Positions 1 to 64,000 of a stretch of DNA of 64,000 nt are shown here, in pieces. Under the pieces are notes generated by a model that worked only from the letters and a program-made list of their open reading frames with translations, had not been told where the DNA came from and did no database searches. The DNA is taken from contig QZKW01000066.1 of assembly GCA_003599885.1 (NCBI GenBank), positions 124,001 to 188,000 of the forward strand, given 5' to 3'. The stretch is from Desulfobacteraceae bacterium (GTDB taxonomy: Bacteria > Desulfobacterota > Desulfobacteria > Desulfobacterales > Desulfosalsimonadaceae). The translations under genes and the position numbers were made by a program. Numbering within the stretch: position 1 is the stretch's first letter; each line of letters starts with the position of its first letter.

Positions 1-282
1 GCCTGGGATGTGGTCAACAACGCCATGCAGATTATGGGCGGGATCGGATACACGGATGTGTATCCCATTGAAAGGGCCCTCCGGGATACCCGCCTGGGGA
101 TGATCTGGACCGGAACCACTCAGATCATGAACCTGATGATTCAGCATGAATACTATAACCAGGTATTGGCCCCGGCCTATGACCGCAGAATCATGGAAGA
201 CGACGCCGCAAACCCGGATATTACGGAACGGTGCTTTTCAGATGAGGACATGATGGATGTTTTTGAAGGGAAAATAAAGTAA
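1..282 (+). CDS. Acyl-CoA dehydrogenase, C-terminal fragment
   Basis: The frame is open from base 1 and ends in TAA, so only the last 93 residues are present. They match the C-terminal helical domain of FAD-dependent acyl-CoA dehydrogenases, which oxidise acyl-CoA to enoyl-CoA and pass electrons to ETF. Diagnostic stretches are [20 protein letters not shown] near residues 10-29 and [10 protein letters not shown] just after, corresponding to the conserved flavin- and subunit-contacting Gly/Arg/Thr positions. A tail of about 40 acidic residues follows. Substrate chain length cannot be judged from this piece. A strong hairpin follows the stop codon. Confidence 0.9.
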
Positions 283-296
283 AGCGACAACTAAAA

Positions 297-339
297 AAGG
301 CGGATTATTGATTTGAAAACCAAATCAATAATCCGCCTT
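297..339. terminator. Bidirectional intrinsic terminator between two convergent genes
   Basis: A perfect 19-bp stem (left arm 297-315, right arm 321-339) encloses a 5-base loop. Read on the minus strand the stem runs into six T, so it is a strong terminator for the HU gene. On the plus strand the tail (aaaatttt) is weaker, but the hairpin can still stop transcription from the acyl-CoA dehydrogenase gene. Confidence 0.85.
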
Positions 340-360
340 AAAATTTTGTACAGATTCTGT

Positions 361-633
361 TTATACAGATTCTTTTAACTTTTTCCCGACGGTAAACTTG
401 ACCACATTTTTGGCGGCGATTTTAATTGCGGCCCCGGTCTGGGGATTGCGCCCTTTTCTGGCTTTTCTTCTGACGACTGAAAATGACCCGAAGCCGACCA
501 GCGTCACCTTACCGTCTTTTTTCTTCAGCGCCTGAGTCACCCCGTCCATGAATGCATCCAAAGCCGCGCTCGCTTTTGTTTTTGGAATCCCTGCATCTTT
601 TGCCATTGCTTCAATTAATTCTGTTTTTGTCAT
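361..633 (-). CDS. HU family DNA-binding protein
   Basis: A 90-residue protein, the normal length for HU/IHF subunits. It starts with MTKTELIEAMAKDAGIPKTK, the dimerising helix-turn-helix. It carries the family signature GFGSF near residue 47 and the beta-arm RNPQTG near 62-67, whose proline intercalates into DNA and bends it. The basic C-terminus ends KFTVGKKLKESV. A good ribosome site (AGGAGG) lies 5-7 bases before the ATG. It is expected to act as a nucleoid architectural protein. It is monocistronic, bounded by the terminator at 297-339. HU and IHF subunits cannot be told apart safely; the lack of IHF-specific features favours HU. Confidence 0.95.
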   Translation of the reverse strand: MTKTELIEAMAKDAGIPKTKASAALDAFMDGVTQALKKKDGKVTLVGFGSFSVVRRKARKGRNPQTGAAIKIAAKNVVKFTVGKKLKESV

Positions 634-1024
634 CGACTCCTCCTGTTGTTTAGTTATTTCAACTCAAACTGGATTTGCCCCTGGTGAAGCAAGGGGGCAG
701 GTTATCGGGCCACTACTCCTTACGGCTTCCTGAACTGATTTCCCATAACACCCTAAACTTTTGATATCTCTTTTAATAAAGTCCAATAAAAAGTATGTCA
801 AGTTATTTTTCTCAACATTCTGATAAGTTAGGAACTTTCATGGCTATTTTCCTATAATTGACAGCCATTCAAAAAATCAAATTACGATGGCAACGTTTAC
901 AAAATTAAACTTAAACAATTGTAATTATGAACAATTATAAGTATTTTTCATGGTATAAGCAGTACAGAATACAGCGCAACAAAAAAGTCAGACACTGCCC
1001 ACCCATCAGAATCCGATCACTGTG
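634..1024. other. 391-base non-coding gap, no firm feature
   Basis: This separates the HU start from the 3' end of the ThDP enzyme gene; both are on the minus strand, so the HU promoter must lie here. The half near 740-970 is very AT-rich. A loose dyad (aattgt / acaatt) sits near 915-935, and an imperfect G/C hairpin near 673-697 has one bulged base. I see no tRNA, no convincing ORF and no clear terminator for the HU-side or ThDP-side transcripts. Confidence 0.5.
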
Positions 1025-2566
1025 TCATCCCAGCGCCAGCTCAATCAGATGCGGTCCCTTTTCAGACAATGCTTTTTCAAGCTCTTGGGCCATGCCCTCA
1101 CAGGTATTGACGGACACCGATGCAACGCCCTGGGACTCGCCGAGCTTCACCCAGTCAATGCCGGAAAGATCAGTCATGCGCTGGGCGTTTGCACCGGGCG
1201 CCAGGTTTCCTGAGCGGGCCATCTCCATTTTTAAAATATCGTAGCTGCGGTTTGAGCAGATGAGGGTGGTGACGTTCAGGTTTTCCCTGGCCTGGGTCCA
1301 CAGGGACTGGATCGTATACATGGCGCTGCCGTCCGCCTGGAAATCAATGATCGGCCTGTCCGGACAAGCTATGGCAGCGCCTGTTGCGCTGGCAGGGCCC
1401 TGGCCGATGGAACCGCCAGTAAGCGAAAGCAGGGTAAATTTCGGGCATCCGTTGATTACAGCATGATAGGCGAGGCTGTTGGTGATCGCCTCTTCCACCA
1501 CAATGGCATTTTCGGGCTGGATGGCGGCAAGGATGGAACCGGCTTTTGTCCCATCCAGTTTTCCTGCGGGCATGTCCGGTCGTTTCAATATCGACAGTAT
1601 CTCCGGATCAGGCACATCCGGCCCATCAACCACACGAGCGATCAATGACAGGGCATCCATAGCGGCCCCACCACTCGGGGCAATCACCAGTTTTTTCTGA
1701 TCATCATGAACAAACTGGCTTGGTAGTCCGGGATATCCGAAAAAAGCCACCGGTACGCGCGTTCCGATGCAAATGACTGCATCATAGGGTTTCAGGGTTT
1801 CCAGGGCCATTTCCGGCAGGTAAGGAATGCGATGGATATCCGGATAACCGGCTCCCTGTTCCAGCCGGGCCGGGAATGTGTCATAAAAGAGGTCGCAATC
1901 AATTTTTGACTGAATACAGGCGGCAGTCATCAAACCTCTATCCGATAAGGCCTGACCGCCTAAAATCAGGGCGCATTTTCCTGCTTTTAGCAGCAGGTCA
2001 ACCGCCTGCCCGACCAGCACTTCGTCCACCGGAAGTTTATTTTTTTCAGGAAATCCAATGCCCGTATCCGATATCTCTGTCCATTGGAAATCATTGGGTG
2101 CTATCAAGGTGGCAATCCCGCCGTTTAAAGCGGCGGCAACAGCATCCACTGTGTCACGCCCCAAAGTATCAGGGCTTTTAATTGTTCGATACCAGGCTGA
2201 CACACTGCCAGCCAGTGCCTCGATATCCATTGCCAATAAAGGGTCAAACGGCAGATGCCAGCTCGCATGTTCCCCCACCACATTCAGCATCGGGGTTTTT
2301 GCGCGTCTGGCATTGTGGAGATTGGCAACCCCATTGCCAAACCCCGGCCCGAGATGCAATAACGTCATGGCCGGTTTTCCCGCCATGCGCGCATACCCGT
2401 CTGCCGCGCCGGTGCAGACGCCTTCGAACAAACCCAAAACCGCCCGCATACCCGGGACACTGTCCAGGGCGTTCACAAGGGGCATTTCCGTTGTGCCGGG
2501 GTTGGCGAAACACACTTCAATTCCCGCTTTCACCGCCGTATGAATAAGAAACTCAGCACCGTTCAT
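1025..2566 (-). CDS. Thiamine diphosphate-dependent decarboxylase/acetolactate synthase-like enzyme
   Basis: A 513-residue member of the ThDP enzyme superfamily, in the benzoylformate decarboxylase/acetolactate synthase-like branch. The N-terminal Pyr domain has the catalytic glutamate in LFEGVCTGAADGYARMAG near residue 50. The C-terminal PP domain has a metal/ThDP motif beginning ADGSAMYTIQSLW and ending in CSNRSY, with Ala where most relatives have Gly (GDGS). A longer frame can begin at TTG 2587, but GGAGGT lies 5 bases before ATG 2566, so that start is chosen. The substrate is unknown: a 2-oxoacid decarboxylase or C-C ligase is likely. It is distinct from the biosynthetic ilvB at 43.3 kb, and no small subunit is nearby. 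Confidence 0.85.
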   Translation of the reverse strand: MNGAEFLIHTAVKAGIEVCFANPGTTEMPLVNALDSVPGMRAVLGLFEGVCTGAADGYARMAGKPAMTLLHLGPGFGNGVANLHNARRAKTPMLNVVGEHASWHLPFDPLLAMDIEALAGSVSAWYRTIKSPDTLGRDTVDAVAAALNGGIATLIAPNDFQWTEISDTGIGFPEKNKLPVDEVLVGQAVDLLLKAGKCALILGGQALSDRGLMTAACIQSKIDCDLFYDTFPARLEQGAGYPDIHRIPYLPEMALETLKPYDAVICIGTRVPVAFFGYPGLPSQFVHDDQKKLVIAPSGGAAMDALSLIARVVDGPDVPDPEILSILKRPDMPAGKLDGTKAGSILAAIQPENAIVVEEAITNSLAYHAVINGCPKFTLLSLTGGSIGQGPASATGAAIACPDRPIIDFQADGSAMYTIQSLWTQARENLNVTTLICSNRSYDILKMEMARSGNLAPGANAQRMTDLSGIDWVKLGESQGVASVSVNTCEGMAQELEKALSEKGPHLIELALG

Positions 2567-2768
2567 CCTTACCTCCATTGTCTGCAAAATATTATCATTG
2601 CAATACCATCCGTATCGCTTGACCCATCATAGCATTCATGCGATATATCAAGAAAAAAAAGCAAGGATTTATCACGCAAAAATGCGTTTTGTTTACCGGG
2701 CTTTTTCGTGAACCAACAGGCGACGCCTCAGGAATAAATGAGTCCTGTCCGTTACAAGGAGGATGAAA

Positions 2769-3845
2769 ATGGATCTATCCGGTTATCGAATTGTCATCAC
2801 GCAGGTGAACTATTGCCTGTGCTTTCAGGCCCCAACGGCCTTTACCTGTTCGGGCAAGTCGATTTTGATGCCTGCGGATACCCCTTTCTGCGTGGGCTTT
2901 GCCGAAGGGCTGATTCCTGCGATGTCGGCCTGCGTCCATTCGGGAGAGGATGTCATGGAATTTGAATGCACCGGCGGATTCTCAGGATGCGGGGGTCAGA
3001 TGTCCTATCAGATTGAAAAAGCCGGATTCCAGCATATCAAAGCGAATAAAACTGCGGCCAAAAATCAATTCGCGGCCATTTCAAAGCTGCTTTTGAACCT
3101 GCCCATGTTCAAATCCTTTGATCCAGCCAGTATGAAACGTCTGCTGTCACATTTCCAGCTGGAGCATATCCATGATCTGGGTTTCAAGTCGTTCAAATAC
3201 CGGGATGTTATTATTTCAAAAGGGCAGCCGGGGACGCATTTATACATCATTGTTGCAGGGAAGGTTGAGGTGCTGGATGATCAGGACAATACAATTACCT
3301 TCCTGTGCAATGGTGAGGTGTTCGGCGAAATGAGCCTGATCAGCGGAAAACCGGTTGGCGCCACCGTCAAAGCAGTGTCCCCCACCACCGTGTTCCGGCT
3401 GGACAGCAAGGATTTCCAAAGCATTCTCTCCAAATTTCCCGCTTTGCAGACCTATTTCACCATGCTGCTCACCCGGAGGCTGGCCCAGAGCAATGTCGAC
3501 CGCTCCAAGGAGCTGACCACCGGCATGGCGGGGTCGCTTTCGGAAATGCCCGCAGAGGAAATACTTCAGGCCATGCATATTAATGATAAAACCGGTGTAT
3601 TGACATTCAAGTTAACCAAAGGCGAGGGGAAAATCTATTTCCGCAACGGGGAAATTATTCATGCCAGCTATGACGGTGAAACCCGACTGAACGCCATCGC
3701 CCAGATCGTTGCCTGCCGAACCGGAAAGTTCTCTCTGAACCCCGAACTTCCGCCCGATGCAAAACGCATGACCTCTCTGGGAAATTTCATGGGCATCCTG
3801 ATCTATGCACTCAAGGACATGGACGAGAAAACCGGTCAAGACTAA
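2769..3845 (+). CDS. Cyclic nucleotide-binding domain protein with C-terminal DUF4388 domain
   Basis: A 358-residue predicted regulator. Residues 1-95 form a Cys-rich N-terminal domain (CLCF, FTC, FCVGF, SAC, FECTGGFSGCGG) that I do not recognise with certainty; it loosely resembles TIGR04076. Residues 115-240 are a cNMP-binding beta-roll, with GTHLYIIVAGKVEVLD and NGEVFGEMSLISGKPVGATVKA. Residues 255-340 match DUF4388, a PATAN-like domain common in deltaproteobacterial signalling, with TGVLTFKLTKGEGKIYFRNG. There is no DNA-binding or output enzyme domain. AAGGAGG at 2756-2762 abuts ATG 2763, so ATG 2769, six bases downstream, is the better start. It is transcribed away from the ThDP gene. 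Confidence 0.85.
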   Translation: MDLSGYRIVITQVNYCLCFQAPTAFTCSGKSILMPADTPFCVGFAEGLIPAMSACVHSGEDVMEFECTGGFSGCGGQMSYQIEKAGFQHIKANKTAAKNQFAAISKLLLNLPMFKSFDPASMKRLLSHFQLEHIHDLGFKSFKYRDVIISKGQPGTHLYIIVAGKVEVLDDQDNTITFLCNGEVFGEMSLISGKPVGATVKAVSPTTVFRLDSKDFQSILSKFPALQTYFTMLLTRRLAQSNVDRSKELTTGMAGSLSEMPAEEILQAMHINDKTGVLTFKLTKGEGKIYFRNGEIIHASYDGETRLNAIAQIVACRTGKFSLNPELPPDAKRMTSLGNFMGILIYALKDMDEKTGQD

Positions 3846-3937
3846 CCGAGAACAGCCGATTTTAAACCTGAATCTCAGCGATGGGCGAAAAATATCCCGC
3901 CTGCTCTCTTCAAACGCGTAATCTCATGGAGATGAAA

Positions 3938-4903
3938 ATGTTAAAAACCAAAATAACGGAACGTTTCGGAATTAAATACCCCATTGTCGGCGGCGCCATG
4001 ATGTGGATTTCCAGGGCCGAGTATGTGGCGGCGATGTCTGAAGCCGGTGGTCTCGGAATTATGGCGTCTGCAAATTATAAATCCAAAGACGCATTTGACG
4101 AAGCCATCACAAAAATGAAGACGTTAACCGGCAAGCCTTATGGCGTTAACATCAATCTGTTTCCGGCCCTGACCCAGATCGACAACAATGAATATATTGA
4201 TGTGATGGCGGACCACGGTCTTAAAATTGTGGAAACATCCGGTCATCACGCGCCTGACGAACTGGTGAGCCGGTTCAAAGACCTGAAAATGACGTGGATT
4301 CACAAATGCGTCGGCGTCCGCTATGCAAAAAAAGTGGAAGCCATGGGCGCTGACATCGTGACAGTGGTGGGATATGAAAACGGCGGGGCCACCGGCAGAC
4401 TGGATATCGGCACCATGGTCCTGGTGCCCGTGGTGGTGGATGCGGTGACAGTGCCTGTGATCGGCGGGGGCGGCATATCCGACGGCCGCGGTCTTGCGGC
4501 GGTGCTGGCCTTGGGCGCTGAAGCGGTCATAATGGGAACCCGGCTGCTCGTCACCAAAGAATCGCCGATTCACGATAACATAAAAACCGCCCTGCTGAAT
4601 GCTTCCGAACTGGATACCATGCTGGTCATGCGCTCATTAAACGCCACTCACCGCGTGCTCGCCAATGAAGCGGCAAAAAAATGTGTGGAACTCGAAGATT
4701 GCAAGGCGGACTTCATGACACTCTATGATGTCATCAAAGGCGAAAACGCCAAAGAGATGTATTATGAAGGCGATGTCGGCAAAGGGATCCTTTCCTGCGG
4801 ACAGGGAATCGGGCTGACCCATGATATCCCGACAATAAAGGAACTCTTTGACCGCATGGCAGCAGAGGCCGAAGAAAGGCTGGGGCAATTGACGAATCGG
4901 TAG
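3938..4903 (+). CDS. FMN-dependent FabK/nitronate monooxygenase-like TIM-barrel protein
   Basis: A 321-residue protein of the nitronate monooxygenase / enoyl-ACP reductase II family. Seen features: an N-terminal FGIKYPIVGGAMM flavin-binding start, AGGLGIMAS, and the phosphate-binding VPVIGGGGISDGRGLAAVLALGAEAVIMGTRLL. The segment that normally reads GxExGGHxG is GYENGGATG (residues 145-153), with Ala151 in place of the catalytic His, so classical nitronate oxidation or enoyl reduction is doubtful. GGAG at 3928-3931 with a 6-base gap supports ATG 3938 over ATGs at 3926 and 3932. Its product may be an oxidoreductase of CoA or acyl intermediates, but nothing here proves that. Confidence 0.8.
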   Translation: MLKTKITERFGIKYPIVGGAMMWISRAEYVAAMSEAGGLGIMASANYKSKDAFDEAITKMKTLTGKPYGVNINLFPALTQIDNNEYIDVMADHGLKIVETSGHHAPDELVSRFKDLKMTWIHKCVGVRYAKKVEAMGADIVTVVGYENGGATGRLDIGTMVLVPVVVDAVTVPVIGGGGISDGRGLAAVLALGAEAVIMGTRLLVTKESPIHDNIKTALLNASELDTMLVMRSLNATHRVLANEAAKKCVELEDCKADFMTLYDVIKGENAKEMYYEGDVGKGILSCGQGIGLTHDIPTIKELFDRMAAEAEERLGQLTNR

Positions 4904-4937
4904 ATTCGGGTTTTCAGACAACAGAGGAGTATGACCG

Positions 4938-6191
4938 ATGATGATGAAACATGTGCTTGGATTGATACTGGGTGGCGGCCAGGGTTCCCGGCTGTACCCC
5001 CTCACCAAATTACGATCCAAACCGGCAGTGCCCATTGCCGGAAAATACCGGCTGATCGACATTCCCATCAGCAACTGCCTGAATTCCGGCATCGACAAAA
5101 TCGCGATTTTGACCCAGTTTAATTCCGCCTCCCTTCATCGGCATATCCAGCGCACTTATGCCCGGGATATGTTCACGGAAGGATGGGTCCAGATCCTGGC
5201 TGCTGAGCAGACTCCTCAAAGTGACAGCTGGTATCAGGGAACAGCGGATGCGGTCCGGCAGCAGATGATGGAGATCCAGACCACACGAACCCGATATGTC
5301 GTGGTTCTGGCCGGAGACCATCTGTACAATATGAATTACCGGGATTTTGTCCATTATCACATCTCCAGCGGCGCGGACATCACCATGGCTGTTCAACCGG
5401 TCGGCGCGGACACGGCCCCTGCCCTTGGGATTTTAAAACGCGACGACAGCGGCCGGATCATCCAATTTACGGAAAAACCGGCGCCATCCGCCCTGACAGG
5501 CCTTGAAAGCATGCCCGGCGGTGAAAATCCCTATCTTGCGTCTATGGGAATTTATGTTTTCTCCATGGATCTGCTTATTGAGGTATTGAAAAACGAAGGG
5601 GATGATTTCGGCAAGAACATCATTCCGGCCGTCATAGCCGATTACCGGGTGATGGGCTACATTTATGACGATTACTGGGCGGATATCGGCACCATGCGCC
5701 GGTTTTATGAAGCCAATCTTGAAATGGCTTCCCCGGAACGCCCGTTTGATTTTTATAATCCTGACCGCCCCATATACAGCCGCGCCCGATTTCTGCCTGC
5801 AACCGAAGTTCATGGCGCACAGCTTAAGCATGTGCTGCTCGCTGACGGCTGCCGGATACTGGATGCTGAAATCACCCAGTCGGTCATCGGCCTTCGCTGC
5901 CTGATCGATTCCCAGGCAATCATTCGATCGTCGGTCATCATGGGCGCGGATTATTACGAAACAGAAAGGGATATTGTTGAGAATCATCAATTGAACAGAC
6001 CCGGCATAGGCATCGGACAGGGTGCCAATATCGAAGCCGCCATTATCGACAAAAACGCCCGCATCGGACGCAATGTGCGCATCCGGCACCTGCCGGGCCG
6101 GCCCGACTCTGAGACCGACAACTGGGCGGCCCGCGACGGGCTGGTGATCGTTCCCAAAGGCGCAATTATACCGGATAATACTGAAATATAA
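4938..6191 (+). CDS. glgC: Glucose-1-phosphate adenylyltransferase
   Basis: A 417-residue protein of the usual GlgC length. It makes ADP-glucose from glucose-1-phosphate and ATP, the first committed step of glycogen synthesis. Nucleotide-binding signature: LGGGQGSRLYPLTKLRSKPA at residues 10-29, then GKYRLIDIPISNCLNSGI. Further motifs are WYQGTADAVRQ, VVLAGDHLYNMNY, FTEKP and DYWADIGTMRRFYEANLEM. The C-terminal third has the hexapeptide-repeat left-handed beta-helix (VIGLRCLIDSQAIIRSSVIMG). GAGGAG precedes the ATG by 8 bases. glgA follows 23 bases downstream, so the two form an operon. Confidence 0.97.
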   Translation: MMMKHVLGLILGGGQGSRLYPLTKLRSKPAVPIAGKYRLIDIPISNCLNSGIDKIAILTQFNSASLHRHIQRTYARDMFTEGWVQILAAEQTPQSDSWYQGTADAVRQQMMEIQTTRTRYVVVLAGDHLYNMNYRDFVHYHISSGADITMAVQPVGADTAPALGILKRDDSGRIIQFTEKPAPSALTGLESMPGGENPYLASMGIYVFSMDLLIEVLKNEGDDFGKNIIPAVIADYRVMGYIYDDYWADIGTMRRFYEANLEMASPERPFDFYNPDRPIYSRARFLPATEVHGAQLKHVLLADGCRILDAEITQSVIGLRCLIDSQAIIRSSVIMGADYYETERDIVENHQLNRPGIGIGQGANIEAAIIDKNARIGRNVRIRHLPGRPDSETDNWAARDGLVIVPKGAIIPDNTEI

Positions 6192-6214
6192 TGAAAATGG
6201 TAACGGTGTTTTAA

Positions 6215-7660
6215 TTGAATATTTTATATGTTTCACCGGAAATAGCACCTTTTGCCAAAACCGGAGGGCTGGCGGATGTTTCCGGCGCCCTTCCCCGTTC
6301 CATCAAATCACTGGGGCATGACATCCGGTCGGTCATGCCCAAATACCGGTCGGTGCCGGATATGGACATGACGCGGTTGGATATGGCGCCCTTGCGCATA
6401 TCCATGCACAACGGCATCCACGGTGCCGCCGTATGGCAAAGTGAGTTCAGCGGGTCACCGGTTTATCTCATCGAGAATACTGAATATTTTAATCGGGAAA
6501 ATTTTTACGGCATCGGCAACTGGGATTACCCCGACAATCTGGAACGGTTTGTGTTTTTCTGTAAAGCCGCGATCGCTTGCTGCCGTTCGGTTGGCTTTGC
6601 GCCGGACATCATTCACTGCAACGACTGGCAGACAGCACCGATGGCCGCATTGATCAGACAGGCGGATTCTGAAGCGGCCGAAAATATATTCCCGGCCCCT
6701 CCTCGGCCCAAAATCGTCTTTTCCATTCATAATATGGCTTATCAGGGCATCTTTCCCGAACATTTCTGGCCTGTCCTGACGCTGTCTCGCCGGTATTATG
6801 CGTATGATTTTGAATTCTACGGCCAGATCAACCTGATGAAAAGCGCCATTGTGTTTTCCGATGCCATTCATACGGTCAGCCCCACTTATGCCCACGAAAT
6901 CCGGACTACCGATCTTGGTTTCGGGCTGCAAGGAGCGCTTCAGGCCCGGCAGGCTGATACCTTCGGCATTTTAAACGGTGTGGACGACGATGACTGGTCG
7001 CCGCTAAACGACCCATTCACTTACGGCCTCCATTTTTCAGCCGATGATTTATCGGGGAAAAAACACATCAAGACCCGGTTTCGTGAGGAATATGGCCTGC
7101 CTGACGCCGAGGATAAACCGCTCATGGGGATTGTCTCCCGGCTGGTGGACCAGAAAGGGATTGATCTGGTGATGGGATGCGCGGAACGAATCCTCGGACT
7201 TGATACCCAGATATTCATTCTTGGCTTTGGAGAACAGCGATATCATGATTTTTTTGAATGGCTGCTTTCCAAATATCCGGATCGGGTGCGTCTTTATATT
7301 GGATTCAGCCATGAACTGGCGCATAAAATCGAAGCGGCCTGTGATATGTTTCTGATGCCGTCCCGGTTTGAGCCGTGCGGGCTGAACCAGATTTACAGCC
7401 TGAAATACGGCACCCTGCCCATTGTCCGGCATACCGGGGGCCTGGCCGACACCATCCAGGACGGGAGAAATGGCTTCTCTTTTCATGACGCGCATCCGGA
7501 TGTGCTTCTGGATACCGTCGCCCGCGCCTGTGCGGTTTACAGAAACGACCCCGAGAAATGGAAACAGATGATGCGATTTGCCATGAAACAGGATTTTTCC
7601 TGGCGGCATACCGCAGAACTTTATGTCGATATGTATCGCCATGCCTTAAGTAAATCCTAA
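6215..7660 (+). CDS. glgA: Glycogen synthase (ADP-glucose)
   Basis: A 481-residue GT5 glycosyltransferase that extends alpha-1,4-glucan from ADP-glucose made by the upstream gene. The start is TTG, giving MNILYVSPEIAPFAKTGGLA, the exact family N-terminus with the KTGG substrate-binding lysine. Other landmarks are HCNDWQT, SIHNMAYQG, FGILNGVDDDDWSP, SRLVDQKGIDL and PSRFEPCGLNQIYSLKYG, with the catalytic Glu, followed by HTGGLADT. The Shine-Dalgarno site is weak, which with the TTG start suggests modest translation. No branching enzyme or phosphorylase gene is in the window. Confidence 0.97.
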   Translation: MNILYVSPEIAPFAKTGGLADVSGALPRSIKSLGHDIRSVMPKYRSVPDMDMTRLDMAPLRISMHNGIHGAAVWQSEFSGSPVYLIENTEYFNRENFYGIGNWDYPDNLERFVFFCKAAIACCRSVGFAPDIIHCNDWQTAPMAALIRQADSEAAENIFPAPPRPKIVFSIHNMAYQGIFPEHFWPVLTLSRRYYAYDFEFYGQINLMKSAIVFSDAIHTVSPTYAHEIRTTDLGFGLQGALQARQADTFGILNGVDDDDWSPLNDPFTYGLHFSADDLSGKKHIKTRFREEYGLPDAEDKPLMGIVSRLVDQKGIDLVMGCAERILGLDTQIFILGFGEQRYHDFFEWLLSKYPDRVRLYIGFSHELAHKIEAACDMFLMPSRFEPCGLNQIYSLKYGTLPIVRHTGGLADTIQDGRNGFSFHDAHPDVLLDTVARACAVYRNDPEKWKQMMRFAMKQDFSWRHTAELYVDMYRHALSKS

Positions 7661-7691
7661 CTAAAATACACCCACAGGAACCCCTTCGACC

Positions 7692-8477
7692 ATGGAACGA
7701 ACCATCAATCTGGACAACATCACCATCGTACTTAACCGGCCCCGGTTCCCGGAAAACATCGGGGCCGCAGCCCGGGCCGTCCGGAACATGGGCATCCGCC
7801 ACCTCATGGTGATCCGTCCGGAAAACGACGACACGGAAAAAATGATGCGCCTGGCCACTCACGAGGCCCGCGACATTATCGAAAACATGGGGCGGTTTGA
7901 TGATTTTGCCGAAGCCCTGTCCCCCTTTCATTATGTGGTGGGCACCACCGCGCGCCTGGGGGGCGAACGCAAAGCTGTCAAACGGCCAACTGAAATAGCG
8001 CGTTCACTGGTGGACATCTCGAAAGAAAACCAAATCGCCATCGTTTTCGGGCCTGAAGACCGGGGCCTGATCAACGAGGAAATCCGGCTCTGCCATCAAT
8101 TGATCAATATCCCGACAGCTGATTTTTCATCTATCAACCTGGCCCAGGCGGTCATGATCGTCTGCTATGAGCTGTTTCAGGCCTCTCTGGGTGAGGTTGA
8201 CCGCTTTACGCCCCGGCTTGCCACCCGTCACGAACTGGACGGGATGTATGAACAGCTGCGGGACGTTCTGGTGCGCATCAATTATATTCTGCCGGACAAT
8301 ACGGATTACTGGATGAGCCGAATGCGCCTGTTTCTCGCACGAATGCCCCTCCGGGCGAGGGAAGTCAGCATTATCCGGGGCATCTGCCGGCAGATTGACT
8401 GGTTTGGTAAAAAATGCTATCTGGATGGAGTGTCCGGAAATCCGCCGGACCCTGCCCTTGATATAGATATCAGTTGA
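7692..8477 (+). CDS. trmJ: TrmJ-type tRNA 2'-O-methyltransferase (SPOUT family)
   Basis: A 261-residue knotted SPOUT methyltransferase. The N-terminus IVLNRPRFPENIGAAARAVR is the family start motif. The SAM-binding knot is made of IAIVFGPEDRGLINEEI and LINIPTADFSSINLAQAV, typical of TrmJ/group 1 proteins that methylate the ribose at tRNA position 32. The C-terminal part (about 170-245) is the helical dimerisation tail found in TrmJ. It starts 31 bases after glgA and may share its transcript, but a functional link to glycogen is unlikely. RNA target specificity is inferred from the family. Confidence 0.88.
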   Translation: MERTINLDNITIVLNRPRFPENIGAAARAVRNMGIRHLMVIRPENDDTEKMMRLATHEARDIIENMGRFDDFAEALSPFHYVVGTTARLGGERKAVKRPTEIARSLVDISKENQIAIVFGPEDRGLINEEIRLCHQLINIPTADFSSINLAQAVMIVCYELFQASLGEVDRFTPRLATRHELDGMYEQLRDVLVRINYILPDNTDYWMSRMRLFLARMPLRAREVSIIRGICRQIDWFGKKCYLDGVSGNPPDPALDIDIS

Positions 8478-8488
8478 GGAGGTGTTAA

Positions 8489-9442
8489 ATGAATAAACTT
8501 ATCACCCGAAGAGAATCCCTTAAAAAAATCGGAAAAATTACCGCAGGTATTACCGTCAGCGCCGGTTTGTTCGGTCCGTTTTCCTCAATTCTCGCCCATG
8601 CGACGACGCCTGAAACTCAGCCTCTCAAAGGATGGATCGTTGACGGGATCGGCCAGCAGCCGGGATACAGCATTAAAGCATTGACGCGAAAAGTATTCGA
8701 TGCCGCCGGCGGCATGGGCAAGTTCATCAGCAAAGGCGATGTGGTGGTTTTAAAACCCAATATCTCCTGGGCCCAGGCCCCCAACCTTGCCGTCACCACT
8801 CATCCGGAAGTCATGGAAGCGGTCATCGAACTCTGCCAGGAGTCAGGCGCAAAGAAAGTGCGCATCGCAGACAACACCATCCACGACGCGGGGCGCTGTT
8901 TTGCAGTGACCGGCGCTGCCGGAGTTGCTGAAAGAACCGGAGCCGATCTGGTCTTTCCCCGGTCTTCCATGATGAAAAAAATGAACCTTCACGGCCATCG
9001 GCTGGATGTCTGGCCCGTGTTTACGCCCTTTGTGGAAGCCGATAAAATCATCAATATGCCGGTGGCCAAGGTACACGGGTTAAGCGTGCTGACGCTGGGC
9101 ATGAAAAACTGGATCGGCGGGGTGGGCGGCAGGCGCAGCGCCCTGCATCAGGACATTCATCAAAGCATTGTGGATCTCGCCCAATTCTTTAAACCCCAGC
9201 TCACCCTGATTGACGCCACCCGGATTCTGACCGCCAATGGCCCGTCCGGAGGCAATATTTCCGATGTAAAAGTCACAAACCGCCTGATTCTGAGCAATGA
9301 TCCGGTGGCTGCCGACACCCTTGCCGCGGCCCAGCTCTTTGGCAAAACACCGGAGGACGTACCGTTTATTCAGCTGGGGAATAAATGGGGGTTGGGATCA
9401 AGCGATCTTGACCGGCTGACCCGGTATTCGGTGAGCATTTGA
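8489..9442 (+). CDS. DUF362 protein with Tat signal
   Basis: A 317-residue DUF362 protein. The first 35 residues form a twin-arginine-type signal (TRRESLKKIGK, then a hydrophobic stretch ending SSILAHA), so it is exported folded. The body has the DUF362 landmarks VVLKPNISWAQAP, VTTHPEVMEAVIELCQE, VRIADNTIHDA, INMPVAKVHGLSVLTLGMKNWIGG and LTLIDATRILTANGPSG. DUF362 proteins are uncharacterised and often carry or accompany Fe-S clusters; this one has few Cys and none in a ferredoxin pattern. It lies 11 bases after trmJ with a strong GGAGGT site, and its stop codon overlaps the start of the membrane polyferredoxin, so the two are translationally coupled and probably form one periplasm-facing redox unit. 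Confidence 0.85.
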   Translation: MNKLITRRESLKKIGKITAGITVSAGLFGPFSSILAHATTPETQPLKGWIVDGIGQQPGYSIKALTRKVFDAAGGMGKFISKGDVVVLKPNISWAQAPNLAVTTHPEVMEAVIELCQESGAKKVRIADNTIHDAGRCFAVTGAAGVAERTGADLVFPRSSMMKKMNLHGHRLDVWPVFTPFVEADKIINMPVAKVHGLSVLTLGMKNWIGGVGGRRSALHQDIHQSIVDLAQFFKPQLTLIDATRILTANGPSGGNISDVKVTNRLILSNDPVAADTLAAAQLFGKTPEDVPFIQLGNKWGLGSSDLDRLTRYSVSI

Positions 9443-11073
9443 AGTACCGGCATCTGATATGGATGCGCCGCATCAGTCAGGCGATTTTTCTCGTTCTGTT
9501 TCTGGTGCTTCTGGTTATGGCCCAGCTTCCCCGTGATGTGGTCATGGACTATTCCCAGTCGTTTTCTAATTCAAGCGCCCAGTCGCCGGACATCCGGATC
9601 ACCCAGCCAATCACCCTGTTTTTTCAAATGGACCCGCTGGTCTGGCTGTCCTCCGTGATTTCCGCCCGCCAGTGGATCGCCGGGTTCGGCTGGGCCATAG
9701 GGATACTGGTCGCCGCCCTGTTTTTCGGACGGTTTTTCTGCGGGTTTATCTGCCCTTTCGGCACCCTGCATCACATGGCGGCAAGCATCCGGCCAGCCCT
9801 TAAAAAAAAGGAAATGATCGACGCCAACCGGACATCAACCAGCCGCCGGATCAAATATTTTCTGCTTATCACCATTCTGTTTGCAGCTGCAGTGGGCACC
9901 AACTTTGCGGGGCTGCTCGATCCCATCTCCTTTTTATTCCGCAGCCTCAGCTTGTCCGTCATCCCGGCCATAGGCGTCGGGCTGCATGATCTTTTTGAAT
10001 TTCTTGCCGCAAGCGATGTCAAACTCCTGAATTATCTTGCCTATGGCGGGGAAGCCCTGGCGGCCCCGGTATTCGGGTATGAAAACAAGGTGGTCCTGAC
10101 CGGATGGGTTATCGGGGGTTTGTTTCTCATTATCCTGTTTTTAAACCGGATAAAACCCCGGTTCTGGTGCCGGACCCTGTGCCCGCTGGGTGCGCTCTTC
10201 GGGTTGTGTTCCCGGTTGATGGTGCTTCAGCTTGAAAAAGATTCGGACAAATGCACCCATTGCGGACGCTGCACAGCAGCCTGTCAAGGTGCGGCGACCC
10301 CGGAACCGGGACAGGTATGGCAAACGGACGAATGCCTGATGTGCCTGAACTGCACCTCCCAGTGCCCGGAAGACGCACTGGACTTTCGCTTCAAACGGCC
10401 TTACATCAAGGAACGCCGGTTTGACGTGGGCCGCCGGGCGCTCATGGGCGGGATGGTCGCCGGGGTTTCGTTTCCTTTGCTCGGCAGGCTCGACGGCAGC
10501 GCCGACAAGTCCCCTTCCCCGACCCTGATCCGCCCCCCCGGGTCGCTTCCGGAATCCGAATTTTTAGACCGGTGCCAACGATGCGGGCTGTGTATGAAAG
10601 TCTGCCCCACCAACGTTATTCAACCGTCGCTTACCGCTGCGGGTATGGCGGGATTCTGGACCCCCACTCTGGTCATGACCCTGGGCTACTGCGAATATTC
10701 CTGCACCCTGTGCACAAGCGTCTGCCCGACGGGGGCCATCGCAGAGCTATCGATGAAGGAAAAAACCGGCACACCCATCCGCATCGGCTCGGCCTATATC
10801 GACCGGGGACGGTGCCTGCCCTGGAACGGCAACGCGCCTTGCATTGTCTGCGAGGAGCACTGCCCCACCTCCCCCAAAGCCATTTACTTTAAAAAGGATG
10901 TTATCCGTCGGCCCGACGGCCAAACCCTTCCCGTCCAGCTTCCCTTTGTGGACCTGGCCCGATGCGTGGGATGCGGGATATGCGAAAACAAATGTCCGGT
11001 AAAAGGCAAGCCCGCCATCCGCACCCTGTCCGCCGGAGAATCCCGGTCCCTGGAAAATCAGATTTTATTATGA
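9439..11073 (+). CDS. Membrane polyferredoxin, NapH-like domain fused to a NapG-like ferredoxin
   Basis: A 544-residue protein. The N-terminal half has about four to five membrane helices with the NapH/NosR-type Cys motifs CGFICPFGTLHH and CRTLCPLGAL. Two clusters follow, CTHCGRCTAAC and CLMCLNCTSQCPEDA. In mid-protein comes a segment resembling a Tat signal (GRRALMGGMVAGVSFPLLG), as at the start of NapG. Four more cluster motifs then appear: CQRCGLCMKVCP, CEYSCTLCTSVCP, CIVCEEHCP and CVGCGICENKCP. This suggests a NapH-NapG fusion passing electrons from the quinone pool to the periplasm. The TTG start overlaps the DUF362 stop (TTGA), with GGTGAG just upstream. Confidence 0.87.
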   Translation: MKYRHLIWMRRISQAIFLVLFLVLLVMAQLPRDVVMDYSQSFSNSSAQSPDIRITQPITLFFQMDPLVWLSSVISARQWIAGFGWAIGILVAALFFGRFFCGFICPFGTLHHMAASIRPALKKKEMIDANRTSTSRRIKYFLLITILFAAAVGTNFAGLLDPISFLFRSLSLSVIPAIGVGLHDLFEFLAASDVKLLNYLAYGGEALAAPVFGYENKVVLTGWVIGGLFLIILFLNRIKPRFWCRTLCPLGALFGLCSRLMVLQLEKDSDKCTHCGRCTAACQGAATPEPGQVWQTDECLMCLNCTSQCPEDALDFRFKRPYIKERRFDVGRRALMGGMVAGVSFPLLGRLDGSADKSPSPTLIRPPGSLPESEFLDRCQRCGLCMKVCPTNVIQPSLTAAGMAGFWTPTLVMTLGYCEYSCTLCTSVCPTGAIAELSMKEKTGTPIRIGSAYIDRGRCLPWNGNAPCIVCEEHCPTSPKAIYFKKDVIRRPDGQTLPVQLPFVDLARCVGCGICENKCPVKGKPAIRTLSAGESRSLENQILL

Positions 11074-11177
11074 GAAAAGTCATGCCTGAACAAGGGAAAG
11101 CATGCTGCCTTTAAAAATCAGGACTGGATAAGTTTCAGGAGCGACAACTCAGGCACAAATAACTCAGACCAAATAAT

Positions 11178-11993
11178 TCAGAATGGACCTTTTTTAAAAA
11201 AATGTGAAGCAGCGGCCAGCCACCCGCGTATCCGGGCAGAAGCCCTAAGGATATAGTCCCCGATGATACTTCGGAAAGGCGCATCATTTCCGGCAGACAC
11301 CAGCACCACTGTAATATTATCCCGGCCGCCATTTTTAACGGAAGTTTGAATCAGCAAATCCACCGTTTCCTGTTCATTCTTCCTGAGAGCCAGGAAACCG
11401 GCGATCTCGGCATCTGTTAGTTCTTTGTTAAGCCCGTCGCTGCAAAGAAGTATCTGCTGGCCCTGATAGAACACATCACTGACCATGTCCACTGAAACAT
11501 CATTGTTTTCCGATGATCCGAGGGCCTGCATGATAAAGTTCTGGTGGGAATGAAGATCGGCGGATTCGGCGGGAATAACCCCCTGGTCCACCAGATATTG
11601 AACATAAGAGTGGTCGCGGGTCAGCTGCCGCAAAGATTTTCCATTCCATAAATACGCCCGGCAATCCCCCACCCATGCCACTTCATACCGGTGACCGGTT
11701 ATTTTCAAAACCACCACCGTTGTTCCCATGCCGCTGGGCCCGACACCCTCCTGGGCGGCTTGAAGGATGGCATGATGAGCGTCCTGGACTGGCTTTACTA
11801 AAGGTTCGCCGGCTTTGATTCTCTCGACAATCAAGTCCGATGCAATAGCGCTGGCGACCTCCCCTCCCTGATGCCCGCCCATCCCGTCGGCAACCACCCA
11901 CAACCCCAAAGACGGCTCTGAACGGAAACAATCTTCGTTGTGAGAACGTTTGATACCAACATCAGTACCAGCTCCACATGCTAATTGGCTCAT
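11178..11993 (-). CDS. PP2C-type serine/threonine protein phosphatase
   Basis: A 271-residue PPM/PP2C phosphatase, Mn2+/Mg2+-dependent. Metal and phosphate motifs present: KRSHNEDCF (first Asp), LWVVADGMGGHQGGEVAS, GMGTTVVVL, VAWVGDCRAYLWN, LLCSDGL and GGRDNITVVLV. A short positively charged amphipathic tail follows the domain. The frame stays open to a TTG at 12065, but ATG 11993 gives the usual family N-terminus (MSQLACGAGTDVG). It is divergent from the OmpA/CHAT/kinase genes and is the natural partner of the kinase at 15.8 kb, reversing its phosphorylation; that pairing is an inference from proximity. Confidence 0.92.
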   Translation of the reverse strand: MSQLACGAGTDVGIKRSHNEDCFRSEPSLGLWVVADGMGGHQGGEVASAIASDLIVERIKAGEPLVKPVQDAHHAILQAAQEGVGPSGMGTTVVVLKITGHRYEVAWVGDCRAYLWNGKSLRQLTRDHSYVQYLVDQGVIPAESADLHSHQNFIMQALGSSENNDVSVDMVSDVFYQGQQILLCSDGLNKELTDAEIAGFLALRKNEQETVDLLIQTSVKNGGRDNITVVLVSAGNDAPFRSIIGDYILRASARIRGWLAAASHFFKKGPF

Positions 11994-12106
11994 TATCAGT
12001 CCATGGATCATTTTATGTGTTATTGATATGTCTGACTTAAAAAAGCGATTGTACCAAGGAAACAACTACTGCTTACTACAGTAAGACTGAATCATCAACA
12101 TTGATA

Positions 12107-12135
12107 TTGACGTTAATAAATCTGCATAATACATT
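12107..12135 (+). promoter_or_regulatory. Candidate sigma-70 promoter for the OmpA gene
   Basis: TTGACG at 12107-12112 and TACATT at 12130-12135 are 17 bases apart in the AT-rich divergent gap, about 50 bases before the OmpA start codon. It is a fair match to consensus, assigned by eye. Confidence 0.4.
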
Positions 12136-12184
12136 CATTTACACGTCTAAGTAATTTTCTTAACTTTACCGGGAGGGAAAAATC

Positions 12185-12733
12185 ATGAAAAAATTCCATT
12201 CATTCAACTTCGTTCTCATGGTATTCATCAGCACCGTTTTTTCAATTATTTGGCATGCCGAAGCCTTTGCCGGAGAGGTAAATTTTGATGACACTCCTCC
12301 ATCCGTAGACCAGGTGGTCCAAGCGTTAAAACCCGATCCGGTGCCGGAAATGAAACTCAGAGGCATTAACTATAACCCTGCACCGCCTGCACCCAAAATG
12401 GTTTCGATTACCCTTGAATTTGAAAAAAATTCTGCTGAGCTTACCCCAAAAACCCAGAAAAGTCTCTCGATGGTCGGACAGGCCCTCCGTTCTGATGACT
12501 TAAAACAGCTCTCGTTTACACTCGAAGGATACGCCGATGCCTCCGGCACTGCCGAGCATAATCTGGCTTTATCCCAAAAACGGGCGGCTTCTGTTAAAAA
12601 ATTTCTGGTTGATAATTACAACGTTAATCCCGAAAACCTGAAAGCGGTCGGCAAAGGGGAACAGGAATTCTTAGACCAGAATAACCCCTATTCTCCTAAA
12701 AACCGGCGTGTCAGGATCGTCACTGTCCAATAA
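12185..12733 (+). CDS. OmpA-family peptidoglycan-associated protein
   Basis: A 182-residue exported protein. The signal peptide (MKKFHSFNF to the FAG cleavage region near residue 30) has no lipobox. A Pro-rich spacer leads to an OmpA C-terminal domain at about 70-182: VSITLEFEKNSAELTPKTQK, LEGYADASGTAEHNLALSQK (the Asp that binds diaminopimelate), and NRRVRIVTV at the end (the matching Arg). There is no N-terminal barrel, so it probably tethers to peptidoglycan without being a porin. Ribosome site GGGAGG. The TPR-CHAT gene follows 111 bases later, so it may be the first gene of the signalling cluster. Confidence 0.9.
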   Translation: MKKFHSFNFVLMVFISTVFSIIWHAEAFAGEVNFDDTPPSVDQVVQALKPDPVPEMKLRGINYNPAPPAPKMVSITLEFEKNSAELTPKTQKSLSMVGQALRSDDLKQLSFTLEGYADASGTAEHNLALSQKRAASVKKFLVDNYNVNPENLKAVGKGEQEFLDQNNPYSPKNRRVRIVTVQ

Positions 12734-12844
12734 GCTGTTTTTCCGAAAGGAAATTTACCCTGCATGATCAGAACGATCAATCTGCAGCCGGCCGTTAAGG
12801 ATCAGTAACAATAACCTGAAGGACTTTTTTTAAGGAGACACCCT

Positions 12845-15637
12845 TTGAAAAAAAACCTTGAATTTGGTTTCTGGATTATGTTTGCCGTATTACTGATCCC
12901 CGTTGTTTTAACCGCCGCAGTTCCCCCATCCCAATTTGAAACTGTTTTTAATCAGGGTCTCGCCGCTTTTCATGCTGGCAATGCTGACGAAGCACTCGTA
13001 AAATGGCAGGAAGGACTGACCCTTGCCGAACAAAACAATGCCAGAACAATGATCAGCGCGTTTTCCGCAAATATCGGCCTGGCATATGCCAGCCGTGGGG
13101 AATATGATAACGCACTCCTCTATTATGAAAAAGCCCTTCTGATAAACAGGGAAACCAAAGATCAAAAAAACGCCGCCATCAATCTAAACAATATCGGAGC
13201 CGCATATAAAAACACCGGAAAACCTGAAAAAGCCCTTGAATATTACAATCAGGCCCTTGTCCTGCGCCGGGAAACCAAAGATCGCAAAGGAGAAGCCAAT
13301 ACATTAAACAATATGGGACTGCTTCTTTCTGATTCCGGTCAGTATAAAGACGCTTTTAAAAACATCAACGAAGCCCTGTTTATTTATCGGGACATCAGGG
13401 ACCAGCGGGGCGAAGCTGATGCCCTGATTCACTTAGGCGTTGCTTACACAACCATCGGGCAATTTGATCAGGCGATAGAGGCGTATCAAAAAGCTTCGGA
13501 TATCAATCTCCTGATGCATAGTCCCCGAAAACAGGCCCAGATCGCTGCCAACATGGGGACTGTTCATCTGTTGCGGGAGGACTATCAAAAGGCCATTGAT
13601 TCCTTTACCGAAGCATTGAAAATCCATCGCAACATCCCTCTTCAGAACGAAATCGCCAGCGATTTAAGTAATCTGGGGGTGGCATACAAGGGAACGGGCG
13701 ACTTTAAAAAAGCGCTTACCCACTATGAAGAAGCGCTGCTGATCAATCGTTCCATGGGCGACCGGCCAAATGAAGGCGCGATTTTAGGCAATATAGGACT
13801 GGTGCAGGAAGCTTCCGGCGACTATAAAGAAGCGCTGAAGAATTTAATTCAAAGTCATCAGATCTGCATGGCATCAGATCTGCCCGAGTACCAGTGGCGG
13901 GCGCTAAGAGGCCTTGGCAAGGTCGAAGCCCGGCTTGAAAAATTTGATAACTCGATTCTTCATTACAAACAATCAATTGATATTATTGAAAAAATACGGG
14001 ATAACCTAGCACAAAAAGAAACCAGGGCCTCTTTTATGCAATCCAAAACCCATGTATATGATGAGCTGATTGAATTGTACATGGCGCTGCACCCAAAAGA
14101 CCCTTCAAAAGGATACGACCGACAGTCTTTTGACCTGTTTGAACGAAAACAGGGACGTGTGTTTCTGGAAGAAATGGGCAAAAGCGGGGTGCGCAACTTC
14201 TCCGGCATTTCACCGGGACTGATCGAGAAACAGACCAAATTCACAAACGAACGGGACAGCATCACCGCCCTGATTGAAAAGGAATCAACCCGCCCGGCCC
14301 AGGAACAAGACCTTCAAAAAATAAAAAATCTTAAAGAAAAAATTGAAATTATCGACAACCAGCTCCGCATGCTCGAAGACACTATCAAAAAAGAATATCC
14401 GGATTATTACGCCCTCAAATATCCTCAACCCGTTGACGTAAACTATTTGCAAAAATTTGTCCTGTCTCCCCGCGAGATAATGTTAGTTTACAATATCATG
14501 CAGAATGATTCCTGTGTCTGGGCCATTGGAAAAGATTATTTTTCAATGGCCCGTATTGATAAAGGCGCTGAATCTTTAGCTGATGCGGTCACCGCTTTTC
14601 GGGATCAGGACATCAATTATTTCAAGGGGCAGACACTTCGTGGGCAGGGCAATGCTCCGGAATCATCGCCGTCCGGTAAATCCGTTTCAGATGCTTCCAA
14701 GTTATACCAAACCCTGTTTCCCGAACCGGTCACCAGAATCATCAAAAACTATTCAACCGTTTATATCGTGCCCACGGGCTCTTTGTATTTATTGCCCTTT
14801 GAAGCTTTAAAAAATGAAGCCCATCAGTATTTAATTGAAACGCACAGTTTTGCCTACCTGTCATCCGCTTCACTGCTGAATGTCCTGCGGGCTTCCCAGG
14901 GAAGGCTTAAAACCGAACCCGCCTATCCGTTTCTGGCATTCGCCAATCCGGTCTATGAAGTTCCCCCAAAAAGCAATGATGTGGTGGATGATCTTCAGGT
15001 GCGGTCTTTTTACAACCTGATGCGCGGGAATATCGAACCGCTTCCTGAAACGGAAGACGAAGTGACCCGGATAAAAAACATTTTGCTGGCGCCGGATTCC
15101 AGCAACCCGCTACAGACACAGAAAAATGCCTCCTGCAGCAAGGTATTTGATTTCAACTCCAGAGGCAGTCTTGATGACTACCGTTATATTTCCTTTGCCT
15201 GCCACGGCGTCATCCCGGATCAAACCAACGGCATCACCCAGCCTTCCCTGCTGCTCTCGACTCCGGACCCGGTTACACAGAAAATCGGTCTGCTGACCAT
15301 GACAGATGCGTTTGGCTTGAAATTTAATGCCGATCTGGTGGCTCTTTCAGCCTGCAATACGGGCCGGGGGGAAGTTGTCAACGGCGAAGGCGTAATGGGG
15401 CTGACCCGCGCCTTCATGTATGCCGGAACCCCCACTGTCAGCGTCAACCTCTGGTCTGTGGAATCCATATCTGCCCAGAAACTCAGCGTTTCTTTCTTTT
15501 CGGCGCTCCAGCAGGGCGCCAGCCGGGCAGAAGCGCTGCGGGCGAGCAAGCTCAAACTCATTCACGGAGAAGAAGGAAGTCAGTTCCAACAACCCTTTTT
15601 CTGGGCGCCGATGGTCATCTTTGGTGACGGAAGCTGA
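12845..15637 (+). CDS. Exported TPR-repeat CHAT-domain (caspase-like) protein
   Basis: A 930-residue protein. An N-terminal hydrophobic segment (about 8-25, ending LTAAV) predicts export or anchoring in the inner membrane. Residues about 35-400 hold at least eight TPR units, recognisable by repeats such as ALLYYEKALLINRETKD and ALEYYNQALVLRRETKD. A coiled linker at 460-540 leads to a CHAT peptidase domain at about 620-930. The catalytic pair is intact: His787 in SFACHG and Cys837 in LSACNTGRGE. The C-terminus QQPFFWAPMVIFGDG is typical. Translation starts at TTG with AAGGAG 7 bases upstream. CHAT proteins are His-Cys proteases of the caspase/separase clan; the substrate is unknown. The kinase gene follows 200 bases later. 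Confidence 0.92.
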   Translation: MKKNLEFGFWIMFAVLLIPVVLTAAVPPSQFETVFNQGLAAFHAGNADEALVKWQEGLTLAEQNNARTMISAFSANIGLAYASRGEYDNALLYYEKALLINRETKDQKNAAINLNNIGAAYKNTGKPEKALEYYNQALVLRRETKDRKGEANTLNNMGLLLSDSGQYKDAFKNINEALFIYRDIRDQRGEADALIHLGVAYTTIGQFDQAIEAYQKASDINLLMHSPRKQAQIAANMGTVHLLREDYQKAIDSFTEALKIHRNIPLQNEIASDLSNLGVAYKGTGDFKKALTHYEEALLINRSMGDRPNEGAILGNIGLVQEASGDYKEALKNLIQSHQICMASDLPEYQWRALRGLGKVEARLEKFDNSILHYKQSIDIIEKIRDNLAQKETRASFMQSKTHVYDELIELYMALHPKDPSKGYDRQSFDLFERKQGRVFLEEMGKSGVRNFSGISPGLIEKQTKFTNERDSITALIEKESTRPAQEQDLQKIKNLKEKIEIIDNQLRMLEDTIKKEYPDYYALKYPQPVDVNYLQKFVLSPREIMLVYNIMQNDSCVWAIGKDYFSMARIDKGAESLADAVTAFRDQDINYFKGQTLRGQGNAPESSPSGKSVSDASKLYQTLFPEPVTRIIKNYSTVYIVPTGSLYLLPFEALKNEAHQYLIETHSFAYLSSASLLNVLRASQGRLKTEPAYPFLAFANPVYEVPPKSNDVVDDLQVRSFYNLMRGNIEPLPETEDEVTRIKNILLAPDSSNPLQTQKNASCSKVFDFNSRGSLDDYRYISFACHGVIPDQTNGITQPSLLLSTPDPVTQKIGLLTMTDAFGLKFNADLVALSACNTGRGEVVNGEGVMGLTRAFMYAGTPTVSVNLWSVESISAQKLSVSFFSALQQGASRAEALRASKLKLIHGEEGSQFQQPFFWAPMVIFGDGS

Positions 15638-15841
15638 TTTTTTTAAAGAAAAATCCATTACCCTTGCATTGGCTGCATTGATAAAGCGACTCACGCTCGA
15701 ATCAATTGAGCGATCTTCCTTGTTGCCATTCCATCATAATCCGCTAATTTATAGGAACTTTTTGAGTTCTGTCATTACAGACAGGGACAATTCTATGGCA
15801 TGGAATCTCAGCCGGGCACATTTCGCAGGAGACAGGATGTA

Positions 15842-17488
15842 ATGTCAGACGACAACAGGACAAAATTGCAAGCCATTCTCGGTGACAAGTATGACGTTCA
15901 GGATATGATTTACAGAGGTGGAATGGGGGAAATCTACCTTGGCCTCCACAAAACACTTGGCACAAAAGTGGCCATCAAAATCATGATCCAGAGATTAACG
16001 GATGACCCGGAACTCAAAAAACGGTTTCACCGTGAAGCCCAGCTCTATGCCAATCTCAGGCATCCGAATATTATTCATATATATGATTTTGGAACTGCGG
16101 AAGCTTTTGATTACATGGTTTTTCCTTTTATTGAAGGCGAAACGCTTTATCAGAAATTACAACGTGAAGGCCGCATTGATGTTAAGGAATGCCTTCATAT
16201 CATCATCTCCGTCGCCAAGGCCCTTGCCTATGCAAGTGAAAACAATGTTATTCACCGGGATGTCAAACCATCCAACATCATGATTGAAAAAAACGGCAAT
16301 GTGCTGATTGCAGACTTCGGTATCTCAAAAAATCTCAAGGATATTGAGCTAACGCTTCCGGGCACTGTGCTGGGATCGCCTAAATACATCAGCCCGGAAC
16401 AGGTCCTGGCAGGAGAAGCCGACAGCCGGAGTGACCAATATGCACTGGGGATCATTTTTTTTGAAATGATCACCGGCAACTATCCATTTCAAGGCACACA
16501 GGCCAGCGCTCTATTCTACAGCCATGTGAATGAAATCCCTCAAATTCCCGAAAAGATTGTCCCGCTCATACAGCCGGAAATCATTAACATCATCAACAAA
16601 CTCATTGCCAAAGACCCGGCTTCCCGGTTTGATGATTTCAACTCGCTCATTGATGAATTAACGATTATTCAGATGGAAGAAACCCAGATCCATCGCAAAG
16701 ACGGCCACCATCATACCCGTTCAGGGAAAAACTCAAGCAAGCCGATGTTTTATTTCAAATCCGCTCTTTTAATTACAGGTATCGCCATTCTACTGGTTCT
16801 CGAATATTTCTGGTTGGATATGCGGCAGACAGAGAAAATCGGGGCACATTCTGTTGCTAATAATGTTCAAAAGCCTGTGCCAGCAGCGAATTCAATGCAA
16901 ATAGAAAATCAAACAGCAGAAACACAAATTACGCCGGTAAAAGCTGAAACCATGACAACCGATACAGAGATAACCGCTTCTCAGAATCAGGACAAACCCA
17001 TGGCATCGCTGCTGAGTGTATCGGAAATTAAAAAACTGTTGCTGAATTTCGGTGAGCCGGATCGGTCCGGGCTGTTCCAGATCGGCATCAATCAAAAGAC
17101 TTTTCAAATCGGAGAAACCATTGCCTATTCCATCGAGGCCGTCAAAGACTGCCATGTCATTTTACTTAACTTCACCACCAATAATGAAATTATTCAGTTG
17201 TTCCCCAACCGGTTTCATCCGGAGTCAGGGATTCAGGCCGGCAGTGTCTATTCGATTCCAAGTCAGGGGTCTTTTGATGTGACCGGTCCAGCCGGATTGG
17301 AAACAGTGGTGGGCTTTGCCGGTGAAACCGCTCTTGACCTCTTGCCCCTTGCTTTTGACCAAAGCCCATTTGTCACAGTGACCGACGCCAACCCGGAAAA
17401 CCTGGAACAAATGATTCTGAAAATGAGAGGCAAGAATCCCGATCATTTCTACAGAAGAACCATAGATTTTCAGATTTCTAATGAATAA
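15842..17488 (+). CDS. Transmembrane Ser/Thr protein kinase with extracytoplasmic DUF4384 domain
   Basis: A 548-residue Hanks-type kinase. The kinase domain is about 15-275: glycine loop YRGGMGEIYLG, VAIKIM lysine, HRDVKPSNIM with the catalytic Asp near 140, DFGIS near 158, and SPKYISPEQ in the P+1 loop. A basic stretch then leads to one membrane helix at about 302-322. The outer part has a Thr/Gln-rich linker and a DUF4384 domain at about 405-500 (GETIAYSIEAVKDCHVILLN, IIQLFPNRFHP). DUF4384 accompanies caspase-like proteins and kinases in bacteria. ATG 15842 is preferred over ATG 15800 because AGGAG lies 10 bases upstream. Expected partners are the PP2C and CHAT proteins encoded just upstream. 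Confidence 0.93.
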   Translation: MSDDNRTKLQAILGDKYDVQDMIYRGGMGEIYLGLHKTLGTKVAIKIMIQRLTDDPELKKRFHREAQLYANLRHPNIIHIYDFGTAEAFDYMVFPFIEGETLYQKLQREGRIDVKECLHIIISVAKALAYASENNVIHRDVKPSNIMIEKNGNVLIADFGISKNLKDIELTLPGTVLGSPKYISPEQVLAGEADSRSDQYALGIIFFEMITGNYPFQGTQASALFYSHVNEIPQIPEKIVPLIQPEIINIINKLIAKDPASRFDDFNSLIDELTIIQMEETQIHRKDGHHHTRSGKNSSKPMFYFKSALLITGIAILLVLEYFWLDMRQTEKIGAHSVANNVQKPVPAANSMQIENQTAETQITPVKAETMTTDTEITASQNQDKPMASLLSVSEIKKLLLNFGEPDRSGLFQIGINQKTFQIGETIAYSIEAVKDCHVILLNFTTNNEIIQLFPNRFHPESGIQAGSVYSIPSQGSFDVTGPAGLETVVGFAGETALDLLPLAFDQSPFVTVTDANPENLEQMILKMRGKNPDHFYRRTIDFQISNE

Positions 17489-17537
17489 TTGGGTTGAGCG
17501 TTAATTAACGATACACTTATTTGAGAATTGATACGGC

Positions 17538-18683
17538 ATGAAACATCCAAACCCCAAATCCGCCTCCAAAACCGTGATAAATTCCGTTAATTCAAATTTT
17601 TTCCTGATTTTTATTCTTCTGGGTGTTTTGATCGCCTGCTACACGGTAATCCGGCCGTATATACACCCAATCATTATCGCCGCCATACTGGCCAGCCTTT
17701 TAAGCCCTCTGCACAAACGTATTGAACGCCTCCTCAAAGGGGAAAAAAACATGGCAGCCAGTCTTTCCTGCCTGTTTTTGACCATTGTGGTGGTTCTCCC
17801 GATGATAGTTATGCTGCTGTCTGTCATTCAAGAGGGAATCCAGTCTTTTAAAGCCATTTCGGTTTGGGTGCAGACCGTCAAAATAGAAGACTTGATCCAG
17901 CACCCTGTCGTCATTCAATTGATCGACTGGGTCAACCGGGTGATGCCGGATGTCAAAAAAGTATTTCCCGATATTGATCTGAAGCATATTCAACTTGATA
18001 AACTGCTGCTTACCCTCACCTCATCCACCGGAAAAATGCTGGTCAACCAGGGCGGCAATCTGGCGGGCAACGTCACCGCCATGATCGGAAAATTTTTCCT
18101 TATGCTTTTTTGTTTTTTCTTTTTTATACGGGACGAAAAAAAAATTGTGGAATACATTCTTCACTTGATCCCACTTTCTTCCGACCAGGAAGCCAAAATT
18201 ATTTTCAAAATTAAAAACGTTGCTAAATCGGCATTACTTGGAACTTTCGTCACCGCCTTTGCCCAGGGTACTGCCGGCGGGCTTGCCTTCTGGATTGCCG
18301 GACTGCCGGGCCTTTTCTGGGGGATGGTCATGGCTTTTGCCTCGCTAATTCCCATGGTGGGCACAGCCCTGATCTGGATTCCGGCTGCGGTTTTTCTATT
18401 TATTACCGGGCATTGGGGCTATGGCCTGTTTATGATCATCTGGTGCGTGATAGTGGTGGGCGGTCTGGACAATCTGGTGCGCCCGCTTTTTATGCAGGGA
18501 GGTGCGGATATGAGCACCCTTCTTATCTTTTTCGCTATTTTGGGCGGCATTCATACCTTCGGACTTCTCGGACTGCTGTATGGTCCGCTTCTTTTCGGAC
18601 TGGCAATGGTGCTTCTCTATATTTATGAAATTGAATATAAAGATTTTTTAGATGGACAGGACAACACCCGGATAACCAGCTAA
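17538..18683 (+). CDS. AI-2E family (PerM-type) membrane transporter
   Basis: A 381-residue polytopic membrane protein of the AI-2E exporter/PerM family. About seven to eight hydrophobic segments are visible: a pair near the N-terminus (FFLIFILLGVLIACYTVIRP and IIIAAILASLLSPL), one after KNMAASLSC, FFLMLFCFFFFIRDEKK in the middle, and the conserved C-terminal run from LPGLFWGMVMAFASLIPMVG to GLLGLLYGPLLFGL. Family members export small molecules or Na+; the substrate cannot be read from sequence. It lies 49 bases downstream of the kinase, and a short palindrome (CGTTAATTAACG, 17499-17510) sits between them. Confidence 0.88.
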   Translation: MKHPNPKSASKTVINSVNSNFFLIFILLGVLIACYTVIRPYIHPIIIAAILASLLSPLHKRIERLLKGEKNMAASLSCLFLTIVVVLPMIVMLLSVIQEGIQSFKAISVWVQTVKIEDLIQHPVVIQLIDWVNRVMPDVKKVFPDIDLKHIQLDKLLLTLTSSTGKMLVNQGGNLAGNVTAMIGKFFLMLFCFFFFIRDEKKIVEYILHLIPLSSDQEAKIIFKIKNVAKSALLGTFVTAFAQGTAGGLAFWIAGLPGLFWGMVMAFASLIPMVGTALIWIPAAVFLFITGHWGYGLFMIIWCVIVVGGLDNLVRPLFMQGGADMSTLLIFFAILGGIHTFGLLGLLYGPLLFGLAMVLLYIYEIEYKDFLDGQDNTRITS

Positions 18684-18900
18684 CCCCATTATTAGCGCAT
18701 GGGTTGTTCGGTGTAACATCCAGCAATCAGGTGGTTTTTTAATGTTGACATGCAGGCCGATTTATGAAATAGATGGCAAAATTTATAGTATTGTTTCGCA
18801 TAGAATTATTTTTGTTGCGCTACCAAAGCAAGGAGCTTACAACAGGACCCGGTCGGCCATCACCAACATCGCTTGAAAAAACATTCTGGACGTCGTTTGC

Positions 18901-19404
18901 ATGGATTCTTTACACAAGACATTTATTGCAGGGTGCCTTACCCTGGTCCTATTATTTTTTTATGCTTTTTTATCCCCCTCCCCCAGTATCGCTTTAAAAC
19001 CTCTTAACGACGACGCGATGATTGAGCTCTCCCCATCCACAAACCAGATTGCCAGCATCAATCATGAACCCGAGCTCAAACCTTTAGACGACCAGAATCT
19101 GGACGTCGTTTCCCCTGCTACAAATGCGCCGCCGCCTCTGTCAGCAGAAGAATATTCGGCTGTTATTAAAGCGGAATATAATGCTTCCGTATGTTTTATA
19201 AAATGCCATCAAAAAAATGACTTTTCACCTTCGGATAAGACCCGGAAACAATGGCAACGCCTCATTGAAAAAAATGGTCACGACATTTTTGAAAAAATTT
19301 CATGGGAAAGTGCCTTAAAAAAAGACTATGTGCTCATTTATCTTTATGAAAATGCCAGAAATCCCGACTTCAAAACAGAAGGGATCGGGGTTTGGAAGCC
19401 ATAA
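18901..19404 (+). CDS. Small exported protein with CxxxCH haem-like motif (paralogue of the next gene)
   Basis: A 167-residue protein of no recognised family. A hydrophobic signal/anchor covers residues 7-31. A 17-residue unit occurs twice (32-48 LKPLNDDAMIELSPSTN and 60s-75 LKPLDDQNLDVVSPATN), an internal duplication. The C-terminal 75 residues hold one Cys-x3-Cys-His (C98, C102, H103), then SPSDKTRKQWQRLIEKNGHD and EGIGVW. The next gene has the same C-terminal domain with a normal CxxCH. CxxxCH is a non-standard haem-attachment spacing, so haem may be absent or need a dedicated lyase. The start codon has only a poor ribosome site. Confidence 0.75.
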   Translation: MDSLHKTFIAGCLTLVLLFFYAFLSPSPSIALKPLNDDAMIELSPSTNQIASINHEPELKPLDDQNLDVVSPATNAPPPLSAEEYSAVIKAEYNASVCFIKCHQKNDFSPSDKTRKQWQRLIEKNGHDIFEKISWESALKKDYVLIYLYENARNPDFKTEGIGVWKP

Positions 19405-19422
19405 CCACGCAAGAGGAAAACA

Positions 19423-19902
19423 GTGACGCTGATTAAGCATATCGCCCTTATGGTTTTTTTTTTAGATTTGGTTTTTCTTTCCGCAACCGGCGCATGGGCT
19501 GAAAATAAAAACCCGGCAACACTGTTCTCATTTCTCCAGTTTCAGCAAAAACCGGCACAAACGTATTCCCAGATAGAAGAAACGCCGATAACCGATCAGG
19601 AAAAAATCTTTCTCGCCGAAGCCGAATCTGCAACCACCGCACCTGAAGAAAAATCAGATACTCCGCAAAAACTCAAAAAAAATGATTTTGAAAATTCAAT
19701 TTGTTTCAGATGCCATCAGGACACTGATTTTGCCCCTTCCGACAAAACCATACAGCAATGGCGAATGCTGATTGAAAAGAATGGGCATGATATTTTTAAA
19801 AAAATTGTGTGGGAGTCTCCAGATCAAAAAGAACAAATCCTTTTTTACCTGATAAACAACGCCGGGGCTTCCGGCGCTGAGGGGATTGGCGTTTGGCATT
19901 AA
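19423..19902 (+). CDS. Small exported mono-haem cytochrome-like protein (paralogue of the preceding gene)
   Basis: A 159-residue protein starting at GTG, with GAGGA 5 bases upstream, 18 bases after the previous stop. A signal peptide (1-26) ends ATGAWA. A low-complexity linker leads to a C-terminal domain with one CxxCH (C94, C97, H98) followed by APSDKTIQQWRMLIEKNGHD, IFKKIVWES and EGIGVW, closely matching the paralogue. It probably binds one c-type haem in the periplasm. The two genes look like a tandem duplication whose haem motifs have diverged. The following gene, 113 bases on, encodes an outer-membrane barrel, which may be its partner. Confidence 0.78.
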   Translation: MTLIKHIALMVFFLDLVFLSATGAWAENKNPATLFSFLQFQQKPAQTYSQIEETPITDQEKIFLAEAESATTAPEEKSDTPQKLKKNDFENSICFRCHQDTDFAPSDKTIQQWRMLIEKNGHDIFKKIVWESPDQKEQILFYLINNAGASGAEGIGVWH

Positions 19903-20015
19903 AAACGTGGCAAAGCTGAATGCAGGTGATGATGCGTGCATTCCTGCATGAAACAGCAACCACCCAACGCGACCACGAATAGTATTTAATCATTATTTTT
20001 CATCCGGAGGTAGTC

Positions 20016-21569
20016 ATGAATTTTCTCAACAGGTGCAACTGTTTCTTATTCTTTTTATGCCTGCTCTTTTCAGCAACAGTGTCCGTCGCAGAAGAAAATT
20101 ATCCTGTTCATCCTTCTCAGACCAATCAACTGCAAAATCAGGTCGATGATCTAAACAATCAGCTGGACATCCGGGCAATGGAAGCAGATGGCCTGAAAAG
20201 CGCCATCAAAGACCAGCAGGAACAGATCGACATGTTAAAAACCAATATTGCTTCTGTGTATAAACAAACCATCTCTGACGCCGGAGTCATTGAAAAATAT
20301 AAGCTTGGAAACAGTGTATACCTTCAGACCTCGTATTATGATCTTGTCAGAGAAAACAATATGACGGATGAAAAACACAGTGATAACGCTTTCACCAATC
20401 TGCTGGATCTGAAATTTTCAGGCCAGCCAACCAATGAGATTCAGTTTCACACAACCCTGTCCATGTATAAATTATGGGGCACCTGGAACACACCGGCTGA
20501 TGTAATGAGCAGCGATTTCAGTTATTCCGGGAAACCGTCGGATTCCGGGGTCAAAGTTAAAAGAGGGTATGTTGATTATCGCCCCGACTGGCTGGATCAA
20601 TACGTTAACCTGACTTTCGGACGGCTTCCCACATCTGACGGCTACCTGACCAGTTACAGATATAACCGGCCGGTACAAACCAGTTATCCGGATCTTGGAT
20701 TCAGTGCGGAATCCGATGGTATAGGACTGACTTTTTATTTTGAAAACCCGGTCGCAAAATCCATCAATCTCATTTACGCACGGAGTGAAGACGACACGGA
20801 CGCCTACCCGTTTCAAAAAGACCAGTATGGACTTGATGATATAGATTTTTATGCGGTCCAGGCAAATGGGGAGCTTCCTATGGGCTCCGACAGCACCGCG
20901 CTTTCTTTTCAGTGGCTGCGCGTAGACAACATCCGGCCCACAGGGGATGACCAGATACGGGACATGATCGCCTATTACAAATTACCCATTCAGAGCATTT
21001 CCTTTCCCGACCAGCTCGGCTGCCTGGACAAACTGACATTCCAAATGGACAACAACCGGGTGTTTGACTCGCCGGTGGATTTCTTTGCTTCTGTTGCGTG
21101 GAGTTCGACCAATACCAGCAAAGACCAGGTGATGGTGAATGGACAGCCCTTTGATCCATCGATACTGCCCGCGGATCTTCAAAAATATACCCGCTATCTT
21201 TACCTGCTTTCCCCGGATAATCAGGAATCCCATGATGGGTATGCCGTGTATGCCGGCTTGCGCTACAACTTTGAAATCGATGCTCTCCGAAATCCCAAAC
21301 TCGGTTTTGAATATTTCACCGGTTCAGAATACTGGGTGGGCTTAAATGTTTCGGCCACAGACCCCTACCAGAAACTCAACACCCGGGGTGATGTATGGGA
21401 AGTCTACTGGATTCAGCCGTTTGTGGAAAAAATGCTTCAGATGCGCACAGGTTATCAGGTGATTCAACGCGACTATACCGAATCTCTGCTGGCCGGACTC
21501 TACGGACCTGCGGATACAACCGATGAAGATGATACGCTGTTTTATATGAGTCTGGATTTTATTTTCTAA
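20016..21569 (+). CDS. DUF3373-type outer-membrane beta-barrel protein
   Basis: A 517-residue protein with a signal peptide (cleavage near VSVAEE, residue 24), a coiled-coil at about 36-85 (heptads in NQLQNQVDDLNNQLDIRAME) and a long beta-rich region rich in aromatic residues ending YMSLDFIF, a classic barrel C-terminus. It shares landmarks with the barrel at 61.8 kb: FGRLPTSDG versus LGRRPSTDG, and RGDVWEVYWIQPFVEKMLQM versus RGDVYEAYYIQPIIDKNFFV. Both match the DUF3373 family as I know it. A porin-like role is inferred. GGAGG lies 6-8 bases before the ATG. Confidence 0.82.
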   Translation: MNFLNRCNCFLFFLCLLFSATVSVAEENYPVHPSQTNQLQNQVDDLNNQLDIRAMEADGLKSAIKDQQEQIDMLKTNIASVYKQTISDAGVIEKYKLGNSVYLQTSYYDLVRENNMTDEKHSDNAFTNLLDLKFSGQPTNEIQFHTTLSMYKLWGTWNTPADVMSSDFSYSGKPSDSGVKVKRGYVDYRPDWLDQYVNLTFGRLPTSDGYLTSYRYNRPVQTSYPDLGFSAESDGIGLTFYFENPVAKSINLIYARSEDDTDAYPFQKDQYGLDDIDFYAVQANGELPMGSDSTALSFQWLRVDNIRPTGDDQIRDMIAYYKLPIQSISFPDQLGCLDKLTFQMDNNRVFDSPVDFFASVAWSSTNTSKDQVMVNGQPFDPSILPADLQKYTRYLYLLSPDNQESHDGYAVYAGLRYNFEIDALRNPKLGFEYFTGSEYWVGLNVSATDPYQKLNTRGDVWEVYWIQPFVEKMLQMRTGYQVIQRDYTESLLAGLYGPADTTDEDDTLFYMSLDFIF

Positions 21570-21622
21570 TAGCAGTGCAGTGCCCGAAAATTTGCGGGTT
21601 CAGCGTTTGCATAACCCAAAAA

Positions 21623-21659
21623 AAGCAGGGGGCCTTGTCTTGTACAAAGCCCCCTGCTT
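21623..21659. terminator. Bidirectional intrinsic terminator
   Basis: An 11-bp stem (21623-21633 with 21649-21659) is followed on the minus strand by eight T, giving a strong stop for the small protein gene at 21.7 kb. On the plus strand it follows the DUF3373 gene with a weaker tail. Confidence 0.85.
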
Positions 21660-21695
21660 CATTTATGCTCTCTGTCACTTGTCCTTGGCTGATTA

Positions 21696-22025
21696 TTAAT
21701 CCAGAACTTCCATCAGCTTGCCGCAGCAAGGCGGAACGCGGTCACCTTTTTTCAGTTCCACAAATTTATTGCAGGTCTGGCAATAAGCCCGGCACTCTTT
21801 GTCTACACGCACGTCCGGAAAACCGTCGCCTTTCTGGGGATCCATTCCTTCGATAGCGAAACGGGCGAATTCATTTTTAGAGGGGATATATTCGCCAATC
21901 GGTACCATTTTCTTGTTAAACCGCGCACAATCCACCATCAGCCGCCACAGAGCTTCGAGTTTTGCTTTTTCATCTGCATTTTCCGGGGTAAATTCCACAA
22001 GATTTTTGTCAATATTGATCTTCAT
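21696..22025 (-). CDS. Hypothetical protein with C-terminal Cys-rich metal-binding motif
   Basis: A 109-residue cytoplasmic protein. The N-terminal 75 residues are acidic and helical without a recognised domain. The C-terminus has CRAYCQTCNKFVELKKGDR then PPCCGKLMEVLD, a four-Cys arrangement like a zinc ribbon or the desulforedoxin fold (compare CxxC plus CC in desulfoferrodoxin), so it may bind Zn or Fe. GGAGAAGG precedes ATG 22025; an upstream in-frame start at 22070 lacks a ribosome site. It is separated from the next minus-strand gene by 80 bases and ends at a strong terminator. Confidence 0.7.
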   Translation of the reverse strand: MKINIDKNLVEFTPENADEKAKLEALWRLMVDCARFNKKMVPIGEYIPSKNEFARFAIEGMDPQKGDGFPDVRVDKECRAYCQTCNKFVELKKGDRVPPCCGKLMEVLD

Positions 22026-22105
22026 TTCCTTCTCCTTTCTTTGGTTTCGATGGACAGAAAAAGCACCCAATCACATCGTGCATTTTTTAACTTTCTGCAA
22101 CCCCA

Positions 22106-23074
22106 TCACAGTTTAGCAATTAAATGTTTAACCCTTTTTTCTATTTCATCTCGAACATTTCTCATAAACTCAATCGGTTTTCCAGCCGGGTCCGGAAGAT
22201 CCCAGTTTTCGTATTGCACACCGGGAATAAACGGACATTCTTCACCGCAGCCCATGGTAATAATCAGATCCGGCCGGGTCTCTGCTATTACCGCATCAAT
22301 GGACCGGGGGACACGAAATCCGACGTCGATTCCGGATTCCCGCATGGCTTCTTCCATCAGAGGATTAATACTTGCCGCCGGAGTACTGCCCGCACTGAGT
22401 GCGTCAATTTCTCCCCCTGCAAGATACTGGGCGAATGCGGATGCCATCTGGCTGCGACCGGCGTTTTCCCGGCAGGCAAACAGAATCTTTTTTCTTGTTA
22501 ATAAGGGCGCCAGCCGATTGACTTCCTTTTTAATGTCTGCATTCACGGTTTCATGACGCTCCATATCCCCGAAATTCTCAATCCGGGCATAAGTCAACTG
22601 GCTGTGGAAATCCGCGCCAATGGCGTCAAAAAAGTATTTGGCTGTCAGGATCATCCCCTCAAACAAATTCTTCCCTTTGGTCGCCCCAACCGAAAGCAGG
22701 ATGCCCTTGCGGTCAGGTCGTCCCGGATCTGTCAGACCCAGCTTATATTTTCGGGACCAGAGGGTCTGGGTGCGGTCAATCAGGATTTTCAGCTGGGCGG
22801 TCGCATTGTAAAAATAAATCGGCGTGGCAGCCACCACCACATCGGCACGGCGCAGAAGCGCGTATATTTCTTTTGTCATATCATCGTCTTTAATGGAACA
22901 AACCCCTTTTCGTTCACAGTTCCCGCATCCGATGCAGGGGTTTATCTGTTTGTCGGTCACATGGATGATCTGTGTTTCAGCGCCCTTTTGTTTGATCTCA
23001 TCCAAGAATGACACGAGCAGGTAATTGGTGTTGCCTTTTTTTCGAGGACTCCCTTGCAATCCCAGTACAAACAT
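22106..23074 (-). CDS. Iron-sulfur flavodoxin/FMN reductase fused to ArsC-like phosphatase/arsenate reductase
   Basis: A 322-residue two-domain protein. Residues 1-190 are an NADPH-dependent FMN reductase/iron-sulfur flavoprotein: GLQGSPRKKGNTNYLL phosphate loop and a four-Cys cluster motif at C47, C50, C53, C59. Residues 195-322 are a low-molecular-weight phosphatase/ArsC domain with the C-x5-R loop CRENAGRS (C201, R207) and a late IITMGCGEECPF region with C276 and C280, followed by NWDLPDPAGKP, where thioredoxin-linked ArsC has its resolving cysteines and DPAGK. The ArsC position equal to S. aureus Cys15 is Gly. A self-contained electron supply for a reductase is plausible. It is the last gene of the HAO-like operon. 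Confidence 0.88.
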   Translation of the reverse strand: MFVLGLQGSPRKKGNTNYLLVSFLDEIKQKGAETQIIHVTDKQINPCIGCGNCERKGVCSIKDDDMTKEIYALLRRADVVVAATPIYFYNATAQLKILIDRTQTLWSRKYKLGLTDPGRPDRKGILLSVGATKGKNLFEGMILTAKYFFDAIGADFHSQLTYARIENFGDMERHETVNADIKKEVNRLAPLLTRKKILFACRENAGRSQMASAFAQYLAGGEIDALSAGSTPAASINPLMEEAMRESGIDVGFRVPRSIDAVIAETRPDLIITMGCGEECPFIPGVQYENWDLPDPAGKPIEFMRNVRDEIEKRVKHLIAKL

Positions 23075-23116
23075 GTTCTGTCCTTTATAAAAGTTGGTTT
23101 TGGTTTAAAAAATGTT

Positions 23117-23809
23117 TCATAAACCGGCAATTTGTTTCAATGCCCGATCGGCGAAAAAACTCACCGGCAGCTTCCGCAGTTGAAGCCCATCAAAAAACAC
23201 AACCAAATGAGGATCTTTACATAAATTTTTAATCAGAAACACCGCCTTCTCACTTTTTAAATTGCCCAGACCCCAGGCTGCATATCCACGATGAATGGCA
23301 TCATCTGATTCCAGAAAAGACAATAAATGATCATCGGTCTGGTTTAAATAATCCGGAAAGGCCTCGGCCAGGCGGCCGATCCCCCAGAGTACTCCCCGCT
23401 GAAGCGTCTCATGCTCTAAAAAATTTTCATCAGGGCGGATATAAGACCTTAGAATACGGGAAAATTCACCGGCCAGCCGAAGGTTTTGGGCCATAATTTC
23501 GCCCATGGCTTCGGGAGATCCCCACCCGATACCACCGGACTCATCGTTTAAGCTCCACATGAGCCGCCGCATGACAACCCTGGCGGACTCCATGCTTTCT
23601 TCAGTGAGCCTGGCCATCACCCGGCCCATGGCTTTAATGGCCCGCCACCGAATAATTTCCTCACGGTCGCAAAAAAAAGAAATCAAGGCATTCACGCTCT
23701 GCCGGGGCGGATAAACGCAAATCGCATCAAGGGAAGCATTCAAGTCCGCATCGGGAACGTCCAGCATCTCGCGAATAAGAGGCTTTAACTGTCTGCTCTG
23801 AAAAGCCAT
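23117..23809 (-). CDS. HEAT-repeat protein, DVU0298 type
   Basis: A 230-residue helical-repeat protein with HEAT/PBS-lyase-like units, for example REEIIRWRAIKAMGRVMARL and DDAIHRGYAAWGLGNLKSEK. It matches the DVU0298 family known from sulfate reducers, which has no assigned function but usually sits near redox genes. It starts 5 bases after the octahaem cytochrome stop, so the two are cotranscribed and perhaps translationally coupled. A scaffold or maturation role for the cytochrome or flavoprotein is only a guess. Confidence 0.82.
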   Translation of the reverse strand: MAFQSRQLKPLIREMLDVPDADLNASLDAICVYPPRQSVNALISFFCDREEIIRWRAIKAMGRVMARLTEESMESARVVMRRLMWSLNDESGGIGWGSPEAMGEIMAQNLRLAGEFSRILRSYIRPDENFLEHETLQRGVLWGIGRLAEAFPDYLNQTDDHLLSFLESDDAIHRGYAAWGLGNLKSEKAVFLIKNLCKDPHLVVFFDGLQLRKLPVSFFADRALKQIAGL

Positions 23810-23814
23810 GCTTT

Positions 23815-25107
23815 TTATTTTTTCCCTTCATGGGTTTTTCTCAGCAGATTCGCCAGCTCTTCGATTTCGCCCAGATCCTTGGTCATCATTGCCCAACCGT
23901 ACCAGTAGGCATAATCCGGGTTCACATGAAAGCAGCCCTGATAAGTGCGCATCCGGTGCTTCATGTACATTTCAAACAACACCTGGTCGATATGAGACAT
24001 GGTGTCCATGCTTTTGCCGCCGGTTCTCATAAAATAAAAGAAATCAGGATAGGCGAATTCGTATTCCGCAGGTTTTTGTATGATTCCGTCTTCATAAAGC
24101 GCGGCAACGATGAGAATGGCTTTTGCCATGAGCCTGTCCGCCTTTTTCATCATTTCATCGCCCTGTTTAAGCTGGGTTTCCGCATAGGTTTTGGAATGGC
24201 ACTGGCTGCATGTTTGAATCATTTTATTGCGTTCATTTTGCCAGTCTTCCTCTGTCAAACGGGCCATGTCCAAGGCTTTAACAACGTCAAGTCGCTTGGT
24301 AGGCTCTCCTGTTTTCGGATTTAAAATGCCCAGGGCCTTAAGAATGATCGTGCGATCATCGGCCCACTGTTTGTCTCCCGGCAACGGAAGGCGAACACCG
24401 AAAAAGCCCCAGGCTGTGCGGTTCGTGTGGGTGCCGTTTGGAAGATGACAGGTTTGGCAGGTTGGGGCTGTGGCTGTTTCCGGCAAATTACCTGAATCCT
24501 TGGTGAACCACCGGGTTCCGTGCTTGGCGCTGCTCCACATTTCCCACTGGGGATGGTCATACCCCATATGACACTGCTGACAGGCGCGGGGATCCTGGGC
24601 TTCCGATTTGGCAAACGTATGTCGGGTATGGCATTCATCGCAGGAATTGTTCTGATACCGATAGCCTTTTTTCTTGAGTTCCTGTCTTTCTGATTCGCTT
24701 TTAATACCCATGTTGTGACATCCGCCGCAGCCGCGCCCGCCTTCCATCAACGCATCCGGTTCCAGATGGGTGACGTTCATGGCGTTCATTGAGTTCCAGC
24801 CATGGCTGTGCTTGCCTTTCTTGAACTGCTCGAACTGGTCGGTATGACATTCGCCACAGACGCTTTCATCAGGTAGACGGGCCAGACCGGCATCCTTTTC
24901 AGTCTGGTGGTCTGTTCCGTGACAAACCGAACAATCCACACCCATCTCAGCATGTGTGCTGGATTCCCAGTCTGTCACATGGCCGGCCGTCACCGTCCGG
25001 TGACAGGTGATACAGTTGATCTCATCTTCGGCAGCCTCACAACGGCCCGCCATGCTGGACATCACAATAATGGCAACAACAGCCATCTGAAAAAATTTCA
25101 TGGACAT
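23815..25107 (-). CDS. Octahaem cytochrome c, hydroxylamine oxidoreductase-like
   Basis: A 430-residue exported protein with eight CxxCH motifs in order: CITCH, CSVCH, CGECH, CGGCH, CDECH, CQQCH, CQTCH, CSQCH. Spacing and flanking sequence (HSHGWNSMN, AKHGTRWF, and the C-terminal RMRTYQGCFHVNPDYAYWYG) fit the HAO-type octahaem family, whose members oxidise hydroxylamine or, in anaerobes, reduce nitrite or hydroxylamine. The signal peptide is MKFFQMAVVAIIVMSSMAG with cleavage near CEAAED. ATG 25107 has GAGGA upstream; an earlier start at 25131 is unlikely. In a sulfate reducer a reductive, detoxifying or ammonifying role is more probable. Whether a P460 Tyr cross-link exists needs alignment. 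Confidence 0.87.
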   Translation of the reverse strand: MSMKFFQMAVVAIIVMSSMAGRCEAAEDEINCITCHRTVTAGHVTDWESSTHAEMGVDCSVCHGTDHQTEKDAGLARLPDESVCGECHTDQFEQFKKGKHSHGWNSMNAMNVTHLEPDALMEGGRGCGGCHNMGIKSESERQELKKKGYRYQNNSCDECHTRHTFAKSEAQDPRACQQCHMGYDHPQWEMWSSAKHGTRWFTKDSGNLPETATAPTCQTCHLPNGTHTNRTAWGFFGVRLPLPGDKQWADDRTIILKALGILNPKTGEPTKRLDVVKALDMARLTEEDWQNERNKMIQTCSQCHSKTYAETQLKQGDEMMKKADRLMAKAILIVAALYEDGIIQKPAEYEFAYPDFFYFMRTGGKSMDTMSHIDQVLFEMYMKHRMRTYQGCFHVNPDYAYWYGWAMMTKDLGEIEELANLLRKTHEGKK

Positions 25108-25144
25108 TCTTTTTCCTCTATACCCAAACAATTCTGCCGTGATT

Positions 25145-25175
25145 GGTGGATTACGCTTCGCTAATCCCCCCTACG
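25145..25175. repeat. REP-like short palindrome
   Basis: In the 135-base gap between the ferredoxin and the octahaem cytochrome, arms GGTGGATTA and TAATCCCCC (one mismatch) flank an 8-base CGCTTCGC loop, with CTACG after. The pattern resembles the GGTGGATTA/TAATCCACC intergenic palindromes that I recall from many proteobacterial genomes. Only one copy is seen in the window. It may also form a weak RNA hairpin between the two genes. Confidence 0.5.
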
Positions 25176-25242
25176 AGTGGCTCTAATACGTAAAAAAATG
25201 AATGCATCCTCATATCCGGATTTCCGGATAGTGAATGACTCC

Positions 25243-25437
25243 TCATTCCTCTTCCCAGGCGATACAATCCGATGGACAATGTTTGATGGCGTCATCCACT
25301 TCCGCCTCCGGGTATTCCGACAATTCAGAAACCTGCACATATCCCAGATCACTGACATGGAACACCGACGGGCTGACATCCTCGCAAATTCCGCATAATG
25401 TGCAATCACTGAGTTCCACAACCGGATATCTTCTCAT
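25243..25437 (-). CDS. Single-cluster [4Fe-4S] ferredoxin
   Basis: A 64-residue acidic ferredoxin. Cluster ligands are C12, C15, C18 (CTLCGIC) and C54 (HCP), as in monocluster ferredoxins; an extra C58 could allow a disulfide. The start is ATG 25437, with GTG just before it also possible, 6 bases after the stop of the flavodiiron gene, so it is cotranscribed with roo. A likely electron carrier for the flavodiiron protein or the redox proteins around it. Confidence 0.9.
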   Translation of the reverse strand: MRRYPVVELSDCTLCGICEDVSPSVFHVSDLGYVQVSELSEYPEAEVDDAIKHCPSDCIAWEEE

Positions 25438-25443
25438 CACTCA

Positions 25444-26640
25444 TCACTCATCATTCCTGCTATTTACCGCCTGACCGATCTGCTTGCCGAAGGCGACACA
25501 GGATGCAAGACCAGCATCATCCGGCACATATTGAATCCGGGCACCGGGTTCAATGATCTGAAATTTCATGGCTTCGAGTTCAGCCTGAACCAGCTTGACC
25601 GATTCTCCGCTCCAGCCAAAGGAACCAAAGGCCGCCCCGATTTTGTTCTGGGGCTTTAACCCTTTCATATAGGTCAGCGTGTCAGCGACCGTCGGAAACA
25701 TGCCGTTGTTGAGGGTGGGTGATCCCACCACAATGGCGCAGGCGTCCTGAACTTCGGTCATTATTTCGCTGCGATGGGAACTCCGGATATGAATGGGCTT
25801 TACCGCAACACCTTCCAGATAAATCCCTTCGGCAATGGCGTTGGCCATTTTCTCGGTGCTGTGCCACATGGTATCATAGACAACGATGGCCTTTTTCTCC
25901 GGAATCTGACGACTCCATTTCACATAGGCGTCAATGATTTTACCCGGATCTTTCCGCCAGATAATGCCGTGATCCGGACAAATGGTTTTTATTTGAAGCT
26001 GTGACGCCTGGACCTGTTCCACGAGCTTGAGTATCTTGGACGCATACAGCATCAGGATATTGGCGAAATATTTTTTGGCATGGGCCATGATGGTATGCCC
26101 CACCGCATCATCAAACATTTCAAAACCGGCGTAATGCTGACCAAAGGCATCGGAGGAAAACAGAATCCCGTCTTCCTTGCAATAGGTGAACATGCTGTCC
26201 GGCCAGTGAAGCATGCGGGTTTCAAGAAATGTCAGATTCCGGCTGCCGATGTTCAGTTCTTCGCCATTTTCAACGCCATGATAATTCCATTGTTGCCTGA
26301 AATGCTGAGACAGATTTTTGAATCCCATTTTTGAGCAATACAGGGGCTTTTGTTCGCCAATGGCATGCATGACTCGGGGCAGACCGCCCGAATGATCCAT
26401 TTCCGTATGGTTACTGATCATAATATCGATTTTTTTGGGATCAATAACCTGAGAGATATTATCAATCAGCTGGTCTTCAAATCCTTTTTTGACCGTATCG
26501 ATCAGCACCGTTTTTTCATCCACAATCAAAAAGGAATTATAGCTGGTTCCCCGTTCGGTTGAGTACCCGTGGAAATCGCGGATATTCCAATCAATGGCGC
26601 CAACGCTATAAACTCCTTTTGAAATTTCAACCGGCTTCAT
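25444..26640 (-). CDS. roo: Flavodiiron protein, rubredoxin:oxygen oxidoreductase
   Basis: A 398-residue class A flavodiiron protein. The metallo-beta-lactamase-like domain (1-250) holds the diiron motif HTEMDH (H78, E80, D82, H83) and later iron ligands in HWPDS, SDAFGQH and CPDHG. The flavodoxin domain (255-395) has the FMN loop VVYDTMWHSTEKMA and GSFGWSGE. Such enzymes reduce O2 to water, or NO to N2O, using rubredoxin. A rubredoxin gene lies just upstream, separated by a terminator, and a ferredoxin gene follows directly. Confidence 0.95.
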   Translation of the reverse strand: MKPVEISKGVYSVGAIDWNIRDFHGYSTERGTSYNSFLIVDEKTVLIDTVKKGFEDQLIDNISQVIDPKKIDIMISNHTEMDHSGGLPRVMHAIGEQKPLYCSKMGFKNLSQHFRQQWNYHGVENGEELNIGSRNLTFLETRMLHWPDSMFTYCKEDGILFSSDAFGQHYAGFEMFDDAVGHTIMAHAKKYFANILMLYASKILKLVEQVQASQLQIKTICPDHGIIWRKDPGKIIDAYVKWSRQIPEKKAIVVYDTMWHSTEKMANAIAEGIYLEGVAVKPIHIRSSHRSEIMTEVQDACAIVVGSPTLNNGMFPTVADTLTYMKGLKPQNKIGAAFGSFGWSGESVKLVQAELEAMKFQIIEPGARIQYVPDDAGLASCVAFGKQIGQAVNSRNDE

Positions 26641-26698
26641 CTTTCATCCTCCACTTCAGCAAATTCACTTTAATTATTCGATATAGCATATAAAAAAA

Positions 26699-26735
26699 CC
26701 GGCTTTAAGACGACAAAAATCAGGCTTAAAGCCGG
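26699..26735 (-). terminator. Intrinsic terminator after rubredoxin gene
   Basis: An 11-bp perfect stem (26699-26709 with 26725-26735) is followed on the minus strand by seven T. It lies between the rubredoxin stop codon and the roo start codon, so roo either has its own promoter in the next 60 bases or is expressed by readthrough. Confidence 0.88.
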
Positions 26736-26750
26736 GATGGACAGGACTTA

Positions 26751-26912
26751 TTAATCCTCTTTTGAAAAATCGTCTTTCTCTGCGCCGCACACCGGGCACT
26801 GCCAGTCATCCGGCAGGGCGTCAAACGATGTACCGGGTTGAACGCCATTATCTTCGTCGCCGACTTCAGGATCATACACATACCCACAAATATTGCATAC
26901 ATACTTATCCAT
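26751..26912 (-). CDS. rub: Rubredoxin
   Basis: A 53-residue rubredoxin found by reading the minus strand. It begins [19 protein letters not shown] and carries both iron-binding knuckles, C6/C9 (CNICG) and C39/C42 (CPVCG), plus the aromatic core (Y4, Y11, Y13, F30, W37, F49). The ribosome site AGGAGG lies 8-9 bases before the ATG. It carries electrons to the flavodiiron protein encoded next and possibly from cytochrome or desulfoferrodoxin partners in this island. It ends at its own terminator. Confidence 0.97.
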
Positions 26913-26994
26913 TTACCTACCTCCTGTGACAGAATTGAAAATTATTATAACAATCATCTACTTTAAATCAAAACCGTTGTGAGCCATGGTTCCG

Positions 26995-27354
26995 CTATTT
27001 GGGGCGCACATGGCACTCTGTGCACTTGGTGGGCCCCGCTTCTTTGCCTTCCGCAATTTTCGATTTATGACACGCGATACATTGGCTGTTCATCACCTGC
27101 TGATGTTTAAGTTTTTCCTGGCTGATCAATTCCCGGATAATTCCCGGCTTTTTCGGAAACAGGTCATGACAGGCATTACAGTTATTCTCCAGAGCCTTCT
27201 GATGCAGATGATGAGGAAATGTTACCTGGTTCATTCGAATTTTTTCAAAAATAATAATTTCAGCGCCGTTGTCGCCGGTTGCTTCCCCGGCATATGAAAA
27301 ACCTGTAAAAAAAACCGTCCCGCACAGCAGACAAATCAATATCATCCTTCTCAT
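26995..27354 (-). CDS. Triheme cytochrome c7-like protein
   Basis: A 119-residue periplasmic cytochrome. The signal peptide (MRRMILICLLCGTVFFTGF, cleavage near SYAGE) precedes three CxxCH motifs (CNACH, CIACH, CTECH) and FPHHLHQ, which supplies distal His ligands, as in class III c7/c3 proteins. ATG 27354 is chosen because an upstream start would overlap cydB and lacks a ribosome site. It lies 19 bases after the cydB stop, so it is probably cotranscribed with cydAB and may deliver electrons to, or take them from, the quinol oxidase side of the membrane. Confidence 0.88.
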   Translation of the reverse strand: MRRMILICLLCGTVFFTGFSYAGEATGDNGAEIIIFEKIRMNQVTFPHHLHQKALENNCNACHDLFPKKPGIIRELISQEKLKHQQVMNSQCIACHKSKIAEGKEAGPTKCTECHVRPK

Positions 27355-27373
27355 TTTCCGCCCCCGCTTTTCA

Positions 27374-28408
27374 TTAATAAGCTTCTTCTTCAGCCAAATC
27401 ATGGATTGAAAGCTTATCCATAAACATATGATAAGCCCATAGTTGATAGCCGATGACCATCGGAATAAAAATCACCACAACCACCAGCATAATGCTCAAC
27501 GTCAACTGACTGGCCGACGAATTATGGGCAGTTAACGAATATGCGGCATCCAGATTGGAGGGAAACATATTGGGAAATAACCCGATAATGCAAAAAAAGG
27601 TAGCGCTGACAATGGTCAGACATGAGGCGAGCCAGGCTTTGAGCGCATTCTTTTTTATCAGAAAAAATTTAACCCCGACCAGAGAAAGGACACAGACCAG
27701 AGGGACCGCAAACAGAAGCGGTTGAGACAAATAGTTATTATAAAGGGGCGTCGAAAACCAGGAGGCAATTAAAAAAACCACCGCCACACCCAAAAGGCCG
27801 AACCATAATTTCCCCCCCGCAGACATGGATCTTTCATGCAATGGGCCTGACACCCGAATGGACAACCACAGGGCGCCGTGGACCAGAAACAGCATTAGAA
27901 ACAGCAACCCGCCCAATATTCCGTAAGGGTTCAACAAATAAAAAAGATCCCCATGATAACCGGCCTGATCCATGGGTAATCCCTGAAAAATATTGGCGAA
28001 CGCCACGCCGAAAAGAATGGCTGGTGTGGTGCTGCCGATAAAAATGCAGGCATCCCAGAACTTCTTCCAGACCGGTGATTCCACCTTGCCGCGGAACTCA
28101 AAGGATACGCCCCTGATGATCAACGCAAAAAGGATTAACAGCAGCGGCGTATACAAGGAAGAAAACATCACGGCATAGACTTTAGGGAAAGCGGCAAACG
28201 TTACGCCTCCGGCTGTAATCAGCCACACTTCATTGCCGTCCCACAGCGGCCCGATGGAGTTGATCATCATCCGGCGGTCCGTATCGTCTTTGCCGAGAAA
28301 AGGCAGCAATGTTCCAATTCCCATATCAAACCCATCGGTCATAAAAAACACAGCCCACAACAGGCCCCAAATAAAAAACCATGTGGATTGTAAAACATTG
28401 TATTCCAT
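27374..28408 (-). CDS. cydB: Cytochrome bd oxidase subunit II
   Basis: A 344-residue polytopic membrane protein of usual CydB length. The N-terminus STWFFIWGLLWAVFFMTDGFD and LPFLGKDDTDRRMMINSIGP, WDGNEVWLITAGGVTFAAFP are highly conserved in CydB. Eight or nine hydrophobic helices are visible. Together with CydA it forms the high-affinity quinol:O2 oxidoreductase used by sulfate reducers for oxygen removal. It is encoded 89 bases after cydA. No CydX-sized ORF was found. Confidence 0.96.
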   Translation of the reverse strand: MEYNVLQSTWFFIWGLLWAVFFMTDGFDMGIGTLLPFLGKDDTDRRMMINSIGPLWDGNEVWLITAGGVTFAAFPKVYAVMFSSLYTPLLLILFALIIRGVSFEFRGKVESPVWKKFWDACIFIGSTTPAILFGVAFANIFQGLPMDQAGYHGDLFYLLNPYGILGGLLFLMLFLVHGALWLSIRVSGPLHERSMSAGGKLWFGLLGVAVVFLIASWFSTPLYNNYLSQPLLFAVPLVCVLSLVGVKFFLIKKNALKAWLASCLTIVSATFFCIIGLFPNMFPSNLDAAYSLTAHNSSASQLTLSIMLVVVVIFIPMVIGYQLWAYHMFMDKLSIHDLAEEEAY

Positions 28409-28497
28409 TTTGCCCCCTGTAAAGTTGGGTCAGTCGTTGATACAGTCTACTGAAGAAATCAGATAACACACCCATTATTGATTGAGCTGTCCGTATG

Positions 28498-29808
28498 TTA
28501 CTTAACTGCCAGGGCCGGACCTTTTTTCGCATTCACGATAATTAAGTAAAACCCCAGAGCGCCGAGCATGCTGTAAACCAAAATAAATCCGATCAGAGAA
28601 ACCAGTACCTGCGACCCGGCTATCGGAGACGCTGCGTCGGATGTTCGCATCAGGCCATAAACAATCCAGGGCTGACGCCCCACTTCAGCCAGAACCCATC
28701 CCAGTTCAATGGCAATGTAAGGCAAAGGAATAGAAAAAAGCATGATCTTTAAATAATTCGGGCTGTCGATCAGACGATTGCGTTGAAACATGCCATAGAT
28801 GGTTAAAAGGATAAACAAAGTCCCCAAACCGACCATAACACGAAACGATATAAACGTAATTAATACCGGCGGCCGTTCATCCGCCGGGAAATCCCTGAGT
28901 CCTTTAACTTCGGCATTGAAATCATGATATCCGAGAAAGCTTAATATACCCGGAATAGAGCCGATCTCAATCAGGTTGCGCTCATTTTTTTCATCCGGTA
29001 TGGCGATCAGGTGCAGAGGGGCCCGGGTGGTGGTCTCCCAGTGAGATTCCATGGCAGCCAGCTTGGCTGGTTGAACCTGAGCCACATGAACCCCATGGGT
29101 ATCTCCAATGGCAGCCACAAACAAAGAACTGGCCAATCCGAAAACCAAAGCGATTTTAAATGACCGGGTAAAAAAATCAATGTGTTGTTTTTTAAGCAGA
29201 TGCCAGGCGCTGATACCCATGACAAAAAACGCGCTTAATACATAGGCGCCGCTGACCGTATGCAAAAACTCAAGGACTCCGAACTTGTTGGTGATAACTG
29301 CCAGGAAACTTTCAAGTTCCGCCCGGCCATTGCGGATGACATAGCCTACCGGATGCTGCATCCAGCCATTGGCCATCAGTATCCAGATTGATGATAACGT
29401 CCCGGCAAAAGCGACCAGCCACATAATGGCGGCGTGTGCTTTTCTGGAAAGTTTTTTCCATCCGAAAATCCACACGCCCAAAAGGGTGGATTCGAGGAAA
29501 AATGAAGTAGAGGCTTCAATGGCCAGCAAGGAACCAAAAATATCCCCCACAAACTCGGAGTACCTGGACCAATTGGTACCGAACTGAAATTCCAGGGTGA
29601 TGCCGGTCACAACCCCTACGGCAAAATTAATCAAAAAAAGTTTGCCCCAGAATTTTGTCATGGACAAATAGGTTTCATCCCCGGTCCTGGCATACATTGT
29701 TTCCATGTATGCCACCATCACGGAAAGGCCCAGCGTCAAAGGAACAAACAGAAAATGAAACATGGTCGCAGCCGCAAACTGCAACCGGGAAAGAAACACA
29801 ACGTCCAT
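28498..29808 (-). CDS. cydA: Cytochrome bd oxidase subunit I
   Basis: A 436-residue CydA with the short Q-loop form. Landmarks: RLQFAAATMFHFLFVPLTLG with haem b595 ligand His18, ITLEFQFGTNWSRYSEFVGD, the GWVLAEVGRQPWIVYG motif, and a final helix with FILVYSMLGALGFYL. AAGGAGA lies 6-8 bases before the ATG. Oxidises quinol and reduces O2 to water. It heads the cydA-cydB-cytochrome c7 group in the oxygen-defence island. Confidence 0.96.
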   Translation of the reverse strand: MDVVFLSRLQFAAATMFHFLFVPLTLGLSVMVAYMETMYARTGDETYLSMTKFWGKLFLINFAVGVVTGITLEFQFGTNWSRYSEFVGDIFGSLLAIEASTSFFLESTLLGVWIFGWKKLSRKAHAAIMWLVAFAGTLSSIWILMANGWMQHPVGYVIRNGRAELESFLAVITNKFGVLEFLHTVSGAYVLSAFFVMGISAWHLLKKQHIDFFTRSFKIALVFGLASSLFVAAIGDTHGVHVAQVQPAKLAAMESHWETTTRAPLHLIAIPDEKNERNLIEIGSIPGILSFLGYHDFNAEVKGLRDFPADERPPVLITFISFRVMVGLGTLFILLTIYGMFQRNRLIDSPNYLKIMLFSIPLPYIAIELGWVLAEVGRQPWIVYGLMRTSDAASPIAGSQVLVSLIGFILVYSMLGALGFYLIIVNAKKGPALAVK

Positions 29809-29868
29809 CAGGCTCTCCTTCTATACCGAAATTGAAATAACCGCCAGATTCCACCCTTGATCGGGGAA

Positions 29869-30054
29869 TTAAGCACCGCCATCCAGGGTGCATTGGGTAA
29901 AATCGATTTCCTGCCCGCACTTTTCGCATTTATGTTTTTTTTCAAATTCATCCGAAAAAATTTCTTTCGGAAAACCGCAGCCAGGGCACTTGCAACTGAA
30001 AGACTTCAGATGCTTGAATTGCTCAAATCCGGGACAATGCTGGGGGGTTGTCAT
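29869..30054 (-). CDS. Small zinc-ribbon protein
   Basis: A 61-residue protein with two CxxC knuckles (CKCPGC near residue 24 and CEKCGQ near 43) and a final Cys at 54, so a zinc ribbon or rubredoxin-like metal site is expected. ATG 30054 has AAGGAGG at ideal distance; a start at 30081 has none. It sits 60 bases upstream of cydA on the same strand. No specific function is recognised. Confidence 0.75.
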   Translation of the reverse strand: MTTPQHCPGFEQFKHLKSFSCKCPGCGFPKEIFSDEFEKKHKCEKCGQEIDFTQCTLDGGA

Positions 30055-30191
30055 GATCGCCTCCTTAATTTGCCTGAACAATCATCTTGCTTCTTCGATG
30101 ATTATTGGGTGAAGGATACTAAAACTTGCGACAATTCTCCGGTTACAGAAAAAGAGATGAAAGCAAATTGGAATAGGATACAAACAAAACG

Positions 30192-30353
30192 TTATTTTGA
30201 GCCGATTCTCGGATCAATCCCTTTATCCACACAATCCGGAGTATAGCAGGAATTATCAATGAATTCGCACCTTAGCTTGCATGCCGGACATACTTCCGGA
30301 GGTGTTTGGGCTTCCAGTGTATATCCGCACTTTGAGCATTTCCAACTGGGCAT
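30192..30353 (-). CDS. Rubredoxin-like small metalloprotein
   Basis: A 53-residue protein starting [20 protein letters not shown], with CSKC and CPAC knuckles like the rubredoxin domain of rubrerythrins but with a shorter spacing than true rubredoxin. A C-terminal extension holds three more Cys (CEF, CYTPDC). GGGAGG precedes the ATG. It starts 23 bases after the desulfoferrodoxin stop codon and is clearly cotranscribed with it, so it is a likely electron donor to that enzyme. Confidence 0.85.
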
Positions 30354-30376
30354 AATGATTCCTCCCTTTCTATAAA

Positions 30377-30754
30377 TTAAGCTGCTTTCCAATGGCCGTG
30401 AAGGTTGCAGTATTCACGGGCAACCACATTAGATGCGGAAACCTGGAATACCGCTTCCGGCGCATCGCCAGGATTTAAGAACTGCCGATACACCTTTCCG
30501 TCGGCAAGAAGCTCAATCCATTGAATAAAATGTTTTTCTTCCATCGGGTGTGCGACAGCGCCCACTTTCACTTTGTATCCGCCATCGACTTTTTCAATCA
30601 CCGGGACATGCTTTTCCTTGGCTGCATCAACGGTGTTTTCAGCCATCAGCACCATCGGCTGACCGCAGCAGACAAGCTCACCGTCACTGCCAAACAACAC
30701 TTCCACGATATTACCGCACAGATTGCACTTATAGACTTCAAGACGTTTTGCCAT
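30377..30754 (-). CDS. dfx: Desulfoferrodoxin (superoxide reductase)
   Basis: A 125-residue two-iron superoxide reductase. The N-terminal desulforedoxin domain has C10, C13, C29, C30. The C-terminal neelaredoxin domain has the catalytic Fe(His4Cys) ligands H49 (KHVPVIE), H69 and H75 ([11 protein letters not shown]), C116 and H119 (CNLHGHW). It reduces superoxide to peroxide without making O2. GGGAGG precedes the ATG. The ferritin-like gene is upstream and the rubredoxin-like gene downstream. Confidence 0.97.
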
Positions 30755-30790
30755 TTTTATAACCTCCCTAACCATTAAAAGTTCTGAACC

Positions 30791-30815
30791 AAAACCTTAA
30801 TCCGTTTAAGGTTTT
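30791..30815 (-). terminator. Hairpin between ferritin-like gene and dfx, weak terminator
   Basis: A 10-bp perfect stem (30791-30800 with 30806-30815) around a 5-base loop lies between the ferritin-like stop and the dfx start. The minus-strand tail has only the four T of the stem itself, so termination is probably partial. Confidence 0.5.
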
Positions 30816-30846
30816 CAAAAAATATAGAGATTTTTTTAATCAGACG

Positions 30847-31320
30847 CTATTTATAAGTCATGAGTTCTTTGCTCAAAATACGAATATGCGCCATTTCTTC
30901 TTTAATGATATCGTCTATCCGTTTACTGCCCAGTTTGCCGGGAACCAAATCCCTCATGCCCAGATAAAAAACGATAGAATCCTTTTCCGCAGTAATGGCC
31001 GCTTTTAAAATTTCCTTCATGGATGTGGTGTCAATTTTTTTCTCAAAAAAAACTTTGGTGTCAGCCAGAGCTTTGACATACAAAGCGGCTTCATCATTGG
31101 GATCAAATGTTGTAACTGCCGTCTCTTTATCTGTCAGTTCCTTTTCCAGATCTGCAAAGGTCTGTTCATGCGCTACTTCCATTTGTGCCAGATTTAGCAG
31201 CATCTTTTTTTCCTTATCACCGGGGACGCCGGCGGCTGCCGACTCATAAAATTTAACCCCATTACGTTCGATCTGTTTTGCCATTTCAAAAATATCTTTT
31301 GCGTTAAAGTCAAAAGCCAT
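30847..31320 (-). CDS. Rubrerythrin-type ferritin-like diiron protein
   Basis: A 157-residue four-helix ferritin-like protein lacking a rubredoxin tail. Diiron ligand positions: E in QIERNGVKFYE, ExxH in EVAHEQTF, E in AITAEKDSIVFY, and ExxH in EEMAHIRIL. Such proteins act as peroxidases or iron binders; with superoxide reductase next door, a peroxide-removal role is likely. GGAGGG lies 5 bases before ATG 31320. Electron donors may be the small rubredoxins encoded downstream. Confidence 0.88.
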   Translation of the reverse strand: MAFDFNAKDIFEMAKQIERNGVKFYESAAAGVPGDKEKKMLLNLAQMEVAHEQTFADLEKELTDKETAVTTFDPNDEAALYVKALADTKVFFEKKIDTTSMKEILKAAITAEKDSIVFYLGMRDLVPGKLGSKRIDDIIKEEMAHIRILSKELMTYK

Positions 31321-31431
31321 CGGTTCCCTCCATGTAATAATCAATTAATTGTATTTAAAGAAGCTTTTTGAATTTTGTAGTATTCCTGTATAATCATAAA
31401 TTATATCACATAAAAATTGGAAAGTCAGGGA

Positions 31432-31644
31432 TTAATCCCATTTTCCTTTGTCCCTGTGAATTTTTTTCTCTTCTTCTGCGATTCTTTTAATCCGGTAAGC
31501 AGAATCCCTCAAAATGCCATAAAGAATTCCGCACCCTACGTCTTCGCGGTCATTATCCCCGGAATTGGCGAGCTCGATCATTTTTTCAACCAGACCAAGT
31601 GTTTTGTTGATGTTTTTATTACAAGCTTTCAAAATGATCCCCAC
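31432..31644 (-). CDS. Small conserved-looking hypothetical protein
   Basis: A predicted 70-residue, highly charged helical protein (LGLVEKMIELANSGDNDRED, ending EEEKKIHRDKGKWD). No domain is recognised. The reading needs a GTG start at 31644 with only a marginal AGG immediately upstream, so start and reality are less certain. It is on the same strand as the ferritin-like gene, 111 bases ahead of it. It might be a small regulator or complex subunit. Confidence 0.5.
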   Translation of the reverse strand: MGIILKACNKNINKTLGLVEKMIELANSGDNDREDVGCGILYGILRDSAYRIKRIAEEEKKIHRDKGKWD

Positions 31645-32012
31645 CCTGTGTTCAATGAATTAAGTCCATAAGAAATTCAAATTACATGCCAACAAATAAA
31701 ATAATGTGAAATAACTCATTCACTATCCCTTCAGCACATGAAGGAAGCGCTCTGACAACCCACTATAGGAATAGTGTTAAAAAAATAATGAATGATACAG
31801 TGAATCAATTTGAATTGTTTACTGCGGCGGTTTCAAGTCAATTTTGAATAAAAAAATAATATATTCAGATAGTTTTATCGTATCGAAATAATCATGAGAC
31901 ACAAATGCTTCACTCATTTCCAAACGATACGCCAAAACGAGAAAAACCGGCTGAATATCTTCTATAACTATCTATAATAATATAATAATACACAAAAAAA
32001 GGAAAAAAATCA
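31645..32012. other. 368-base divergent AT-rich gap with several dyads
   Basis: It lies between the minus-strand redox island and sfsA and must hold promoters for both. Visible dyads: CACTAT/ATAGTG (31761-31776); an imperfect CAGTgAAtCAATT / AATTGTTTACTG dyad (31798-31824); and a nested structure, CGTATCG 31879-31885 with CGATACG 31925-31931 enclosing ATGAG 31894-31898 and CTCAT 31913-31917. No coding ORF is convincing. Confidence 0.45.
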
Positions 32013-32756
32013 GTGAAAGGAACCTACAACGATGGATTGATTCTGCCGGAATTAATTCCTGGAAGACTTATCAAACGGTACAAACGGTTTCTGGCAGAGG
32101 TTCAGCTTGAAACCGGCGACGTGGTCACAGCCCATTGTCCCAACACCGGAGCCATGACCGCCTGCTCATCGCCCGGACAGCCCGTTTACCTTTCATATCA
32201 TGACGGGCCGAAACGCAAACTCAAATATACATGGGAATTCATCCGGATGCCCACATCCATCGTCGGTGTCAATACGATCCTCCCGAATCAACTGGTCGGT
32301 CACTCCATAAGGGCCGGAAAATTGGAAGCATTTGCAGGTTATGATGAAATCCAGCCGGAAGTGAAGGTCGGGCAGAACCATCGTCTGGATTTGATGGCCA
32401 CAAAAAAGGGGGCGCCGCCATGCTATATTGAAATTAAAAACTGTTCGCTGGTTATCGACGGAACAGCCTGTTTTCCGGATGCTGTCACCACGCGCGGCCG
32501 CAGTCATTTAATTGAACTCCAGCGGCTCGCGGATCTGGGCTATCGGGCTGTGATCTTTTTTCTGATCAACCGAATGGACGCGATTGCGTTCAAACCTGCG
32601 GACCATATTGACCCGGCGTATGCAGCGGAATTGAGACAGGCACGAAAAAACGGGGTTGAAATCATGTGTTTTGATGTGTCTATTGAACTTAAAAATGAAA
32701 CAAAAGATGGCCTGAACCGAATTTCCCTTCGCCATCCCCTTCCCTGCATCCTTTGA
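32013..32756 (+). CDS. sfsA: SfsA-family DNA/RNA nuclease-like protein
   Basis: A 247-residue SfsA protein. Landmarks: GRLIKRYKRFLAEVQLETGD, VTAHCPNTGAMTAC, YTWEFIRMPTSIVGVNTILPN, the nuclease-like CYIEIKNCSLV, FPDAVTTRGRSHLIELQRL, and the terminal FKPADHIDPAYAAELRQA. E. coli SfsA was named as a sugar fermentation stimulation protein; the fold combines an OB-like N-domain with a restriction-endonuclease-like core. The GTG start has AAGGA 8-10 bases upstream. Likely monocistronic; it converges with the sigma-54 regulator gene. Confidence 0.93.
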   Translation: MKGTYNDGLILPELIPGRLIKRYKRFLAEVQLETGDVVTAHCPNTGAMTACSSPGQPVYLSYHDGPKRKLKYTWEFIRMPTSIVGVNTILPNQLVGHSIRAGKLEAFAGYDEIQPEVKVGQNHRLDLMATKKGAPPCYIEIKNCSLVIDGTACFPDAVTTRGRSHLIELQRLADLGYRAVIFFLINRMDAIAFKPADHIDPAYAAELRQARKNGVEIMCFDVSIELKNETKDGLNRISLRHPLPCIL

Positions 32757-32774
32757 AAAGCAATGTCACTCCAG

Positions 32775-34169
32775 TTAGGACTTTTTGACTGCATCCGTCA
32801 CAGGGAATGGGTGATCATTCAAAAACCGGTATAGGGTGGCGCGCCCTACCCCCAACAGACGGGCAGCCTTTGCCTTGTTATTATCGGTTCTCTCAAGTGC
32901 AAACACCACAGTCTCCAAGTCTAATTTCCGAATCGGTCCCCGGCGGGATTTTTCAGGCAAATCCCCCTCCCTTGACCGCTTTTTTTCCTGATCAAACGCC
33001 AGTAACTCCATGGGAAGATCTTTGGAATGGATTGAATTATCACGGCATTTAACGACACCGTATTGTAAAACATTTTGAAGCTGACGGACATTTCCCGGCC
33101 ACGAGTAATCAATAATCAATGAAAGCGCTTCCTTGGAGATATTGATCGGAGCGCCGTTTCCATCCTGTTCTATTTGTTTTAAAAAATGCGCCACCAGGAG
33201 CGGAATATCATTTTTACGCTCTCTAAGCGGAGGCAGATTAATAGGGATGACATTTAAACGGTAATACAAGTCTTCACGAAACGTTTTATTTTGCACACCT
33301 TCTTTCAAATCCGAATTCGTTGCGCTGATAATCCGCACATTCACGGAAACGGTATTTTCGCCCCCGACTTTTTCAAATTTCCCGGTTTCCAGAAACCGAA
33401 GCAGTTTCACCTGCATTTCTTTGGAAAGTTCCGCCACCTCATCAAGAAAAACGGTTCCGGTATCGGCAAGCTCAAATCGTCCTTTTTTGTCCCGAATCGC
33501 TCCGGTAAATGCGCCTTTCACATGCCCGAAAAGTTCTGTTTCGATAAGTCCTTCGGGCAATGCGCCGCAGTTGATCGGCACAAAAGGCGCTCCTCCGCGT
33601 CGGCTGGCGGCATGAATCGCTTCCGCCACAAGTTCTTTTCCCGTGCCGGTTTCTCCAAACACGTGAACCGGATAATCATAAACTGCCAGATCACGAATCT
33701 GCTGAAAAATCTGAACCATTTTCCGGTCACGTCCGATAATATTTGCAAACCCGGTCAACTCACCGGTTCTTAACTGGCACCGGACGATGTCGGTAACATC
33801 CTTGATGCAGGCGATCACGCCCAGGAGTTGTCCTGTTTCATCTTCCATCCGTGAAACCGACATCTCAACAGTTCTTGTTTCGCCGTCCTTAGTGATAATA
33901 TTCAGGGGATATTCGGCGGTGTCCGGCACAAAGCCATGATGATCCCGAAACAGACACCTCTCTCCGCAAAAAGCCTCACCAAAGGCCTCATGGCAATCCC
34001 TGTTTAAAATTTCGCTGCGGCTATATCCGGTAAGGCGTTCCGCTTCCCGGTTAAAAAAAAAGATTCTGCGGTTTAAATCATGGGCGATAATGCCCTCTTT
34101 CAAATTATCGAGGATCCGGATCAGATTGTCTTCATTGGCCAATATCTGTTTTAAATTCTTTTCTATCAT
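32775..34169 (-). CDS. PAS domain sigma-54-dependent transcriptional activator (Cys-rich PAS)
   Basis: A 464-residue NtrC-type activator. The PAS domain (15-130) carries three Cys (C59, C68, C72), suggesting a metal, haem or thiol redox sensor. The AAA+ domain (145-380) has Walker A GETGTGKE (172-179), ELFGHVKGAFTGA for sigma-54 contact, and VFLDEVAELSKEMQ. A Fis-type helix-turn-helix (about 425-460) has NNKAKAARLLGVGRATLYRF. The target is not visible; I found no clear sigma-54 promoter in the nearby gaps. The Crp/Fnr-family gene lies 47 bases upstream on the same strand, so both may be cotranscribed. Confidence 0.92.
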   Translation of the reverse strand: MIEKNLKQILANEDNLIRILDNLKEGIIAHDLNRRIFFFNREAERLTGYSRSEILNRDCHEAFGEAFCGERCLFRDHHGFVPDTAEYPLNIITKDGETRTVEMSVSRMEDETGQLLGVIACIKDVTDIVRCQLRTGELTGFANIIGRDRKMVQIFQQIRDLAVYDYPVHVFGETGTGKELVAEAIHAASRRGGAPFVPINCGALPEGLIETELFGHVKGAFTGAIRDKKGRFELADTGTVFLDEVAELSKEMQVKLLRFLETGKFEKVGGENTVSVNVRIISATNSDLKEGVQNKTFREDLYYRLNVIPINLPPLRERKNDIPLLVAHFLKQIEQDGNGAPINISKEALSLIIDYSWPGNVRQLQNVLQYGVVKCRDNSIHSKDLPMELLAFDQEKKRSREGDLPEKSRRGPIRKLDLETVVFALERTDNNKAKAARLLGVGRATLYRFLNDHPFPVTDAVKKS

Positions 34170-34216
34170 CTTCTGGAAACTTTATTAAATGTTGAGTTCT
34201 GTCAAATTCTTCGCCG

Positions 34217-34921
34217 TTATGATACGGTGTCTAAATCCGATAATCTTCCGGTCTGGGCGAGCAGTTCCAGGCCGTCGATATTTAACAATGTGATGTGGCG
34301 TCCCTGAACATCGATTAATCCCTGCCCGGCCATTTTGGCCAGAATTCTGGATAAGGTCTCAGGGATGGTTCCAAGCAGGGATGCAAGCTGGGATTTGGAA
34401 ATATTTAAATTGATCGTATTTTTTTTCCGCTGCTCAATATAAAGCATGATCAGATGCGCTGCCAGCCGTCCGGGGACTTCCTTTAAGGAAAGGTTTTCAA
34501 TCTGAACCGTAAATCGCCGCAATCTCAATGATAAGACGGCCAGCATATTTAAAGCCAAAGATGGATTATTTTCAATCAAAGAGATAATTTCCCGTCTCGG
34601 AAAAAATAACGCTCGGCTTTTCGTAATGGCCTCCGCATTGGCTGGAAACGTCTGTCCGGAAAACACCGGCACTTCGCCAAAGGGTTCTCCCGGGCCAAAA
34701 ATATGAAAAATCTGCTCCTTCCCCTCTGAAGACAGTTTATATATTTTGACCAAGCCTTCAACATTGATGTATAAACCGTTTCCATCCTCTCCTTCAGAAA
34801 AAATCATTTCATTTTTGGAAAATTCCTTTTCACGGGCGATTTTCAGGAAATCCCGGATATGATGGTCCGGCAACCCTTCAAAAAGAATCGTTTTAGAAAC
34901 CAGGTCATGATATTGCAACAT
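34217..34921 (-). CDS. Crp/Fnr-family transcriptional regulator, HcpR-like
   Basis: A 234-residue protein. The N-terminal cNMP-type sensory beta-roll (about 20-115) includes GNGLYINVEGLVKIYKLSSE and GPGEPFGEVPVFSGQTFPAN. A long dimer helix leads to a winged helix with ISKSQLASLLGTIPETLSRI. It has no cysteine at all, so it cannot hold an FNR-type Fe-S cluster; a haem or small-molecule sensor like HcpR is more likely. A perfect TTGAC-N4-GTCAA site lies 31 bases upstream of its start. Divergent genes encode an FrdX-like ferredoxin and a sirohaem reductase, supporting a nitrosative-stress role. Confidence 0.85.
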   Translation of the reverse strand: MLQYHDLVSKTILFEGLPDHHIRDFLKIAREKEFSKNEMIFSEGEDGNGLYINVEGLVKIYKLSSEGKEQIFHIFGPGEPFGEVPVFSGQTFPANAEAITKSRALFFPRREIISLIENNPSLALNMLAVLSLRLRRFTVQIENLSLKEVPGRLAAHLIMLYIEQRKKNTINLNISKSQLASLLGTIPETLSRILAKMAGQGLIDVQGRHITLLNIDGLELLAQTGRLSDLDTVS

Positions 34922-34952
34922 TAAAACCGCCTTGTTTTCTTTTTTTTATTCC

Positions 34953-34966
34953 TTGACCTAAGTCAA
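34953..34966. promoter_or_regulatory. Crp/Fnr-type operator (HcpR-like box)
   Basis: TTGACCTAAGTCAA is a perfect 5-bp inverted repeat with a 4-base centre, the layout recognised by FNR-family regulators and, as I recall, by HcpR of sulfate reducers. It lies in the divergent gap, 31 bases from the regulator's start codon and about 240 bases from the HD/ferredoxin/reductase operon, so autoregulation and divergent control are plausible. Confidence 0.6.
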
Positions 34967-35207
34967 TGCTACCCTGGCAAAAAACATGTAATGTATGAAC
35001 CAGAGTAAGCGCTCAAACGATTCGCCAAAATTGTGACGGCATTACGGCTCATATCTTTCGGCACAGAAGGCATCGATCACCATCACTTTAATCCTCAGAA
35101 TCAGTGCTTATACTAAATTTTACCAATAAAGAAGCTCTATAAAATATAAGCAGACAAATTTCAAACACAGAACACATATTTTTAAGGAACAAACGGGAGG
35201 TACACCA

Positions 35208-35936
35208 ATGAAATGTCCCGGACAAGACAGCAGATACTGGAAACCCGGCTCCATCTTTGAAGCCGATTGCCCTGAATGCGGAAAAACAGTTGAATTTTTT
35301 AAAGATGACACCACCCGCAAATGCATCCATTGCGGGCATCGTTTTGCTAATCCTCAGCTCGATTTCGGATGTGCTGCCTATTGCAAATTTGCAGATCAAT
35401 GCATCGGCACCCTTCCGGCCGAGATGCTGGCCAAACGCGACGATCTTCTGAAAGACCGCATCGCCATTGAAATGAAAAAATACTTTAACAAAGATTTCAA
35501 ACGCATCGGCCACGCCACCCGGGTCGCTCGGTACGCTGAAAAAATCGGCATGGCCGAAGGGGGGAATATGGCGGTTGTTCTGGCGTCCGCCTACCTGCAT
35601 GATATCGGCATTCATGAGGCGGAAAGAAAATACCAGTCCACGGCCTCCGTGCATCAGGAAAAAGAGGGCCCGCCCATCGCACGAAGCATTATGGAAACCC
35701 TCGGCGCGTCAGCGCCTCTGATTGACGAGGTCTGCGATATTATCGCGCATCATCATCATCCCCGGAAGGAGGAAACCCTGAATTTTAAGGTATTATATGA
35801 TGCGGACTTAATAACCAATGTGGAAGAAAAACAGAAAGAGAACCCAAGTTCACGAGAGCAGCTTGAAAGGATTACCCGCACGTGTTTTTTTACGGAAAGC
35901 GGTCGGCAGACAGCCGAAAAAATTTTATTACTCTAA
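35208..35936 (+). CDS. Zinc-ribbon HD-domain phosphohydrolase
   Basis: A 242-residue protein. Residues 17-65 have paired Cys (CPECGK, CIHCGHR) forming a zinc ribbon, then CAAYCKFADQC. Residues 85-225 are an HD domain: IGHATRVARYAEKIG, ASAYLHDIGIHEA with the His-Asp pair, and IIAHHHHPRKEE. HD domains hydrolyse phosphoester or nucleotide bonds. GGGAGG precedes the ATG. The ferredoxin gene follows 20 bases later, so it belongs to the same operon. Its role in redox stress is unknown. Confidence 0.85.
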   Translation: MKCPGQDSRYWKPGSIFEADCPECGKTVEFFKDDTTRKCIHCGHRFANPQLDFGCAAYCKFADQCIGTLPAEMLAKRDDLLKDRIAIEMKKYFNKDFKRIGHATRVARYAEKIGMAEGGNMAVVLASAYLHDIGIHEAERKYQSTASVHQEKEGPPIARSIMETLGASAPLIDEVCDIIAHHHHPRKEETLNFKVLYDADLITNVEEKQKENPSSREQLERITRTCFFTESGRQTAEKILLL

Positions 35937-35956
35937 ATATACAAAGGAGTATTTTT

Positions 35957-36733
35957 ATGAAAAAAATACGTAAAATAATTGAAATCGACAATGAATTGTG
36001 TGACGGCTGCGGCCAGTGCGTACCGTCCTGCGCAGAAGGCGCGCTTCAAATTATAGATGGAAAAGCCCGCATTGTTTCGGATAATTTATGTGATGGCCTG
36101 GGGGCCTGCATGGGAGAATGCCCGAACGGGGCAATGACAATCATTGAACGAACCGCAGACGACTTTGATGAAGAAGCGGTTGAAAAACACCTCGCGGCCG
36201 TTTCATCCAAGACGCCCCCGGAACCGGCTATGGCGTGCGGATGCCCGTCGCAGCAAATCCAATCATTTTCAACACCCTGCGCATGCAGCAATAATCATGG
36301 GGTCACATCATCCCAGTCAATTGGTCTGGCGGCCGGAAAGCCTTCTGCGCTTTCACACTGGCCGGTAAAAATCCGGCTGATCCCCGCCCATGCGCCGTTC
36401 TTAAAAAACGCTGACCTGCTGATCCTGGCTGATTGCGCGGCAGCCGCCTATCCTGCCCTCCACTCTGAGCTGATGGCCGGAAAAGTCGTTATGATGGGAT
36501 GCCCGAAATTCGATAATTCGGAAGAATACATTCAAAGATTTACGGAAATATTCACAAAAGCCGGGATCAAAAGCCTGACCATTGTTTCCATGGAAGTTCC
36601 CTGCTGCGCTGGCTTAGCCTGGATCGTCAAAAAAGGACTGGCGGCAGCAGGCGTTGATATTCCGGCGGTTGAACTGGTTATCGGCGCTCAGGGAAATATC
36701 GTATCAAAAACAAACGCAGCAACAGGCAAATAA
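35957..36733 (+). CDS. FrdX-like ferredoxin with C-terminal Cys-containing domain
   Basis: A 258-residue protein. The first ferredoxin motif is complete (C15, C18, C21, C25: CDGCGQCVPSC). The second has Leu48 at the second ligand position (CDGLGACMGEC), so one cluster is probably lost or unusual. A Cys-rich linker (CGCP, CACS) leads to a C-terminal domain (120-250) with LILADCAAAAYPALH, MMGCPKF and EVPCCAGL. This two-part form is what I know as the ferredoxin encoded beside hybrid-cluster protein in Desulfobacterota. AAGGAG precedes ATG 35957. The sirohaem reductase gene follows 33 bases on. Confidence 0.87.
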   Translation: MKKIRKIIEIDNELCDGCGQCVPSCAEGALQIIDGKARIVSDNLCDGLGACMGECPNGAMTIIERTADDFDEEAVEKHLAAVSSKTPPEPAMACGCPSQQIQSFSTPCACSNNHGVTSSQSIGLAAGKPSALSHWPVKIRLIPAHAPFLKNADLLILADCAAAAYPALHSELMAGKVVMMGCPKFDNSEEYIQRFTEIFTKAGIKSLTIVSMEVPCCAGLAWIVKKGLAAAGVDIPAVELVIGAQGNIVSKTNAATGK

Positions 36734-36766
36734 CCGTTATTGCGTCAGCAGGACAGGACAGCGACA

Positions 36767-37570
36767 ATGGAATGGACAAAAGACGCCGAAAAAGCCATTC
36801 AAAAGGTTCCTTTTTTCGTGCGAAAAAAAGTGAAAGCCCGCGTGGAGGAGGAAGCGAAAAATGACGGCAGCGCGTTCGTCTCCCTTTCCCATGTAAAAAC
36901 GGTCAGACAGCGGTTTCTCACCAATATGTCGGCAGAAATCAAGGGCTATCAGGTGGATGCCTGTTTCAGCGACGGGGGCTGCCCGAACGCGATTTTTCCC
37001 GGCGGGATTCAGGAAAAAATTGAGGTTCTTCTGAAAAAAAAAGACTTGCTGGGGTTTTTGAAAAACCGGGTGAAAGGGGAGATCCGGTTTCACCATGAGT
37101 TTAAAATTACGGTGTCGGATTGCCCCAATGCCTGCTCTCGGCCGCAGATCAAGGATATCGGTATCATCGCGGCTAAAATGCCACAGGCCACAGATACCCC
37201 ATGTACTGGGTGCATGGAATGTGTGAATATTTGTAAAGAAAGCGCCATCCAGGTAAACGACAACGACCAAGGACCGCAGATTGACCTGCCATTGTGTGTC
37301 GGTTGCGGACAATGCATTTGCGTCTGCCCGACAGGCTCGATAAAGACAGACAAGCAGGGATACCGCGTTCTGCTCGGGGGAAAGCTGGGCCGGCATCCCC
37401 GGCTTGCCAGCGAACTGCCCGGCATTTTTACGGAAAATGAAACACTGGCCATTGTGGCCCGCTGCATTGATTATTACAAATCAGCCAGCCATAACGGGGA
37501 ACGATTTGCCGACTTGATGGCAAGAGATGAGACATTATTGTACGAACTGAGCCACCCCTCGGGCAAATGA
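36767..37570 (+). CDS. Small sirohaem sulfite/nitrite reductase-like protein with PCP_red and ferredoxin domains
   Basis: A 267-residue one-polypeptide reductase. Residues 1-45 match the PCP_red domain (WTKDAEKAIQKVPFFVRKKV). The sirohaem-[4Fe-4S] ligand pattern is intact: C66-x5-C72 (CFSDGGC) and C119-x3-C123 (CPNAC). Two [4Fe-4S] ferredoxin motifs follow (CTGCMECVNIC, CVGCGQCICVC) at 146-187. It resembles the small assimilatory or alternative sulfite/nitrite reductases of anaerobes. ATG 36767 is chosen over TTG 36740 because it gives the exact PCP_red start. Linked to the HcpR-like regulator and FrdX, it probably handles nitrite or another N-oxide; sulfite is the alternative. Confidence 0.88.
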   Translation: MEWTKDAEKAIQKVPFFVRKKVKARVEEEAKNDGSAFVSLSHVKTVRQRFLTNMSAEIKGYQVDACFSDGGCPNAIFPGGIQEKIEVLLKKKDLLGFLKNRVKGEIRFHHEFKITVSDCPNACSRPQIKDIGIIAAKMPQATDTPCTGCMECVNICKESAIQVNDNDQGPQIDLPLCVGCGQCICVCPTGSIKTDKQGYRVLLGGKLGRHPRLASELPGIFTENETLAIVARCIDYYKSASHNGERFADLMARDETLLYELSHPSGK

Positions 37571-37603
37571 AATTAAATGCGCTTTCCCTTGAAGTAGCTC
37601 CGT

Positions 37604-38506
37604 TTATGCCGAACAGACTGACAATACCGGACACGGCGCCTGGCGGATCACCCGATCGGTCGTTGATCCCACCAGCAAATCCTCAACCATGCCATGGCCG
37701 CGGATTCCCAGAGCGATAAGGTCGATATCATTCATTTGCGCATATCGAACAAGCTCCGCATAGGGTTTGCCCACCACCAAATGCGTTTGAAGACTTAACC
37801 AGTTCATGGCGTCCGGCGGCACCATGGCTTTTAATTTCGCCGTGATCATGTCATACAGATCCTGCTTGAATTTGTCTCCATGCTCTGCGGACATGTTAAA
37901 AAGATCTTTGTAACCGGAAGGCTCCACGACATGCACCAGATGCAATTCACTTTCAAATTCCTGGGCCATGCTGAGACTGTGTTCAAAGGCAAGGTCTGAA
38001 TCCGATGAAAAATCACATCCCACCAGTATCCGTTTAAAAGGGAATTTCTGAATACCACTAACAGCGTCTTCTGTTTCACTCCGCAAAACCAGGAGCGGGC
38101 AAGGAAGAATCCGCATCAGACGCTCGGTGACAGATCCCAGAAAAAACCGTTTGAGGCCGGATCTTCCGTGGGTTGCGACAATCACCAGGTCCGCCTGCTG
38201 CTCATCCACCAAGTGGGTGATCTCGTCAATGGTATTGCCTACAGCCACCATGGCATGATAATCGATGGACGAGCCGCTGACCAGACGATCAATTTCCGCG
38301 CGGGCATACTCCATAAACCGGTTTTGATGATCAATGGGTTCCAGAACCGCCTCACCATACATGGAAACTGTGGGGAAATCCACCACATGGCATACGGTTA
38401 ATTTAGCGTTGAATTCCTTTGCCAGAGCAATGCCGTATGACACCACCTGTTCTGAAAGCTTTGAAAAATCGGTGGCGCATAATATATTATTGATTGGTTT
38501 TCTCAT
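37604..38506 (-). CDS. Tandem universal stress protein
   Basis: A 300-residue protein with two UspA domains (about 5-145 and 155-298). Each keeps the ATP-binding G-x2-G-x9-G-S/T pattern: THGRSGLKRFFLGSVTERLM in the first, GIRGHGMVEDLLVGSTTDRV in the second, with PCPLLV and PCPVLSV ends. The tandem form is common in sulfate reducers. Monocistronic; convergent with the sirohaem reductase gene (34 bases apart). Confidence 0.94.
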   Translation of the reverse strand: MRKPINNILCATDFSKLSEQVVSYGIALAKEFNAKLTVCHVVDFPTVSMYGEAVLEPIDHQNRFMEYARAEIDRLVSGSSIDYHAMVAVGNTIDEITHLVDEQQADLVIVATHGRSGLKRFFLGSVTERLMRILPCPLLVLRSETEDAVSGIQKFPFKRILVGCDFSSDSDLAFEHSLSMAQEFESELHLVHVVEPSGYKDLFNMSAEHGDKFKQDLYDMITAKLKAMVPPDAMNWLSLQTHLVVGKPYAELVRYAQMNDIDLIALGIRGHGMVEDLLVGSTTDRVIRQAPCPVLSVCSA

Positions 38507-38652
38507 GATGTCGGCCCTCCTTATTTTATGGTTAAAAAAGGTTAAATTTGTGTGTGACCGTCACCTGCTTCAGATAATTTTACAATAGCACAATCAATTC
38601 TGCTGAACAACGATTACCTGATCCAAAACATCATTGGCATGAATTGAGTTTT

Positions 38653-39078
38653 TTAACCGTTACCCTGAGAACAACCCGGGCATTCTGTTTTCTGAATTAT
38701 GTGGGGTTTGATGTCTAAAATCGGGGTTCCGTCAAGCATGTCCGCGTGTTTGACACTGACGATATTTTTCGTTACACCCAGCACTGTCAGCACCGATAAC
38801 CCAATGGGATTGGGTCGCAGAGGCGAGCAGATGCTGAAAACACCCATTGGTTTTGGTTTATGGGGCGGCGTCTGGATCACATGTTCTGGCTCAAATTTCC
38901 GGCTTTGATGAAAATAAAACAACACGATAATTTTCTGACCGGCTGCCATATCTTTCAAGCCCTCTGTATACACCGGGTTGATTTCCAGGCGGCCCTCAAC
39001 TTCCGAAATACTCCAGTGCCGGGGAATATTTTTTTCATCCGTATAAAAAACCCCGATTGGCGACATGTCAATTTTCAT
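38653..39078 (-). CDS. trmO: tRNA m6t6A37 methyltransferase TrmO
   Basis: A 141-residue YaeB/TrmO-family beta-barrel SAM enzyme that methylates t6A37 in tRNA. Motifs: MSPIGVFYTDEKNIPRHW, EGLKDMAAGQKIIVLFYFHQ, GVFSICSPLRPNPIGLSVLT (SAM site) and ADMLDGTPILDIKPHI. It lacks the C-terminal extension of the E. coli protein, as do many bacterial forms. Its ATG overlaps the rlmD stop by four bases, so the two RNA-modification genes are translationally coupled. Confidence 0.9.
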   Translation of the reverse strand: MKIDMSPIGVFYTDEKNIPRHWSISEVEGRLEINPVYTEGLKDMAAGQKIIVLFYFHQSRKFEPEHVIQTPPHKPKPMGVFSICSPLRPNPIGLSVLTVLGVTKNIVSVKHADMLDGTPILDIKPHIIQKTECPGCSQGNG

Positions 39079-40475
39079 GAATGATCCCCTATTTTAACGA
39101 TCCGCGCCACTGCCTCTATATGAAACGTATGGGGGAACATGTCCACAGGCTGAACCTCCGCCACCCGGTATACGTCTTTCATCAACGCTGCGTCCCGGGC
39201 AAGGGTTGCGGGGTTGCATGAAACATAAACAATCCGTTCCGGGGCCATTGCCAGAACCTGTTTGACCACATCCGGGTGCATTCCGGTTCGGGGGGGGTCG
39301 ATAATCAGCACGTCCGGTTTACGGTCGATGCCGGCCATTTTCTCACGAATATCCCCGATCAGAAACCGGCAGTTTGAGACCCCGTTGCGCAGGCAGTTTT
39401 CATGGGCATCCGCCACCGCGCTTTCCACGATCTCAATCCCCGTGATTTCACCGGCCGCGTCCGCCAGCCAGATGGGAATCGTGCCTGTGCCGCTGTATAA
39501 ATCCAGGACGTTTTCCGTTCCGGTAAGTTGGACATACTTCTTGACTGTATCATATAAAGAAACCGCCCCGCGGGTATTGGTCTGAAAAAAGGAATTGGCT
39601 GAAACTTCGAATTCAAAACGTCCCAGCCGCTCTTTCAGGCACCGATCGCCGGCCAGCAACACTTCATACTCACCGATGGCGACACCGGATTTTCTCGATG
39701 TAATGTTGTTGACCACAGAAACAACACCCGGGAACTTTTCGCGCAATATGTCCGCTAGCGGTTTCACTACAGCGATATCTTCAGTGGCAGTGACTATGTT
39801 TACCAGCCACTGATCAAAGGCCACCGAATGCCGAAGCATGATAAATCGCCAAAACCCCTCGTGGGAACGAAGCCCGTAAATCGGATGCCGGGATTGTTTC
39901 ATATACTGTTTGACTTCGGCAAGAATCCGGTTGCCGGTTGACGGATGAAGTAAGCACGCATCGATATCCAGGACCTTGTCAAATGTTCCGGGAACATGAA
40001 GCCCCACGGCAAAGCCGGCATCGATTGTTTCATCGCCGAGTTGTTCCGGCATCAGCCATCGCCGGTCAGAGCAGGAAAACTCCATTTTATTCCGATATTC
40101 AAAAACCCGTTCGGAAGCTATGGCCGGATGCACGGTCACATTTTCCAGACCCCCGATATGGTGCAGTGATTCCGCTACATGCCGCTGTTTATATTCAATC
40201 TGCCGCTCATACTGGAAAAACTGCCATTTGCATCCCCCGCAGCATCCGCTGTAAGGACAGGGCGCTGCAATGCGATCCGCTGAAGAGGCCAACAGTGATA
40301 AGACCCGGGCTTCGGCATAGGTTTTCTTTTTTTTAACAATCCGGGCCAGCACGTGGTCGCAAGGAACTGCCTGATCGACAAAAACCGTAAATCCGTCGAT
40401 CTTTGAAATGCCTTTTCCGCCAAAAGCCAAATCCGAAATTTCCAGCTCTATTTCCTGTCCTTTTTTAACCGTCAT
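39075..40475 (-). CDS. rlmD: RlmD-type 23S rRNA (uracil-5-)-methyltransferase
   Basis: A 466-residue RumA/RlmD enzyme methylating the C5 of uridine in 23S rRNA. TRAM domain at 1-60; [4Fe-4S] ligands in CPYSGCCGGCKWQF plus a Cys in DIDACLLHP; SAM motif LDLYSGTGTIPIWLA; IDPPRTGMHPDVV; and catalytic Cys in VYVSCNPATLARD. The target base (U1939 or U747 type) cannot be fixed from sequence alone. It is the first gene of the rlmD-trmO pair. Confidence 0.9.
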   Translation of the reverse strand: MTVKKGQEIELEISDLAFGGKGISKIDGFTVFVDQAVPCDHVLARIVKKKKTYAEARVLSLLASSADRIAAPCPYSGCCGGCKWQFFQYERQIEYKQRHVAESLHHIGGLENVTVHPAIASERVFEYRNKMEFSCSDRRWLMPEQLGDETIDAGFAVGLHVPGTFDKVLDIDACLLHPSTGNRILAEVKQYMKQSRHPIYGLRSHEGFWRFIMLRHSVAFDQWLVNIVTATEDIAVVKPLADILREKFPGVVSVVNNITSRKSGVAIGEYEVLLAGDRCLKERLGRFEFEVSANSFFQTNTRGAVSLYDTVKKYVQLTGTENVLDLYSGTGTIPIWLADAAGEITGIEIVESAVADAHENCLRNGVSNCRFLIGDIREKMAGIDRKPDVLIIDPPRTGMHPDVVKQVLAMAPERIVYVSCNPATLARDAALMKDVYRVAEVQPVDMFPHTFHIEAVARIVKIGDHS

Positions 40476-40625
40476 GACCTGTCATCATCCCCTTATTTGA
40501 CTTTTTGTATGGTTGTAATTATTGTTAAAATTCTTCAATTGAAAGAGTTCACCAGTGGATGCGGACAATTTATGGCATCTGACCAGATAACACAAGCGGC
40601 GATTAATAGATGGGAGACGTAAAAC

Positions 40626-41339
40626 ATGCAACAGGAGATTCATTTTTCTTCTGATGACTACCGGTTATCCGGCACGCTTCATATGCCCGAATCCCAGAGC
40701 CCACCGGTGGTCATTGGTTCGCATGGGCTTTTCAGCACTGGGGACTCGCCCAAGCAAATCGCTCTGGCAAAACAATGCGTCAAACTCGGCATGGCATTTT
40801 TCCGGTTTGATCACAGGGGGTGCGGAAGAAGTGAGGGTGATTTTGCAACTGCCACCACGTTTGCCGGACGATGCCGCGACCTGGTCAGGGCGATTGAAAC
40901 CATGCAGGCCCGTCCGGAGGTCGGAACGCGCATCGGACTGTTTGGAAGCAGCCTGGGAGGAGCGGTCTGTCTTGCCAATGCGACACTACCTGAGATAAAA
41001 ACCATTGTAACCGTTGCCGCACCCCTTTGCACCGAGAGCATCCGGGCCCCTTATGTCAATGACCCGGCAAACAGCCATTTAATAGAGGCCCTTGATAAGG
41101 ACGGTCTGTTTTTTGATCTGAGGGACCGGATTCAAAACATCAGGCATTTACTCATATTTCATGGAGATCAAGACCTGACCGTTCCTTTTTCCAATGCTCT
41201 TGAGCTCTATTCCCAATCATCGGAACCCAAACGACTGATTCATCAAAAAAACGGTGACCATCCCATGAGCGACCCGCAGCATCAAAAGGAATTCGAAAAT
41301 TTGGCTGCCGGGTGGTTTGATAAATATATTCGGCAGTGA
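40626..41339 (+). CDS. Alpha/beta hydrolase
   Basis: A 237-residue esterase-like alpha/beta hydrolase. The oxyanion region is GSHGLFSTGDSPKQ, the FDHRGCGRSEGD turn follows, the nucleophile elbow is LFGSSLGGAV (Ser), and the Asp and His sit in FHGDQDLTVPF and NGDHPMSDPQ. It is close to serine aminopeptidase/lysophospholipase-type proteins; the substrate is unknown. There is no signal peptide. It is followed by the ilv promoter and appears monocistronic. Confidence 0.9.
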   Translation: MQQEIHFSSDDYRLSGTLHMPESQSPPVVIGSHGLFSTGDSPKQIALAKQCVKLGMAFFRFDHRGCGRSEGDFATATTFAGRCRDLVRAIETMQARPEVGTRIGLFGSSLGGAVCLANATLPEIKTIVTVAAPLCTESIRAPYVNDPANSHLIEALDKDGLFFDLRDRIQNIRHLLIFHGDQDLTVPFSNALELYSQSSEPKRLIHQKNGDHPMSDPQHQKEFENLAAGWFDKYIRQ

Positions 41340-41405
41340 TTATTGGCCCTGTCTTTTACGCCCCCTGTCTGCCAAAAACGCATTTAAGAAAATTGTAAAA
41401 CCGGC

Positions 41406-41433
41406 TTGACAAGAAAACATAATACTGTTAAAT
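41406..41433 (+). promoter_or_regulatory. Sigma-70-type promoter of the ilv attenuator
   Basis: A consensus -35 TTGACA (41406-41411) is separated by 16 bases from TTAAAT (41428-41433). Initiation about 7 bases later would place the leader start codon about 25 bases into the transcript. It is the only strong promoter-like pair between the hydrolase and the leader peptide. Confidence 0.65.
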
Positions 41434-41464
41434 GGGAAACAATTCTAAGATTAAGGTCCATAAA

Positions 41465-41572
41465 ATGAAGAAATTTAAAGTCATTACCAACCATCTGTTG
41501 CTACCTATCGTTCTTATTGCAGGCGTCCTGATTTTAGACGTCGTTCGGGTCTGCGACCACGACAAGTGTTGA
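41465..41572 (+). CDS. ilvL: ilv operon leader peptide
   Basis: A 35-codon ORF read by eye. Sixteen residues are Leu, Ile or Val, almost all packed in residues 11-29 ([17 protein letters not shown]), followed by RVCDHDKC and TGA. That composition is the hallmark of a branched-chain amino-acid attenuator leader: scarce charged tRNA(Leu), tRNA(Ile) or tRNA(Val) stalls the ribosome here. Codons vary (CTG, TTG, CTA, CTT, TTA; ATT, ATC; GTC, GTT). AAGG lies about 9 bases before the ATG. It sits between the promoter at 41406 and the terminator at 41605. Confidence 0.85.
41540..41563 (+). promoter_or_regulatory. Pause hairpin inside the leader peptide coding end
   Basis: GTCGT (41540-41544) pairs with ACGAC (41559-41563), and inner GGTC (41548-41551) with GACC (41555-41558), around a 3-base loop. 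The position, within the last leader codons, matches the 1:2 pause hairpin that synchronises RNA polymerase with the first ribosome in classical attenuators. Confidence 0.55.
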
Positions 41573-41619
41573 TAATGGCTTAATTTCATTTACAAACAAC
41601 TTTGAAAACCGTTATCAGC
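41568..41619 (+). promoter_or_regulatory. Predicted antiterminator of the ilv attenuator
   Basis: GTTGATAATGGCTT (41568-41581), which overlaps the leader stop codon, can pair with the 5' arm of the terminator at 41606-41619: 11 Watson-Crick pairs, two G-U and one mismatch in 14. The segment is nearly identical to the terminator's own 3' arm. A ribosome at the stop codon would cover it and allow termination; one stalled upstream would leave it free and permit readthrough. Confidence 0.7.
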
Positions 41620-41647
41620 ACATAAACGCTGATAACGGTTTTTTTTT
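41605..41647 (+). terminator. Attenuator terminator upstream of ilvD
   Basis: A perfect 15-bp stem (41605-41619 with 41628-41642) with an 8-base loop runs into an unbroken run of nine T (41639-41647). It lies after the leader peptide and only 17 bases before the ilvD start codon, so it must control entry into the operon. Confidence 0.9.
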
Positions 41648-41663
41648 GATGAAGGAGACGATA

Positions 41664-43331
41664 ATGATCAGTGACAGGACGAAAAAAGGCATTGAAAGAG
41701 CACCTCACCGCTCACTGTTCAAGGCAATTGGCTACACGGATGAAGAAATCCGGCGGCCTATCATCGGGATCGCCAATTCAGTCAACACGGCCATTCCCGG
41801 TCATGCCGACCTGGACAAAATTGCTGAGGCGGTCAAGGTCGGAATTTACATGGCTGGCGGCACACCGGTGGAGTTCGGCACCATCGGCGTTTGCGATGGC
41901 ATTGCCATGAACCATGTGGGAATGAAATACTCGTTGGGAAGCCGCGAGCTTATTGCTGATTCCGTTGAAGTCATGGGAATCGCCCATGCGTTCGACGGCA
42001 TGGTCATGGTGCCCAATTGCGATAAAATTGTTCCGGGCATGCTGATGGCTGCGGCCCGACTGGACATCCCAACAATATTTATCAGCGGCGGACCAATGCT
42101 GGCCGGAAAACACCCGACTGATCCCAAAAAGAAAGTGGACCTGATCACGGTTTTCGAGGCTGTCGGCGCGGTTCGGGCGGGCCGCATGACCGAAGACCAG
42201 CTCACCTGCATCGAAGACGCCGCCTGCCCGACCTGCGGATCATGCTCCGGCATGTTTACAGCCAACTCCATGAATTGCCTGACCGAAGTCATTGGCATGG
42301 GCCTGCCCGGCAATGGAACCATCCCGGCGGTTATGTCGGCCCGTGTCCGTCTGGCAAAAATGGCGGGCATGAAAATACTGGAACTTATCGAACGGCAGTT
42401 AACCCCCAGTAAAATCATGACCCGCAAAGCGTTTGAAAATGCACTGACCGTAGATATGGCCCTCGGATGCTCCACGAACACCGTGCTTCATCTGACAGCG
42501 CTGGCCCATGAAATCGGCCTGCCCTTTGATCTTTCACTGATCAATGAGGTCAGCCGCCGGACACCTCACCTGTGTTCATTAAGCCCCGGCGGCCTGCACC
42601 ATATTGAAGATTTGAACTATGCGGGCGGCATCAGCGCCGTGATCAAAGTTTTGGCGGATGCAGGGCTGATGCATGGCGACTGTATCACCGTCACCGGTCG
42701 ATCAGTCTCTGAAAATATCGCTGATACAGTGGTACTTGATGATTCGGTCATCCGGCCCATGGGCAATCCCTACCACAAAGTCGGCGGTTTGGCGGTGCTG
42801 TTTGGCAATCTTGCCCCCAACGGCTGTGTGGTGAAACAATCGGCGGTGGTCGATCAGATGATGCGACATGAAGGCCCGGCCAGGGTGTTTGACTCAGAAG
42901 AAGACGCAACAGCTGCGATTCTCAGTGGTAAAATCGTTAAAGGCGACGTGGTGGTCATCCGTTATGAAGGTCCCATGGGCGGTCCCGGCATGCGGGAGAT
43001 GCTGACCCCGACATCGGCCATTGCGGGAATGGGGCTGGACGCCCACGTGGCCCTGATCACTGACGGCCGGTTCTCCGGCGGCACACGCGGTGCGGCCATC
43101 GGGCATATTTCGCCGGAAGCCATGCAAAAAGGCGTGATTGCGATTGTTCAGGAAGGAGACACCATCGCCATTGATATTCCCCAAAAATCGATTAATTTAA
43201 AGATCGACGAACAGGAAATTCAAGCCCGTCTGGACCAATGGACTCAACCGGCCCCGAAAATCACCAAAGGATATATGGCAAGGTATGCCCGCATGGTGTC
43301 TTCGGCTGACAAAGGCGCGGTAATGGAATAA
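41664..43331 (+). CDS. ilvD: Dihydroxy-acid dehydratase
   Basis: A 555-residue IlvD that dehydrates 2,3-dihydroxy-3-methyl acids to 2-oxo acids in valine and isoleucine synthesis. Fe-S ligands are in [10 protein letters not shown] and [20 protein letters not shown]; other conserved parts are [27 protein letters not shown] and [19 protein letters not shown] at 41652-41657 with a 6-base gap sets ATG 41664 as the start; ATG 41649 overlaps the ribosome site. First structural gene after the attenuator; ilvB follows 17 bases downstream. Confidence 0.97.
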
Positions 43332-43348
43332 AAAAAAGGATCATGATT

Positions 43349-45040
43349 ATGAGCAAACTCACTGGCGCACAAATTCTGCTGACCATGTTAAAGGAAGAAG
43401 GCGTGGACACCATCTTTGGATATCCCGGCGGTGTTGTCCTTGATATTTATGATGAACTGTCGAGGAGCGACCTGCGGCATATTCTTGTCCGGCATGAGCA
43501 AGGCGCGGTCCATGCGGCGGACGGCTATGCCCGGGCCACCGGCAAAGTCGGTGTCTGCCTTGTGACATCCGGCCCGGGAGCGACCAACACCGTGACAGGC
43601 ATCGCCACCGCCTATATGGATTCCATCCCCATTGTCATTATTACCGGCCAGGTTCCGACGCGGCTCATTGGCAATGACGCGTTTCAGGAAGTGGATATCG
43701 TCGGGATCACCCGGCCCTGCACCAAGCATAATTATCTGGTGAAAGACGTCAAGGATCTGGCAAAAACCATTAAGGAAGCGTTTCATATCGCGAGATCCGG
43801 ACGTCCCGGACCGGTGCTGATCGATCTGCCCAAGGATGTGTCAATTGGCAAAACCATTTTCAAAGTGCCGGATGATGTACAACTGCGGTCATACAACCCC
43901 ACGTATGTGCCCAATCGCAAGCAGCTTCAAAAAGTGGTGGAATTGATAAAAAAAGCCAAAAAACCGCTGATTTTCAGCGGGGGCGGCGTCATCCTGTCCA
44001 GAGCCCACAAAGAGCTTACGGAGCTCTCACGGAAAATCGGAACGCCGGTGACCAGCACCCTGATGGGACTCGGCGGCTGTCCTGCTCCGGACCCTTTGTG
44101 GCTGGGAATGCTGGGTATGCACGGAACCTACCGGGCAAACATGTCGGTTTCCGAATGTGATCTGATGATCGCCGTGGGCGTCCGGTTTGATGACCGGGTG
44201 ACCGGCAAAACCGATGAATTCGCCACCCATGCGAAAATCATCCAGATTGATATTGATCCCACTTCCATTCAAAAAAATATCCAGGTTGACTTGCCGGTTG
44301 TCGGTGACTGCAAAATCACTCTGGAGCTACTGAACCAGATGATCGATCAGGACGAAGACATGGACGGTTTTGTATTGGGACATCAGGAATGGCTGGACCA
44401 GATCGACGACTGGAAAAAGACAACGCCTTTGGCCTACGATCAAAAGGAAATCATCAAACCCCAGTATGTAATTGAGAAGCTCTATGAACTCACCAAAGGC
44501 GAGGCCATCATTACAACCGAGGTCGGCCAGAACCAGATGTGGGCGGCCCAGTACTATCATTTTTCCCAGCCCGGACGGTTTATCAGTTCCGGCGGACTCG
44601 GCACCATGGGGTTTGGCCTGCCGGCAGCGGTCGGCGCTCAGGCGGGGGCTCCGGATAAGGTCGTTGTCGATATCGCCGGCGACGGCAGCATCCAGATGAA
44701 TATCCAGGAAATGGCCACCGCCGTCCAATACAATCTCCCGGTGAAAATCGTTATTTTAAACAACGGATTTCTGGGCATGGTCCGGCAGTGGCAGCAGCTT
44801 TTTTACGATAAATGTTACTCTTCCACCAAATTCCAGCACACGCCGGATTTTGTGAAACTGGCTGAAGCTTACGGGGCTGTTGGCCTGAGGGCCACCAAAC
44901 CCGAAGAAGTGGAACAAGTCCTGAAAGAAGGTCTGGCCTGCAACTGCCCGGTAATCATGGATTTCAGGGTAGAGCCGGAAGAATGCGTTTATCCCATGGT
45001 CCCGGCCGGCGCGCCGATTTCTAAAATGCTGCTGGTTTAA
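43349..45040 (+). CDS. ilvB: Acetolactate synthase, large (catalytic) subunit
   Basis: A 563-residue ThDP/FAD enzyme joining two pyruvates, or pyruvate plus 2-oxobutyrate. N-terminal FGYPGGVVLDIYDEL, catalytic Glu in RHEQGAVHAADGYARATGK, TSGPGATNTVTGIATAYMDS; the ThDP/Mg motif GDGSIQMNIQEMATAVQYNL ends in ILNNGFLG and is followed by MVRQWQQLFY. Two ATGs six bases apart are possible (43343 and 43349); the second has the better distance from AAGG. Its regulatory subunit gene follows. Confidence 0.97.
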   Translation: MSKLTGAQILLTMLKEEGVDTIFGYPGGVVLDIYDELSRSDLRHILVRHEQGAVHAADGYARATGKVGVCLVTSGPGATNTVTGIATAYMDSIPIVIITGQVPTRLIGNDAFQEVDIVGITRPCTKHNYLVKDVKDLAKTIKEAFHIARSGRPGPVLIDLPKDVSIGKTIFKVPDDVQLRSYNPTYVPNRKQLQKVVELIKKAKKPLIFSGGGVILSRAHKELTELSRKIGTPVTSTLMGLGGCPAPDPLWLGMLGMHGTYRANMSVSECDLMIAVGVRFDDRVTGKTDEFATHAKIIQIDIDPTSIQKNIQVDLPVVGDCKITLELLNQMIDQDEDMDGFVLGHQEWLDQIDDWKKTTPLAYDQKEIIKPQYVIEKLYELTKGEAIITTEVGQNQMWAAQYYHFSQPGRFISSGGLGTMGFGLPAAVGAQAGAPDKVVVDIAGDGSIQMNIQEMATAVQYNLPVKIVILNNGFLGMVRQWQQLFYDKCYSSTKFQHTPDFVKLAEAYGAVGLRATKPEEVEQVLKEGLACNCPVIMDFRVEPEECVYPMVPAGAPISKMLLV

Positions 45041-45057
45041 AAAATAAGGATTAAACG

Positions 45058-45546
45058 ATGACAAAAAAACATATACTTTCCATACTCGTAGACAATGAAC
45101 CGGGTGTTCTGTCCCGGATTTCCGGATTGTTTTCCGGCCGGGGATATAATATTGAAAGCCTGTGCGTGGCCGAAACAGCAGAACCGAATGAATCCCGGAT
45201 CACCATGGTCACCAAGGGCGACACCCTGATTCTGGAACAAATCAAAAAACAATTGAATAAACTGATCAATGTGATCAAAGTAGCGGACATGACGGACCAG
45301 GATTTTGTTGAAAGGGAGTTGGTGCTGATCAAGATCACCGCCAAACCCGAACACCGGGCCGAGATTTTAAGGATCGTTGATATATTCAGGGCTCAGGTGG
45401 TGGACGTGGGCCAGGAACATTACACCATCAGCATCACGGGGGATGCTGACAAAATTTCCGCCATTTTCAGCCTGCTCAAACCGTTCGGAATTCGTGAAAT
45501 CACCCGGACAGGCAGTATCGCAATGTTCAGAGAAATGAAAAGATAA
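45058..45546 (+). CDS. ilvN: Acetolactate synthase, regulatory subunit
   Basis: A 162-residue small subunit of the long IlvH/IlvN form. The N-terminal ACT domain (4-80) begins HILSILVDNEPGVLSRISGL, FSGRGYNIESLCVAETAEP, and binds valine for feedback inhibition. The C-terminal domain includes RAEILRIVDIFRAQVVDVG and FGIREITRTGSIAM. It starts 17 bases after ilvB in the same operon. Confidence 0.96.
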   Translation: MTKKHILSILVDNEPGVLSRISGLFSGRGYNIESLCVAETAEPNESRITMVTKGDTLILEQIKKQLNKLINVIKVADMTDQDFVERELVLIKITAKPEHRAEILRIVDIFRAQVVDVGQEHYTISITGDADKISAIFSLLKPFGIREITRTGSIAMFREMKR

Positions 45547-45585
45547 ATCTTAACAATAAAATGCTAATACAAAAAGGAGACAATC

Positions 45586-46638
45586 ATGGCTAAAATTGAT
45601 TTTGGCGGCACGGTGGAAGATGTCATCACATCCGACGAGTTTTCCATCGAAAAAGCCAGGGAAATTCTTAAAAATGAAGTGATCGCAATTCTTGGATACG
45701 GCGTCCAGGGTCCGGCCCAGGCGCTGAACATGCGGGATAATGGGGTAAACGTCATTATCGGACAGATGGAAGGTGACGAATACTGGCAAAAAGCCATTAA
45801 AGACGGTTTCGTGCCGGGCAAAACATTATTTCCCTTGAAGGAAGCCGCTCAGAAAGGCACCATCATCATGGAGCTTCTGTCCGACGCAGGTCAGACAGCC
45901 ACATGGCCGTTGGTCAAAGAATGCTTAAACGAAGGGGATGCGCTGTATTTTTCACACGGTTTTTCCGTTGTTTACAAAGAACAGACCAAAGTCATTCCGC
46001 CGAAAAATGTGGACGTGATTCTTGTCGCGCCCAAAGGGTCGGGCACCAGCGTTCGTGCAAATTTCCTGGCAGGCGACGGTATTAATTCCAGTTACGCCAT
46101 TGAACAGGATTTTACGGGACGGGCTAAAGAACGAACCCTTGCCATCGGTATCGCTGTTGGTTCCGGCTATCTTTTCCCCACTACTTTTCAGAAAGAAGTG
46201 TTCAGTGATCTCACCGGCGAACGCGGTGTGTTGATGGGCTGTCTGTCAGGCGTCATGGAAGCCCAGTACAGCGTGCTGCGCAAAAACGGCCATTCACCCA
46301 GCGAAGCCTTCAATGAAACCGTCGAAGAGCTGACCCAGAGCCTGATCCGTCTAGTGGATCAGAACGGTATGGACTGGATGTTCTCCAACTGCAGCGCCAC
46401 GGCCCAGCGTGGGGCTTTGGACTGGTCACCGAAATTCCGGGACGCGGTCATGCCGGTATTTGAAGACCTTTACAGCAAAGTCGCCGACGGCAGCGAAACC
46501 AAACGGGTGCTGGAAGTCAACGGCGCGCCCGATTACAAGGTCAAACTCCAGGCTGAACTGGACCTGATTAAAAATTCCGAAATGTGGAAAGCCGGAGCCG
46601 CGGTGCGCTCACTGCGCCCCACCCAGCGAAAAAAATAG
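45586..46638 (+). CDS. ilvC: Ketol-acid reductoisomerase, Bacteroidetes/plant-like short form
   Basis: A 350-residue KARI that isomerises and reduces acetolactate. Rossmann motif AILGYGVQGPAQALNMRDNG; metal and catalytic region SHGFSVVYKEQTKVIPPKNV, GINSSYAIEQDFTGRA, DLTGERGVLMG. Sequence and length resemble the Bacteroides form more than the usual 330-residue class I enzyme. The cofactor loop after beta-2 reads GQMEGDEYW (residues 59-67) and lacks the Arg/Lys/Ser that bind the NADPH 2'-phosphate in relatives, so NADH use is predicted. AAGGAG precedes the ATG. Confidence 0.95.
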   Translation: MAKIDFGGTVEDVITSDEFSIEKAREILKNEVIAILGYGVQGPAQALNMRDNGVNVIIGQMEGDEYWQKAIKDGFVPGKTLFPLKEAAQKGTIIMELLSDAGQTATWPLVKECLNEGDALYFSHGFSVVYKEQTKVIPPKNVDVILVAPKGSGTSVRANFLAGDGINSSYAIEQDFTGRAKERTLAIGIAVGSGYLFPTTFQKEVFSDLTGERGVLMGCLSGVMEAQYSVLRKNGHSPSEAFNETVEELTQSLIRLVDQNGMDWMFSNCSATAQRGALDWSPKFRDAVMPVFEDLYSKVADGSETKRVLEVNGAPDYKVKLQAELDLIKNSEMWKAGAAVRSLRPTQRKK

Positions 46639-46677
46639 ACTAGGCATCTATATTGTAAGCGGTCAGATAGAAAAAAC

Positions 46678-46698
46678 GGGAGGGCATATTGCCCTCCC
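46678..46698 (+). terminator. Hairpin between ilvC and cimA, possible partial terminator
   Basis: A perfect 9-bp G/C stem (46678-46686 with 46690-46698) and a 3-base loop, followed by ctattttaaa rather than a T run. It could lower readthrough into cimA-leuA or protect the upstream mRNA from exonucleases. Confidence 0.5.
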
Positions 46699-46756
46699 CT
46701 ATTTTAAACTTCTAAATTTTCAAAATTATTTCCACTGACTGGTTTGGCGGGATATA

Positions 46757-48379
46757 ATGAAATCCATTTTGTTATACGACACGACATTAAGGGACGGCAC
46801 CCAGGGTGAACAAATCGCCTTTACGGCGGCGGACAAACTCAAAATCGCCCAGAACCTGGATGATCTTGGTATTCATTACATTGAAGGCGGGTGGCCGGGT
46901 TCCAATGTCAAAGACAGGGAATTTTTTGAAGCTGCAAAAAATGTGCATTTTAAAAATTCCAAAATGGCAGCTTTCGGCGCAACCCACAAACACGGTATTA
47001 AAGCTGAAGATGATCCGAATCTGAAGGCTATTGTTGTGTGCGGCGCACCGGTGGGCACGATTTTTGGCAAAACCTGGGATCTGCATGTAGAAAAAATCCT
47101 GCGGATCCGGCTTGAAGACAATCTGGCCATGATCCGGGAATCCGTGGAATACCTGAAAAAAAACGGCCTTGAAGTGCATTACGACGCGGAACATTTTTTT
47201 GACGGGTATAAAGAAAACCGGAGCTACGCTCTTCAGACCCTGGCTGCAGCCATCGACGGCGGCGCCGATTTCATCGGACTCTGTGATACCAACGGCGGTT
47301 CCCTGCCCCATGATGTTTCGGCAGCGGTACAAGAGGTCATCGCCCATTTTTCGCATGCTGAAAATACGAACACGGATAGTCCGCCCGTGCGTTTCGGCAT
47401 CCACACTCACAACGATTGCGGTCTTGCAGTGGCCAACACCATCGCCGCAGTTCAGGCTGGCGCGGCGTTGGTCCAGGGTACCATCAACGGGTATGGTGAA
47501 CGGTGCGGGAATGCGGACCTCACGTCGATTATTCCGATTTTAAAAATTAAAATGGGCTATCCGTGCATTTCCGATGAAAATCTGACCAAACTGCGCAAAG
47601 TCTCTTTGTTTGTCAGCGAAACCGCCAATATGACGCCGCTCCATGCACGCCCCTTTGTGGGTAAAAGCGCGTTTGCTCACAAAGGCGGCATCCATGTTCA
47701 TGCCATCACCAGAGTTTCAAGATCCTATGAACACATGGATCCTCTGCTTGTCGGCAACCGCCAGCGGGTTTTGGTTTCCGATATGTCCGGCAAAAGCAAT
47801 ATTGATTATAAAATCAAGGAACTTGGACTTTCCCTGGAAACAGACGGCGTTGACGCCACGGAAATCGTGTCACAAATCAAGCAGCTGGAAAAAGAAGGCT
47901 ACCAGTTTGATGATGCAGACGGCACCTTCCAGATCATGGTTGAAAAACTGACGAACCAGTTCCAACCATTGTTTGAATTGGATTCATTCCGGGTAATCAT
48001 CGAAAAGAACAAAGACCAGGCCTGCCATTCCCACGCCATCATTAAAATTTCCGTGAATGGTGAAGTTCAGGACATCACTGTTGCTGAAGGCCATGGGCCG
48101 GTCAGCGCGCTTGACAACGCATTGCGCAAGGCGTTAAACAAAGTCTATCCCAAAGCACTTGATCCGGTCCATCTTGTGGATTTCAAAGTGCGGGTTTTAG
48201 ACGGCAGGGACGGGACAGGCGCCAAAGTGCGCGTATTGCTTGAATCCAGGGACACCAGCAGCATCTGGAGCACCATCGGCGTTTCGGAAGATATCATCGA
48301 AGCAAGCTGGCAGGCGCTGGCCGACAGTTTCCAGCATAAATTGTCCCGGCTGGAAAAAGAACAACCGTTTAAAAAATAA
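46757..48379 (+). CDS. cimA: (R)-citramalate synthase
   Basis: A 540-residue enzyme of the isopropylmalate/homocitrate synthase family, condensing acetyl-CoA with pyruvate for the threonine-independent isoleucine route. The start YDTTLRDGTQGEQIAFTAAD and IHYIEGGWPGSNVKD distinguish CimA-type proteins from LeuA (which has [10 protein letters not shown]). HTHNDCGLAVANTIAAVQAG supplies metal-binding His. A C-terminal allosteric domain (about 390-530) is present. leuA follows after 12 bases, consistent with one transcript. Confidence 0.93.
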   Translation: MKSILLYDTTLRDGTQGEQIAFTAADKLKIAQNLDDLGIHYIEGGWPGSNVKDREFFEAAKNVHFKNSKMAAFGATHKHGIKAEDDPNLKAIVVCGAPVGTIFGKTWDLHVEKILRIRLEDNLAMIRESVEYLKKNGLEVHYDAEHFFDGYKENRSYALQTLAAAIDGGADFIGLCDTNGGSLPHDVSAAVQEVIAHFSHAENTNTDSPPVRFGIHTHNDCGLAVANTIAAVQAGAALVQGTINGYGERCGNADLTSIIPILKIKMGYPCISDENLTKLRKVSLFVSETANMTPLHARPFVGKSAFAHKGGIHVHAITRVSRSYEHMDPLLVGNRQRVLVSDMSGKSNIDYKIKELGLSLETDGVDATEIVSQIKQLEKEGYQFDDADGTFQIMVEKLTNQFQPLFELDSFRVIIEKNKDQACHSHAIIKISVNGEVQDITVAEGHGPVSALDNALRKALNKVYPKALDPVHLVDFKVRVLDGRDGTGAKVRVLLESRDTSSIWSTIGVSEDIIEASWQALADSFQHKLSRLEKEQPFKK

Positions 48380-48391
48380 CCAGGATATCCC

Positions 48392-49927
48392 ATGATCGAA
48401 AAAGTATTTATTTTTGACACGACACTGAGGGATGGCGAACAATCCCCGGGCGCCAGCATGAACACGGCTGAAAAAGTGCGTCTTGCCACCCAGCTGGAAA
48501 AACTCGGTGTGGACGTTATTGAAGCCGGTTTCCCGGCCGCTTCCGAAGGCGATTTTGAGGCGGTTTCGGAGGTCGCCAAAAAAATCAGCAATTCCGAAAT
48601 CGCGGCCCTTTGCCGGGCTACGGTCAGCGATATTGACCGGGCATGGAAGGCGGTGCGCCATGCCGCGCATCCCCGAATTCATACCTTTCTGGCCACATCC
48701 GATATTCACATCAAATACAAACTCAACATGAGCCGGGATGAAGTGGTGGAGGCAGCTGTGGCGGCCGTGAAATTCGCCCGTACATTCACCGACAACATTG
48801 AATTTTCCGCTGAAGACGGCTCCCGAACAGACCGGGATTTTCTTTGCCGGGTGTTTGAAGCCGTGATTGACGCCGGCGCGAAAACCGTTAACCTTCCGGA
48901 CACCGTGGGGTATGCCATTCCCGAAGAATTCGGCGATCTGGTAAAATATGTCATCAAAAACACCCCCAACATGAAAAAGGCTATTTTGAGCGTTCACTGC
49001 CACAATGATCTGGGGCTGGCGACCGCCAACACCCTCGCCGCCATCAAAGCCGGGGCCAGACAGGCGGAAGTCACCATCAACGGCATCGGCGAAAGGGCCG
49101 GCAACACGTCCCTTGAAGAAGTGGTGATGGCGCTCCATACCCGCCCCACTTTTGCGCCCGTCACAACCGGCATCCAGACCACACGCATCTATCAGATCAG
49201 CCGGATGGTCAGCATGATCACCGGCATGATGGTGCAGCCCAACAAGGCGATTGTGGGCGCCAATGCTTTTGCCCACGAAGCGGGCATTCATCAGGACGGG
49301 GTTCTCAAAAACCCCATGACCTATGAAATTATGAAACCCGAAACCATTGGTCTGAATGCCAACAAAATGGTTATGGGGAAACACTCCGGAAAACATGCCC
49401 TGCTCAGTCATATCAAAAGCATGGGGTATGATTTATCCGACGAAGAGCTGAAAATCGTCTTCAAAAAATTCAAAGATCTGGCAGACAAGAAAAAAACAAT
49501 TATGGACGAGGATCTTGAAGCTCTGGTTAATCAGGAAGTTCTTCGCACGTCCGACATTTACGCCATTACCTACCTTCAGGTCACCAGCGGCACCACCGTT
49601 CTGCCCATGGCCACCGTTAAAATGATGATCAACGGGCAGGAAGTGGTGGGCACCGGCAGCGGGAACGGCCCCATTGATGCGGCCTTTAATGCAGTCGCCA
49701 AACTGACGGGCACCAAATCCAAACTGCTCAGGTTCACCATCAGCGCATTGACCGGCGGCACCGATGCCCAGGGGGAAGTGACCGTCCGCCTCAAAGAAGA
49801 CGAGCGCATTGCGCTGGGACGGGGCTCTGATCCGGACATTATCACGGCCAGCGCCTATTCTTATGTCAATGGTCTCAATAGGCTGGAGTATCTCAAAATG
49901 AACCCCTCTTCCGCTGACACTTTGTAA
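48392..49927 (+). CDS. leuA: 2-Isopropylmalate synthase
   Basis: A 511-residue LeuA that condenses 2-oxoisovalerate with acetyl-CoA, the first step of leucine synthesis. N-terminal [20 protein letters not shown], metal site [39 protein letters not shown], and GKHSGKHAL, with a C-terminal leucine-binding regulatory domain from about 385. Last gene of the ilv-leu operon; a strong terminator follows. The leuB and leuCD genes are not in the window. Confidence 0.96.
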
Positions 49928-49968
49928 GGAATCAATCAGAAAACGTAACGCTTCCCAAAAAAATCCAT

Positions 49969-50000
49969 AAAAAAAGAGGGCCGAATGGCCCTCTTTTTTT
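49969..50000. terminator. Bidirectional terminator between leuA and the CHI-OmpA gene
   Basis: An 8-bp G/C-rich core (49975-49982 with 49987-49994) extended by A/T pairs and a GAAT loop, with seven A on one side and seven T on the other. It serves the convergent leuA and minus-strand fusion gene equally. Confidence 0.9.
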
Positions 50001-50026
50001 ATGCGCTACCGATGACATAAAACTGA

Positions 50027-51325
50027 CTATTTGATACTCAAATGCACCCGCCGGTTGTTGACATATGGGCCAGCGGCATCCACCTGACGAACATCCACGA
50101 TTTCAATCCGGGAAGCGTCAATGCCGGCAGCAGTAATGGCATTACGGACACTGTCGCCACGCTTGTTTGCCAGTTTAATATTAATCTCTTTGGATCCTAT
50201 CGTATCGCAAACCGGTTCAAGCACAACAATCGCTGCGGGATTGGATTTCAAAAATTTGATCTTTTTGGCAAGATTAATTTTTGCTGCTGAATTCAAAGTA
50301 GTGGAATTGACATTAAAATAGACGTCGTCAGCGGCGAATTGTTCGGCTGAGGCATAGGCTTCCACATTTTCCAGATCAGCCATCTCTTTGGCCTCGGCCT
50401 CTGCCTTGGCTTTGGCGGCGGCAGCGGCTTGTTCAGCGGCTTTTGCCTGGGCTGCCATTTTTGCAGCTTCGGCTGCTGCTGCATCCTCAGCAGTTGCGGC
50501 TGCAGCGACAACCGGCGCTGCGGCTGTTTTCTCGGCAGCGGCGACCATCTTGGCTTTTTCAGCCGAGGCGGCAGCCATCTTGGCATCTTCGGCAGTTTTT
50601 GCTGCGGCGGCTGCCATCTTGGCCTCTTCAGCGGCTTTTGCTTCAGCCACTTTTGCAGCCGCAGCTGCTTCAGCGTCAGCTTTGGCCTGTGCTTCAGCCG
50701 CCATCTTCGCTGCACTTTCCTGTTTCTGTTTTTCCACAATGGCAGCCAGTTCCGTGGTGAATTCGCCGGAAATCAACCCTTCTTTCAGGCCTTCGTCCGC
50801 CGGTTTGGAATCATTCAACCAGATGCCGAAAAAAGCTTTTTTGAAATCAAGACCGGGAACAACTCCCCGGAAGTCAGCCCCTTTGTAAACTTCAAGCCCT
50901 TTGCCAGGCTTATAGATAAAATTAAATACATTCCCTTCTTCCAGTGGATCATGAATCATGGTTTGAAAGGTTTCCGTCCGATCGGCGATCTGGCTGAAAC
51001 CGGCGCCCACGGAATTTCTCATGCCATTTAACAGCGCCTGATTCATTGTTTTGGGTTTCATATCCCTGAGCATCTGCAAACGTATAACCATTGGCTCATC
51101 GGCATTGATGATTTGCGCCGGATCGGTGGAAGCGCTTTTCAGGTAAAGACCGGCGACATAGACTTTGATCACCATGAGATTACGTAGTCCGATACCATTT
51201 AAACCCAGCATGTCACTTCCAACCGGAAGCGTCTCCGGCATGGTGACCCCTTCCAACTCTCTTGCAGTTGAGACGGATACTGCCATTAAAACGATCATCA
51301 AAGTTATCAAAACTTTCTTAAACAT
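50027..51325 (-). CDS. Chalcone isomerase-like domain fused to OmpA domain through an Ala-rich helix
   Basis: A 432-residue exported protein. Signal peptide 1-21 (MFKKVLITLMIVLMAVSVST). Residues 24-185 match the bacterial chalcone isomerase-like/CHI fold (LNGIGLRNLMVIKVYVAGLY, GEFTTELAAI near its end). Residues about 186-310 are an Ala/Lys/Glu low-complexity helix built from AAEAKAAEEAKMAAAAAK-like units. Residues 320-432 are an OmpA-type peptidoglycan-binding domain (DVYFNVNSTTLNSAAKINLA, LANKRGDSVRNAI, NNRRVHLSIK). It would span the periplasm, anchored to the wall. Monocistronic. The CHI-like domain's ligand is unknown. Confidence 0.87.
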   Translation of the reverse strand: MFKKVLITLMIVLMAVSVSTARELEGVTMPETLPVGSDMLGLNGIGLRNLMVIKVYVAGLYLKSASTDPAQIINADEPMVIRLQMLRDMKPKTMNQALLNGMRNSVGAGFSQIADRTETFQTMIHDPLEEGNVFNFIYKPGKGLEVYKGADFRGVVPGLDFKKAFFGIWLNDSKPADEGLKEGLISGEFTTELAAIVEKQKQESAAKMAAEAQAKADAEAAAAAKVAEAKAAEEAKMAAAAAKTAEDAKMAAASAEKAKMVAAAEKTAAAPVVAAAATAEDAAAAEAAKMAAQAKAAEQAAAAAKAKAEAEAKEMADLENVEAYASAEQFAADDVYFNVNSTTLNSAAKINLAKKIKFLKSNPAAIVVLEPVCDTIGSKEINIKLANKRGDSVRNAITAAGIDASRIEIVDVRQVDAAGPYVNNRRVHLSIK

Positions 51326-51442
51326 ACGCCGCTCCTTTACTTTTCTAGGTTAATAATGCCGGTTAACAGAAAGAATCATTGTTTATGATCGAAATACCGA
51401 TATCATGTTTCTGCAAATTTGAACAGTCTTTTATCTAAGGCC

Positions 51443-52360
51443 CTATATTTTCAGAGAACCTATCAATTCATTGATATGATGAACCTGTTCGTTTTCCATA
51501 AAGGATGCGATTCCATCTATAATGTCCATCGTGGCCCTGGGATTGATAAAGTTGGCCGTACCCACCTGAACCGCGCACGCTCCGGCAACGAGAAATTCAA
51601 TGGCGTCTTCGGCGGAAACAATGCCCCCAATACCGATGACCGGGATTTTAACCGCCTGCGCCACCTGCCATACCATACGAAGCGCCACCGGTTTAATCGC
51701 AGGGCCGGACAACCCTCCGGTAATGTTTCCGAGCACGGGTCGTCGTTTGCGGATATCAATCGCCATGCCGGTAATGGTATTGATCAAAGACACTGAATCC
51801 GCTCCAGCGTCTTCGACACTTCTGGCGATCTCAACAATGTCCGTGACATTGGGAGAGAGCTTCACCATCAGGGGTTTGGATGTCCGCTTACGCACCATGC
51901 CCACAACATCCGCCGCCGCGCATTTATCCACACCAAAAGCCACTCCACCGGCCTTAACGTTGGGGCAGGAAATGTTCACCTCAATGCCGGATATGCCTTC
52001 CTCTCCATCAACAATGGCAGCCAGCTCGACATATTCTTCTATTGTTTTGCCATAGAGGTTTACAAATACGGGGGTTGGAAATCCCTTCAGAAAAGGAAGT
52101 TTTTCCCGGATAAAGGCCTCGATGCCGATGTTTTCAAGCCCGATGGCGTTCAACATACCACAGGGCGTTTCAACGATGCGGGGCGGCGGATTCCCGGAAA
52201 CCGGCTTTAGGGCCAGGCCTTTGACGATAATGCCGCCGAGTCTGCCCAGATCGACGAGTTCTTCAAATTCCTGACCATATCCGAATGTTCCCGACGCCGT
52301 CATTACCGGATTTTTAAGCTCAATACCCCCCACATTCACACAAAATTTCGAATTTTCCAT
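51443..52360 (-). CDS. pyrD: Dihydroorotate dehydrogenase, class 1B catalytic subunit
   Basis: A 305-residue PyrD, FMN-dependent, converting dihydroorotate to orotate in pyrimidine synthesis. Motifs: [43 protein letters not shown] with the active-site Cys of class 1 enzymes, [14 protein letters not shown], and the FMN phosphate site [18 protein letters not shown] / AVQVGTANF. The frame is open to 52504, but ATG 52360 gives the normal family start and length. The electron-transfer partner gene pyrK, usual beside 1B enzymes, is not adjacent. Confidence 0.92.
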
Positions 52361-52516
52361 TATTTCCACTTTCTTTAAATCCAGATGATGCAGGCGGACG
52401 GACGCTTCGCCGGATTTGAAAATTATCTTGACGAAATAACTGCCTGCCGATATGGGAATCAATTTATTTGGCTCTTCTATATTACATAAAATCAAAATCG
52501 TCAATTGATTGGATCT

Positions 52517-53776
52517 ATGCTTTTAAGGACAAACCGCGACCGTCCGCTCCGGATTTGCCTCCTCAGTTACAGGAGCAATCCCCACTGCGGCGGTCAGGGC
52601 GTTTATATTAAAAATTTAAGCCGGGCCCTTGTTGCTCTGGGTCACACGGTGGATGTCATTTCCGGTCAGCCCTACCCGGTTCTGGATACGGGGGTGCGTC
52701 TGATCCGGCTGCCCAGTCTGGACCTTTATAATCCCGATGATCTGTTTCGTATCCCCAAACTTCAGGAGCTATGCGACCCCATCAATCTGATCGAATGGCT
52801 CGGCGTTGCCACCATGGGATTTTCAGAGATCCAGACCTTCGGGATGCGCGCCCGCCGATATTTAATAAAACACAGTCATCTTTACGACATTGTTCATGAT
52901 AACCAGAGCTTGTCATACGGCCTCTGGCGGATCAAACGCAAGCTTTCGACGGTCGCCACCATTCATCACCCCATTACCGTTGACCTGAATATTGCCGTCA
53001 AATCCGAAACCCTGTTGTGGAAAAAACTCCAGCATCTCCGCTGGCATTCTTTTTTAAGCATGCAAAAACGGGTGGCCCGAACCCTGCCCCATATTATAAC
53101 GGTATCCGAATGTGCCCGAAAAGACATCAGCCAGGAATTCGATATCCCGGAAAGCCGCTTCAGCATTATCCCCAACGGCATCAATACGGAACTGTTCTAT
53201 CCCGTCCCTGAGATCGCGCGTCAAAAAAACCGGATTATCGTAACCAACAGCGCCGACACCCCGTTAAAAGGACTGCACTATCTGCTGTCGTCTGTGGCGG
53301 AAATCGCCAAACTCCAGCCAATTCGTCTGGTCGTGGTGGGAACTCCCAAAAAAAACGGCAAAATCGTCCGTCACATTCAACGGCTTGGCATCGGCCGCTT
53401 CGTCACCTTTACCGGTCGAATCTCTGATGCGGAATTTGTGCGCCAGTACGCGAAGGCCACCGTGGCAGTGATTCCGTCCATCTATGAAGGATTCGGGCTG
53501 CCGGCAGGGGAAGCAATGGCCTGCGGGGTTCCGGTGATTTCGACAACCGGCGGAGCCCTGCCGGAAGTGGTCGGGGATGCCGGCATTCTCGTGCCACCGG
53601 CAAATACACAGGCCTTAACCAAAGCCATCTTTGATGTTTTAAACAATCCGGATCTTGCTGAAACACTCAGCCTTGCCGGTTACGACCGGGTCCAAAACCA
53701 TTTAACCTGGACAGCAGCGGCCCAAAAAACCGTGGACGTCTATCGGCAGGCCATCCATGATCACCGTAAAATTTAA
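52517..53776 (+). CDS. Glycosyltransferase, GT4 family
   Basis: A protein of about 419 residues with GT-B fold. N-terminal domain: [21 protein letters not shown]-terminal: [14 protein letters not shown], then the sugar-nucleotide site [20 protein letters not shown] and [19 protein letters not shown], with the EX7E motif. It probably transfers a hexose in surface glycan or glycolipid synthesis. The start is uncertain (TTG 52505 or ATG 52517). Its 3' end overlaps the next gene by 20 bases, so the pair is coupled. Confidence 0.92.
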
Positions 53777-54470
53777 CCGATTAAAGATTCAACCCAATGA
53801 AAAAATCCTGGATATCGGATGCGGGTCCGGAAGGCATGTCGGCGAGGCATCCCGCCTGAACGGGGTGTTGGTTATCGGCGCAGACAGGAATGTTGACGAC
53901 CTGATTGCCACCCGGAACCGGCTGAATTTCATCAAAAACTGTGGAGAGCACGGCGGCGGCAATGATGGCCTCACCTCCGCTGATATCACATCCCTTCCCT
54001 TTGAAAACGAAAGCTTTCATCATGTGATCTGCTCGGAAGTTATGGAACACATACCAGATCACACAACAGCCGCCCGTGAAGTGGTACGCGTACTCAAACC
54101 AGGCGGCAATCTGGTCGTGAGCGTACCGCGATTTCTACCGGAACGCATCTGCTGGGCTTTGTCCCGGGATTATTATTCAGCCAACGGCGGGCATGTCCGG
54201 ATTTACAGGAAAAACAGCATCGCGGCCATGTTCACAGACCAGGGAGTAACCCCAAACGGCTCCCACCATTACGCCCACAGCATTCATACCCCTTTCTGGT
54301 GGCTCAAGTGCCTGGTGGGCCCCGCAAGAACCGACTCAAAGACCGTGAATCTTTACCACCGGCTCCTGACCTGGGACATTATGGAAAAACCGAAAGTGAC
54401 GCGGACGCTGGACAAGTTGATGAACCCAGTGATAGGGAAAAGCCTGGTACTGTATTTCAAGAAACACTAG
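53757..54470 (+). CDS. Class I SAM-dependent methyltransferase
   Basis: A 237-residue methyltransferase of the type 11 group. Motif I ILDIGCGSGRHVGEAS, acidic post-I residue in VIGADRNVDDL, motif IV VICSEVMEHIPDHTTA, motif V VRVLKPGGNLVVSVP. The C-terminal region is Trp/Tyr-rich (YAHSIHTPFWWLKCLVGPA). Its overlap with the glycosyltransferase gene suggests it methylates the same glycan or lipid product; this is inference. Confidence 0.88.
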   Translation: MITVKFNRLKIQPNEKILDIGCGSGRHVGEASRLNGVLVIGADRNVDDLIATRNRLNFIKNCGEHGGGNDGLTSADITSLPFENESFHHVICSEVMEHIPDHTTAAREVVRVLKPGGNLVVSVPRFLPERICWALSRDYYSANGGHVRIYRKNSIAAMFTDQGVTPNGSHHYAHSIHTPFWWLKCLVGPARTDSKTVNLYHRLLTWDIMEKPKVTRTLDKLMNPVIGKSLVLYFKKH

Positions 54471-54559
54471 TTTAGAGAGACAGGGTTTGACAAAAACCTG
54501 CGCAGACATCAGTCCGTTGGCGATGTGGTGTCTGCAATAGAAGCCCTTTAATGAAATCA

Positions 54560-54585
54560 AAAAGCCACCCCGGAAGGTGGCTTTT
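54560..54585. terminator. Bidirectional terminator
   Basis: A 10-bp stem (54560-54569 with 54576-54585) ends in four A/T pairs on each side. It lies between the methyltransferase gene and the convergent small barrel gene. Confidence 0.78.
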
Positions 54586-54613
54586 GGGTTGAAGAATACG
54601 TGTTAACCGCTAT

Positions 54614-55144
54614 CTACCAGATAAAACCTATACCGATATTATATACAAACCGGCCCTTATCAAAATTATCTCCGGCTTTATCGGTATCCTTAAAGAAAAA
54701 TTCATATTCCACCAGGCCCAGAATAAATGTTGTGGAATTGGCAAAATACTTGACCCCCACCTGGGGCCCGGCGACAAATTGTTCTTTAACGGTATCGCCA
54801 TAAAGATACCCGATGTTGGCCCCGACAAACGGATAAAGGGCTTCGATATTAAAATGGTAATCAATTCCCAACCGGGTGCCGCCGTTCCAGAGGTCACTAC
54901 TGCCTTGAACTTCACTGTACGAGATGTCCTGGCGAATCAAGGCCTCAAAATTATCCGTTAAAAAATACCCCAAACTGCCGGAGGCGGAGAAAACGGTGCC
55001 GTCAAAGCTCTCATCGCTGGAACCATTCCCGCTCAGGATCAGTTCCTTGTGTTCCTTCTGAAAAGCCTGGGCCTCCGGAACGGAGTTCTGGAAGGTAAAG
55101 CCAATGGCGCAAATAAGCACCAGATACGTTAACGCCCTCTTCAT
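54614..55144 (-). CDS. Small outer-membrane beta-barrel protein
   Basis: A 176-residue protein. The signal peptide (MKRALTYLVLICAIGFTF, cleavage near AQAFQ) is followed by alternating amphipathic beta-strands and a terminal aromatic residue (FVYNIGIGFIW), the pattern of eight-stranded OmpX/OmpW-like barrels. GGAGG lies before the ATG. It is flanked by terminators or gaps, so it is probably monocistronic. Function unknown. Confidence 0.78.
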   Translation of the reverse strand: MKRALTYLVLICAIGFTFQNSVPEAQAFQKEHKELILSGNGSSDESFDGTVFSASGSLGYFLTDNFEALIRQDISYSEVQGSSDLWNGGTRLGIDYHFNIEALYPFVGANIGYLYGDTVKEQFVAGPQVGVKYFANSTTFILGLVEYEFFFKDTDKAGDNFDKGRFVYNIGIGFIW

Positions 55145-55214
55145 CTATAACCTCCTGGATCTAAGGAATTATTTTAAAAAAACTTCCGCACTCTGATCTC
55201 AAATTCAGGTTGCC

Positions 55215-55964
55215 TTAAGCATTAAACCGGCTCTGATAGAGTGTTGCTATCGCCCTCGCGGCGGCGTCCATATCCCTGATATAATCGAAATTGATCACCA
55301 TATCAAATTCCTGCGGCAGGGCGCTGGTTTTTCTGTGGGTTTTACGGAAAAATTCCGCCTGTTCCTGATCCGCCTGGCTTATCAGTTGCCTTGCTTTTTT
55401 TTCATCAACCGCCAGGGTTTTTGAGATATTCTTCACCCTCAGTTCCATGGAACCAATGCAACGTATCGCAAACACTCTGGACCTTGGCAGCATTAAATGA
55501 ATGCCGCGGCCTACAAATACCGTTTCTTCCGTTCGGGCCAGAAAAAAAGCCGTGATAAAAAGATGCCGGGCATAATCCGTCAGATCAAAAGCCCGGTCCC
55601 CCAGCAGCAGACATAAAATTTCCTTTAGCCTGCCGGGACTTCTCTCATCAAACGTTTCAATACTTTTACTGTTCAATTCGGTTTCGCGGGATATGTGTTC
55701 GATAATTTGCCGGTCAATCACCCGGCGCCCCATGTTTTTACCAACCATTTCCGCAAGAGCAAGCGCCCCCACGCCGATATTTCGGGAAAAGCAGATGGCC
55801 GGGAAAATGTCGGCATTCAGTTTTTCAATTTTCTGGCGGATGTCACCCAGATTCATCTGGCTGACATATTCCAGGGCCAGTCGACTGACCATACGCCGAC
55901 CTTGCCAATAGGTCTCCAGATGCCCACCCATATCATCCATTTCCTTGTTCTTGCTTCCCGTCAT
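55215..55964 (-). CDS. Cytidylate kinase-like protein with altered P-loop
   Basis: A 249-residue protein of the cytidylate-kinase-2 group. The fold is recognised from AICFSRNIGVGALALAEMVG, RVIDRQIIEHISRE, VFVGRGIHLMLP and FAIRCIGSMELRVKNISKTL. The phosphate loop usually reads GSGG; here it is GVGA without the typical residues, so kinase activity may be reduced or directed to another nucleotide. A purely regulatory role is possible. GAGGAAA precedes the ATG. Confidence 0.75.
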   Translation of the reverse strand: MTGSKNKEMDDMGGHLETYWQGRRMVSRLALEYVSQMNLGDIRQKIEKLNADIFPAICFSRNIGVGALALAEMVGKNMGRRVIDRQIIEHISRETELNSKSIETFDERSPGRLKEILCLLLGDRAFDLTDYARHLFITAFFLARTEETVFVGRGIHLMLPRSRVFAIRCIGSMELRVKNISKTLAVDEKKARQLISQADQEQAEFFRKTHRKTSALPQEFDMVINFDYIRDMDAAARAIATLYQSRFNA

Positions 55965-56000
55965 GGCGATAGATTTCCTCTGTTGCTGATCAATGAAGCA

Positions 56001-56504
56001 CTACAAATCATAAAGCCGGTCATCGATGTGGGGTGCCTGTCTTCGTACGCCTTCGTTTCTTCCTCTTCTGCCGGATGGTTGACCCGGCAGAATAAAGGGT
56101 TCCTCGTCATCCATCACACCGCCCATCTCAGCCTCAACTGTTTCCGGATCTTCGCCGTTTTCCATCCGCTGCAGGGCCTCTTCCATGCTCCGGCCCAAGC
56201 CGACGCCGGTCATATCCGTGAGCCGGCGCATCAGTTTTGCTGCTGCACGCGGGTCGTCTTCCGGAACGGTTTAGGCTTCTTTCGCCAGCATCATCATGGC
56301 CTGTTCCATTTTGGCCTCATCTACGAGAAAATCGTCATTCCCGCTTTCCTTCGCCCTGCCGGTCACGGCGAACCGGGACAACTGACGTGCCAGCTTCGGG
56401 TTGTCGCATTTTGGGCACTCAGGAGTTTTTTTAGTATTAATTTTACTGGAAAAAAAGCTAAACACTGTGTGGCAGTGCTCACAATAAAATTCATATACGG
56501 GCAT
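56001..56504 (-). pseudogene. FmdB-type zinc-ribbon protein gene interrupted by an in-frame TAA
   Basis: The first part (56504-56274, 77 residues) begins MPVYEFYCEHCHTVFSFFSS and has two CxxC knuckles (CEHC, CPKC) typical of FmdB-type regulators. It stops at TAA 56273-56271. The same frame then continues without a break for 89 residues to 56001: TVPEDDPRAAAKLMRRLTDM, then an acidic helix and IDDRLYDL. The second part has no ribosome site at its first ATG (56231). As I recall, relatives read through this point as one protein of about 165 residues (EDDPRQAAQLMRRLTD-like), so a GAA-to-TAA type change is likely. It could be decay, a sequencing error or readthrough. Confidence 0.75.
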
Positions 56505-56662
56505 GACCTGATCCTTATCATTTATTATATAAGGTTTATAATTTTTTATTTTCATACTGTCAATAAACACATCCTGTGTCAATTCAGTCGTGAAATGACA
56601 AAAATCCGTTCCTTTAATCACACTAAAATTTTATTGACAGGGATTCCGGTCCGGATTTACAG

Positions 56663-56674
56663 TTCGTATACAAA
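56663..56674. promoter_or_regulatory. Candidate MarR operator upstream of the MarR gene
   Basis: TTCGTATACAAA matches, apart from one base, the core of the palindrome at 57179-57196. It lies 8 bases before the marR start codon, so binding would block its own translation-proximal promoter region. Confidence 0.55.
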
Positions 56675-56682
56675 GGATATAA

Positions 56683-57108
56683 ATGATGCCGAAACTGCCT
56701 GAAGATCTGCCGGAATGTATGGTTTTTCTGCTGGGGAAAGCCTACCAGAAAGCCCACGCCAATTTCAAAAAACAATTAAAACCCTATGGCCTGACCAATA
56801 TGCAGCATCTTGTGCTCGAAGGGTTATGGTACCAGGAAGGAATGACCGCCGCAGAACTGGGGAAGCTCCTGATTATGGACAAGGCCACCGTGTCCGGCAT
56901 TCTCGAACGCATGGTGGAAACCGGATGGATCGTGAAAAAACCAGACCCGGATGATGGGCGCATCCAGCGCCTTTACCCTTCTGAGAAAGCAGGACAACTT
57001 CAGGAACGTTTAGTTGGTGAAAGAAAAAAAGCCAACCAGCAGATATTGAAAAAATTTTCAATAGAGGAACAGCTCCTTTTCAAACGCTTGCTCAGAGACC
57101 TGATTTAG
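56683..57108 (+). CDS. MarR-family transcriptional regulator
   Basis: A 141-residue winged-helix regulator. N-terminal dimer helices (VFLLGKAYQKAHANFKKQLK), wHTH with AAELGKLLIMDKATVSGILE, the wing VKKPDPDDGRIQRLYPSE, and a C-terminal dimer helix. It could start at either of two adjacent ATGs. Operator-like sites lie directly upstream of it and upstream of the following acyl-CoA dehydrogenase, so it probably represses itself and that gene and responds to an aromatic or acyl-CoA-type ligand; the ligand is inferred from family habits. Confidence 0.92.
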   Translation: MMPKLPEDLPECMVFLLGKAYQKAHANFKKQLKPYGLTNMQHLVLEGLWYQEGMTAAELGKLLIMDKATVSGILERMVETGWIVKKPDPDDGRIQRLYPSEKAGQLQERLVGERKKANQQILKKFSIEEQLLFKRLLRDLI

Positions 57109-57178
57109 CGATAACGGTTTCACGATTCGCGCCCTCCTTCAGTCATGACCTTCCATAAAGAAGATTAACCGACTGATC

Positions 57179-57196
57179 TGGTTTGTATACAAACCA
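57179..57196. promoter_or_regulatory. Palindromic operator upstream of the acyl-CoA dehydrogenase gene
   Basis: TGGTTTGTATACAAACCA is a perfect 18-base palindrome 62 bases before the acyl-CoA dehydrogenase start codon. Its 12-base core recurs upstream of marR with one change. Confidence 0.7.
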
Positions 57197-57258
57197 TAAA
57201 TACAGACTCGACGATTTATTACTCTTAAACGTTTACCAAACATAAGGAGAAATAAGCC

Positions 57259-58959
57259 ATGTTGCTCAATCCCAAAAAAGAGACGTTCGAACACCTGGAT
57301 CCCCGTTCCCGGGAAATCATGAAAAAAACTGTCGAATATTTTGAATCCCGGGGCAAAAAACAGCTCAAGTTCGACAGTCATGAGCGGAAATGGTATGCGG
57401 ATTTTATTGAATTCATGAAGGAAAATTTAGTCATGTCCACATTGCTGACCCCGGCGCAATATGCGGAGGGGAATCCGGATGCACGGTGGGACACTTACAG
57501 GAACTGTGATTTTAATGAAATTCTGGGATTTTACAACCTGTCCCATTGGTACACCTGGCAGGTGTCCATCTTAGGTCTGGGCCCTATCTTTATGGGTAAA
57601 AACGAGGCGGTCAAGAAAAAGACCGCCCAAATGCTCAAAGACGGCGGCATATTTGCCTTCGGCCTTTCTGAGCGTGCCCATGGTGCCGACCTGTATTCAT
57701 CGGAAATGGCCCTGACTCCATTGGGTGACGGGAAATATGTGGCGGACGGCGGTAAATACTATATCGGCAACGCCAACAAAGCAGCCCTGGTATCTACCTT
57801 TGCAAGGAACTCGGAAACCGATGAATATGTGTTTTTTGTTGTTGATCCGGAACACAAAAATTACACCCTGGTCCAGAACGTTGTCAACTGGGAAAGTTAT
57901 GTGGCGGAATACGCATTAAACGGATACCCGATCACGGATGCGGACATCCTGACAACAGGTCAGGACGCATGGGATTCATCCCTGAACACCATCAATGTCG
58001 GCAAGTTCAACCTGGGCTGGGGGGCCATCGGCATCGCAACCCACGCTTTTTATGAGGCCATCAACCATGCCAGTCACCGGAACCTTTTCGGAAAATGGGT
58101 AACCGACTTCCCCCACATTCGGCAGCTCTTCACCGACGCCTACTGCCGGCTGGTGGCCATGAAACTGTTTGCCCAGCGGGCGACGGATTACCTGCGGTCC
58201 GCATCCGAGACGGACCGGCGCTACCTGCTATTCAACCCGATGGTTAAAATGAAAGTCACCACCCAGGGTGAAGAAGTGGTCAACCTGCTGTGGGATGTCA
58301 TCGCAGCCCGCGGGTTTGAAAAAGACATGTACTTTGAACTGGCGGTCAAGGACATCCGCGCATTGCCGAAACTGGAAGGCACGGTACACGTAAATATGGC
58401 GCTTATTATCAAATTTATGGCCAATTATTTCTTCAACCCCGGCCAGTTCCCGGATATTCCCCTTCGCAATGACCCGAAAAACGATGATTTCCTGTTCAAT
58501 CAGGGCGCCACCAAAGGTCTGGGAAAAATTCAGTTTCATGATTACACTGCCGCATACAGCAATGTGGATCTGGAAAATGTGACTATTTTCAAAGCACAGA
58601 TTGAACTTTTGAAAGAATTTCTCATGACCGCCACGCCATCAGCCGAACAAGCCAAGAATATCGACTTTCTGCTGTCCCTTGGCGAGCTTTTTACACTGGT
58701 GGTTTACGGACAACTGCTGCTTGAAAAATATAAAATGGAAAATCTTGAAGAGGACTTAATGGAACAGATCTTTGATTTTATGGTCCGGGATTTTTCCAAA
58801 TTCGTGCTTCAAATCTATTCCAAACCCGACAGCACCGCCAAACAGATGGAGCTGTGCATGAAAATGATCCAAAAACCCTTTGTGGACAACGACCGGTTCC
58901 TGCGTTTCTGGGACAATCAGGTCTTTGCATTAAAAGACACCTATGAAATGAACCCTTAA
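57259..58959 (+). CDS. Acyl-CoA dehydrogenase, large form
   Basis: A 566-residue FAD enzyme, longer than the typical 380-residue class. Middle domain: GGIFAFGLSERAHGADLYSS (flavin/substrate contact); C-terminal helical domain: ASHRNLFGKWVTDFPHIRQL and DVIAARGFEKDMYFELAVKD; then an extra C-terminal region of about 170 residues (VTIFKAQIELLKEFLMTATP). The catalytic base is not obvious by eye. AAGGAG precedes the ATG. Controlled with marR through shared palindromes. The substrate class is unknown; an adjacent CoA ligase is not in view. Confidence 0.9.
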   Translation: MLLNPKKETFEHLDPRSREIMKKTVEYFESRGKKQLKFDSHERKWYADFIEFMKENLVMSTLLTPAQYAEGNPDARWDTYRNCDFNEILGFYNLSHWYTWQVSILGLGPIFMGKNEAVKKKTAQMLKDGGIFAFGLSERAHGADLYSSEMALTPLGDGKYVADGGKYYIGNANKAALVSTFARNSETDEYVFFVVDPEHKNYTLVQNVVNWESYVAEYALNGYPITDADILTTGQDAWDSSLNTINVGKFNLGWGAIGIATHAFYEAINHASHRNLFGKWVTDFPHIRQLFTDAYCRLVAMKLFAQRATDYLRSASETDRRYLLFNPMVKMKVTTQGEEVVNLLWDVIAARGFEKDMYFELAVKDIRALPKLEGTVHVNMALIIKFMANYFFNPGQFPDIPLRNDPKNDDFLFNQGATKGLGKIQFHDYTAAYSNVDLENVTIFKAQIELLKEFLMTATPSAEQAKNIDFLLSLGELFTLVVYGQLLLEKYKMENLEEDLMEQIFDFMVRDFSKFVLQIYSKPDSTAKQMELCMKMIQKPFVDNDRFLRFWDNQVFALKDTYEMNP

Positions 58960-58990
58960 CGCCAGAATCCGACAGGCTGTCATTTCATAA

Positions 58991-59025
58991 ATAGCGGGCG
59001 TCCCATCATCCGGAGCGCCCGCTAT
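58991..59025. terminator. Bidirectional terminator between acyl-CoA dehydrogenase and lipoprotein genes
   Basis: A perfect 10-bp stem (58991-59000 with 59016-59025), 15-base loop, followed by ccattttt on the plus strand. It lies between two convergent genes. Confidence 0.7.
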
Positions 59026-59032
59026 CCATTTT

Positions 59033-60088
59033 TCAAAGCCCCCATTTCATAAACGCCGGCACCTCACACACCACCAGGTAGGGATCAAATACCTGCGAAA
59101 TATAAAGCTTGTCATTATATACCATTGCTGTTGATGCCGCACTGATCATCTGCCCGTTATCCACAAAAACCACATTTTTGGTATACATTTCAGGACGGAT
59201 TACAAAAACAATTGATGGGGCGTATTCTTCCGGGTTTTTACTGTGTCTTAAAAAAGCCAGGTCGTCAAAATGCGCGGTGGTCAGCAGGGAATTCTTATAC
59301 CGCATTAAATTGTCCGCCCCCTTGAGATTAACAACCGTCTCCTGCCTGCCAAGGCTCCCGTCTTCCTTACGGGGGAACACCAGCACCTTGTCATCAAACA
59401 TTGCGGTCACATACACCCGGTCTTGTTCGGCCAGAATGCCGTTGGCAAATGCAATGCCGTCCGCAACGGTTTTCCACTTTCTGGAAGCATGATCATAAAA
59501 AACAACTTCCGAGGATTTTCTGCGCGTAAAGAGATCCAGACTGCCATGCATATCGTTTGTCAGATAAATATCTCCGGACGGCAGGACCGACAGGTCATTG
59601 GGCGACCATAAATGTTCCGGATCTTCCAGGAGTTCGATAAAATGGAGATTGTTGCTGTTCACTTCATAGACGATAACGGCATTTTCAAGTCTTTCCTGGC
59701 GTGCGGAAGGATCGTGAAGAATCACATAAAGGAGAGTTCTGTTGCCGCTTGTTCGAATATCCAGACCGTGGGGTTTAAAGGCGGCGATTTTTTCCGGTTC
59801 GCCGATACGATCCATCACGCCGCTTTTCTCTGTTTCCATGTCAAAATAATAAATACCGCCGGATGTTTCAGGGTTCCGCCGGTCATGGGAGGAAACCAGC
59901 AGGCGGGGGGCTCCGTGCCAGGTATCAAGTACAAAATCTTCCGGTCCAGGGGCGACTTTGACCTTATGGCATTTTATATCTTCAACTGAATCCGGCAAGG
60001 GGTCTCTTAAATTACACCCGGAGAAACAACCAAACAGAAATAACGACAAAATCAAAAAACGAAAAATCTGGACTTGAATACAGTTCAT
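59033..60088 (-). CDS. SMP-30/arylesterase-like beta-propeller lipoprotein
   Basis: A 351-residue exported protein. Its N-terminus (MNCIQVQIFRFLILSLFLFG) runs to a lipobox-like FSGC, so it is probably lipid-anchored. The body has paraoxonase/arylesterase propeller landmarks: GPEDFVLDTWHG, PHGLDIRT, WSPNDLSVLPSGDIYLTNDM (metal-binding Asn/Asp) and FANGILAEQDRVYVTAMFDD. The family includes Ca2+-dependent lactonases and esterases. ATG 60088 with GGGGGA upstream is preferred over a TTG at 60100. Its neighbour upstream on the same strand is the sigma-54 activator, 35 bases away. Confidence 0.8.
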   Translation of the reverse strand: MNCIQVQIFRFLILSLFLFGCFSGCNLRDPLPDSVEDIKCHKVKVAPGPEDFVLDTWHGAPRLLVSSHDRRNPETSGGIYYFDMETEKSGVMDRIGEPEKIAAFKPHGLDIRTSGNRTLLYVILHDPSARQERLENAVIVYEVNSNNLHFIELLEDPEHLWSPNDLSVLPSGDIYLTNDMHGSLDLFTRRKSSEVVFYDHASRKWKTVADGIAFANGILAEQDRVYVTAMFDDKVLVFPRKEDGSLGRQETVVNLKGADNLMRYKNSLLTTAHFDDLAFLRHSKNPEEYAPSIVFVIRPEMYTKNVVFVDNGQMISAASTAMVYNDKLYISQVFDPYLVVCEVPAFMKWGL

Positions 60089-60123
60089 TAAATCCCCCAA
60101 CAGTTAAATTTTTTTATTCGATT

Positions 60124-61512
60124 TCATTTGGGACGCATGACATTATGTTTCTTCATCCGTTTCCAGACAGTGACCCGGCTGACCCCGAGCTTTCTGGCCG
60201 CCTCTGACTGGTTCCAGTCAACATCCCGCAAAACCTGAAACAACGTTTCCCGGTCATCCGGGTGGATCTCAGGCGGGGGATTCAAAGCCGGGGGATTATC
60301 AACCGGCAGACATTCATTTTCGGCTGTAATTTTAACGGGGAGATGTTCTATCCCGATCCCCCCCCCCGGACATAGCACAAAAGCATAATCAATGGCATTT
60401 CTAAGCTCCCTTACATTGCCGGGCCAGCGATAGGACGCCAGGGCATCCATGGCTTTGGGTGTGACCCCCAGAATTTTTTTAATGCTGTCACGGGAATTCT
60501 GCCTGATAAAATGCTGAATAATGATGGGTATGTCTTCCCTGCGCCGGTCCAGGGGAGGACAATGGAGGGGAAACACATTGATCCTGAAAAATAAGTCTTC
60601 TCTGAATTTCTCATTTTTAACAAGCGATTCCAAGTCCTTGTTGGTTGCTGTGATTATTCGGACGTCAATGGGAATGGCATTGTGGTCACCTACCCGTTCT
60701 ATCTTTTTTTCTTCCAGAACTCTCAAAAGTTTTACCTGGGTTGAAAATGGAATGTCACCGATTTCATCTAAAAAGATAGTCCCCTGATGCGCAGCTTCAA
60801 ACCGTCCGATCCGGTTTCGGTCCGCACCGGTAAATGCTCCCTTCACATGACCGAACAATTCGCTTTCCAACAGATTATCATTTAACGCAGCGCAATTGAC
60901 TTTAATAAAAGGCTCATCTTTTCGGGGGCCGGCTTCATGAATGGCACGGGCAACCAGCTCTTTCCCGGTTCCGCTTTCCCCCAGAATCATTACCGGCGCA
61001 TAGGTCTGGGAAACGTTTTCTATCAGCTCAAATAAATTCTGCATCACAGGGGACTTGCCCATGATACCGTGATATCCGTCGTCCAGGTGAAAGGTCTGCC
61101 GCAAGCTTTTGATTTCCTGCTGCTGCCGGATGATCTGTGACATGTCAGTGAGCGTCTCCACCACCCCTACAATCTCGCCGTCGTCGTCTCTTAACACGGT
61201 TCCGCTTTTCATCAGATGAACCGTTCGGCGGTCTTTATTCGTGATTAAACACTTTTTATCAAGCACCCGCCCCTTGGAAAACAGCTTGCACCATTTTTCC
61301 TTTTCCCCAAGCGCGAGAATCTTGCACCCAGTGCAGTTCAGTACCCGGCAATCTTTGCTCTTCAATTCTTCTTCAGTATAACCGGTCAATTTTTCCGCTG
61401 CCTGATTTGCCGCGACAAACCGGCCTTTTGTATCAATGACAAGAAGACCGTCTTTAAACGTATTGGCAATGGTTTTCCAGTGCTTGCCGATATCGAGCTT
61501 TTTTTCCGTCAT
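60124..61512 (-). CDS. PAS domain sigma-54-dependent activator with Cys cluster
   Basis: A 462-residue NtrC-type protein. PAS domain (12-130) with Cys at 55, 60, 63, 75 and 88 (KDCRVLNCTGC), a probable metal or redox centre. AAA+ domain: Walker A GESGTGKE (178-185), ELFGHVKGAFTGADR, IFLDEIGDIPFSTQ, and YRWPGNVRELRNAID. C-terminal Fis-type HTH: WNQSEAARKLGVSRVTVWKR. It is divergent from a strong sigma-54 promoter at 61710, its probable target, 200 bases away. Confidence 0.93.
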   Translation of the reverse strand: MTEKKLDIGKHWKTIANTFKDGLLVIDTKGRFVAANQAAEKLTGYTEEELKSKDCRVLNCTGCKILALGEKEKWCKLFSKGRVLDKKCLITNKDRRTVHLMKSGTVLRDDDGEIVGVVETLTDMSQIIRQQQEIKSLRQTFHLDDGYHGIMGKSPVMQNLFELIENVSQTYAPVMILGESGTGKELVARAIHEAGPRKDEPFIKVNCAALNDNLLESELFGHVKGAFTGADRNRIGRFEAAHQGTIFLDEIGDIPFSTQVKLLRVLEEKKIERVGDHNAIPIDVRIITATNKDLESLVKNEKFREDLFFRINVFPLHCPPLDRRREDIPIIIQHFIRQNSRDSIKKILGVTPKAMDALASYRWPGNVRELRNAIDYAFVLCPGGGIGIEHLPVKITAENECLPVDNPPALNPPPEIHPDDRETLFQVLRDVDWNQSEAARKLGVSRVTVWKRMKKHNVMRPK

Positions 61513-61567
61513 ATCCCCCCCTTTAATATCAGAGACCGGATGTTAATCTGATAACTGTTAAGTTAAC

Positions 61568-61641
61568 ATGTGTAAACATAATACGCTTGTTAAAAAAAAA
61601 CAAGGTACTATTTGACCGCAACCTTAATGTGTACCAAACAT
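61568..61641. promoter_or_regulatory. Candidate enhancer (UAS) half-sites for the sigma-54 activator
   Basis: Two related sites, ATGTGTAAACAT (61568-61579) and ATGTGTACCAAACAT (61627-61641), lie 131-142 and 69-83 bases upstream of the -24 element. Each has ATGT/ACAT ends as an inverted pair. The gap from 61513 to 61709 otherwise holds no coding ORF. Confidence 0.4.
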
Positions 61642-61709
61642 TCTTAACCCATGATGACCAGTGACATTCATGCCGGTTGAATGCCGGAAGGGACCCTCAA
61701 AACAAATTC

Positions 61710-61725
61710 TGGCATGTTCATTGCA
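61710..61725 (+). promoter_or_regulatory. Sigma-54 promoter of the DUF3373/YeeE genes
   Basis: TGGCATGTTCATTGCA matches the TGGCAYRN4TTGCW consensus in full, with 10 bases between the invariant GG and GC. It points toward the barrel gene, whose ATG is 92 bases downstream. Confidence 0.85.
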
Positions 61726-61816
61726 AAATAAATTGAAATTGAAATTCAATTGGAATTTTTAGGCGATATTTCAAGCTTCAAACAACTTTGTTCATAACCC
61801 TAAACAGGAGGCAACC

Positions 61817-63559
61817 ATGAAGCGTACAACACCATTTTTTAAACCAATCTTTTTTTTATCGGCGGTTGCTTTTTTACTGGCAATCGCCCTGCCTTTTCCG
61901 GCCGCAGCCAGTAATTGCAGCAAGAAATGTGCAACCGAGGATTGTAAATCCAAATGCAGCGTTAACACTCTTAAGGAAGAAGTCAGTTCCCTGCAGAAAA
62001 AAGTAGAAAATTTGGAAAAACAAAATGATTGGGCTCAGGACGATATGGAGGATATGAGCGGACGGCTTGATAAGGCCGAAATGCATACAGCCACGGATAA
62101 AGTTTCGTTTGGCGTCTACCTCCGAACCCGTGCGGACAGCATCCATTATGATGATATGCGGGGAGCGCCGGCTTCTTTAATGGGCGCTTTTTTTGCGCCG
62201 CCGCCTTATGGGTTCAACGGGGCGACACTGCCGCAGATACAACAGGGCATGCAGCAAATGGCAATGAATGGTATGATTCCGCCCCCGGAATCTTACGATG
62301 CGGACAATGATATAATTTACACCAATAAATTCCGCCTGGACATGAAAGCCCGGGTGAATGAGAACTTAAGATTTGATGGCCGCCTGGCCGCCTATAAAGT
62401 TTATGGAGACAGCTCCGGCGTAAAATTCAACCAGGGGAGCCTTGGGGACGTAACATTTGACGGAAACACTTCCAGCCTGCCGCATGGCGACACCATCCAC
62501 CTGGAAAGGGCATACTTTGTATACAGTCAAGAATATGGTGCGGTCCCTGTCAGCTTGTCTCTGGGCCGCCGTCCGTCCACAGACGGGCCACCCCTTGAGT
62601 ATGGAAATTACGACGTTGTCGGCGGTTCTCCCTTTGCCTCAATTATCAACTGGCAGTTTGACGGCGCGTCACTGTCTTTCGGCCTGGAAAATATTGTCCC
62701 GGTTCCCGGAGCATCTTTCAAGCTTTGCTATGGCCTTGGGTATGAGGCGGATTGGGGGAATTCAAATTCTTTAAATTACTCGGGTTCAGACCTGGAAGAT
62801 GTCCACCTGCTGGGCTTTATTACCGACCTCTATAGCAAAGACAGAACCAGCTTAGGGTTAAATTACGCCCATGCCTTTGACATCACAGACGGATTTACCG
62901 GAACATCCGTCATGCCCTTTACCATCGCAAAACAAGACACCAATGGTGACGGTGAAGCGGAATACTATTTTGAACAAAACACCGGAGGCTTTATCAGTCG
63001 TCTGGAACCCATGACAAACATCGGCGACTGGGATGCGGCATCTCTTCTTTACAGAACCAATCTGTCAGACAAGTTCGCAGACATCGATTTATTCCTGGCC
63101 GGGTCATGGACCCATACCAACCCGACGGAAATTTCCAAAAATCCTTTCTATGAAATGATGGGAATGGGCTTATTAAGCTCAAACGGCGACCTCCAATCCA
63201 GAGACGGCTACGGCATTTATACGGGCGCTCTTTTTCCGATGCCTTATCAAGCACGTTTGGGACTTGAATACAACTGGGGCTCCAAATACTGGTTCAACTT
63301 CACCGGGGCGGAGGATTCTCTCATCGGAAGCAAACTGGCGGTCCGCGGTGATGTTTACGAAGCGTATTACATCCAGCCGATCATCGATAAAAACTTTTTT
63401 GTAAGAGTCGGTACGCAATATTATGACTATAAATATACCGGCAGCGGCAACCCGCTGGGCAAACCCGTTGAGATCGCCAGTGCAAATGCTCTGGACACCA
63501 TTAATCCGGTTGCTGACGAGGTATGGAACTATTACCTTTCCGCCACGCTCAGCTTTTAA
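61817..63559 (+). CDS. DUF3373-type outer-membrane beta-barrel protein
   Basis: A 580-residue exported protein. The signal peptide (MKRTTPFFKPIFFLSAVAFL, cleavage near AAASN) is followed by a Cys-rich stretch with four Cys in NCSKKCATEDCKSKC, a coiled-coil (about 55-95), and a barrel region with LGRRPSTDGPPLEYG, RGDVYEAYYIQPIIDK and a terminal YYLSATLSF. It is a paralogue of the 20.0-kb protein but has a Met/Pro-rich loop near 155-185. GGAGG lies before the ATG. First gene of the sigma-54-controlled unit; the YeeE/YedE gene follows 26 bases later. Confidence 0.84.
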   Translation: MKRTTPFFKPIFFLSAVAFLLAIALPFPAAASNCSKKCATEDCKSKCSVNTLKEEVSSLQKKVENLEKQNDWAQDDMEDMSGRLDKAEMHTATDKVSFGVYLRTRADSIHYDDMRGAPASLMGAFFAPPPYGFNGATLPQIQQGMQQMAMNGMIPPPESYDADNDIIYTNKFRLDMKARVNENLRFDGRLAAYKVYGDSSGVKFNQGSLGDVTFDGNTSSLPHGDTIHLERAYFVYSQEYGAVPVSLSLGRRPSTDGPPLEYGNYDVVGGSPFASIINWQFDGASLSFGLENIVPVPGASFKLCYGLGYEADWGNSNSLNYSGSDLEDVHLLGFITDLYSKDRTSLGLNYAHAFDITDGFTGTSVMPFTIAKQDTNGDGEAEYYFEQNTGGFISRLEPMTNIGDWDAASLLYRTNLSDKFADIDLFLAGSWTHTNPTEISKNPFYEMMGMGLLSSNGDLQSRDGYGIYTGALFPMPYQARLGLEYNWGSKYWFNFTGAEDSLIGSKLAVRGDVYEAYYIQPIIDKNFFVRVGTQYYDYKYTGSGNPLGKPVEIASANALDTINPVADEVWNYYLSATLSF

Positions 63560-63585
63560 TCAGATTGAAACCCCAGGAGAATCCA

Positions 63586-64000
63586 TTGAACTCTTTTATT
63601 GAAAGTCTCAAAGACGAAATTACTGACGCTGATTCAGCCGTATTTAAAAAAAAATGGCCCAGCTGGATTGCCGGTATCCTTATTGCGATTCTTGCATTGC
63701 TGCTGTTTCTCTGGAGCGCGCCGTGGGGAATCGCCGGAGGATACCGGAACTGGGGAGACTGGATTCTCTATTACATTATTCCCGGCTATAAACAGCCGGA
63801 TACCACTCCCTGGCTTAACACGCTTTCGTTGTCAAACTTCGGGATATTTGCCGGGGCAATGGCTTCGGCCATGATGAGCAGACAGTTTAAATTGCGGCCG
63901 GCCCCCCCCATCGAATATGCCAAAGGCATCTTCGGCGGCATATTGATGGGCACCGGGGCGGCTCTTGCCGGCGGATGCAACGTCGGAGCTTTTTACACGG
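63586..64000 (+). CDS. YeeE/YedE family transporter, N-terminal fragment
   Basis: This frame runs off the window edge; 138 residues are visible. The TTG start has AGGAGA 5 bases upstream. It begins (M)NSFIESLKDEITDADSAVF, then a membrane helix (WIAGILIAILALLLFLWSAP), a second region LSNFGIFAGAMASAMMS, and GGILMGTGAALAGGCNVGAF, the conserved Cys motif of YeeE/YedE (TsuA-type) sulfur-compound transporters. Placed after a sigma-54-controlled barrel gene, the pair could import thiosulfate or a related sulfur compound; the substrate is inferred from the family. Confidence 0.88.
   Translation, partial: MNSFIESLKDEITDADSAVFKKKWPSWIAGILIAILALLLFLWSAPWGIAGGYRNWGDWILYYIIPGYKQPDTTPWLNTLSLSNFGIFAGAMASAMMSRQFKLRPAPPIEYAKGIFGGILMGTGAALAGGCNVGAFYT

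Follow-up and report, generated by a model that had tools for sequence, protein, structure and literature searches.

The window analysed here is a 64,000-nt stretch of DNA from a Desulfobacteraceae bacterium (Desulfobacterota), a relative of sulfate reducers. Positions 11178-17488 hold four genes in the arrangement PP2C<->OmpA>CHAT>kinase, with the PP2C gene divergent from the other three. The Pfam matches of all four exceed the curated cut-offs, and the block is confirmed as real, each gene lying where an initial annotation of this DNA had placed it. On the minus strand, 11178..12065 encodes a PP2C-type Ser/Thr phosphatase (Pfam PP2C_2, 3e-13) with the motifs DGMGGH, SDGL and DNI. It matches general PP2C models and falls below the cut-off of the Stp1/IreP model NF033484 (211.1 bits against 230). 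No export signal was seen on it in the window sequence, and it is the probable reset enzyme of the kinase. The plus-strand gene at 12185..12733 encodes a small OmpA-family protein (Pfam OmpA, 3e-20; OmpA C-terminal domain PF00691, 72.8 bits against a cut-off of 27.2), predicted to be exported by a signal peptide; a lipobox was not found by eye. Its NxxLSxxRAxxV motif, present as NLALSQKRA, and its GYAD presumably supply the peptidoglycan-binding Arg and Asp. The domain matches thus bear out the divergent PP2C and the preceding protein of peptidoglycan-binding type that the annotation had described.

The third gene (12845..15637, plus strand) encodes a predicted exported TPR-CHAT protein of the caspase fold, which matches many TPR models and the CHAT profile (Pfam, 6e-60). 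The TTG start has AAGGAG directly upstream and opens a signal-peptide-like stretch with a Kyte-Doolittle value of 3.2 over 12 aa. The predicted signal peptide (12845..12919, plus strand) consists of a hydrophobic core, two preceding Lys/Arg and a small-residue site at about residue 25. Past residue 60, the highest 19-residue hydropathy is 1.05. The C-terminal CHAT domain (14693..15628, plus strand; residues 617-928) matches PF12770 with 203.5 bits against a cut-off of 24, and the His and Cys of the dyad stand at exactly residues 787 and 837. Both are kept in all 49 alignment rows that cover the two columns; two of the 51 rows do not reach both columns, and five of the 55 cluster members had no CHAT-domain match and were left unaligned. 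This column-based count replaces a stricter regular expression with a set gap length and fixed neighbours, which matched 24 of 46 long members. The intact His787/Cys837 pair proposed initially is therefore upheld, and the proposed export segment is a predicted signal peptide common to orthologues: about 36 of 40 complete CHAT orthologues have a signal-like N-terminus, an approximate figure from a generous home-made rule that tried any M, V or L within the first 70 positions and that one orthologue, L116, passes weakly. In one orthologue the exported CHAT protein also includes a PDZ domain, giving a PDZ-TPR-CHAT fusion. An AlphaFold2 model, built from 8 sequences only, describes the TPR part well and most of CHAT poorly, with block-mean pLDDT of about 25-58 from residue ~690 on.

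The fourth gene encodes a transmembrane Ser/Thr kinase with a DUF4384 ectodomain (15842..17488, plus strand; Pfam Pkinase 2e-51, DUF4384 8e-16). The longest ORF begins at 15800, and comparison with the orthologue suggests that the true start is probably the ATG at 15842. The kinase domain (PF00069, 175.5 bits against 31.7) contains VAIK and HRDVKPSN; a motif search did not find the strict glycine-loop pattern GxGxxG in the sequence, which reads GGMGEIYLG there. The match to the PASTA-kinase model NF033483 is below its cut-off (309.1 bits against 450) and ends at residue 299. A Kyte-Doolittle scan found one strongly hydrophobic segment, at residues ~315-341 (16742..16822, plus strand), and the resulting single-pass prediction agrees with the initial placement of DUF4384 outside the membrane. 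The DUF4384 domain (17099..17326, plus strand; PF14326, 58.4 bits against 27) is modelled by AlphaFold2 with a pLDDT of 91.7 as an immunoglobulin-like beta-sandwich. The best fold matches of this model are macroglobulin-type and other immunoglobulin-like sandwiches (2p9r_B, Z 8.6, 2.0 A over 88 residues), and Foldseek matches reach E values no better than 1e-3. These matches show a common fold and say nothing on function.

Another genus, represented by G018, has the identical gene order and orientation, so the block is more than a chance arrangement. The orthologues are 55-64% identical (PP2C 64%, OmpA 58%), PP2C is divergent from OmpA, 25 bp separate CHAT and kinase, and an FHA gene follows the kinase. 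The G018 order spans a contig break at which the contig ends overlap by 97 bp with 93 matches. A third genome, G006, holds a decayed block, in which OmpA is a fragment with a stop (a pseudogene) and the kinase is shortened to ~95 residues; since the CHAT frame stays intact beside these remains, CHAT can persist without OmpA and kinase. These three genomes, one of them decayed, are the block carriers. A scan of genome contigs gave 48 CHAT loci, of which 46 were surveyed after two Bacteroidetes loci (L157 and L158, 22% identity) were dropped. With a home-made kinase HMM, a kinase was detected inside 6 kb of CHAT at three loci, namely the intact G018 locus, the G006 remnant and L155, where it is on the opposite strand. 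A co-directed kinase inside 6 kb was absent from 44 of the 46, although 4 of all 46 loci have less than 1 kb of flank to either side and further loci are truncated at one end. That the four-gene order is widely conserved is rejected, as a kinase follows CHAT at just 2 of 46 loci, one a remnant, and by its sequence distribution the block is lineage-specific. The initial idea of one system thus holds in part: a search for the four-gene order recovered it in G018 and as remnants in G006, and the other CHAT loci among the 46 do not show it.

The association of DUF4384 with caspase-like proteins, asserted at the outset, is now supported by a count. Of 102 DUF4384 domains, at least 48 have a C14 caspase no more than 6 kb away among the matches listed, where uniform placement would give ~1.4, and at least three more lie near CHAT. 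The count omits 5 DUF4384 rows below cut-off, and its CHAT part was not blind, 8 rows having been picked by eye, mainly for sharing a contig with a DUF4384 row. Many matches cluster in three genomes (G041, G070 and G111), so the result is better taken per genome (20 of 48) than as 51 separate events. Both of the two DUF4384 proteins of the host genome are kinases; one adjoins the only CHAT of that genome and the other its only C14 caspase, which also has a predicted signal peptide. Of nine kinase-DUF4384 fusions found, counting that of the window, seven lie next to a protease of the caspase fold that bears a signal peptide (2 CHAT, 5 C14). Of the other two, the G111 fusion has no protease in view and the G006 fusion is cut by the contig end. 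Dyad motifs are present in 11 of 12 C14 proteins examined, and PP2C, FHA and C14 are also present at the loci of related kinases that have no DUF4384 match. These sequence patterns suggest that, in related genomes, exported caspase-fold proteases are repeatedly paired with membrane kinases, and the pairing of a DUF4384-kinase with an exported protease is better supported than the four-gene block.

CHAT orthologues also have other neighbours. A CHASE2 membrane sensor, the commonest identified receptor-type neighbour, occurs at 13 of the 46 loci, 3 of these with a nucleotide cyclase, and most of the 46 have no receptor in the DNA examined. Locus L149, from the cultured relative Desulfonema magnum, shows the CHASE2 form. 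An exported protein that we labelled 'FecR-like' recurs beside CHASE2; one such protein, run against Pfam, had no family over cut-off (MtxA_IG-like, 20.7 bits against 26). A DUF4384-like frame lies beside L116 on the opposite strand (4e-6), and C14 occurs near L118 and, weakly, near L137.

The block shares features with several known systems. Orthocaspases and pseudo-orthocaspases of cyanobacteria and alphaproteobacteria likewise associate a caspase-fold domain with DUF4384. A table of PMC8283722 gives DUF4384 in 23 of 473 orthocaspases, and a passage of PMC6426788 describes its co-occurrence with a caspase-fold domain in one chain, pseudo-orthocaspases included, and with N-terminal kinase domains. 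In orthocaspases C14 and DUF4384 form one chain, whereas the window has CHAT in an exported protein of its own and DUF4384 as the ectodomain of a receptor kinase. HetF of Anabaena likewise has CHAT, TPR and an envelope link, with one membrane segment and an interaction with FtsI, according to passages of PMC8406250; these mention no kinase partner, whereas the window CHAT adjoins a kinase. CHAT is N-terminal in HetF and accompanied by the membrane segment, unlike the C-terminal domain and low hydropathy of the window protein. The TPR-CHAT protein (Csx29) of type III-E CRISPR, part of Craspase, has the same TPR repeats and C-terminal CHAT, and differs from the window protein in the latter's predicted signal peptide. 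When the CHAT profile is compared with 'CHAT domain protein' chains (7x8a and others, E 0.7-1), the Cys regions align; we take these chains to be Craspase entries. PknB/Stk1-type kinases with an Stp1-type PP2C and an FHA target resemble the block in the single-pass kinase, the PP2C and, in G018, the FHA protein. The window kinase, in contrast, lacks PASTA repeats and has a DUF4384 ectodomain and an adjacent exported caspase-fold protease. In DegS/RseA, a periplasmic protease feeds a transmembrane signal that leads to sigma-factor release. The proposed scheme is similar in coupling a periplasmic protease to a transmembrane signal, and a PDZ-TPR-CHAT orthologue exists; it differs in the caspase fold and in a proposed kinase output in place of sigma-factor release. 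In the open-licence PMC literature we found no paper joining CHAT with DUF4384, or CHAT with CHASE2 and TPR, and none on a caspase domain with OmpA and kinase in Desulfobacter. The titles, abstract starts and passages among the matches listed there gave no description of a CHAT/DUF4384-kinase module.

We propose, with a probability of roughly 0.45, that the block is a transmembrane signalling system in which the exported caspase-fold protease acts on the DUF4384 ectodomain of the receptor kinase. The OmpA protein would hold the assembly at the peptidoglycan, and the TPR repeats may capture a ligand or client in the periplasm. By docking on the DUF4384 ectodomain or its ligand, or by clipping either, the CHAT protease would switch the kinase in the cytoplasm, where FHA proteins would bind phosphorylated targets and PP2C would reset the state. 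The signal would travel inward, since a kinase domain in the cytoplasm cannot have a protein of the periplasm as its substrate. The second locus of the host genome may follow the same logic, with the exported C14 caspase instead of CHAT. This reading draws on the order kept in G018, the remnants in G006, the adjacency of both host DUF4384 kinases to CHAT or C14, the seven of nine fusions beside an exported protease and the excess of DUF4384-C14 proximity. It also draws on single chains joining DUF4384 and caspase domains (PMC8283722, PMC6426788), the PDZ domain fused to exported CHAT, the PP2C, FHA and C14 genes of related kinase loci, and the CHASE2-cyclase as another receptor beside exported CHAT. 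Counting against it are the three carrier genomes with one decayed, the G006 CHAT that outlives kinase and OmpA, the 44 of 46 loci without a co-directed kinase and the G111 fusion without a protease in view. The role in envelope stress or self-damage suggested initially is a guess.

The persistence of CHAT in G006 and the majority of loci without a receptor in the DNA examined would also fit an autonomous periplasmic executioner or quality-control protease, of which the PDZ fusion is reminiscent. Its expression would be regulated, or its damage sensed, by the kinase and phosphatase without contact. We consider this unlikely, since the occurrence of DUF4384 and caspase domains in the same chain speaks for contact rather than control at a distance, and DUF4384 kinases pair with exported proteases from both the CHAT and the C14 subfamily. 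The caspase fold might instead bind without cutting, making TPR-CHAT a scaffold-like periplasmic ligand-binding co-receptor of the kinase. No substrate is known for CHAT, and pseudo-orthocaspases with DUF4384 exist (a passage of PMC6426788); however, the dyad, retained in every covering row and matched by dyad motifs in 11 of the 12 C14 proteins examined, makes such a scaffold quite improbable.

Absence of the block from nearly all CHAT loci fetched, with its decay in G006, is what chance neighbours or general envelope housekeeping genes would show. An arrangement without joint function is nevertheless very improbable, given that a second genus keeps the order and orientation at 55-64% identity, with the 25-bp CHAT-kinase gap there, and that caspase-DUF4384 proximity is far above uniform expectation. 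An anti-phage or abortive-infection system, the least probable of these explanations, would accord with the use of a CHAT protease in Craspase (PMC9729208) and with matches of the kinase part to PADLOC kinase models. Yet the PADLOC matches reflect generic kinase, TPR and OmpA similarity, the CHAT protein has an export signal, and a Pfam search of the six genes that lie between 9439 and 18683 found neither Cas7-11 (gRAMP) nor any other Cas gene.

Discussion of bacterial caspase-like proteins usually casts them as killers in the cytoplasm or as proteases for defence. In the host genome, the two caspase-fold proteins found both have export signals and adjacent membrane kinases that share the same outer domain. 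To our knowledge, DUF4384 is a domain without a known function; contact would make it the place where caspase-fold proteases dock or cleave, and would define a testable pathway with periplasmic proteolysis as input and phosphorylation as output. A broader and rather doubtful extension is that exported CHAT and C14 proteases form the outer half of transmembrane receptors, paired by lineage with a DUF4384-kinase, a CHASE2 sensor or a CHASE2-cyclase. Caspase-like proteolysis in the periplasm would then be turned into phosphorylation or cyclic-nucleotide signals inside the cell, a receptor-kinase pathway gated by proteases of the caspase fold. Among 43 P0002-like OmpA matches, 13 have C14 or CHAT inside 6 kb, and 18 have C14, CHAT or DUF4384; the other 25 have none, with several contigs stopping within the flank. 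An OmpA-like frame also lies downstream of the CHAT locus L130 (6e-7).

The four genes that the initial annotation placed at 11178-17488 were all confirmed as described, each by Pfam matches above curated cut-offs. A PP2C gene lies on the minus strand (P0001, 11178-12065) and is followed on the plus strand by genes for an OmpA-family protein (P0002, 12185-12733), a TPR-CHAT caspase-fold protein (12845-15637) and a protein kinase with a DUF4384 domain (15800-17488). The source genome (G000; 4.51 Mb in 90 contigs) is 98.8% complete, and the window spans 124001-188000 of its contig C2. The CHAT frame starts at a TTG codon with AAGGAG upstream. Both members of its reported His787/Cys837 pair were located, and the signal-peptide-like stretch that opens the frame is consistent with the proposed export segment. 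In the kinase, a single strongly hydrophobic segment (near residues 315-341) lies between the kinase domain (33-277) and DUF4384 (434-509), and the two domains are therefore placed on opposite sides of the membrane. Comparison with the G018 relative suggests that the kinase probably starts at ATG 15842.

A similar kinase is paired with a different caspase-fold protease elsewhere in the same genome. The G000 proteome contains one CHAT protein, one protein of the C14 caspase-fold family among the matches listed, and two DUF4384 proteins, both of them kinases. The second kinase gene (L208 8444-10216) is directly followed by a C14 gene, whose 710-aa product has a signal-peptide-like start and the dyad motifs GHG and DTCHSG; ahead of the kinase gene lie three FHA genes and genes resembling E and F of type II secretion. 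The wider locus (L208 6287-17237, within G000:C3:147000-165000) also encodes an outer-membrane efflux protein, CsgG and a GNA1162-like lipoprotein. Comparable clusters occur in G005, G006, G009, G012 and partly G087, some broken by contig ends.

Nine kinase-DUF4384 fusions were found in 116 genomes, weaker kinases possibly being missed. Two adjoin CHAT (the window and G018), and five adjoin C14 with a signal-like start (the second G000 locus, G005, G009, G012 and G087). One is cut by a contig end in G006, where a C14 fragment stands at the end of another contig, and one (G111) has no protease visible on its 4.5 kb contig. The idea that DUF4384 travels with caspase-like proteins holds more generally: at least 48 of 102 domains above cut-off lie within 6 kb of C14 among the matches listed, against about 1.4 expected under uniform placement. 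Three further domains lie near CHAT, and the C14 and CHAT cases together span 20 of 48 genomes. Related kinases with no DUF4384 match share a contig with C14, PP2C and FHA genes in G017 and in G004, the C14 gene of G004 being on the other strand; in G019 the C14, PP2C and FHA genes share one contig and such a kinase lies on another.

With the whole CHAT protein as query, 25 of 116 related genomes gave a match at E <= 1e-30, many of them distant (25-42% identity or a partial match). The closest full-length relatives come from a member of the same genus, G006 (58%), and a member of the same family, G018 (55%). A kinase-DUF4384 gene (55%) begins 25 bp after CHAT in G018, with an FHA gene behind it; beyond the FHA gene lies one for a subtilase-family protein (L035 5544-6968; Peptidase_S8 5e-29). 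The CHAT contig (C46) starts within an OmpA gene, and another contig (C136) carries both an OmpA gene (58%) and, divergent from it, a PP2C gene (64%). The first 97 bases of C46 are identical at 93 positions to the OmpA 3' end near the C136 edge, beyond which the contig ends diverge over the final ~80 bases of C136. This overlap and the gene content indicate, across an imperfect join, that the order of divergent PP2C, OmpA, CHAT and kinase is kept in a second genus. The block is a remnant in G006: CHAT is a complete open frame, OmpA is fragmentary and contains a stop (47%, residues 9-83), and the kinase is reduced to a 95-residue frame matching its first part. No PP2C gene lies within 6 kb there, the best match being elsewhere (G006:C54).

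A paralogue of P0001 directly 5' of another G000 kinase (G000:C63) supports PP2C as a kinase partner. A search of 291 genomes of the class with P0002 gave 43 matches in 36 genomes. C14 or CHAT lies within 6 kb of 13 matches, and 18 have C14, CHAT or DUF4384 in this range; the other 25 have none of the three. The top four (window, G018, G224 and G110; E < 1e-30) are all at caspase-fold protease loci, G018 by way of the contig overlap. In G110, the gene that follows encodes a WD40-C14 protein whose start is signal-like and whose dyad gave no match to the motif pattern used. In G224, a MORN gene and then a C14 gene come after OmpA, and the opposite strand bears DUF4384, kinase and FHA genes. A C14 gene of G224 near a P0002-like OmpA gene (L200 11719-14520) is split by an apparent insertion element. 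Near P0002-like OmpA genes, C14 is fused to WD40, PEGA or FGE-sulfatase domains (L191 13789-16173; L195 10032-12050; L118 18653-21547).

The DUF4384 ectodomain is predicted to fold as an immunoglobulin- or macroglobulin-type beta-sandwich (pLDDT 91.7, 29 sequences); its sequence matched no solved chain at E <= 1. A structure model from 8 sequences left most of the CHAT part poorly resolved. At the profile level, the Cys region of CHAT matches 8rot, a CHAT domain-containing protein of solved structure (E 0.004), and more weakly other chains named CHAT domain protein (E 0.7-1), which we take to be Craspase entries.

An exported CHAT would be separated by the membrane from the kinase domain, which lies inside, and could not serve as its direct substrate. 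CHAT (or its TPR), OmpA and DUF4384 are then the parts able to meet. Membrane topology and two publications that place DUF4384 and caspase domains in cis (PMC8283722, PMC6426788) favour contact between protease and ectodomain, with signalling from outside to inside. Such contact could be cleavage, docking or inhibition. The retention of CHAT in G006 after loss of the rest of the block counts against it. Domain architectures joining DUF4384 to kinases and to caspases, and CHASE2 to a caspase, appear in published work (PMC6426788, PMC8283722, PMC7475262, PMC2853523). Neither a gene-level module with exported proteases nor the use of C14 in place of CHAT beside the same type of kinase was found in the open-licence PMC literature searched.

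A scan of the genome_contigs set gave 48 CHAT loci, of which 46 were retained, from Desulfobacterota and Thiotrichales (e.g. Parabeggiatoa, Thioploca, Thiomargarita and Marithrix); many are truncated by contig ends, and two of them, L126 and L148, are almost duplicates. By a rough rule, 36 of 40 complete members longer than 600 aa have a signal-peptide-like start. The His/Cys pair is present in all 49 rows covering both columns (51 aligned). The four-gene order does not extend across this family as a wide system: a kinase follows CHAT only in the G018 locus, with the remnant in G006. Home-made HMMs placed a CHASE2 protein within 4.5 kb of CHAT in 13 of the 46 loci and, in 16, an exported protein that recurs; we label the latter "FecR-like", and it matched no Pfam family above cut-off. 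In a tree of 47 rows with an arbitrary root, the three kinase-linked proteins cluster together (100/100), on one side of a branch with 23 rows, 12 of them CHASE2-linked (97/91). Among the rows nearest to this cluster, L116 is accompanied by an opposite-strand DUF4384-like frame (4e-6), and L117, L144 and L124 have neither kinase nor CHASE2 in the available flanking DNA. Given these four loci, it is likely at most that the kinase took the place of CHASE2 beside CHAT.

Three CHASE2 proteins beside exported TPR-CHAT genes carry a nucleotide-cyclase domain (L039 13601-15466; L113 2-1729; L123 6990-8936), by HMM in all three and by Pfam in one. The genes for putatively exported PDZ-TPR-CHAT proteins (L037 2884-5958; L038 6406-9486) lie upstream of CHASE2 and of the gene for the recurrent exported protein; the N-terminal PDZ domain was found by Pfam in L037 (PDZ_2 3e-8). 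In Desulfobacterales bacterium HSG2, four tandem TPR-CHAT genes or gene ends precede CHASE2 and the recurrent exported gene (L115 3-12061). Giant TPR-CHAT frames of ~2,850-2,940 aa (L014, L015, L018, L052 and L053) occur in the same genus and family, farther from the window CHAT. A single frame in a Parabeggiatoa MAG (L140 9086-12484) matches both a C14 HMM (1e-40) and CHAT, combining the two caspase-fold types on a single chain.
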